From Oceanicola sp. S124 (lineage in GTDB: Bacteria > Pseudomonadota > Alphaproteobacteria > Rhodobacterales > Rhodobacteraceae), in contig NZ_AFPM01000329.1 of the NCBI RefSeq assembly GCF_000220565.1, forward strand, positions 1-32,750: a DNA stretch of 32,750 nt, given 5' to 3'. Positions within the stretch are counted from its first letter, which is position 1, and every line of letters begins with the position of its first letter. The position numbers and the translations under genes are program-made. The notes under the pieces are model-generated. The model did no database searches, was not told where the DNA came from, and worked only from the letters and a program-made list of their open reading frames with translations. Positions 1-32,750 of the stretch are shown piece by piece.

Positions 1-918
1 GAACAGCACCTTCAGCGACTTGTTGCGGTTTTCCAGGTTGCGCGACTGGCGGCGCACCACCGGGATCATCACCAGCCAGGAACCGACGGCGATCGCCAGG
101 CCGATGATCACCGCCATGCCGAGGTCGATCGAGATCAGCTTCTTCAGCCCCTTCACCGCCAGGTAGGTCGAGAAGGCCCCGGCCATGATCCCGACCAGCA
201 CCGGCACCCAGACGCGGGCGGCGGCGATCTTGTCCTCCTGGTAGATGATGCGGGCCTTGATGAACCACAGGAAGCCCGCCGCGACGACCCCGCCGAGCAG
301 CGGAGAGATCACCCAGCTGGCCGCAATCGCCCCCATCTGGCCCCAGGCCACGGCGCCGAGGCCGGCAGCGGCGATGCCCGCGCCCATGACGCCTCCGACG
401 ACCGAATGGGTGGTCGAGACAGGTGCGCCCACCCAGGTCGCCAGGTTGACCCAGAGGGCCGAGGCCAGCAACGCCGCCATCATCGCGGCAATGAAGTTCG
501 ACGAGGTGCCCATGCTTTCCGGCGCGATGATGCCCTTGGCGATGGTGGAAACCACGTCTCCGCCCGCCAGCAGGGCACCGGCGCTTTCGAAGATCGCGGC
601 GATGACGATGGCCGCGGCCATGGACATCGCATTGGCCCCGACGGCGGGGCCCATGTTGTTGGCCACGTCGTTGGCGCCGATGTTCAGCGCCATGTAGGCG
701 CCGAAGGCCGCCGCGATGACGACGATGAAGCTGTTGTCGGCCTGGCCGAAGATCAGCGCCGCCACGAGGGCCGCGAAGACGATGAACAGGAAGGCCACGC
801 CCATGCCGAGCGCCGAGCGCCCCGCCTGGCTGGTCGCCTGCTCCAGCGACGAAAGCCGCCCCAGGTCGCGGTCGAGCGTTTCCAGGTGGCTCGGGTCGAG
901 ATTGCTGTTTTCGGACAT
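1..918 (-). CDS. pit: Inorganic phosphate transporter, PiT family (C-terminus outside window)
   Basis: Reading left from an ATG at 918, 306 codons stay open to the window edge, so the C-terminal part is missing. After a short polar N-terminus come hydrophobic membrane segments. The PiT signature GANDVANNMGPAVGANAM is visible around residues 85-102, followed by a second conserved stretch, VGAPVSTTHSVVGGVMGAG. These glycine/asparagine-rich motifs are typical of low-affinity phosphate transporters of the inner membrane that use a proton or sodium gradient. The start is supported by GGAGG about 6 bases upstream. A Pho-box-like pair of repeats lies at 978-995 in the promoter gap shared with divergent radC, which suggests PhoB control. 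The family is clear; the exact ion coupling cannot be read from sequence. Confidence 0.93.
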   Translation of the reverse strand, partial: MSENSNLDPSHLETLDRDLGRLSSLEQATSQAGRSALGMGVAFLFIVFAALVAALIFGQADNSFIVVIAAAFGAYMALNIGANDVANNMGPAVGANAMSMAAAIVIAAIFESAGALLAGGDVVSTIAKGIIAPESMGTSSNFIAAMMAALLASALWVNLATWVGAPVSTTHSVVGGVMGAGIAAAGLGAVAWGQMGAIAASWVISPLLGGVVAAGFLWFIKARIIYQEDKIAAARVWVPVLVGIMAGAFSTYLAVKGLKKLISIDLGMAVIIGLAIAVGSWLVMIPVVRRQSRNLENRNKSLKVLF

Positions 919-977
919 AGGGCCCTCCAGTTCCATGCGCGGGGGGTAGAGAAATATGAAACGGCGGGCAAGGTTTT

Positions 978-995
978 GCGACAGTTTGATGACAG
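978..995 (-). promoter_or_regulatory. Pho-box-like PhoB site upstream of pit
   Basis: On the minus strand the sequence reads CTGTCATCAAACTGTCGC: two 7-base half-sites (CTGTCAT and CTGTCGC) repeated every 11 bases. This matches the PhoB box pattern CTGTCAT-N4-CTGTCAY with one clear deviation in the second half. It lies 60 bp upstream of the pit start. A loose -10 candidate, CATATT, is at 953-958. PhoB can activate or repress; in Sinorhizobium meliloti PhoB is reported to repress a pit operon, so the sign of the effect here is open. Confidence 0.6.
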
Positions 996-1064
996 ATTGC
1001 CCGCGCAACGTTGCGCCCGCAGCGATTCACCGGCCGTTAACTACGGCGGGCGCATGCTCGCGCC

Positions 1065-1826
1065 ATGAAAGATCCCCGCGCCTTCCACGAAGCCCCCTTG
1101 CCGCTCTTCCCTTCGGATGAAGCGCCCGGGGCGCCGCTGCCCTCGGGGCGGCTGCCCTCATATATCGCCGATCACCGCAGGCGCCTGCGGGATCGTTTCA
1201 TGCAGGGCGGCGCCGCTGCCCTGCCGGACTACGAGATGCTGGAACTGGTCCTGTTCCGGGCCAATGCCCGGCAGGACATGAAGCCCCTGGCCCGGCGGCT
1301 GATGGAGACGTTCGGCGACTTCAACTCGGTCGTGACCGCGCCGCCGGAACGACTGCTCGAGGTCGATCAGGTCGGCCCCGCGGTGATCTGCGAGCTGAAG
1401 CTGATCGAGGCGGCGGCACAGCGGCTGGCCCGGGCCCGGGTGATGCGGCGGCAGGTGGTCAGCTCATGGGATGCGCTGATCGACTATTGCCACACCGCCA
1501 TGGCACACCGCGAGACAGAGCAGTTCCGCGTGCTCTACCTGGATCGCAAGAACGTGCTGATTGCCGATGAAGAGCAGGGGAAGGGCACCGTGGATCACGT
1601 GCCGGTCTACCCGCGCGAGGTGGTGAAACGGGCGCTCAGCCTGAATGCCAGCGCCCTGATCCTTGTCCACAATCACCCCTCGGGCGATCCGACGCCCAGC
1701 CAGGCCGATATCGACATGACCGCGCAGATCGAGGCCGCAGCCCAGACCCTGGGCCTGGTGCTGCATGACCACATCATCGTCGGCCGCTCGCGCGAGCTGA
1801 GCTTCCGGTCCGAGGGGTATCTCTGA
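1065..1826 (+). CDS. radC: RadC-family JAB/MPN-domain protein
   Basis: A 253-residue protein with the RadC (YicR) architecture. An N-terminal helix-hairpin-helix-like region lies around residues 50-120 (DYEMLELVLF, then EVDQVGPAVICELKLIEAAAQ). A C-terminal JAB1/MPN metal-binding domain runs from about 130 to 253. The JAMM motif is intact: His202-x-His204 in HNHPSGDPTPSQAD, with Asp215 as the third ligand. The first 30 residues are proline-rich and variable. The family was named for DNA repair, but that role has been questioned and the true function is uncertain; a metal-dependent hydrolase is plausible. It is monocistronic, diverges from pit, and is followed by a convergent glcG with a 74-bp gap in which I see no convincing terminator. 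Confidence 0.93.
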   Translation: MKDPRAFHEAPLPLFPSDEAPGAPLPSGRLPSYIADHRRRLRDRFMQGGAAALPDYEMLELVLFRANARQDMKPLARRLMETFGDFNSVVTAPPERLLEVDQVGPAVICELKLIEAAAQRLARARVMRRQVVSSWDALIDYCHTAMAHRETEQFRVLYLDRKNVLIADEEQGKGTVDHVPVYPREVVKRALSLNASALILVHNHPSGDPTPSQADIDMTAQIEAAAQTLGLVLHDHIIVGRSRELSFRSEGYL

Positions 1827-1900
1827 CCCCGAAGACCGCGCGCGCCCCGAAAGGGACCGCCCACCAGATCAGACCGGCAGGCCAGATCAGCAAGAACGCT

Positions 1901-2323
1901 TCAGAGCGTCGCCTCGAGGGCCGCGATCCCGGCTTCAGCCACCCCGCGGTCCTGGGCAGGCGTCCCGGAACTGACGCCGATCCCGCCGACACAATCGCCG
2001 CCGACCAAGACCGGCAGGCCCCCGCCCACCACCATCAGGCGCCCGCCGATGGCAGAGCCGATGCCGAACGCCGGCGCGCCGGGCTGCGAGGCGGTGCCGT
2101 AGTCATGAGTCGCCTTCCTGGCAGCCGAGGCGGTGAAGCTCTTGTCGATGGCGAGGGTGATCGATGTCACCTTGCCGCCCTCCATCCGCTCGAAGGCCAA
2201 CAGGTTGCCGCCTTCGTCGGTGATGGCGATGCACATGGGCACGCCGATGTCCCCGGCCCTGGCCTTGGCGCCCTCCAGCAGCACGCGGGCATCGGCCAGG
2301 TCAAGTCGCGTCACCTGGATCAT
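1901..2323 (-). CDS. glcG: GlcG/HbpS-family heme-binding-type protein
   Basis: A 140-residue protein of the GlcG/HbpS (DUF336) family. Recognisable parts are the N-terminal [17 protein letters not shown] helix, the segment [18 protein letters not shown] (residues about 30-47), and the glycine-rich [21 protein letters not shown] near 100-120. Family members include HbpS, a heme-binding protein, and GlcG, encoded in the E. coli glycolate operon. The start codon overlaps the stop of the malate synthase gene by four bases (ATGA, 2320-2323), so the two genes are co-transcribed and probably translationally coupled. That pairing with glcB supports the GlcG name and a role linked to glycolate/glyoxylate metabolism, but no reaction is known. 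It has no signal peptide, so it is probably cytoplasmic. Confidence 0.85.
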
Positions 2324-4473
2324 TGCGTCTTCTCTTTGGCCTCGCGCCGGCGGGCATGCAGCACCGGTTCCGTATAGCCCGAGGGCTGGGTGGTGCCGGT
2401 GAAGATCAGGTCCCGCGCGGCGGCAAAGGCCACGCCGTCGAAGCCGGGCGCCATCGGGGTGTAGTCAGGATCCCCCGCGTTCTGGGCATCCACCTTCACC
2501 GCCATGCGCTTCAGCGCCTCCTCCACCTGCGCTTCGGTCACCAGGCCATGCAGCAGCCAGTTGGCCAGGTACTGCGACGAGATCCGCAGCGTGGCGCGGT
2601 CCTCCATCAGCCCGATATCGTTGATGTCCGGCACCTTGGAACAGCCGACGCCCTGGTCGATCCAGCGCACCACGTAGCCGAGGATCCCCTGGCAGTTGTT
2701 GTCCAGATCGCGGCGGACCTCTTCCTCGGTCAGGTTGCGACCCGACAGCAGGGGCGGGGTCAGCAGGGCGTCCAGCGACGCGCGTTCACGCGATTTCAGC
2801 TCGTCTTGGCGGGCGAAGACATTGACCTGATGATAATGCGTCGCGTGCAGCGTGGCCGCCGTAGGCGAAGGCACCCAGGCCGTGTTGGCGCCAGCCATCG
2901 GGTGGCCGGTCTTGGCCTCCAGCATCTCGGCCATGCGGTCGGGCTTGGCCCACATGCCCTTGCCGATCTGCGCACGGCCCTGCAGGCCGCAGGCCAGGCC
3001 CGCATCCACGTTGCCGTTCTCATAGGCCTGCAGCCAGGCGGCCCCGGCCATTTCGCCCTTGGGAATGAACGGCCCGGCCTGCATCGAGGTGTGGATCTCG
3101 TCGCCCGTGCGATCGAGGAAGCCGGTGTTGATGAAGACCAGCCGGTCCTTCACCGCGCGGATGCATTCGCGCAGGTTCACCGAGGTGCGGCGTTCTTCGT
3201 CCATCACCCCCAGCTTCACCGTGTTCTTGGGCAGGCCCAGGATGATCTCGACCTCGGCGTAGAGCTTTTCGGCAAAGGCCACCTCGGCGGGGCCGTGCAT
3301 CTTCGGCTTCACCACGTAGACCGAGCCCTTGCGCGAATTGCGCGGGCCGCTCGTCTTCTTCAGGTCGTGCATGGCGCAGGCCACGGTGACCATGGCGTCC
3401 AGCATCCCCTCGGGTGTCTCTTCACCGTCAAAGAGCACCGCATCTGTGGTCATCAGGTGACCGACATTACGCACCAGCAGCAGGGCGCGCCCCTGCAGCG
3501 AGATCGGTTCGCCCGCGGGGGAGAGCAGCGCCATGTCCGAGGCAAGACGGCGGGTCATCACCTTGCCGCCCTTCTCGAAGCTCTCTTCCAGGTCGCCCTT
3601 CATCAGCCCCAGCCAGTTGGCATAGACGGCGGTCTTGTCGGCGGCATCCACGGCAGCGACGCTGTCCTCGCAATCCTGGATCGCGGTCAGGGCGCTTTCC
3701 AGCAGCACGTCCTTCAGGCCGGCGGCGCTGTCACGCCCGACCGGGTGGGCGGGGTCGATCAGCAGGCCGATGTGCAGCCCGTTGTGGCGCAGCATGTAGG
3801 TGGCCGTGGCGCCTTCCTCGCGGTAGCCGACGAAGGCCGAGGGATCCTTGAAGCCATGCACGCCCGAGGGCGAGACGGCGACCAGCTCTTCTCCGCCCCG
3901 ACGGTACTCGGTGACCTCGGCGTGGGAAATCGTCTTCAGCGGCACCGCAAGATCGAGGAACTCGGCCGCCCAGGTGACGGCCTGCGCGCCGCGCTTGGGG
4001 TCATAGCCCTTGCCCTCGGGCGCGCCGGGCAGCGCATCGGTGCCGTAAAGCGCATCATAGAGCGATCCCCAGCGGGCATTGGCGGCATTCAGCGCGAAAC
4101 GGGCGTTCATCACCGGTACGACAAGCTGCGGCCCGGCGGTCACGGCGATCTCGTCGTCGACGTTCTTCGTGCCGATGGTGAAGTCCGGCCCCTCGGGCAC
4201 CAGGTAGCCGATCTCTTCGAGGAAGGCGCGGTAGGCGGCCCCATCCCAGGGCTGGCCCCTGCGCGCGACAAGCCAGTCGTCGATCTGCGCCTGCAGCCGG
4301 TCACGCTTTTCCAGCAGGGCCAGGTTCTGCGGTACCAGCTTGCGCAGCAGGCGGTCATAGCCGCTCCAGAAGCCCTCGGGCTTGACGCCGGTGCCGGGCA
4401 GCACCTGCTCTTCCACCAGCGCGGCAAGCTCTTCGGCCACCGAGAGGCCGGCGCGGGTCACGTAACGGGTCAT
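2320..4473 (-). CDS. glcB: Malate synthase G
   Basis: Malate synthase condenses glyoxylate with acetyl-CoA to give malate in the cytosol, allowing growth on C2 compounds. At 717 residues this is the monomeric G isoform (E. coli GlcB is 723). Motifs seen include [18 protein letters not shown] (Mg/glyoxylate-binding region), [21 protein letters not shown], and [18 protein letters not shown], whose Asp (about residue 625) corresponds to the catalytic base Asp631 of the E. coli enzyme. The ATG at 4473 has AGGAG about 8 bases upstream. The downstream glcG-like gene overlaps it by 4 bases. The 145-bp upstream gap contains a palindrome (4580-4594) that may be an operator. Isocitrate lyase is not in the window. 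Confidence 0.97.
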
Positions 4474-4579
4474 GAGGGGACTCCTGTGGGCAAGGGATCG
4501 GCGCGGCCCGGGCGGACACGCGACACTTTCCCGGCAAGATATCCGCTTTGCCGCGACAGGCGATGGAAAAACTTTACCT

Positions 4580-4594
4580 TTCCACGATGTGGAA
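4580..4594. repeat. Perfect inverted repeat TTCCAC-GAT-GTGGAA upstream of glcB
   Basis: Six-base arms with a 3-base spacer sit in the gap between the end of the OmpA-like gene (4619) and the glcB start (4473), about 107 bp upstream of glcB. In transcripts entering from the OmpA-like gene it would form a small hairpin followed by AGGTAAAGTTTTT, so it may be a weak terminator. As DNA it resembles an operator for a dimeric regulator of glcB-glcG. The sequence does not decide between these. Confidence 0.4.
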
Positions 4595-4618
4595 GAAGGT
4601 CCCTCGAAAATGGAAATC

Positions 4619-6178
4619 CTAGCGCAGCCAGACCTCGACCCGGCGGTTCACCTGGCGGCCCCATTCGCTGTCGTCGCAGGCCATGGGCATGGCCTCTCCG
4701 AAGGCGTCGGTGCCCAGGTCAAGGCGCGCCAGGTCCAGCGTCTCGGCGGCGGCGAGGACCGCGCGGCGCACCGTCTCGGCCCGCTCGGCCGAGATCCTGC
4801 GGTTCGCCTCGGCGCCGCCGTCACTGTCCGAGAAACCGACCAGCAGCAGGCGGCGCCCGTCGTACTGGCCGCTTTCCAGCGCCTCTGCCAGCATCCGCAC
4901 GTTGGACATCGACTGCGCATCCAGCCGGGTCGAGCCGGCACGGAAGCGGAACGACAGCGTCAGCCGCTTCATGCCCGACAGCGTGCCGACCATGCGCTGC
5001 AACTCGGGCAGGGGGGTTTCCTCGCCCGCCTGGGCGATGGCATTGGCAAAGCGGTCGCCCTGGTCGTCGATGGCGACCTCTTCGGGCAGCTGGTCGACGA
5101 AACCGGCGCGGCGGATGACATATTGCGCCTGGGGATCGCGGGTATAGGCCAGGAACTCCCGTGCCAGCTTGGGCAGCCGCACGGCGGGCTGGTAGAGGAA
5201 GACCGGCGCGGTCATCGGGTAGTCTTCGGTCTTGGCGTTGCGGCGGGTGGCCTGAAGCGTGAAGCCGCAGTCCCCCGACAGCGCCAGACCGGCGGCCGAG
5301 CCGACCTCGGAGGCAGAGGACAGGCCGATGGCGAAGGGGTCCGACAGCACGGCCTGCAACAGACCTTCGTCGCTGTCATGCTGCACCGCCCCCTCGGCGA
5401 TCTGCGCCCCGACCGGGTTCAGAAGCCGGTCCTGCACCACCTGTCCCAGCCCCGAGTCGAGCCGCCGCAGGTGCGGCACGATGGGCGCATCGGGTCCGCC
5501 AAGCTGCTGCCAGTTGTCGATCTGCCCGGCAAAGACCTGCGCCAGCTCGGGCATGGTGATGCGCTGCACCGGGTTGCCCGGCGCCACGATGGGCACCAGC
5601 GCATCCAGCGCCAGCACCCGGGCGCGGCCCTTCTGGGTCAGGTCGCCAAGCCCGGCCTCGCGCGCCGCCGCCAGTTCCCCCGGACGGACCTCGCGCAGGG
5701 CCATGACCAGATCGGCGCCCGCGTCGATCAGCTCGGCAAAGCCACGGTCGGTGGTATGGCTGTGGATGGTGAACTCTCCGGCGACACGCCCGGTGCCAGG
5801 CTCGCTGAGCACGTAGAGAACCTCTCCCGCCGCCAGCTCCTCGCGCTGGACGCCCAGGCCGACGCGCAGGGCGAAGCCCTCGACCAGCGCCGGCATCAGG
5901 ATCTCGCCCACGGTCTCGGCGCCGGAGATGGTGATGCGGGCAACGAAATCGGTCAGGTCGGGGCAGCCGGGCCCCGAGCAGAGCACGCCCGAGCCGTCCA
6001 GCGTCAGCACGCCGAATTCGGTTTGCAGGCGATAGAATTCCCCGTCGAAGCCCAGCAGGTTGCCGGACAGCTCGACCGCGCCGTCAGGCGAGGCCAGCGT
6101 GACATCCTGCGCAACCGTATGGGTCGCGGCGGAGAAAAGGAAAAGTGCGGCGCAAAGGGCCGCACGGATGGATCGCAT
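4619..6178 (-). CDS. Periplasmic phosphate-binding-like (PstS-type) protein fused to OmpA-like domain
   Basis: A 519-residue exported protein. A signal peptide ([20 protein letters not shown], cleavage near TVAQ-D) is followed by a short N-terminal domain with a Cys pair (CSGPGC). A PstS-like periplasmic binding domain spans about residues 95-380 ([20 protein letters not shown], then [24 protein letters not shown] and [22 protein letters not shown]). The C-terminus (about 405-519) is OmpA-like: [20 protein letters not shown] carries the Asp and Arg that contact peptidoglycan in OmpA. The expected location is the periplasm, tethered to the cell wall. It begins 22 bp after the unknown gene 6201-7274 and is probably co-transcribed with it. 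Whether it binds phosphate or another anion is not shown; no pst permease genes are nearby. Confidence 0.82.
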
Positions 6179-6200
6179 GGGGCCCCCGGTAGTGCGGAAC

Positions 6201-7274
6201 CTATTTGGCGGCGATCTTCAGGTCCCCGAGAAGGTTTTTCAACAGCAGATAATCCCCCGCCGCGTCGCAGGCGGGCATCGTGACATTCAGGTCATGGAAG
6301 CTGCCGAAGGCGGCCTCGGCGACATGGATCACCTGTCCGGTGACATCGCGACCGCAATTGCCCTCGGTCACCTGAACCTCGACCGAAAGGTCGATCTCGC
6401 CGGGCGTCTTCGCGATGCCCATGGGGAAGGAGTAGACCTGCGCCATGCGCGCCTGCGGCAGAGCGCCATTGCCCAGCAGGGTCAGGAAACCGCCTTCGCC
6501 GGTGGCCGCGACCGTGACATCGCGCGGCGCGCCGGCCCAGACATGGCCGGGCTCGTCATAGGCCGCGCCATATTCCAGCGCATGCAGCTCCAGCCCCGTG
6601 TCGCCCTGCCATTGCAGCACCGAGCGGTCATAGAAGGCCAGCGAAGAGACCTCGGTATCGGCGCTGGCCCCTTCACCATCCTGGAAGACGGCGACGAAGA
6701 TGGCGAATTCCGCCAGCGCGGGGACCAGGACACCCAGCTTGCCCTCGGCGTCGGTCAGCTCGGAAAAGACCATGCCCTCGTGATGGATCGCCACCCGTTC
6801 CCCGGCATAGCAGGGGGCGTCGAGGCTCAGTTCGACCATGGCGGCGGCGGCGGGTTCGGCGGTCAGCGTCGCCTCGCAACCGGCGGCGGCCCCGGCATCG
6901 GCGGCAGGCTCGGCACCAGAGGCATCTTCGGCAGGCAGCGGCCCGGCACTGGCCTGGGCCAGCAGCAGCTGTGCCTGCCCGGCAAATTCGGGCGAGGCAG
7001 GATCGCTGGCAGGCGGCACGACGGGGGAGGAGGTCAGCTCGATCCCGCTGAGGGGGAGGGCGACGGGATCGGCGACGGCGGACACCTCGGTACCCAGAGC
7101 GGAGGCCTCGGCCACCACCGGCTGTGCGACGGAGGCAGCGGCGGGGCCAGAAACCGGGGCAGCAACCGGCGATTGTCCATGCTGCTGCATGACGAAGCCC
7201 GCGGAGCCGGCCATGACCATGCCGGCACCCGAATAGGCGATGATCTTCATCAAGGCGGCCTTGGCGATCGGCAT
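6201..7274 (-). CDS. Uncharacterised membrane-anchored protein downstream of secA
   Basis: I do not recognise a named family. The 357-residue product starts at an ATG with AGGAGG 7 bases upstream. It has one hydrophobic segment near the N-terminus (about residues 9-30, IIAYSGAGMVMAGSAGFVM), a low-complexity Ala/Pro/Val linker to about residue 130, and then a beta-rich C-terminal region from about 135 (CEATLTAEPAAAAMVELSLD ... CYAGERVAIHHEGMVF) that resembles an Ig-like fold. Cysteine pairs (CEATL/CYAG, then NCGRD and PACDA) fit disulfides, so the C-terminal part is probably periplasmic. It lies 121 bp downstream of secA on the same strand, with a nested inverted repeat between them, and 22 bp before the OmpA-like fusion. 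Position suggests an envelope role; the link to SecA is only positional. Confidence 0.72.
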   Translation of the reverse strand: MPIAKAALMKIIAYSGAGMVMAGSAGFVMQQHGQSPVAAPVSGPAAASVAQPVVAEASALGTEVSAVADPVALPLSGIELTSSPVVPPASDPASPEFAGQAQLLLAQASAGPLPAEDASGAEPAADAGAAAGCEATLTAEPAAAAMVELSLDAPCYAGERVAIHHEGMVFSELTDAEGKLGVLVPALAEFAIFVAVFQDGEGASADTEVSSLAFYDRSVLQWQGDTGLELHALEYGAAYDEPGHVWAGAPRDVTVAATGEGGFLTLLGNGALPQARMAQVYSFPMGIAKTPGEIDLSVEVQVTEGNCGRDVTGQVIHVAEAAFGSFHDLNVTMPACDAAGDYLLLKNLLGDLKIAAK

Positions 7275-7334
7275 TCAGAATCCTCCTGCGCTTGCCGCAA
7301 CTTCAGAGAGGATTCTGTCACAGGTGTGGCAAGC

Positions 7335-7377
7335 AGGGGGAGTCAATCTGGCGCGAGGCGCCTTTTTGTCTCCCCCT
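7335..7377. repeat. Nested inverted repeat between secA and the next gene
   Basis: Outer arms AGGGGGAG (7335-7342) and CTCCCCCT (7370-7377) pair perfectly and enclose an inner hairpin GGCGC-GAG-GCGCC (7350-7362). On the plus strand the inner hairpin is followed by TTTTT (7363-7367), an intrinsic-terminator layout directed against the secA direction. On the minus strand, where secA is transcribed, the T-run is an A-run before the inner hairpin, so it would act at most as a structured, Rho-assisted or RNA-protecting 3' end. I see no plus-strand gene upstream that needs a terminator. Confidence 0.6.
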
Positions 7378-7395
7378 TGAGAACAACCGTGGCGA

Positions 7396-10134
<2,739 letters not shown>

Positions 10135-10242
10135 GATCTACTTTCCGCTTCCTGACGCCATCGTGTGGCAGGGTTGGTTGTGCGCCGCCGTCGCGGCCCT
10201 TACACAGAGCCGGAATGACCGCCGAACCCTTTGCCATAAGGC

Positions 10243-10271
10243 GATGTAGTAGGCGGGCAGTGCAGTGTCAA
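10243..10271 (-). promoter_or_regulatory. Predicted sigma70-type promoter of secA
   Basis: On the minus strand, a perfect -35 TTGACA (10271-10266), a 17-base spacer, and a weak -10 TACATC (10248-10243). Transcription would start near 10236, about 100 bases before the secA ATG. The -35 lies only about 37 bp from the divergent foldase start, so the two promoters probably overlap or abut. Confidence 0.5.
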
Positions 10272-10307
10272 CGCCACGCCCCTGCGTGGAAAACCGGAGG
10301 AAAATCC

Positions 10308-11213
10308 ATGTTGCACCGTCTCACCCTTGCCGCCGCGCTGGCGCTGAGCGTCCCGGCCCACCTGCTGGCCCAGGATGCGCCCGCCGAAGCGCCCGCCGCT
10401 TCCGCAGAGGCAATCGCGGTCGAGGGCCCGGTCACGCTGGACACCGTCCTTGCCCGCGTCGGCGAAACCGAGATCACCATGGGCCATGTCATCGCCGCCC
10501 AGATCGAGGCGCCCGAGCCCTACAACCAGATGCCGCTGGCCCAGATCGCCGCACCGCTGCTGCAGCAACTGGTCCAGCAGGAAGAGCTGCGCCAGCAGTT
10601 CGAGGGCGAGATGGCCAAGGCCACCGGCCTGCTGATGGACAACACCGAACGCAAGCTGATCGCCACCGACGCGATGCTGCAGCACCTCAACGAGGTGATC
10701 TCGGACGAGCGTATCCAGGCCGAGTACGACGCCATGTATCCCGCCGATGCCGAAGGCCCGACCGAGTACAACGCCTCGCATATCCTGGTCGAGACCGAGG
10801 AAGAGGCGAAGGCGCTGATCGAGCAGCTGGAAGGCGGCGAGGACTTCGCCAAGCTGGCCCGCGACAAATCGACCGGCCCCTCGGGCCCCAATGGCGGCCA
10901 GCTGGGCTGGTTCACTCCCGACAAGATGGTCGCGCCCTTCAGCGCCGCCCTGGTCGAAATGGAAGCCGGCGACATCTCGGCCCCCGTGCAGACCCAGTTC
11001 GGCTGGCACGTGATCAAGCTGAACGAAACCCGCGAGCGCAAGCCGGCGCTGGAAGAGGTCCGCGAGCAGATCGTGGCCGAGCTTCAGCAGTCCGAGAGCA
11101 CTGCCTATCTTGACGAACTCGCTGCAAATTCGGATGCAAGCATGGCCGACATGGGGTCCATCGACCTCAGCCAACAGTCGGTGATGCCGCTGTATCAGGA
11201 ACTTCAGGAGTAA
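10308..11213 (+). CDS. Exported parvulin-type peptidyl-prolyl isomerase
   Basis: A 301-residue secreted foldase. The start was set at ATG 10308 because GGAGG sits 7 bases upstream (10296-10300) and a typical signal peptide begins there (MLHRLTLAAALALSVPAHLL, cleavage after AQ); upstream in-frame codons have no such support. A SurA-N-like helical chaperone region spans about 40-140. The parvulin domain covers about 155-242: ASHILVETEEEA, LARDKSTGPSGPNGGQLGWF and VQTQFGWHVIKL, with the two conserved His (158 and 234). It would act in the periplasm on Sec-exported proteins. It is followed by argJ after 6 bases, so the three plus-strand genes likely form one transcript. It resembles PrsA/PpiD-like foldases of alphaproteobacteria. 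Confidence 0.93.
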   Translation: MLHRLTLAAALALSVPAHLLAQDAPAEAPAASAEAIAVEGPVTLDTVLARVGETEITMGHVIAAQIEAPEPYNQMPLAQIAAPLLQQLVQQEELRQQFEGEMAKATGLLMDNTERKLIATDAMLQHLNEVISDERIQAEYDAMYPADAEGPTEYNASHILVETEEEAKALIEQLEGGEDFAKLARDKSTGPSGPNGGQLGWFTPDKMVAPFSAALVEMEAGDISAPVQTQFGWHVIKLNETRERKPALEEVREQIVAELQQSESTAYLDELAANSDASMADMGSIDLSQQSVMPLYQELQE

Positions 11214-11219
11214 TCCCCC

Positions 11220-12446
11220 GTGGGCAAGTATCCGACCTCTCCGCTGGCGCCCGCCGCCTTTCCCGCGCTGCCCGTCATCGACGGGGTGCGCTTCGCGACC
11301 GTAGAGGCCGGCGTCCGTTACGAGGGACGCCGCGACGTGATGCTTGCCCTGCTGGACGCGGGCAGCGTGATGGCGGGCGTGTTCACACGGTCCGCCACGC
11401 GGTCTGCCCCCGTGCTGGATTGCCAGGAAAAGATCGGACTGGATGGCAGCGGCCCCGCTGCCATCGTGGTCAACTCGGGCAACGCCAATGCCTTCACCGG
11501 CAAGAACGGCGTGACCGCGACCAAGGCCGTGACCTCTGCCGCCGCCGAGGTGCTGGGGCTGGACGAAAGCCGCGTCTTCACCTCCTCGACCGGCGTCATC
11601 GGGGAACCGCTGCCGCATGAGCGCGTCACCGCAAAGCTGGGCGATCTGAAAGAGGCGCTGGACGCCGGCAAGATCGAGGAAGCCGCCCAGGCGATCATGA
11701 CCACCGACACCTTCCCGAAGGGCGCCACCGCCGAGGTGATGATCGACGGCAAGCCGGTGAAGATCGCCGGGATCGCCAAGGGCTCGGGCATGATCGCCCC
11801 CGACATGGCGACCATGCTGGTCTATATCTTCACCGACGCGCTGGTCGAACGTTCGGTCCTGCAGGACATGCTCAGCACCCTGACCGACGTCACCTTCAAC
11901 TGCATCACCGTCGACAGCGACACCTCGACCTCGGACACGCTTCTGATGGGCGCCACCGGCACCTCGGGCGCCCGGGTCACCGCCGAAAGCACCGCCTTCA
12001 TCGACGCCCTGCGCGGCGTGATGCTGGACCTGTCCCACCAGGTGGTGAAGGACGGCGAGGGCGCGACGAAATTCGTCGAGATCCACGTTTCCGGCGCCGC
12101 ATCGGATGCCGATGCCAGGACCCACGCCATGGCCATCGCCAATTCGCCGCTGATCAAGACCGCCATCGCCGGCGAGGATCCCAACTGGGGCCGCGTCGTC
12201 ATGGCCATCGGCAAGTCCGGCGCCGCCGCCGACCGTGACCTGCTGTCGATCCGCTTCGGTGACGTGCTGGTGGCCGAGAACGGCTGGGTTAGCCCCGACT
12301 ACCGCGAAGAGCAGGGCGCCGCGATCATGAAGCAGCAGGAGATCGCCATCTCGGTCGACCTCGGCCTGGGCGGCGGCACCGCCACCGTCTGGACCTGCGA
12401 CCTGACCCACGGCTACATCTCGATCAACGCGGACTACCGCTCGTGA
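11220..12446 (+). CDS. argJ: Glutamate N-acetyltransferase / amino-acid acetyltransferase ArgJ
   Basis: ArgJ transfers acetyl from N-acetylornithine to glutamate in the cyclic arginine pathway, and often also uses acetyl-CoA. The 408-residue precursor is normal length. The self-cleavage site is intact in KGSGMIAPDMATML; Thr198 becomes the N-terminal nucleophile of the beta chain. The oxyanion region TSSTGVIGEPLP (121-132) and the C-terminal EDPNWGRVVMAIGKSGA are present. Translation appears to start at GTG 11220, only 6 bases after the foldase stop, suggesting coupling. Its stop overlaps the mutT start by four bases (GTGA). Whether it is mono- or bifunctional cannot be decided by eye. Confidence 0.97.
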   Translation: MGKYPTSPLAPAAFPALPVIDGVRFATVEAGVRYEGRRDVMLALLDAGSVMAGVFTRSATRSAPVLDCQEKIGLDGSGPAAIVVNSGNANAFTGKNGVTATKAVTSAAAEVLGLDESRVFTSSTGVIGEPLPHERVTAKLGDLKEALDAGKIEEAAQAIMTTDTFPKGATAEVMIDGKPVKIAGIAKGSGMIAPDMATMLVYIFTDALVERSVLQDMLSTLTDVTFNCITVDSDTSTSDTLLMGATGTSGARVTAESTAFIDALRGVMLDLSHQVVKDGEGATKFVEIHVSGAASDADARTHAMAIANSPLIKTAIAGEDPNWGRVVMAIGKSGAAADRDLLSIRFGDVLVAENGWVSPDYREEQGAAIMKQQEIAISVDLGLGGGTATVWTCDLTHGYISINADYRS

Positions 12447-12847
12447 GCAAGAAGATCGTCCTGGTCTCGGCCGTCGCGCTGATCGATGTCGACGGGCGCG
12501 TGCTGCTGGCACAGCGCCCTGAAGGCAAATCCATGGCCGGCCTCTGGGAATTTCCCGGGGGCAAGGTCGAGGCGGGCGAAACCCCGGAAGCGGCGCTGAT
12601 CCGCGAGCTGAAGGAAGAGCTGGGCATCGACACCTGGGCCTCGTGCCTGGCGCCGCTGACATTCGCCAGCCACGAGTACGAGAAGTTCCACCTGCTGATG
12701 CCGCTCTTTGCCTGCCGCAAGTGGGAAGGGGTGCCGCAACCGCGCGAGGGCCAGACCCTTGCCTGGGCGCGCGGCACCGAATTGCGCAACTACGAGATGC
12801 CCCCGGCGGACATTCCGCTGATCCCGATCCTGCGCGACTGGCTGTAG
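12443..12847 (+). CDS. mutT: 8-oxo-dGTP diphosphatase (Nudix)
   Basis: A 134-residue Nudix hydrolase that removes oxidised dGTP from the nucleotide pool and so prevents A:T to C:G transversions. The Nudix box is complete at 40-62 (GKVEAGETPEAALIREL then KEELGI, fitting GX5EX7REUXEEXGU). LWEFPGGK just before it, and LAWARGTELRNYEMPPADIP near the end, match MutT itself rather than other Nudix proteins. The start is a GTG at 12443 overlapping the argJ stop by 4 bases, a translational-coupling arrangement common for this gene pair in Rhodobacteraceae. A large hairpin at 12983-13029 is the only candidate end structure downstream. Confidence 0.94.
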   Translation: MSKKIVLVSAVALIDVDGRVLLAQRPEGKSMAGLWEFPGGKVEAGETPEAALIRELKEELGIDTWASCLAPLTFASHEYEKFHLLMPLFACRKWEGVPQPREGQTLAWARGTELRNYEMPPADIPLIPILRDWL

Positions 12848-12910
12848 CGAATCACCCACGGGCCCGCCCGGAGGGGAAGGCATTTCAGCCTGCTCTCCCA
12901 AGGGTTGAGC

Positions 12911-12929
12911 TTGCCCAATTCTTGGACAA
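12911..12929. repeat. Imperfect palindrome TTGCCCAA-TTC-TTGGACAA
   Basis: Eight-base arms with one mismatch around a 3-base centre, 64 bp after mutT. It has the size and spacing of a site for a dimeric regulator. There is no direct evidence of function. Confidence 0.3.
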
Positions 12930-12982
12930 GTCATCCAGTTTTGCGGCCTCGTAGAGCCCCCGAAACCGTCGTGACGTAAAGT

Positions 12983-13029
12983 CATTTCGCTGCGCCGCCG
13001 CAGATTTTCTGCGCCGCGGCGTCGAAATG
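12983..13029. repeat. 47-nt three-stem hairpin between mutT and the small protein gene
   Basis: Three successive stems pair in register: CATTTCG (12983-12989) with CGAAATG (13023-13029), CGCCGC (12993-12998) with GCGGCG (13016-13021), and CGCAGA (12999-13004) with TCTGCG (13008-13013) around a TTT loop. That is 19 base pairs with small internal loops. On the plus strand it is followed by TGTGCCGTTTTTG, so it could end the argJ-mutT transcript, though the T-run is several bases away. A second small hairpin, GTTTTTG-TGG-CAAAAAC, follows at 13034-13050. Confidence 0.65.
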
Positions 13030-13051
13030 TGCCGTTTTTGTGGCAAAAACT

Positions 13052-13102
13052 TAACTTTTGAATAACTTTTGACTGCTCTGTTAACGGGTGGTGGGGTATA
13101 AG
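13052..13102 (+). promoter_or_regulatory. Tandem 11-bp-phased repeats and candidate promoter of the small protein gene
   Basis: TAACTTTTGA occurs twice, at 13052-13061 and 13063-13072, exactly one helical turn apart. The same stretch reads TTAA-N7-ATAAC (13051-13066), one base off the CtrA site TTAA-N7-TTAAC. Downstream, TATAAG (13097-13102) is a good -10 but has no -35 at the right distance; TTGACT at 13069 is 22 bp away. This fits an activator-dependent promoter starting near 13109. The whole block is strikingly AT-rich for this genome. Confidence 0.4.
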
Positions 13103-13142
13103 TAGATCAGAGATTAACTTCTGGAATGGGAAGGGGACTACC

Positions 13143-13283
13143 ATGTTGAAAACCATCACCCTCGGTACCTGTGTTTCCGTGCAGGGCACCTTCGTGCGCG
13201 CTCTTCCGAACGGGAAGGTTGAAGTGCGTGTCGGCCAGCAGCTGTTCACCGGCTCGCCGGTGTCTCAGACCGCCGCAGCCTGA
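13143..13283 (+). CDS. Small conserved-looking protein of 46 residues
   Basis: No named family recognised. The ATG at 13143 follows AAGGGG (13131-13136) at good spacing. The 46-residue product begins MLKTITLGTCVSVQGTFVRA, continues with a short strand-turn-strand pattern (LPNGKVEVRVGQQLFTGSPV) and ends SQTAAA. It has no membrane segment or signal peptide; the alternating hydrophobic pattern suggests a small beta structure, and it has one cysteine. It stands alone between mutT and convergent infB, with its own AT-rich upstream region and its own terminator hairpin at 13314-13342. A good ribosome site, a dedicated terminator and GC-biased third positions all argue that it is real. Confidence 0.7.
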   Translation: MLKTITLGTCVSVQGTFVRALPNGKVEVRVGQQLFTGSPVSQTAAA

Positions 13284-13313
13284 ACCGCACCAGGGACAAG
13301 ACAGAATAGCAAG

Positions 13314-13342
13314 GAGCGGCCTCAGGGCCGCTCTTCTGCTTT
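13314..13342 (+). terminator. Intrinsic terminator after the small protein gene
   Basis: An 8-bp stem GAGCGGCC / GGCCGCTC around the loop TCAG, followed by the T-rich TTCTGCTTT. It lies 30 bp after the stop at 13283. Confidence 0.65.
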
Positions 13343-13404
13343 CCGGCCCTCTCTCAATCCCTGCGACGCCCGTGTCACCTGGGCGCCAGAAGCGGCAGAA
13401 CGAA

Positions 13405-13436
13405 CAAAAAAGGCCGGTCCTGGGGACCGGCCTTTA
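13405..13436 (-). terminator. Terminator of the rimP-infB operon
   Basis: AAAGGCCGGTCC and GGACCGGCCTTT pair around a short loop. On the minus strand the stem runs into TTTTTTG, a textbook intrinsic terminator 20 bp after the infB stop. On the plus strand a short T-run also follows, so it may work in both directions. Confidence 0.85.
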
Positions 13437-13455
13437 GCTGTTTGGGGGAGGGGGG

Positions 13456-15954
13456 TCAGAGCTTGCGCTCGACCTCCTCGCGCTCGAAGATCTCGATGAC
13501 GTCGCCGGGGCGCACATCGTCGTAGTTCTCGAAGGCCATGCCGCATTCCTGGCCCGACTGCACTTCGCTGACTTCGTCCTTGAAGCGCTTCAGGGTCTTC
13601 AGCGTGCCTTCGTGGATCACCACGTTGTCGCGCAGCAGGCGGACACCGGCAGAGCGGCGTGCCACACCTTCGGTGACCAGGCAGCCTGCGACCTTGCCCA
13701 CGTTGGAGACCCTGAAGACCTCCTTGATGTTGGCATAGCCGATGAAGTTCTCGCGTATCTCGTTGCTGAGCAGGCCCGAGGCCGCCGCCTTCACGTCATC
13801 CACCAGGTCGTAGATCACGCTGTAGTAACGCAGTTCCACGCCCTTCTGGTTGGCGCTGTTGCGCGCCGGCGCATTGGCACGGACGTTGAAGCCGATCACC
13901 GGGCAGCCCGAGGCTTCGGCCAGGCCCACGTCGGTTTCGGTGATGGCACCGACGCCGTAGTGGATGACCCGCACGCGGACCTCGTCGTTGCCGACCTTCT
14001 CCAGCGCCTGCACGATGGCTTCGGCAGAGCCCTGCACGTCGGCCTTCACGATGACCGGCAGCTCAGAGACGTTCTCGTCGGCCTTGGCCTTCGCCATCAG
14101 CTGTTCCAGCGTGGTGCCGGCACCGACCAGGCCACGCTTCTCTTTCGAGACATTGTGGCGGTACTCGGCGATCTCGCGGGCCTGGGCTTCGGTCGCGACG
14201 ACGTTCAGGACGTCACCGGCTTCCGGCGTGCCGTTCAGGCCGAGAACTTCGACAGGTACCGACGGACCGGCTTCCTTGACGCGTTCGCCCTTGTCGTTCA
14301 CCAGCGCACGGACCTTGCCGTACTGCTCGCCGACGACGAAGATGTCGCCCTGGCGCAGCGTACCGGTCTGGACAAGCACGGTGGCAACGGGGCCACGGCC
14401 CACGTCCAGCTGGGCCTCGATCACGGCGCCCTGGGCGGCACGATCGGGGTTGGCCTTCAGTTCCAGGATCTCGGACTGCAACGCGATGGCTTCCAGCAGC
14501 TCGTCCAGGCCCTTGCCGGTCAGGGCAGAGACCTCGACGTCCTGCACTTCGCCGGACATCTTCTCGACGATCACTTCGTGCTGCAGCAGCTCGGCGCGGA
14601 CCTTGTCCGGGTCGGCGGCAGGCTTGTCGCACTTGTTGATCGCCACGATCATCGGAACACCGGCGGCCTTGGCGTGGTTGATGGCCTCGATGGTCTGCGG
14701 CATGACCGAGTCATCCGCCGCGACCACCAGCACCACGATATCCGTCACCTGGGCACCGCGGGAGCGCATCGAGGTGAAGGCCGCGTGGCCGGGGGTGTCG
14801 AGGAACGACAGCACGGCCCCGCTTTCGGTGGTGACCTGGTAGGCGCCGATGTGCTGGGTGATGCCACCGGCTTCGCCGGCAACCACCTTGGCGTCGCGGA
14901 TCGCGTCCAGCAGAGAGGTCTTGCCGTGGTCGACGTGGCCCATGATCGTGATGACCGGCGGGCGGCCTTTCAGATCCTCGGGCTTGTCCTCTTCCGCCTT
15001 AATGACGTCTTCGACGTCGGCATCCGAGACACGCTGCACCTTGTGGCCGAATTCCTCGATGATCAGCTCGGCGGTATCGGCGTCGATGGTCTGGTTCTGG
15101 GTGACCATCATGCCGTTCTGCATGAGGGCCTTGACCACGTCGGCGACACGTTCGGCCATGCGGTTGGCCAGCTCGGAAACCACGATGGTCTCGGGCAGCT
15201 GCACGTCGCGCACGACCTTCTCGCGGTTGACCGCGCCGCCCATGGCCTTCTGGCGGGCGCGCTCCTGCTTCCGCTTCATCGCGGCGAGGGATTTCTGACG
15301 GCCGCCTTCGCCACCGGACAGAGCCTGGTTCAGCGTCAGCTTGCCGGAGCGGCGACCATCGTCGCGGCCCTTGTTCCGGCCGCCGCGATCGTCACGATCG
15401 GTCGTGTTGGCGCGCTCGTCGCGCACCGGCATGGCGGGCTTGGCACGGGTCTTGGCAGCGCGGGCGCTGTCATCACCGGGTTCGGCAGGGGCCTGGGCCG
15501 CGGCAACGGCAGCACGCTTGGCGGCCTCGGCCTCTTCGCGGCGCTTGCGCTCTTCCTCGTCGGCCTTGGCCTTGGCTTTCTCCTCGGCCTCGCGCTGCTC
15601 ACGCTCTTTCTGCTCCGCTTCGTCACGGCGGCGCTGGCGCTCTTCCTCGCGTTCCTTTTCCTCGCGGGCGCGGCGTTCGGTATCTTCCGCCTCACGCGCC
15701 TTCGCGGCGGCGACAGCCTTCAGGCGGCGCTCCATTTCGGCATCGGTGATGCCCTTGGGCCGCTTGTTGGGGTCGCCGAGGGCAGGGTTGCCGCCGGATT
15801 TGCCAGAGCCGGCCTTGGGGACGACAACGCGTTTGCGCTTCGTCACCACTTCGACGTTCTTGGTGCGGCCATGGCTGAAGCTCTGCTTCACGTTCCCCGA
15901 GCGGGGACCTCCACCACGAACACCCAGAGTCTTTTTACCGTCGTTGTCGCTCAT
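13456..15954 (-). CDS. infB: Translation initiation factor IF-2
   Basis: IF-2 is the GTPase that places fMet-tRNA on the 30S subunit and promotes subunit joining. Start ATG 15954 (832 residues) is preferred over an in-frame TTG at 15963, because the family begins [12 protein letters not shown] and the purine-rich AAAGGAAG is too close to the TTG. The N-terminal 240 residues are highly charged (Arg/Glu/Ala/Lys repeats, probably a long helix or coiled coil), as usual in alphaproteobacteria. The GTPase domain has G1 GHVDHGKT (339-346), G3 DTPGH (386-390) and G4 NKCD (440-443). C-terminal beta-barrel and fMet-tRNA-binding domains follow, ending [12 protein letters not shown]. It is last in the operon visible here, with a strong terminator behind it. 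A small hairpin (15974-15992) precedes it. Confidence 0.98.
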
Positions 15955-15973
15955 ATTGGCCAATCTTCCTTTC

Positions 15974-15992
15974 AGGCGGGACCCTCCCGCCT
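15974..15992 (-). repeat. Intercistronic hairpin between ylxR and infB
   Basis: AGGCGGG-N5-CCCGCCT forms a perfect 7-bp stem in the 44-bp gap between the ylxR stop and infB ATG 15954. It has no T-run, so it is not an intrinsic terminator; it lies just upstream of the infB ribosome-binding region and could affect RNA stability or infB initiation. Confidence 0.5.
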
Positions 15993-15998
15993 CATGCG

Positions 15999-16589
15999 TC
16001 AGGCACGCAGACCTCGCAGTCTCGCGGCCTCCTCTACAACACGTTTGCTCAAACCGCCAGTTCCTAAGGCGGCGTGTATGACAGTTTCCCGACCGAAGGC
16101 CAAGCCCAGCTCATCCGCGGTAAGCCAGCCGATGAAATTGCCCCGGTGGGGGGTCGAGAGCTTGGACTTGCCGCGCTCGGACCCGTCGCTGGCCTGGATG
16201 AGGGCAGTTGCCTCTTCCTTGGCCAGCATATCTTTCACTTTCTCATATCCGGCGACCGCATCGCCGGACTTGCGCGCCAGCGCCAGAAGCTCGCAGACCC
16301 GCTTGGCCTGAAGGCGTTCGACCAGATCGGCCAGACCTTCGGGCACCGTGACCTGCGTCTTCGCGGACCGCGAAAACAGCTTCTTCTTCGCCGCCGTCTC
16401 GATCGCCTCGCGGGTGGCGCTGACCCAGATGCCCCGGCCCGGCAGCTTTTCCGCCAGATCCGGCACCACTTGGGCGTCAGGCCCCACAACAAAGCGGATC
16501 AGGCCCCCCTTCGGGGCGACCTCACCCGTGACGATGCACTTGCGCTCGGGCCCATCGGCCCGATCCTTTTCTTTTCCGCCGCGGCTCAT
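15999..16589 (-). CDS. ylxR: YlxR (DUF448) RNA-binding protein with L7Ae-like C-terminal domain
   Basis: A 196-residue two-domain protein. The N-terminal YlxR domain (about 12-85) shows [20 protein letters not shown], then [21 protein letters not shown]. The C-terminal part (about 95-190) resembles an L7Ae/L30e-type fold ([20 protein letters not shown], then a segment beginning [19 protein letters not shown]). YlxR proteins are encoded between nusA and infB in very many bacteria and are thought to bind RNA; in some bacteria YlxR acts as a transcription or RNase P modulator. The role in this organism is not known. The ATG lies 21 bp after the nusA stop with a GGAG-like site, so it is part of the rimP-infB transcript. 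Confidence 0.92.
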
Positions 16590-16610
16590 CCGATCAACTC
16601 CGGTCGGGGC

Positions 16611-18236
16611 TCAAGCCCCGGCCTCGTCGCCGTCTTCGCCCTCGACCTCTTCCAGCTCTTCCGCGTCGGGCTCCAGCTCGGAGGGATCGACCCAGCCCAG
16701 CAGGACACGGGCGGTCATGACCAGCTGCTGTGCCTCTTCAAGCGAGACCTCGAATTTCTCGAGAAGGCCCTCGTCCTTGACGCGCTCGCCGTCGACGGTG
16801 GTCCAGCCGCCAGCCAGTTCCCAGTCGGCGCAGGTGGCGAAATCTTCCAGCGTCTTCACGCCGTCTTCCGCCAGAGCTTCTACCATCTGGGGTGTCAGGC
16901 CGTCGAATTCAATGAGGCTGTCTTCGGCACCCATCTCGCGGGCCCGCTTCAGGGCCGCTTCGGCCTGGGCTTCCAGGTATTCGCGGGCACGGGTCTGCAG
17001 TTCCTGCGCGGTATCCTCGTCGACGCCGTCGATCACCAGCAGTTCGTCCTGCTCGACATAGGCGACCTCTTCGAGGTTGGTGAAGCCTTCCGAGACCAGA
17101 AGCTGAGCGAAGAATTCGTCCAGGTCCAGGGTTTCCATGAACAGTTTGGTGCGGGCTTCGAACTCTTTCTGACGGCGCGCGGATTCTTCCTCTTCCGTCA
17201 TGATGTCGATGTCCAGGCCGGTCAGCTGGCTGGCCAGGCGCACGTTCTGACCGCGGCGGCCGATGGCGAGGCTCAGCTGCTCTTCGGGCACCACGACCTC
17301 GATACGCTCGGCTTCCTCGTCCAGAACCACTTTCGACACTTCGGCCGGCTGCAGTGCGTTCACGAGGAAGGTCGGCATGTCTTCCGACCACGGGATGATG
17401 TCGATCTTCTCGCCCTGCAGCTCGTTCACCACGGCCTGCACGCGGCTGCCGCGCATACCGACGCAGGCGCCGACGGGGTCGATGGAGCCATCGTAGGAGA
17501 TGACGGCGATCTTGGCGCGCGAGCCAGGGTCACGGGCCACGGCCTTGATCTCGATGATGCCGTCATAGATCTCGGGCACTTCCATCTTGAACAGCTCGGC
17601 CATGAACTGCGGATCGGTGCGCGAGAGGAAGATCTGCGGGCCACGGGTCTCGCGGCGCACATCCTTGATGTAGCAGCGGATCCGGTCGTTCGGGCGATAG
17701 GCTTCGCGGCCGATCTTCTCGTTGCGGCGCAGGATGGCTTCGCCACGGCCCACGTCGACGATGACGTTGCCGTATTCCTCGCGCTTGACGACACCGTTGA
17801 TGATGGTGCCGGCGCGGTCCTTGAATTCGTCGTACTGGCGATCACGCTCGGCTTCGCGGACCTTCTGCAGGATGACCTGCTTGGCCGACTGCGCCGCGAT
17901 CCGGCCCATCTCGACCGGGGGCACTTCTTCCACGAAGGTGTCGCCGACCTGCGGATCGGCCATGTACTGCTTGGCCTGCTGGACGGTCATCTCGGCCTGG
18001 TAGTTCTCCAGATCCTCGTCCTCGACCACGGTGCGGACGCGGGTGAAGGTAGCACGGCCGGTCTTTCGGTCGATGCTGACGCGGATGTCCATCTCGGCGC
18101 CGTAACGGCTCTTGGCGGCGCGGGCGAGGGACTCTTCCATCGCTTCGACAACCAGACCGGGGTCGATCATCTTCTCCCGGGCGACGGCCTCGGCAGTTTG
18201 CAGCAGTTCAAGCTGGTTGGCAGAAGTGATTGCCAT
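16611..18236 (-). CDS. nusA: Transcription termination/antitermination factor NusA
   Basis: NusA binds RNA polymerase and nascent RNA, stimulating pausing and intrinsic termination and taking part in antitermination of rRNA operons. The 541-residue protein shows the standard order: N-terminal RNAP-binding domain (about 1-130), S1 domain (about 135-200, [27 protein letters not shown]), KH1 and KH2 (about 200-345, including [20 protein letters not shown] and [18 protein letters not shown]), then two C-terminal helix-hairpin-helix repeats (about 365-510) and an acidic tail. It starts 2 bp after the rimP stop (tight coupling). NusA is known to autoregulate its operon in E. coli, which is relevant to the terminator in the rimP leader here. 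Confidence 0.98.
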
Positions 18237-18238
18237 GG

Positions 18239-18826
18239 TCAGTCCTCCTGGGAACCTTCGTCTTCGGTCTCGATATCGTCGAAGTCGGCTTCATCGATCT
18301 GGCCGGCATCCTTGCGGGCCTTCAGCATTTCCTTGATCAGATCGTCGGTCAGCACCAGCTTGGCATCGGCCAGCCAGTCAAAGTTCAGACCCACGGTGAC
18401 CTCTTCGCCCTGATCCTCGATGTTGATCAGCACGTCCTGCTCCTCGACACCGGCCAGCACGCCCTTGAAGCGCTTGCGCCCCCCGACCAGCTCTGCGGTC
18501 TCGATCCGGGCCTCGTAGCCCTCGTAGGCGTCGAAGTCCTTCAGCCGGGTCAGCGGCCGGTCGATGCCGGGAGAGCTGACTTCAAGGTTGTAGGCCTCGG
18601 TCACGGGGTCCTCGACATCCAGCACCGCGGAAACGGCGTTGGAGATCTTGGCACATTCGTCGACTTCAATCCCGCCATCCGGCCGCTCGGCCATGATCTG
18701 CAGGGTCTTGGTATTGCCGCCCATCAGGCGGATGCGCACCAGCTCGAAACCGAGGTCCTCGATGACGGGACCCACGATCTCGGCCAGGCGGCGGTCGATG
18801 GCGGTCTTGGCGATAAGGTCGGTCAT
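18239..18826 (-). CDS. rimP: Ribosome maturation factor RimP
   Basis: RimP assists late 30S subunit assembly in the cytosol. I choose ATG 18826 (195 residues, [20 protein letters not shown]). A GTG at 18841 would add five residues but directly abuts the T-run of a terminator and has no ribosome site. The N-terminal alpha/beta domain includes [12 protein letters not shown] and the conserved [33 protein letters not shown] (around residue 95) is the family signature; the C-terminal SH3-like domain follows. The usual Shine-Dalgarno is weak (CCGGAT). It is first in rimP-nusA-ylxR-infB. Its promoter and a possible attenuator are at 18842-18948. Confidence 0.96.
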
Positions 18827-18841
18827 ATCCGGTCCGGGCAC

Positions 18842-18864
18842 AAAAAAACGGGCACGCGGCCCGT
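18842..18864 (-). terminator. Intrinsic terminator in the rimP leader (attenuator)
   Basis: On the minus strand ACGGGC-CGCGT-GCCCGT forms a 6-bp GC-rich stem followed by seven T (18848-18842). It ends only 15 bp before the rimP ATG and lies downstream of the predicted promoter, so transcripts must read through it to express rimP-nusA-ylxR-infB. It could alternatively end transcripts from the upstream pip gene, but it would still stand in the operon's path. Confidence 0.75.
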
Positions 18865-18908
18865 CGAATTCCCGGTGGAGCTTCGTTCCCAGAGGGTTCG
18901 ACGCGCCG
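18857..18908 (-). promoter_or_regulatory. Possible antiterminator pairing in the rimP leader
   Basis: CGGCGCGTCGAA (18908-18897 on the minus strand) can pair with TTCGACGGGCCG (18868-18857) at 11 of 12 positions. The downstream partner includes the whole 5' arm of the terminator stem (18864-18859), so the two structures exclude each other. The loop between them holds a small CCC-TCT-GGG hairpin. This is the standard layout of an attenuator; the signal it senses is unknown. Confidence 0.5.
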
Positions 18909-18919
18909 CTGTTGAGGGG

Positions 18920-18948
18920 GATATACGCCCGGTTTCAGCGAATCGCAA
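18920..18948 (-). promoter_or_regulatory. Predicted promoter of rimP-nusA-ylxR-infB
   Basis: -35 TTGCGA (18948-18943), a 17-base spacer, and -10 TATATC (18925-18920) on the minus strand. The start would be near 18913, giving a leader of about 87 bases that contains the antiterminator and terminator elements. From 18949 to 19061 I see nothing else convincing. Confidence 0.6.
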
Positions 18949-19061
18949 GGGGCATGCGCCAAACCCCCTGCGTGAAAGCGCCACGCCCCCGTCAGCCCCC
19001 ATATCATCACCAGGCTGAAAGTACTCCGGGGGGAGCCCGCAGGGCGGGGGGCAGAGCCCCC

Positions 19062-20030
19062 TCAGGCCTTCGCCCGCCGGCCCATCACCTGCACAAGCCG
19101 TGCGGTGATCCCCGGCTCGGACAGCGCATGGCCGGCATGGGGGATCATGTGCAGCTCCGAATGCGGCCAGGCACGGTGCAGTTCCCAGGCCTTGGCGGGT
19201 GGACAGATCATGTCGAAACGCCCCTGCACGATATCCCCGGGGATATGGGCGATCCTGTCCATGTCACGCAGGATCTGACCTTCCTCGATCCAGCCAAGGT
19301 GGGTGAAATAATGGTTCTCCAGCCGCGCGAAGGCACGGGCATACTGCCCAGGAGGCTCGCCGCCCATGCCGTTGCTGGCCACCGAAGCCAGCCCGTTTTC
19401 CCAGACCGACCAGGCGCGGGCGAATCTCACCTCTTCCACCTGGTTGCCGGTGAACAGCCGCCGCGCATAGGCGGCGATGAAATCATCGTGCTCCGCCTCG
19501 GGGATGGGATCGGTGAACCGCGCCCAGGCCTCGGGCCAGAACTTGCCCGCGCCGCCGCCGTAGAACCAGTCCAGCTCTGCCTGCGTCATCAGGAAGACGC
19601 CGCGCAGGGCCAGGTGACGGACACGATCAGGATGGGTCTGCGCATAGAGCAGCGACAGCGTCGCCCCCCAGGAGCCGCCGAAGACGCACCAGGTCTCGAT
19701 CCCCAGCGTCTCGCGGATCTTCTCGATGTCGCGCACCAGGTGCCAGGTGGTGTTGTCCTCGACGCTGGCATAGGGCCGAGAGCGTCCGCAGCCGCGCTGA
19801 TCAAACAGGATGATCCGATAATGGTCGGGGTCGAAATAGCGCCGCATCGCCGGGGAACAGCCGCCGCCGGGGCCACCGTGCAGCACCACCACGGCCTCTC
19901 CCTCGGGGTTGCCGGATTGCTCGACGTACAGCTCGTGCCCCTCGCCGACCGGCAACATGCGCTGGTCGAAAGGATCCAGTGGCGGATACAGCACCTGGCT
20001 TGCGCTCTTTTGCCCCGAGTTTCTATCCAT
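19062..20030 (-). CDS. pip: Proline iminopeptidase
   Basis: An alpha/beta-hydrolase that removes N-terminal proline from peptides in the cytosol (peptidase family S33). The 322-residue length is typical. The oxyanion motif HGGPGGGCSP is at 51-60, the nucleophile elbow GGSWGATLSLLYA places Ser120, and the C-terminal IPHAGHALSEPG supplies the catalytic His (about 306). DQRGCGRSRPYAS (77-89) is strongly diagnostic of Pip. It has no signal peptide. It diverges from ubiG with a 51-bp gap and lies upstream of rimP on the same strand; a 235-bp gap with its own promoter separates them, so it is probably not part of the rimP operon. Confidence 0.95.
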   Translation of the reverse strand: MDRNSGQKSASQVLYPPLDPFDQRMLPVGEGHELYVEQSGNPEGEAVVVLHGGPGGGCSPAMRRYFDPDHYRIILFDQRGCGRSRPYASVEDNTTWHLVRDIEKIRETLGIETWCVFGGSWGATLSLLYAQTHPDRVRHLALRGVFLMTQAELDWFYGGGAGKFWPEAWARFTDPIPEAEHDDFIAAYARRLFTGNQVEEVRFARAWSVWENGLASVASNGMGGEPPGQYARAFARLENHYFTHLGWIEEGQILRDMDRIAHIPGDIVQGRFDMICPPAKAWELHRAWPHSELHMIPHAGHALSEPGITARLVQVMGRRAKA

Positions 20031-20081
20031 TTCCGTCCCATATAAGAAGGGTCACGCCAGCATGACCGCAAGGAGTCCGGA

Positions 20082-20828
20082 ATGCAAACCGACAGACAGA
20101 CAGTGGATGACGCCGAGGTCGCCAAGTTTCAGGCCATGGCCGCCGAATGGTGGGACCCCACTGGCAAATTCAAACCGCTGCACATGATGAACCCGGTGCG
20201 GCTGGACTACATCACCTCGCAGATCGCGGCGGAATACGCCCGCGACCCGGGCAGCGACCGGCCCTTCGAGGGGCTGCGCATCCTCGATATCGGCTGCGGC
20301 GGCGGGCTTCTGTGCGAACCCATGGCGCGCCTCGGGGCCGAGGTCGTGGGCGCCGATGCCGCCGAGCGCAACATCCCCGTCGCCCGCGCCCATGCGGAAC
20401 AGTCCGGGCTGGTGATCGACTATCGCCACACCACCGCCGAGGCGCTGGCGGAGGCCGGCGAACAGTTCGACGTGGTGCTGAACATGGAGGTGGTGGAACA
20501 TGTCGCCGATCCGCTGGCTTACCTGTCGGCCTGCCATGACCTGCTGAAGCCCGGCGGCCTGCACCTGTGCTCGACGATCAACCGCAATGCCAAGAGCTTC
20601 GCCATGGCCATTGTCGGGGCCGAATGGGTCATGCGCTGGCTGCCCAAGGGCACCCACGACTGGCAGAAGTTCATCACCCCGGACGAACTGTACCAGCTGA
20701 TCCGCGACGCCGGCATGACGCCTGTCGACCGCAAGGGCTATGTGTTCAACCCGGTCAGCTGGCAGTGGTCGATCTCGTCCCGCGACCTGTCCGTGAACTA
20801 CGTCACCGCGGCGCTCAGGCCGAAATAG
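20082..20828 (+). CDS. ubiG: Ubiquinone biosynthesis O-methyltransferase
   Basis: UbiG carries out both O-methylation steps of ubiquinone synthesis using S-adenosylmethionine. The 248-residue enzyme has the SAM motif LDIGCGGG at 68-75, an acidic residue after strand 2 (GADAAERN), and the family-specific [11 protein letters not shown] and [19 protein letters not shown], followed by [18 protein letters not shown]. The start is supported by AAGGAG upstream. A -10-like TATAAG at 20041-20046 may serve it, although I see no good -35. It is likely membrane-associated in the cytoplasm. The upstream pip is divergent. Confidence 0.97.
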
Positions 20829-20905
20829 GGAACCCTCGCCGGGCGGGGGCGTTGAGGCGGCGATGACACAGCCACCCTGCCCGCCCGCAAGACCCGCCTC
20901 CGCCG

Positions 20906-21943
20906 ATGTTCGCTGAGCTGCCTACCCTCGCGGTGCTGGGCCTCTTCGCGGCCTTCGCGCTGGTGATCGCCCATGTCGGTATCCGCATGGCCGATTATGC
21001 CGACCGCATCGCCGACCGCACCGGCCTTGGCGAGGCCATCGTCGGCGGCGTGGTGCTGGGCGCGGCAACCTCGCTTTCGGGCACCGTCGTCTCGGTTTCG
21101 GCGGCGCTGGAGGGGCGGGCCTCGCTGGCCTTCTCGAACTCGGTCGGCGGGATCGCGGCACAGACCGCTTTCCTGGCCCTGGCCGACATGGCCTTCCGCC
21201 GGGCCAACCTGGAACATGCCGCCGCCGAGCTGACCAATGTCTTCCAGGGCATCCTGCTGATCTTCCTGCTGATGCTGCCCCTCGCCGCGCTGGTCACCCC
21301 CGAGGTCACGCTGCTGGCGATCCACCCGGTGTCCGTGCTGATCCCCGTCGCCTATGTCGCCGGCCTCTTCATCAGCCGCGTGGTCCAGCAACAGCCGATG
21401 TGGCACCCCGAGTTGACCCGTCACACCCGCACCGACGCCCCCGAGGACGAGGATGCCGCCTCTGCCCGCAAGTCGAACGCCCGGCTCTACGGGGAATTCG
21501 CCGTGCTGATGGTGATCGTCGGGATCGCGGGCTACGGCATCGGGCAGACCGGCTCGGCGCTGACCGACCGGGTGGGGCTGTCGGCCTCGCTGGTCGGCTC
21601 GCTGATGACCGCCGTCGCCACCTCCCTGCCCGAGCTGGTCACCACCCTGGCCGCCGTCCGGCGCGGCGCGCTGCAGCTGGCGATCGGCGGGATTATCGGC
21701 GGCAATACCTTCGACACGCTCTTCCTGCCGCTCTCGGATGCGGCTTACCGCGACGGGTCGCTCTATCACGCGGTCGGGCAGCAGGATTACTTCTGGGTGG
21801 TCACCGCGGCCCTGATGAGCGCAGTACTGATCGGCGGTCTGGTCGTGCGCGAGCGCGGCGGACCGGGCAAGATCGGGATCGATTCGACCCTGCTGCTGCT
21901 GATCTACGGCGGCGCGGTGGCGCTGCAGATCGCCGCCTTCTGA
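20906..21943 (+). CDS. Na+/Ca2+-exchanger-like membrane protein (CaCA superfamily) with altered first alpha-repeat
   Basis: A 345-residue integral membrane protein with about ten hydrophobic segments and the two inverted alpha-repeats of the CaCA superfamily, separated by a hydrophilic loop (about 163-195, [20 protein letters not shown]). The second repeat is canonical: [17 protein letters not shown] with Glu243, then GGNTFDTLF with Asp270. The first repeat reads [17 protein letters not shown] (about 54-70): the ion-binding Glu expected after TSLP is replaced, since Ser58-Gly59 stand where Pro-Glu are usual. In archaeal NCX the equivalent Glu54 coordinates Ca2+, so stoichiometry or substrate may differ. 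Its stop is 7 bp from the convergent marR stop. Confidence 0.82.
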
Positions 21944-21950
21944 TGCACGT

Positions 21951-22394
21951 CTAGCGGTCTTCTTCCAGCTTGCCGCGCAGCTCGCGCAGCACCGGCAGGA
22001 CCGAGCGCACCTTCTCTTCCGGGATCTCGTCCAGCATGCTGGCAAACAGCGGCGCAACCGCCGACAGCGCGGCATCCCGCGCCTGCCGCCCGGCGGGGCT
22101 GATCGCCACCATCTTGCGCCGCGCATCGTCCCAGTCGGGGCGGATATGCACGTAACCGGCCCATTCCAGCTTGCTCAGCGTGTTGGTCATCGCCCCGCGC
22201 GTCACGTGAAACGTCTGCGCCAGCTGCGCCGGGCTCTTTTCCGTCCCGACCCGCGCCAGGTGGTTCAGCACCGAGAAATGCGACAGCTCCATCCCCTTCG
22301 GCAGCACCCTGGACAGCCGGTTGCGGATCATCTGATCCGCCGCAAGGATCTCGGAGAACAGCGTGATCGCCAGGGAGTTTCGCGGAGAATTCAT
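21951..22394 (-). CDS. MarR-family transcriptional regulator
   Basis: A 147-residue winged-helix regulator. N-terminal dimerisation helix (ITLFSEILAADQMIRNRLSR), the DNA-binding helices around 60-95 (SPAQLAQTFHVTRGAMTNTL, SKLEWAGYVHIRPDWDD) with the wing ending RRKMVAISPAGRQA, and a C-terminal dimerisation helix. MarR proteins usually repress nearby genes in response to small aromatic or oxidising ligands. It starts 3 bp after the nitrilase stop and is last in comF-grxC-nitrilase-marR, so it could control that operon, but I see no obvious palindrome at the operon start to support this. Confidence 0.9.
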   Translation of the reverse strand: MNSPRNSLAITLFSEILAADQMIRNRLSRVLPKGMELSHFSVLNHLARVGTEKSPAQLAQTFHVTRGAMTNTLSKLEWAGYVHIRPDWDDARRKMVAISPAGRQARDAALSAVAPLFASMLDEIPEEKVRSVLPVLRELRGKLEEDR

Positions 22395-22397
22395 GTC

Positions 22398-23252
22398 TTA
22401 CAGGGCGCTGTCGTCAAGCGTCACGGGGCGGTCATGGCCGAGGGCGGGCACGCGCTTGCGGGCGCTTTCCACGGCCTCCGGATCAAGCACGACATAGCCG
22501 ATGCCCGGCTCGGTTCCCATGTCCAGCAGCACCTCACCCCAGGGCGCGACGACCATGCCGTGCCCATGGGTGCGGCGCTCCTTCTCGCCGGGCTTCGTGT
22601 GCAGCCCGCATTGCGCGGGCGCCAGAACGTAGCAGCCGGTCTCGATGGCGCGGGCGCGCAGCAGGGGTTCCCAGTGGGCGACGCCGGTGACCGGGCTGAA
22701 GGCAGCGGGCACGGTCAGGATCGTCGCGCCCGCCTTGGCCAGCATCCGGTGCAGATAGGCGAAACGCACGTCATAGCAGACGGTCATCCCCACCACGCCG
22801 AAGGGCGTGCGCGCCACCACGGCACGGTCGCCGGGTCGGTAGCCATCGGATTCGCGATAGGTCTCATGTTCGCTGACCTGCACGTCGAACATGTGGATCT
22901 TGTCATACCAGGCCGCAACCTCGCCCTCGGGAGAGATCAGGAAAGAGCGGTTGGCAAAGCGCCCGTCCGCATCCTCGGTCTTGATGCCAAGCGAGCCGAT
23001 CAGCAGCCAGATCCCCAGATCCGCCGCCTGGGCGAGCAGGGCCTTCAGGGTCTCGTCCTCTGCCTCGCTGCGCAGCACCTCCTTCTGGCGCGCGCGCGAG
23101 TTGGAAAGGCAGTTCGAAACCTCGGGCATCAGCACGAAACCGGCGCCGTTGGCGGCGGCCTCGGTGACCATGGGCTGGATCATCGCCAGGTTGGCGACAG
23201 GGTCATCGCCCGAGGTGATCTGCAGAAGGGCGGCTTTGACGGCGCTGGCCAC
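22398..23252 (-). CDS. Carbon-nitrogen hydrolase, Nit1/Nit2-type amidase
   Basis: A 284-residue nitrilase-superfamily enzyme with an intact catalytic triad: Glu44 (LMPEVSN), Lys118 (WYDKIHMFDV) and Cys159 (MTVCYDVRF). Sequence around the triad groups it with the Nit1/Nit2 branch, meaning deaminated-glutathione amidase or omega-amidase. It lies 3 bp after grxC, which favours the glutathione-repair role: removal of deaminated glutathione formed by transaminase side reactions. KIHMFDVQVSEHETYRES also resembles omega-amidases, so the substrate is not settled. Cytoplasmic, no signal peptide. Confidence 0.9.
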   Translation of the reverse strand: MASAVKAALLQITSGDDPVANLAMIQPMVTEAAANGAGFVLMPEVSNCLSNSRARQKEVLRSEAEDETLKALLAQAADLGIWLLIGSLGIKTEDADGRFANRSFLISPEGEVAAWYDKIHMFDVQVSEHETYRESDGYRPGDRAVVARTPFGVVGMTVCYDVRFAYLHRMLAKAGATILTVPAAFSPVTGVAHWEPLLRARAIETGCYVLAPAQCGLHTKPGEKERRTHGHGMVVAPWGEVLLDMGTEPGIGYVVLDPEAVESARKRVPALGHDRPVTLDDSAL

Positions 23253-23255
23253 GGG

Positions 23256-23516
23256 TCACTCCATCGCCAGCAGGGCGTCAAGTTTCCCTGCATTCTCAAG
23301 TGCATAGAGGTCATCGCAGCCGCCGACGTGGACATCGCCCACGAAGATCTGCGGCACGGTGGACCCGCCGTCCGCGCGCTGGATCATCTCGGCGCGACGC
23401 GCGGGTTCGACGTTGATGTCGATCTCGGTGAAGGTGACGCCCTTGTCGCGCAGCAGCCGCTTGGCCGCATGGCAGAAGCCGCAGGTCGGGCGGGTGTAGA
23501 TCTCGATGGCGGGCAT
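23256..23516 (-). CDS. grxC: Glutaredoxin 3
   Basis: An 86-residue single-domain glutaredoxin that reduces disulfides and glutathione mixed disulfides. The active site is CGFC (Cys12-Gly-Phe-Cys15) instead of the more common CPYC, mixing the GF of monothiol glutaredoxins with a dithiol pair; this variant is frequent in alphaproteobacterial GrxC. The glutathione-binding signature GGSTVPQIFVGDVHVGGCDD (51-70) is complete. It is co-transcribed with comF upstream (32-bp gap) and the nitrilase downstream (3-bp gap). Confidence 0.96.
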   Translation of the reverse strand: MPAIEIYTRPTCGFCHAAKRLLRDKGVTFTEIDINVEPARRAEMIQRADGGSTVPQIFVGDVHVGGCDDLYALENAGKLDALLAME

Positions 23517-23548
23517 GGGTGTCTCCGGCTGGGGTCGCGGGGGACAAC

Positions 23549-24298
23549 CTAGAGGGCTTTGCCGACCCGCGCCAGTGCCAGAACCGTGACCGGGCCACTG
23601 CCTGCGGCCAGAAGCGCCCCCGTCGCCGCGGAAAAGGTCGCCCCCGAAGTCATCACATCGTCGACCAGCAGCACCGGGCGGCCCGCCACGGCCCCGGCAT
23701 GACGCGGCGTGACGCGGATCGCCTCCGCAAGGATCCCCTGCCGCTCGGTCCGGGACTTGCCATCCAGCGAGGGCGTGGCGCGGGGCCGTTGCAGCAGATC
23801 AGGGATGTCGCGCAGGCCGAGGTGCGGTCCCAGCCGCCGCGTCAGCAGCGCCGACTGGTTGTAGCCCCGCCCGAGCAGCCGCCAGCGGTGCAGCGGCACC
23901 GGCGCGATCAGCATGTCGGGGCGGGTCAGCCCCTGCGCCGCCTCGGCCAGCCACCGGGCGGCAGGCGCCGCGATGTCCTGCCGGTCGCCGTGCTTGAGCT
24001 GCATCACCAGCCGCCGCGCCGTTCCGGCGTAAAGCATCACCGCGCGCCCCCGGTTCCAGGGCGGCGGATGGGACAGGCACTGGTCGCAGCGCGCCGCCGC
24101 CTCACCCTGCCCGCCCGGCAGCGGCACGCCACAGGCGTCGCAGACCGTGCCGCCGATGAAGGGCGTGTCGCGCCAGCAGTCCCCGCAGAGGCCAAAGTCG
24201 CTGTCCACCAGCCCGCCACAGGCCAGGCAGCGCGGCGGGTAGACCAGCCGGATGGCGGTTTGAACTACCCCCGCGAAGTGCCTATCTATCCGTCCCAT
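23549..24298 (-). CDS. comF: ComF-family phosphoribosyltransferase-like protein
   Basis: A 249-residue ComF homologue. The N-terminus holds a cysteine-rich zinc-binding region (PPRCLACGG, CGDCWRD, CDACGVPLP, ARCDQCLSHPP; about residues 18-80). The C-terminal half is a PRTase fold with the PRPP-binding motif VLLVDDVMTSGATFSAATGA near 200-219. ComF homologues are required for DNA uptake in naturally competent bacteria; many non-competent species also carry one. I place the start at ATG 24298 (MGRIDRHFAGVVQ). Its ATG overlaps the ATG of the opposite-strand gene in a shared CATG, and no ribosome site is evident. The longer in-frame extension to 24460 is rejected as antisense of the neighbour. Confidence 0.9.
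   Translation of the reverse strand: MGRIDRHFAGVVQTAIRLVYPPRCLACGGLVDSDFGLCGDCWRDTPFIGGTVCDACGVPLPGGQGEAAARCDQCLSHPPPWNRGRAVMLYAGTARRLVMQLKHGDRQDIAAPAARWLAEAAQGLTRPDMLIAPVPLHRWRLLGRGYNQSALLTRRLGPHLGLRDIPDLLQRPRATPSLDGKSRTERQGILAEAIRVTPRHAGAVAGRPVLLVDDVMTSGATFSAATGALLAAGSGPVTVLALARVGKAL
24261..24289 (+). promoter_or_regulatory. Candidate promoter giving a leaderless NDUFAF5-like mRNA
   Basis: -35 TTGAAC (24261-24266), a 17-base spacer and -10-like TATCTA (24284-24289). Transcription would begin about 7 bases later, at or next to the A of ATG 24297. There is no Shine-Dalgarno before that ATG. The promoter lies wholly inside the first codons of comF. Confidence 0.4.
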
Positions 24299-25133
24299 GA
24301 GCCAGACATCCCAGCAGACCCTCACCGATACCGCCGCGCTTGCCCGCAACCGGGCCCGTGCCGAGGCCCAGGCCCTGTTCCTGCACGACCGCGCGGTCCT
24401 CGACCTGCAGGATCGCCTGGACATGGTTAAGCGGGAGTTTACGGATCCGGTGCTGGTCACCCCCCACCCCGCCTACTGGCAGGGGCTGACCCGGGGCTTC
24501 GCGCGGCCGCCGAAGGTGATCGGCACCGGCGAGGTGCTGGACCTCGCGCCCGGCTCTGCCGACGTGGTGATGCATGTCTTCGACCTGCACTGGTCCAATG
24601 ATCCGGTGGGCCAGCTGATCCAGTGCCGCCGCGCCCTGCGCCCCGACGGGCTGCTGTTGGCGGTCTTCTTCGGTGGACAGACCCTGCACGAGCTGCGCGC
24701 CTGCCTCGGACAGGCGGAAATCGAGGTGACCGGGGGCCTGTCTCCCCGCATTGCGCCCATGGGCGAGGTGCGCGACCTCGGCGGGCTGCTGCAACGGGCG
24801 GGATTTGCCCTGCCGGTGGTCGACAGCGACAAGGTGACGGTCGACTACGAGAGCCCGCTGAAGCTGATGGCCGACCTGCGCGCCATGGGCGAGGGCAACG
24901 CGCTGCACCAGCGCCTGCGCCACCCGACCCGCCGTGCCGTCATGCTGCGCGCGGTCGAGCTGTACCTGCAGACCCATGCCGATGCCGCAGGCCGCGTCCC
25001 CGCCACCTTCGAGCTGGTCACCCTGACCGGCTGGGCCCCGCATGAAAGCCAGCAGCAGCCGCTGCGGCCCGGCTCGGCGCTGTCCTCGCTGGCCGATGCG
25101 CTCGGCACCGCCGAAAAGCCGCTGAAGCCCTAG
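24297..25133 (+). CDS. NDUFAF5-like methyltransferase-fold protein (probable complex I assembly factor)
   Basis: A 278-residue protein clearly related to mitochondrial NDUFAF5. Shared blocks include LHWSNDPVGQ (about 99-108), RALRPDGLLLAVFFGGQTLH (112-131), GGLSPRIAPMGEVRDLGGLL, LMADLRAMGEGNA and GWAPHESQ near the C-terminus. NDUFAF5 is reported to hydroxylate an arginine of NDUFS7 during complex I assembly; a parallel role on NuoB is plausible here. Unusually, the SAM-binding motif I (DxGCGxG) is absent: the corresponding region reads VKREFTDPVLVTPHPAYW, so SAM binding may be lost or altered. The ATG shares the CATG tetramer with the comF start and has no ribosome site. hemH follows after 96 bp. 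Confidence 0.85.
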   Translation: MSQTSQQTLTDTAALARNRARAEAQALFLHDRAVLDLQDRLDMVKREFTDPVLVTPHPAYWQGLTRGFARPPKVIGTGEVLDLAPGSADVVMHVFDLHWSNDPVGQLIQCRRALRPDGLLLAVFFGGQTLHELRACLGQAEIEVTGGLSPRIAPMGEVRDLGGLLQRAGFALPVVDSDKVTVDYESPLKLMADLRAMGEGNALHQRLRHPTRRAVMLRAVELYLQTHADAAGRVPATFELVTLTGWAPHESQQQPLRPGSALSSLADALGTAEKPLKP

Positions 25134-25173
25134 GCCGCGCCGACGCGAAACCGGCGTGGCACGGCATGACGCA

Positions 25174-25201
25174 TTGACCCTGCGCGGGAACCCTCTATCT
25201 C
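25174..25201 (+). promoter_or_regulatory. Predicted promoter of hemH
   Basis: -35 TTGACC (25174-25179), a 16-base spacer, and -10-like TATCTC (25196-25201). The start would be near 25208, about 22 bases before the hemH ATG, leaving room for the AGGAGA ribosome site. Confidence 0.4.
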
Positions 25202-25229
25202 CGGAGGCGACCCTTTCAGGAGAGCCCTC

Positions 25230-26282
25230 ATGACCGATGCCACCCGGCCCGAGCACGCCCCCGCCGATCACCCTGCCCTGCCGCGCCAGAAAGTCGGCGT
25301 GCTGCTGGCCAACCTCGGCACCCCCGACGACACCGGTTACTGGTCGATGCGCCGCTACCTGTCGGAGTTCCTCAGCGACAAGCGCGTCATCGACTACCCG
25401 CGCTGGAAGTGGCAGCCGATCCTGCAGGGCATCGTGCTGACGATCCGCCCCTTCAAGTCCGGCGCCGCCTACAGGACGATCTGGAACACCGAGGCAGATG
25501 AGTCGCCCCTTGCGACGATCACCAAACAGCAGACCGCCGCCCTGACCGCCGCGCTGGAAGAGCGCTACGGCGAAGAGCTGGTGATGGTCGATTACTGCAT
25601 GCGCTACGGCAATCCCTCGACAAAGTCGAAGGTCCGCAAGATGGTCGAGGCGGGCTGCACCAAGATCCTGTTCTGCCCGCTCTACCCGCAGTACGCCGGC
25701 GCCACGACCGCGACGGCGAACGACCAGTTCTTCCGCGCCCTGATGGACGAGAAGTGGCAGCCCGCGACCCGCACCCTGCCCCCCTATTTCGACAGCCCCG
25801 CCTATATCGAGGCCCTCGCCGCCTCGGTCGAACGCAAGTATGGCGAGCTGGACGAACAGCCGGATATCCTGGTCTGCAGCTACCACGGCCTGCCGTTCCG
25901 CTACCTGACCGAGGGCGACCCCTACCATTGCCAGTGCGTGAAGACGACGCGGCTGCTGAAGGAACGGCTGGGCTGGGATGACAGCCAGATCAAGACGACC
26001 TTCCAGTCGAAGTTCGGCCCCGAGGAATGGCTGCAACCCTACACGGTGGAAGAGGTCGCGCGCCTCGCCGAGGCCGGCAAGAAGAAGATCGCGGTGATCG
26101 CGCCCGCCTTCTCGGCGGACTGCATCGAGACGCTGGAAGAGATCAACGAAGAGATCCGCGAAAGCTTCGAGCACGCCGGCGGCGAGAGCTTCACCTATGT
26201 GCCCTGCCTCAACGACGACGAAGAGCACATCGCCGCGCTGGCCTTCGAGATCGAGAAGAACCTGCAGGGCTGGCTGGACTGA
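25230..26282 (+). CDS. hemH: Ferrochelatase
   Basis: Ferrochelatase inserts Fe2+ into protoporphyrin IX, the last step of protoheme synthesis, at the inner membrane. The 350-residue protein is standard bacterial length. Motifs: VGVLLANLGTPD (22-33), DYCMRYGNPS (121-130), LFCPLYPQYAGATT (147-160), ILVCSYHGLPFRY with catalytic His219, and FSADCIETLEEINEE with conserved Glu300. The ATG has AGGAGA upstream. It is followed by a strong bidirectional terminator shared with the small convergent gene at 26412-26591. Confidence 0.98.
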   Translation: MTDATRPEHAPADHPALPRQKVGVLLANLGTPDDTGYWSMRRYLSEFLSDKRVIDYPRWKWQPILQGIVLTIRPFKSGAAYRTIWNTEADESPLATITKQQTAALTAALEERYGEELVMVDYCMRYGNPSTKSKVRKMVEAGCTKILFCPLYPQYAGATTATANDQFFRALMDEKWQPATRTLPPYFDSPAYIEALAASVERKYGELDEQPDILVCSYHGLPFRYLTEGDPYHCQCVKTTRLLKERLGWDDSQIKTTFQSKFGPEEWLQPYTVEEVARLAEAGKKKIAVIAPAFSADCIETLEEINEEIRESFEHAGGESFTYVPCLNDDEEHIAALAFEIEKNLQGWLD

Positions 26283-26356
26283 ACCACCGCCGTGCCGGGC
26301 GTCCCCACGGGGGCGCCCCTTGAAGCGCCGCGCTCAGCCACTGGTCTGCGGACATG

Positions 26357-26389
26357 AAAAAAGGCGGTGGATTGCTCCACCGCCTTTTT
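26357..26389. terminator. Bidirectional intrinsic terminator between hemH and the small convergent gene
   Basis: An 11-bp stem AAGGCGGTGGA / TCCACCGCCTT around loop TTGC, preceded by a run of A and followed by a run of T, so a T-run follows the stem on both strands. It serves hemH (+) and the small gene ending at 26412 (-). Confidence 0.88.
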
Positions 26390-26411
26390 CCATTGCTTTA
26401 CGCCTGCCGAA

Positions 26412-26591
26412 TTAGTCGGCGACAGCGGCAGCAACCACGGCCAGCAGGATCAGCGGCAGGATGATGCCGGCGGACGAGCTGGTGGTTTCTTCGACAACGA
26501 CCGGCGCTTCGATGACCGGCTCGGAGTACGCGCCAGCGGAAGCGGTGGTTGCAGCTGCGGCCAGGGCGGCGGCGAGAACGAGTTTTTTCAT
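26412..26591 (-). CDS. Small exported or membrane-anchored protein, 59 residues
   Basis: No named family recognised. The 59-residue product starts at ATG 26591 with GGAGG 6-7 bases upstream. It has an apparent signal peptide (MKKLVLAAALAAAATTASAG), a short acidic/valine-rich middle (EPVIEAPVVVEETTSS), and a hydrophobic C-terminus (about 41-58, AGIILPLILLAVVAAAVA) ending in Asp. After cleavage the mature peptide of about 40 residues would be membrane-anchored at its C-terminus; if not cleaved, it would span the membrane twice. It is monocistronic, convergent with hemH, and shares that gene's terminator. Confidence 0.78.
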   Translation of the reverse strand: MKKLVLAAALAAAATTASAGAYSEPVIEAPVVVEETTSSSAGIILPLILLAVVAAAVAD

Positions 26592-26736
26592 TTTATCCTC
26601 CAGATAAAGGCCGGCCGATTTTGGACATATTACGCCCGGCACCCAAGACTTACCTCGTGATTCCGTCATACGCGGGGCGGGGCGCAAAATGCAATTGGCA
26701 AGATACGGTAACCCCTGTCCCCACAGGAAAATGTCG

Positions 26737-27351
26737 TCAAATAAGCAACACCTGAGTGCCCACCTTGGCCAGCTCGTAAAGCTCAAGAACATGCTCATTG
26801 TAGAGCCCGATGCAGCCGTTGGAAGAGCGCCGGCCGATCTTTCTGGTGTCGTGGGTGCCGTGGATTCGGTAGTAGGTCCAGCTGAGGTAGAGCGCGCGCA
26901 CGCCCAGCGGGTTGTCCGGCGCGCCACCCTCGACCACGGCGGGCCATTCGGGGTTGCGTTTCTGCATCGACGGGGTCGGGCGCCAAGTCGGGTTCTCGAC
27001 CTTCTGCACCACCGAGGTGCGGCCGCGACGGGTCAGGTCTTCGGTCAGCGGCACCGAGGTCGGGTAGAGCTTGTAGATCGTCTGGTCCTCGGACCAGAAG
27101 TGCAGCGCCCGGCTGTCGATATCCACCAGGATCGCCCCGTTGCGGGTGTTGTCGAAATAGGGCTGCCAGTCGAGCGAGCGGAACGACGAGATATTGCGGC
27201 GCGCCGTCTCGTTGGGGTCACGCTCGACCTCGGTGGAGTTCTCGAAGGGTGTGGCGTAGCTGGCCTCTTGCTGGGCAAGTGCCGGGGTTGCCAGAACGGC
27301 GGCACCACCGGCAAGGAAGGCACGCCGAGAAGGGGTCTTGGGGAAGGTCAT
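26737..27351 (-). CDS. L,D-transpeptidase with Tat-type signal
   Basis: A 204-residue YkuD-domain enzyme that makes 3-3 peptidoglycan crosslinks or attaches proteins to peptidoglycan in the periplasm. The N-terminus carries a twin-arginine motif (SRRAFLAGGAAVLATPALAQ), implying folded export. The YkuD domain covers about 70-204. The active site reads IHGTHDTRKIGRRSSNGCIG, with His164 and catalytic Cys180 intact. A promoter (27397-27425) is predicted upstream, flanked by interleaved inverted repeats in the divergent gap to the CAP lipoprotein. Confidence 0.94.
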   Translation of the reverse strand: MTFPKTPSRRAFLAGGAAVLATPALAQQEASYATPFENSTEVERDPNETARRNISSFRSLDWQPYFDNTRNGAILVDIDSRALHFWSEDQTIYKLYPTSVPLTEDLTRRGRTSVVQKVENPTWRPTPSMQKRNPEWPAVVEGGAPDNPLGVRALYLSWTYYRIHGTHDTRKIGRRSSNGCIGLYNEHVLELYELAKVGTQVLLI

Positions 27352-27396
27352 GATGGTCTCCGTATCCGCTGGCCTGGGGCGCCGGATTTCCCCGGC

Positions 27397-27425
27397 ACCA
27401 TATGACCGCGTTGCAGCAGTCGCAA
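27397..27425 (-). promoter_or_regulatory. Predicted promoter of the Tat-exported L,D-transpeptidase
   Basis: -35 TTGCGA (27425-27420), a 17-base spacer and -10 TATGGT (27402-27397) on the minus strand. The start would be near 27390, about 39 bases before the ATG. The same -35 hexamer occurs in the predicted rimP promoter. One arm of an inverted repeat (27422-27432) overlaps this -35. Confidence 0.45.
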
Positions 27426-27500
27426 TTCAAACTAGTGTCATTGAACCGCTTCACGCCCATGTGCGTTTGAAATTGCACCTCAGCCGCGTTAAGCGGTTCA
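27422..27500. repeat. Two interleaved inverted repeats in a divergent promoter gap
   Basis: Arm A GCAATTCAAAC (27422-27432) matches A' GTTTGAAATTGC (27465-27476) with one inserted base. Arm B TGAACCGCTT (27442-27451) matches B' AAGCGGTTCA (27491-27500) perfectly. The order A-B-A'-B' is interleaved, the topology of an H-type pseudoknot if transcribed, or two overlapping operators if read as DNA. They lie between the L,D-transpeptidase (-) and the CAP lipoprotein (+). Confidence 0.6.
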
Positions 27501-27527
27501 TACAACCTTCAACTCGGCAGACCCTGA

Positions 27528-28079
27528 ATGCGTTTCCTGAAATTTCTCCTTCCTCTCTGCCTGGTCCTCGCGGGCTGCGTGGCAACCACCAATCCGCAAC
27601 CGCCGCAGCTTGGCGCCGATGGCAAGCCGCTGCCCCGGCTCTACCGCATCACCGCCTCGGATCGCGGCCGGATTCCCTATGACGTGCTGGACGCGGTGAA
27701 CAGCCTGCGCGCGGCCTCGGGCGCCGCCCCGGTGGTGCTGGACAGCCAGCTGACCGCCGCCGCCGCCACCCACTCCAATGACATGTCGAACCAGAACCGC
27801 CCTTGGCACTTCGGCTCGGACGGCTCCTCGCCCATCGACCGGATCGCCCGCGTCGGCTATCCCGGCACGCTGATCGGCGAAAACATTTCTGAGACCTACG
27901 AGACCGAGGTCCAGACCCTGGGCGCCTGGATGGACCAGGACGACACCCGCCGCGTGCTGCTGTCGCGCGCCGCCACAGACATGGGCTTTGCCTGGCACCA
28001 GGACACCTCGGGCAAGATCTGGTGGACCCTGATCATGGGCGACCGCAACACGGCCCCGAACCGTCCCGACGCGCTCTGA
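27528..28079 (+). CDS. CAP-domain (SCP/PR1-like) lipoprotein
   Basis: A 183-residue lipoprotein. The signal peptide ends in lipobox LAGC with Cys17 as the lipidation site. The CAP domain spans about 43-175: LDAVNSLRAASGAAPVVLDS, AAAATHSNDMSNQNRPWHFG (metal-ligand-type His), IGENISETYET, and WWTLIMG at the end. Bacterial CAP proteins are extracytoplasmic and of mostly unknown function; some relate to cell-wall metabolism, which fits its position between two L,D-transpeptidases. The ATG lacks a clear ribosome site. A terminator follows directly. Confidence 0.9.
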   Translation: MRFLKFLLPLCLVLAGCVATTNPQPPQLGADGKPLPRLYRITASDRGRIPYDVLDAVNSLRAASGAAPVVLDSQLTAAAATHSNDMSNQNRPWHFGSDGSSPIDRIARVGYPGTLIGENISETYETEVQTLGAWMDQDDTRRVLLSRAATDMGFAWHQDTSGKIWWTLIMGDRNTAPNRPDAL

Positions 28080-28104
28080 CCCGGCGCAGGATCACGGCAT
28101 AAGG

Positions 28105-28133
28105 AAAGGCGCCCCGGGAGGCGCCTTTTTCTT
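28105..28133 (+). terminator. Terminator after the CAP lipoprotein gene
   Basis: AAAGGCGCC / GGCGCCTTT around a 6-base loop, followed by TTTTTCTTT on the plus strand. On the minus strand only a short T-run follows, but it may also end the convergent transpeptidase transcript. Confidence 0.82.
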
Positions 28134-28159
28134 TGCCGTCATGGCGACCAGAGGCCAGA

Positions 28160-28648
28160 TCAGGGGTGGATGTAGATCGGGGTACCGTCGCGGACCATGG
28201 CGTAGATCTCTTCGATCTCCTTGTCCGAGACCGCGATGCAGCCCGCCGTCCAGTCCTGCGGCGCGTCGCGATACTTGGGCGGCTTGCCGTGGATGAAGAT
28301 ATCCCCGCCGGGGCTCTTGCCCTCGGCTGCGGCAAAGGCACGGTCCGTGGCATTGGGGTAGGAGACACCGATCGACAGGTGGAACTCGGAGTTCGGATTG
28401 CGGCGGTCGATGTAATAGGCGCCCTCAGGCGTCTTGCCGTCGCCCTGGAACTGCTTGTGACCCACCGGCGCGAAGCCAAGGCCGATGCCATAGGCCTTCA
28501 GCACCTCGTCGTTGTGCATCAGGTACATCTGGCGCTGGCCTTTCAGCACGTGAATGCGCGTGACCTCGGGGCCACGGTAGGTCTGGAACTTGGAACAGGC
28601 CGAGGCGACAGCCGCCAGGACCAGGGAAAGCACTGCCCGTCTTTTCAT
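28160..28648 (-). CDS. L,D-transpeptidase family lipoprotein
   Basis: A 162-residue YkuD-domain protein with a lipobox-like signal (LAAVASAC, Cys18), so probably anchored in the envelope. The YkuD domain covers about 30-162; the active site HGKPPKYRDAPQDWTAGCIA carries His120 and catalytic Cys137. The family is often annotated ErfK/YbiS/YcfS/YnhG-like or murein L,D-transpeptidase YafK-like. It follows the RNA methyltransferase gene by 72 bp on the same strand and is probably the last gene of a transcript starting at or before the CCA enzyme. Confidence 0.92.
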   Translation of the reverse strand: MKRRAVLSLVLAAVASACSKFQTYRGPEVTRIHVLKGQRQMYLMHNDEVLKAYGIGLGFAPVGHKQFQGDGKTPEGAYYIDRRNPNSEFHLSIGVSYPNATDRAFAAAEGKSPGGDIFIHGKPPKYRDAPQDWTAGCIAVSDKEIEEIYAMVRDGTPIYIHP

Positions 28649-28720
28649 GAAACTGCTCTGTTTGGCGTTTTTGCCCTTCTACCAGCCCCACCGGGGGGCC
28701 GGGAAGCGGCAAGGCGCAGC

Positions 28721-29953
28721 TCACGACTTGTTGAGCGTAAATCCGGCGACGACCTCGACATGGGGCGACCAGCGGAACTGGTCCACGACCAGCACCTCGC
28801 CCATCCGGTAGCCGGCCTGCAGCAGCATCCGTGCATCGCGGGCAAAGGTGACGGGGTTGCAAGAGACGGCGGCGATCACCGGCACGCGGGCTTCGGCCAG
28901 CGCGCGGGTCTGAGCCTCGGCGCCCGCGCGCGGAGGGTCGATCACCGCGGCCTCGATCCCCTTGAAGTCATCCCCTTCCAGCGGATTGCGGAACAGGTCG
29001 CGCGCCTGGGCCTTCAACGCATGCAGCCCCCCGGCGCGGCGCCAGCCGTCTTCCAGCGCGGCGGTCATGGCCCGGTCGCCCTCGACGGCCAGCACCTCGG
29101 CGCGCTCGGAAATCGGCAGGGCAAAGGTGCCGCAGCCAGCAAACAGATCGACCACGCGCTTGGCGCCCTTGGTGATCCGCAGCACCTCGGCCAACAGCGT
29201 CTGTTCACCGTGGTGGGTCGCCTGCAAGAAGGCACCGGGCGGCGGCACCACCTGCGCACGGCCGAACCTCTGGAACGGCGGATTGCGGGTGACGATCAGC
29301 TCTCCGTCCCAGGACAGCCGCGCCAGATCAAGCTCTTGCGCGGCACTGGTCAGCTCCATCCGCAGCGGTTCGTCCAGCGGCTTGCCATCGGTGACAGAAA
29401 TATCCAGCCCGGACTCGGACAGGGTCGCCAGAACGGAAATCTCGCCCTTGCGGGCACCGCCCACACGGGCAAGCCCCTCTGCCACCGGCAGGGCGCGCAT
29501 CAGGTCGGGGTGCAGCAACTGGCAGTCCGGCACCTCGACGATGGCACCCGAAGCGCGGCCATGGAAGCCCGCGAGCGCGCCGCCCTTGGTCTTGCGCGCC
29601 GACAGCGAGGCCCGCCGACGCGAGCGCGCCGGAGAGGTCGCCACGCCCGAGATCACCGCCTCGACCCCCTGCCCCTTCAGCGCAACCTCGACGATGCCGC
29701 GCTTCCAGGCGGCCACGTAGTCTTCGCCCGCGTGCTGCACGGCACAGCCGCCGCAGCTGCGGAAGTGGCGGCAGGGTGCGGCGACGCGTTCAGGCGAGGG
29801 TTCAAGGATCTTCACCCCCTCCAGCCGGTCACCAGCGATCTTGCCGCTGACACGTTCTCCCGGCAGGGTCATGGGGGCGTAGAGCGGGCCCGAGGGCCCC
29901 TCGGCAATGCCATCGCCATGATGGCCAAGTCGCTGGATCTGGAAATCTTGCAT
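28721..29953 (-). CDS. RlmD/TrmA-type RNA 5-methyluridine methyltransferase
   Basis: A 410-residue SAM-dependent tRNA/rRNA m5U methyltransferase. An N-terminal TRAM-like domain (about 1-50) is followed by the Fe-S cluster cysteines (Cys61, Cys67, Cys70 in CRHFRSCGGC, and Cys144 in PDCQLLHP). The SAM-binding domain includes RVVDLFAGCGTFALPISE; the catalytic nucleophile is Cys365 in AAVSCNPVTFARDARML. Length and the intact Fe-S set fit RlmD (23S rRNA U1939-type) better than TrmA, but the exact target base is uncertain in alphaproteobacteria. It lies 38 bp after the ABC transporter gene. Confidence 0.93.
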   Translation of the reverse strand: MQDFQIQRLGHHGDGIAEGPSGPLYAPMTLPGERVSGKIAGDRLEGVKILEPSPERVAAPCRHFRSCGGCAVQHAGEDYVAAWKRGIVEVALKGQGVEAVISGVATSPARSRRRASLSARKTKGGALAGFHGRASGAIVEVPDCQLLHPDLMRALPVAEGLARVGGARKGEISVLATLSESGLDISVTDGKPLDEPLRMELTSAAQELDLARLSWDGELIVTRNPPFQRFGRAQVVPPPGAFLQATHHGEQTLLAEVLRITKGAKRVVDLFAGCGTFALPISERAEVLAVEGDRAMTAALEDGWRRAGGLHALKAQARDLFRNPLEGDDFKGIEAAVIDPPRAGAEAQTRALAEARVPVIAAVSCNPVTFARDARMLLQAGYRMGEVLVVDQFRWSPHVEVVAGFTLNKS

Positions 29954-29991
29954 GGCGCGCCTGTTATCGCAGGTCGCGCGCCACGCAAAGC

Positions 29992-31845
29992 CTATTCGGC
30001 GGCGGCGCTTTCATCCTCGTCATCGGTGACAAGGAACCCGCCCGACTGCCGCGCCCAGTAGCGGGCATAGAGCCCCTCCTGCGCCAGCAGCTCGGCATGG
30101 CTGCCCAGCTCGGCGATGCGGCCCTCGTGCAGCACGACGATGCGGTCCATGTGGCTGATCGTGGACAGGCGGTGCGCGATGGCCAGCACGGTCTTGCCCT
30201 GCATCACGTTCTCAAGCGAGGTCTGGATCTGCGCCTCGACCTCGCTGTCCAGCGCACTGGTCGCCTCGTCCAGCACCAGGATCGGGGCGTCCTTCAGGAT
30301 GGCACGGGCCAGGGCGATGCGCTGGCGCTGGCCGCCGGACAGTTTCACCCCGCGCTCGCCCAGCCGGGCGTCATAGCCAGAGCGGCCCTCGAAATCGGTC
30401 AGCTTCTCGATGAACTCATGCGCCTCGGCCTTGTCGGTGGCCTCGAACAGCTCTTCCTCGGTCGCCTCGGGGCGCCCATAGAGGATGTTTTCCCGCGCCG
30501 AGCGGTTGAACATCGAGGTATCCTGCGTGACCAGCGCGATATTGCGGCGCAGGCTGTCCTGGGTGATCTGGCTGATGTCCTGCCCGTCGATCAGGATGCG
30601 GCCCTCTTCCGGGTCGTAGAGCCGCAGCAGCAGCGACACCAGCGTCGACTTGCCCGCCCCCGAGGCGCCGACGATGCCCAGCTTTTCGCCCGGGCGGATC
30701 TCCAGCGACAGGTCGGTGACGCCGCCGGCCTTCTGGCCATAGGCAAAGCCGACGTGATCCAGGGTGATGGCGCCCTCGGGCACCGTCAGCGCGGTGGCGC
30801 CGGGCTTGTCGTGCAGCCGCACCGAGCGGCCGAGCGTGCGCATGCCGTCCTCGACCTCGCCGACGCTGGCGTAGATCCCCATCAGGGCAAAGCTGACCCA
30901 GCCGGTCATCTGCGCCACGCGCACCGCCACGGCCCCGGCGGCGACGATATCGCCCATGCTGGCCTGGCCGTTGGACCAGAAGACCAGCGCCCCGCCGACC
31001 AGCAGCACCGGCAGCACGCCCCCCATGACCGTCAGGATCACCCGGAAGGTGGTCGAGATCCGCCCAAAGGCCAGCGCCGTCTGGCGGAAGCGCTCAAGCG
31101 CGGTCAGCGCCGCGCGGTCTTCGTGGTCCGTATGGGCGAAGAGCTTCACGGTCTTGATGTTGGTGATCGTGTCCACCACCACCCCCGAGACCATGGCCCG
31201 CGCCGCCGCCCGCGCCTTCGAGCGTTCGCGGATGCGCGGCATGAAGAAGCTGATCAGAGCCAGGTAGCCCAGGACCCAGACCAGGAAGGCCAGGCCGAGG
31301 CCGGTGTTGATGGTCAGGATCAGCGCCACGCTGCCCCCGAATGAGGCCAGGGCAAAGGCGACCACGTTGATCACCTCGAAGGCGACGTCGGTCAGCGCCC
31401 GCGAGGTCTGCATCTGCTTCTGGCTGATGCGGCCCGCAAAGTCGTTGTCGAAGTAGACGACCGACTGCCCCATGGTCCAGCGATGCACGCGGGACAGCAC
31501 CAGCGTGAAGACGTTCGGCTGCAGGATCATCGAGGTCGCCGCCGTGGACAGCCCCATGAACAGCGGCCGGGCCAGCAGGAAGAAGGCCACGGCCCCGACG
31601 ATCAGCGCGATGTTGGAGGGGTCGAAGAAGCCCTCGGGCCCGGTGGCCTGCGCCCCGTCGACCACCGCACCGAGGATCCAGGCCGTGCTGGCATCCGCCG
31701 CCCCCGACAGCGCCGCCAGGAAGGCCCCCAGCAACAGGCCCGGCCAGGCGCCGCCCAGCCCCCAGATCATGAACTTCAGCAGGCCGTCGGGCGGCGGCCC
31801 GTCGGCAGGCTTGTAGGGATCGATGAGCTTTCTGGGATCGAGCAT
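29992..31845 (-). CDS. ABC exporter, fused membrane and ATPase domains
   Basis: A 617-residue half-transporter of the MsbA/lipid-multidrug exporter type. Six transmembrane helices occupy about 25-335. The nucleotide-binding domain has Walker A GASGAGKST (393-401), Q-loop VTQDTSMFN (439-447), signature LSGGQ (502-506), Walker B ILVLDEATSALDSE (522-535) and the H-loop AIAHRLSTI. It would work as a homodimer in the inner membrane. Substrate cannot be read from sequence; lipids, peptides or drugs are all possible. It lies 89 bp after the CCA-enzyme gene and is likely co-transcribed with it and the downstream RNA methyltransferase. Confidence 0.96.
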   Translation of the reverse strand: MLDPRKLIDPYKPADGPPPDGLLKFMIWGLGGAWPGLLLGAFLAALSGAADASTAWILGAVVDGAQATGPEGFFDPSNIALIVGAVAFFLLARPLFMGLSTAATSMILQPNVFTLVLSRVHRWTMGQSVVYFDNDFAGRISQKQMQTSRALTDVAFEVINVVAFALASFGGSVALILTINTGLGLAFLVWVLGYLALISFFMPRIRERSKARAAARAMVSGVVVDTITNIKTVKLFAHTDHEDRAALTALERFRQTALAFGRISTTFRVILTVMGGVLPVLLVGGALVFWSNGQASMGDIVAAGAVAVRVAQMTGWVSFALMGIYASVGEVEDGMRTLGRSVRLHDKPGATALTVPEGAITLDHVGFAYGQKAGGVTDLSLEIRPGEKLGIVGASGAGKSTLVSLLLRLYDPEEGRILIDGQDISQITQDSLRRNIALVTQDTSMFNRSARENILYGRPEATEEELFEATDKAEAHEFIEKLTDFEGRSGYDARLGERGVKLSGGQRQRIALARAILKDAPILVLDEATSALDSEVEAQIQTSLENVMQGKTVLAIAHRLSTISHMDRIVVLHEGRIAELGSHAELLAQEGLYARYWARQSGGFLVTDDEDESAAAE

Positions 31846-31934
31846 GGGAGACGCCTTTCACCCTCTTATCCCCATCGGCGCCGGGGGTTTCAAGGGAGGC
31901 GATAGCGACGTTTGTGCAGACCCGGTTGCGCGGA

Positions 31935-32750
31935 TCAGAGCCGTGACAGCAGCGCCTCGCGCCCTAGGCGGAAACCCTCGGCGATCCACAGCGCCTCGGC
32001 GCGACGCAGGGCCTCGCCCAGCTCTCGCCCCTCGAACCGCGGCTGCAAGTCCCTGGCCACAAGGGGAAATACCTGCCCGGCACCCGCGCGGGCGCTGTCG
32101 ATATCGCCGGGCATCAGGGGCTGTTCCAGCAGCGCGGCGCGCAGCAGCAGCATCGCTTCGGCCTCGTCCGCGCCATGGCGATAGCCCAGCTCGGCCGCCG
32201 GGCGGAGACCCGCCGCCTCGTCGCGCAGCAGCGCATGGCGGGTGGCCTCCTTCTTCGACAGGCGCAGGGCAGTCGCCGGGTCCTCTCCGCCAAGCGCGGC
32301 AAGGCGCAGCCCGGCATCGGGGGCACGGCCCGCCTCGGCCTCCAGATGCACCAGCGGACCAAGGGCGCGGATGCCCGACCCGGGCAGGACGCGCTGCAAC
32401 ACGCCCGCCTGCTCCATCGCGGCGACGGCGGGGACCGGATCGGTGACGGCCAGCAGCTTCAGCAGCTCGGCCCCCACCCTCTCACGCGAGAGGGTCGAGA
32501 GGCCGTCGGCATTGGCGGCGATGGCGGCCAGCGCCTCGGGGTCCATCCCGGCCTGCGGATCGCCGAAGCGGGCATGGAAGCGGAAGTAACGCAGGATGCG
32601 CAGGTAATCCTCGCGGATGCGCTGGCCGGGATCGTCGATGAAGCGCAGGTGGCGGCTGGCAAGGTCGGTCAGCCCCTGCCCAAGCGGATCCTCGACCCGG
32701 CCCGTCGCATCGGCATAAAGCGCGTTCATGGTGAAATCGCGCCGCCGGGC
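31935..32750 (-). CDS. cca: CCA tRNA nucleotidyltransferase, C-terminal part (N-terminus outside window)
   Basis: The reading frame is open to the right edge, so the N-terminal catalytic region is missing; 271 residues plus stop are visible. The first visible residues ARRRDFTMNALYAD are the conserved RRDFTxNAL motif of class II CCA-adding enzymes/poly(A) polymerases, so the Met inside it is not the start. It continues with DPLGQGLTDLASRHLRFIDD, then RIREDYLRILRYFRFHARFG (RNA/nucleotide recognition), then the less conserved C-terminal helical body. The enzyme builds or repairs the 3' CCA of tRNA; distinguishing it from poly(A) polymerase would need the missing part. It is probably first or early in the operon continuing into the ABC exporter. 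Confidence 0.93.
   Translation of the reverse strand, partial: ARRRDFTMNALYADATGRVEDPLGQGLTDLASRHLRFIDDPGQRIREDYLRILRYFRFHARFGDPQAGMDPEALAAIAANADGLSTLSRERVGAELLKLLAVTDPVPAVAAMEQAGVLQRVLPGSGIRALGPLVHLEAEAGRAPDAGLRLAALGGEDPATALRLSKKEATRHALLRDEAAGLRPAAELGYRHGADEAEAMLLLRAALLEQPLMPGDIDSARAGAGQVFPLVARDLQPRFEGRELGEALRRAEALWIAEGFRLGREALLSRL

Follow-up and report, generated by a model that had tools for sequence, protein, structure and literature searches.

A probable Rhodobacteraceae transcription attenuator upstream of rimP-nusA-ylxR-infB, with the RNA 5' end as likely antiterminator

The leader that precedes rimP-nusA-ylxR-infB in Oceanicola sp. S124 is, with high probability, best read as a transcription attenuator in which the 5' end of the RNA acts as antiterminator. 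We analyzed the stretch of 32,750 nucleotides that contains it, referred to here as the window, and compared the leader with those of relatives. Three parts, a hairpin termed H1, an antiterminator core and an intrinsic terminator, appear to be supported by this comparison. The leader is probably a genuine attenuator and a Rhodobacteraceae-specific variant of the known rimP-leader kind. The GGGc..gCCC terminator of rimP leaders was already known; the family-wide H1 and an apparently compensated antiterminator appear to be new.

All features of the window described here lie on the minus strand, in the order prolyl aminopeptidase gene (19062-20030), promoter-like boxes (18948-18920), leader, rimP (18239..18826), nusA (16611..18236), a gene for a ylxR-type RNA-binding protein (15999..16589) and infB, which encodes IF-2 (13456..15963; the ORF as listed starts at TTG). 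Matches to NCBIfam confirmed the gene names of the operon as first assigned: NF000932 for rimP (287.9 bits), TIGR01953 for nusA (422.4 bits), NF006622 for the ylxR-type gene (258.7 bits) and TIGR00487 for infB (802.6 bits). A mechanical ORF call puts the start of rimP at a GTG directly after the T-run of the terminator (18239-18841); relatives align from the ATG at 18826. Among the best 80 of 177 RimP relatives, the nearest to the window's RimP are those of a Rhodobacteraceae MAG (96% identity) and Pseudooceanicola antarcticus (91%), which puts the source of the window near Pseudooceanicola. Directly after the prolyl aminopeptidase gene, at 19028-19061, lies a G+C-rich, inverted-repeat-like GGGGGCTCTGCCCCCC..GGGCTCCCCCC with no T-run immediately following. 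As a candidate genome-wide repeat it was rejected, being single-copy in its own assembly at up to 3 mismatches.

The -35 box TTGCGA (18943..18948) and the -10 box TATATC (18920..18925), both read directly, are separated by a 17-nt spacer. When one mismatch is allowed, this pattern occurs once in the window against an expectation of 0.02; a stricter sigma-70 scan returned 0 promoters in the 2 kb around the terminator. The boxes hold at the coordinates first given for them and recur in relatives: taking the best match in range, a hexamer starting with TA was found within the expected 7 positions in 101/101 leaders and a -35 TTG in 75/101. In 89 of the 101, the first base of the -10-like hexamer lies 12-13 nt ahead of AACAG, and we therefore predict that the RNA starts at or next to AACAG. 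Judged from its promoter, the transcript of the window leader would start near 18913-18912. The predicted leader up to the ATG is then about 87 nt, in agreement with the length originally proposed, and the predicted terminated RNA about 72 nt.

For comparison, leaders were collected upstream of the best 80 of 177 RimP relatives and from 30 further loci, found by searching 60 genomes (rimP present in 55). The resulting 110 upstream regions yielded 102 distinct leaders, and 101 of these form alignment A2; L018 was excluded for an insert. That leader (2400-2483, from a Pseudopelagicola MAG) carries an insertion of about 12 nt within H1 that is apparently a duplication. A second set holds 100 leaders from 100 genomes, the better-scoring matches to the covariance model described below, aligned with that model; some species are common to both sets. 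The leader alignment reveals a common plan: TTGC..-17-TATAT, AACAGCGG, a variable H1, CCACCGG, a spacer, ACGGGCCGC..GCCCGT and a T-run. In the window, the 5' box AACAGCGGC (18905..18913) coincides with the predicted RNA start, and the conserved CCACCGG follows H1 at 18872..18878. Over a combined set of 183 leader rows, AACAGCGG is exact in 143 and retains 7 of its 8 letters in a further 24. Some leaders, L040 and L051 among them, depart from the plan. A ribosome-mediated attenuator with a leader peptide was rejected, as no conserved short ORF emerged when ATG starts alone were considered: the window leader has no ATG ahead of the terminator, and 30 of 101 leaders have one in their first 50 nt.

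The intrinsic terminator, GACGGGC-CGCGT-GCCCGTT with a T7 run (18842..18865), pairs 18865-18859 with 18853-18847. Its T-run (18848-18842) is followed by 15 nt to the ATG, as a second reading of the letters confirmed. By itself the element does not exceed chance, with 1 terminator-like site in 2 kb compared to 0.7 in shuffles. We nevertheless take it as real because it is conserved across leaders: a loose pattern found a match at the corresponding place in 102/102 distinct leaders, the GGG and CCC columns are invariant or nearly so in 101 leaders, and the T-run lies 12-79 nt from the rimP start in the 101 leaders measured.

The initial annotation missed hairpin H1 (18877..18907), which on these comparisons is the best-supported structural part of the leader. 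The hairpin was first drawn manually and afterwards put to the tests below; RNAalifold alone on A2 gave only the terminator. Within A2, 92.3% of the cells of H1 and the terminator are paired, and these two stems contain 95 double-change cells compared to 32.7 in shuffles, a number reached by 0/500 shuffles. Sliding the strands lowered pairing to at most 46.3%. The second leader set behaved similarly (93.7% paired; 108 double-change cells compared to 35.2; 0/500 shuffles), and all 8 pairs of the upper stem of H1 show double changes in two data sets. Additionally, exchanging H1 strands between species weakened the hairpin from -15.3 to -12.2 kcal/mol, and 0/2000 swaps were as good as the native combination (100 of 101 leaders usable). 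H1 also appears in the predicted fold of the window leader. Its base, GG/CC in the window and CGG:CCG family-wide, has letters in common with the antiterminator core. In some leaders (for example L060, L064 and L040), the TCC of the H1 loop with its flanks seems complementary to GGA-holding letters 5' of rimP. Pairing of the loop with the ribosome-binding region was rejected, reaching -7.60 kcal/mol compared to -7.37 in swaps, 297/2000 of which were as good (64 leaders).

The antiterminator first proposed for this leader paired CGGCGCGTCGAA (18908-18897) with TTCGACGGGCCG (18868-18857). Indeed, 11 of these 12 positions can pair, and TTCGACGGGCCG contains the 5' arm of the terminator. Across relatives this pairing divides in two. 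The part that stands family-wide is a putative core of 5 bp between GCGGC at the RNA 5' end (18909-18905, within the 5' box) and GCCGC at the top of the terminator 5' arm and its loop (18856..18860), indicated by co-changes and predicted pairing. The other part, CGTCGAA with TTCGACG, finds its support chiefly within the genus of the window. Core and terminator use bases 18860-18859 in common, so antiterminator and terminator are mutually exclusive. The conserved terminator and an upstream pairing on the same bases sustain the initial reading of two competing folds, likely an attenuator, and covariation across relatives was found both as double changes in H1 and terminator and as co-changes in the core.

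In alignment A3 the core is 99.4% paired with no double change, and a slide by 2 columns still pairs 93% of the counted cells. The core is nearly invariant, and ordinary leaders therefore give no covariation evidence for it. Its support comes from deviant leaders, which were sought among the most diverged family members together with A2 (183 rows in total). The 3' strand was scored as CCGC in 162 of these rows, CTGT in 8, CTCT in 6 and other letters in 7, although two of the rows scored CTCT (L034 and L041) do contain CCGC. A 5' CAGAGG is accompanied by CCTC in 4/4 rows, and one side alone occurs in 0/183. On a RimP+NusA tree CAGAGG and CCTC each change three times, and 3/3 independent pairs go the same way, a small number (p 0.25). 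Other deviants are re-paired as CAACAG:CTGTTG (L311, L314 and L315), GAGCGG:CCGCTC (L325) and TCGCGG:CCGCGA (L116).

Scoring the deviants together points in the same direction. For 22 deviants picked by eye, the native combination of 5' end and apex scored 12.8 and exceeded 5000/5000 swaps (mean 10.8). With 15 distinct types lacking the usual apex, 11/5000 swaps matched the native pairing. A point against is that combining the same deviant 5' ends with the common apex CCGCTGGC gave 12.5, close to the native 12.8, and with CCGCGCGC 10.7; the deviant apices scored 11.5 with the consensus 5' end. Throughout the 183 rows, GCGG and CCGC occur together in 160, neither in 11, GCGG alone in 8 and CCGC alone in 4; among the one-sided rows at least L298 is due to mis-anchoring. 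When all core changes were counted on the tree, 4.3 of 8 independent pairs went the same way and 0.2 the opposite way (median p 0.125). Four leaders (L040, L051, L295 and L317) have at most 3 contiguous core pairs. In the CTGTTG group, the pairing takes up a base on both arms of the terminator; these leaders may therefore form a pseudoknot next to a shorter terminator.

The extension of the core pairs CGTCGAA (18897..18903) with TTCGACG (18862..18868) and has bases 18865-18862 in common with the terminator. In the window's genus (23 leaders), native strands pair at 6.39 of 8 register positions and swapped strands at 5.77, and duplex energy is -9.3 compared to -6.6 kcal/mol; 0/2000 swaps were as good by either measure. 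The other 78 leaders show a weak effect, with 4.08 compared to 3.77 positions (9/2000 swaps as good) and 77/2000 swaps as good by energy. These swaps and shuffles ignore relatedness. On the RimP+NusA tree, the informative pair in the window's genus changed on both sides in 2/2 independent pairs, a number too small for a test; family-wide, the most informative pair gave 4.4 same and 1.7 opposite of 10 pairs. A family-wide extended antiterminator was rejected, with 79.6% of cells paired compared to 78.3% in shuffles (5/500) and covariation of 0.150 compared to 0.138 (21/500). We retain the extension as a likely feature mainly of the window's own genus.

Predicted folds of partial and complete leaders describe how the two structures may compete. 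When the RNA is cut just 5' of the terminator 3' arm, the core has a mean probability of 0.99 and exceeds 0.5 in 152/152 consensus-type rows (of the 183). The probability that the apex pairs with the first 14 nt is 0.991 natively and 0.284 with the upstream letters shuffled, the native value being higher in all 152. Because the core itself is common to leaders, swapping 5' halves reduces apex pairing only to 0.93-0.96. In the full leader the terminator exceeds a probability of 0.5 in 90/152 rows and the antiterminator in 25/152; for the 23 leaders of the window's genus these numbers are 2 and 14. For the window leader, the predicted energies are -32.2 kcal/mol in the antiterminator fold and -22.6 in the terminator fold, a difference of 9.6 kcal/mol in favor of the former, and the antiterminator fold is the more stable one in 34 of 99 leaders, a count that includes a few misplaced constraints. 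With 55 nt emerged, the best predicted fold of this leader in the window already includes the extension. Compared to 200 shuffles each, the 63-nt and 73-nt pieces of this leader are matched in stability by 0 and 2, respectively; the 55-nt and 88-nt pieces are unremarkable (38/200 shuffles fold as well in each). That the predicted default fold varies by clade suggests that a factor or kinetics decides between the folds.

To follow the leader across genomes we used a covariance model, R1, built from the 101 leaders. At E<=0.01, R1 matches 237 of 248 family genomes and 236 of 247 genera. Three of these matches are weak (G029, G141 and G178; E 0.003-0.005); in G141 and G178 neither rimP nor, at E<=0.001, R1 found a match. 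In G123, rimP is not matched at the locus of the R1 hit (L319). Among the 11 family genomes that R1 does not match, 5 have no rimP match and 6 have rimP, and inspection by eye still recognizes GCGG and CCGC in two of the latter, G128 and G062. Of the loci fetched for primary matches, 76/77 contain rimP. Second copies of the leader were rejected as a candidate: 27 secondary matches in 16 genomes score at most 32.3 bits, and rimP is present at 0/14 of those fetched. An order-level sample, made up wholly of members of this family, matched in 121/121 genomes. At class level, 115 genomes were sampled; the two family members among them match, and six others do so weakly (24.7-32 bits; 3 of the 6 loci have rimP). 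Of 19 class-level outgroups with rimP, 14 were fetched; a terminator-like site lies close to rimP in 9 of these, and inspection by eye found the AACAGCGG/CCACCGG layout in 0/14. Outside the Rhodobacteraceae only the terminator seems to recur.

The rimP-leader, as family RF01770 and as a general GGGc..gCCC motif, was reportedly described by Naville and Gautheret in 2010. The part of PMC2965389 devoted to it ranks it as the most ubiquitous of the predicted transcription attenuators, gives it a GGGc..gCCC terminator and names NusA as suspected factor; according to the same part, the general class has no larger conserved element and no visible antiterminator, and some Gammaproteobacteria have a tandem terminator with an antiterminator. 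The Rhodobacteraceae leader resembles the general class in its position before rimP-nusA-infB, in an intrinsic terminator with a GGGC..GCCC stem and U-run, and in the suspicion that falls on NusA. Unlike the general class as portrayed there, it has a family-wide H1 and a supported core of an RNA 5'-end antiterminator. It thus appears to be a variant of the rimP-leader class and not a typical member. To call it an independent attenuator, as the initial annotation did, overstates the case, given that the terminator fits the ubiquitous GGGc..gCCC motif of PMC2965389, at least as the rimP-leader passages there define it, and that terminator-like sites recur in the outgroups. A search with the Rfam covariance model RF01770 (cut-off 47 bits) gave no match at the locus even at E<=10, and two chance-level matches elsewhere in the same genome. 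Above the cut-off it matched 0/20 genomes, with sub-cut-off matches in 1/20, a class-level outgroup; as a control, it matched 3/14 named genomes including E. coli, 1 of them above the cut-off.

To our knowledge, the NusA attenuator of B. subtilis works without antiterminator structures, and the mechanism of rimP leaders outside Bacillus is unsettled. The relevant section of a 2025 review (PMC12288461) treats it as established that NusA regulates its own expression in B. subtilis by stimulating termination within its leader. The Rhodobacteraceae leader shares with this system an intrinsic terminator in the nusA leader, the proposed factor and the direction, more NusA giving more termination; here, by comparison, an antiterminator is indicated and the role of NusA is conjectural. 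In E. coli, terminators t1 and t2 lie ahead of rimP, and CspA antitermination there is disputed in the part of a cold-shock study that deals with this operon (PMC6511841). Additionally, a passage of PMC7815308 reports that expression of rimP fusions is lowered in a Rho mutant. Titles and the beginnings of abstracts yielded no description of a rimP leader in Rhodobacteraceae, the supplements of PMC8632094 and PMC5107571 lying outside this search, and the main texts of two papers on Rhodobacterales motifs (PMC2864571 and PMC8632094; supplements likewise outside) contain neither nusA nor rimP.

Taken as a whole, the following mechanism is in our judgment likely the best explanation for the conserved features. 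RNA polymerase would start near 18913, and H1 would fold first. As the top of the terminator 5' arm and the loop emerge, GCGGC at the RNA 5' end would pair with GCCGC to form the antiterminator; in the window's genus this helix would be lengthened by 7 bp and displace H1. The terminator would form only if its 3' arm displaced the antiterminator helix in time. Read-through would allow expression of the operon, and termination would release the RNA of about 72 nt. This folding order is predicted, and we infer that the balance between the folds is regulated. NusA helps terminator hairpins to form, and it may tip the balance to termination, which would put NusA and IF2 under negative feedback. As main effector NusA is plausible and the single likeliest candidate, an assignment we make tentatively and to which we give somewhat less than an even chance.

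It is possible, though rather unlikely, that the attenuator has a sensor other than NusA, with H1 (often with a conserved UCCA loop) and CCACCGG binding a different ligand, such as another product of the operon (RimP, IF2 or the YlxR-type protein), a ribosomal protein, a cold-shock protein or a small molecule. H1 is kept family-wide although the terminator alone would suffice for NusA action, and TCCA is present in the loop region of at most 64/101 leaders, in at least 3 of which it is the CCACCGG segment itself. By eye, however, the UCCA loop is missing in most leaders of the window's genus, and few unpaired conserved letters are available for a small-molecule pocket. A precedent for such sensing is the conserved nucleotides at the terminator tip that a portion of PMC8632094 reports for the HMP-PP, guanidine-IV and HRC-8-4 elements, the last a candidate in Rhodobacterales. 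The rimP leader likewise has conserved letters at its terminator tip; unlike these terminator-embedded elements, it precedes another gene, contains H1, has a tip explained by pairing with the RNA 5' end and has no known ligand. As a more speculative form of this idea, H1 with its loop and CCACCGG might be a Rhodobacteraceae-specific sensor for the state of ribosome assembly or of translation, which would bind, for instance, free RimP, IF2 or an intermediate of assembly and thereby gate the 5'-end antiterminator. This is a long shot; if true, a single 72-nt switch would link NusA and IF2 supply with maturation of the 30S subunit.

We consider it improbable that terminator and antiterminator merely fix a constant read-through fraction without regulation. 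The predicted balance does differ by clade, as would be expected if average output alone were selected. Against this, the near-invariant 5' end and apex and the rewiring of their pairing by compensation suggest that switching itself is selected. Less probable again is that termination serves to make a product, the RNA of about 72 nt, which would act in trans as a small RNA derived from the 5' UTR, while read-through would supply the operon. The leader has its own promoter and terminator (the promoter being predicted), a conserved 5' end and conserved unpaired segments, and the same family offers a precedent in UpsM of Rhodobacter sphaeroides, a leader whose description in PMC6238624 includes its own promoter, a terminator and read-through into the downstream operon. 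UpsM differs from the rimP leader in that, according to that description, it precedes a cell division operon, is 206 nt long and is processed by RNase E. Pairing in cis already explains the 5' end and the terminator loop of the rimP leader, and no such small RNA is named in the searched parts of two small-RNA papers on the family: PMC6238624 has 0 occurrences of rimP and nusA there, and PMC5107571, whose list of 167 RNAs is in a supplement outside the search, has 0 of nusA and 0 of maturation. Finally, the element could simply end transcription of the prolyl aminopeptidase gene, rimP being transcribed from a start downstream of it. This would suit a site between two same-strand genes but is hardly credible given conserved promoter-like boxes upstream at near-fixed spacing, the short distance from T-run to ATG and an apex that pairs with the predicted RNA 5' end.

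An attenuator with a 5'-end antiterminator, the reading we favor, would concern two core factors, NusA and IF2, in a family that appears to carry a compact version of the rimP-leader. The natural double changes GAGG/CCTC and CAACAG/CTGTTG are ready-made mutants to rebuild; with these and an apparently compensated antiterminator, sensing of its own output by the nusA operon becomes directly testable with laboratory strains.

The leader alignments could also seed a new RNA-family entry. Rfam searches of the window and of 20 relatives, out of 100 that were fetched (L193-L292), left no family above its cut-off. The small RNA SorX (RF02784; cut-off 46.6 bits) was rejected as an identity for the leader, scoring 18.3 bits at the window with its best alignment over the terminator. 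Lastly, SorX matches were observed on other contigs of the same genome, at 1501-1571 of L001, 68-131 of L002 and 1501-1566 of L003; two of these, at 71 and 54.4 bits, exceed the Rfam cut-off, and the third, at 32.9 bits, falls below it.
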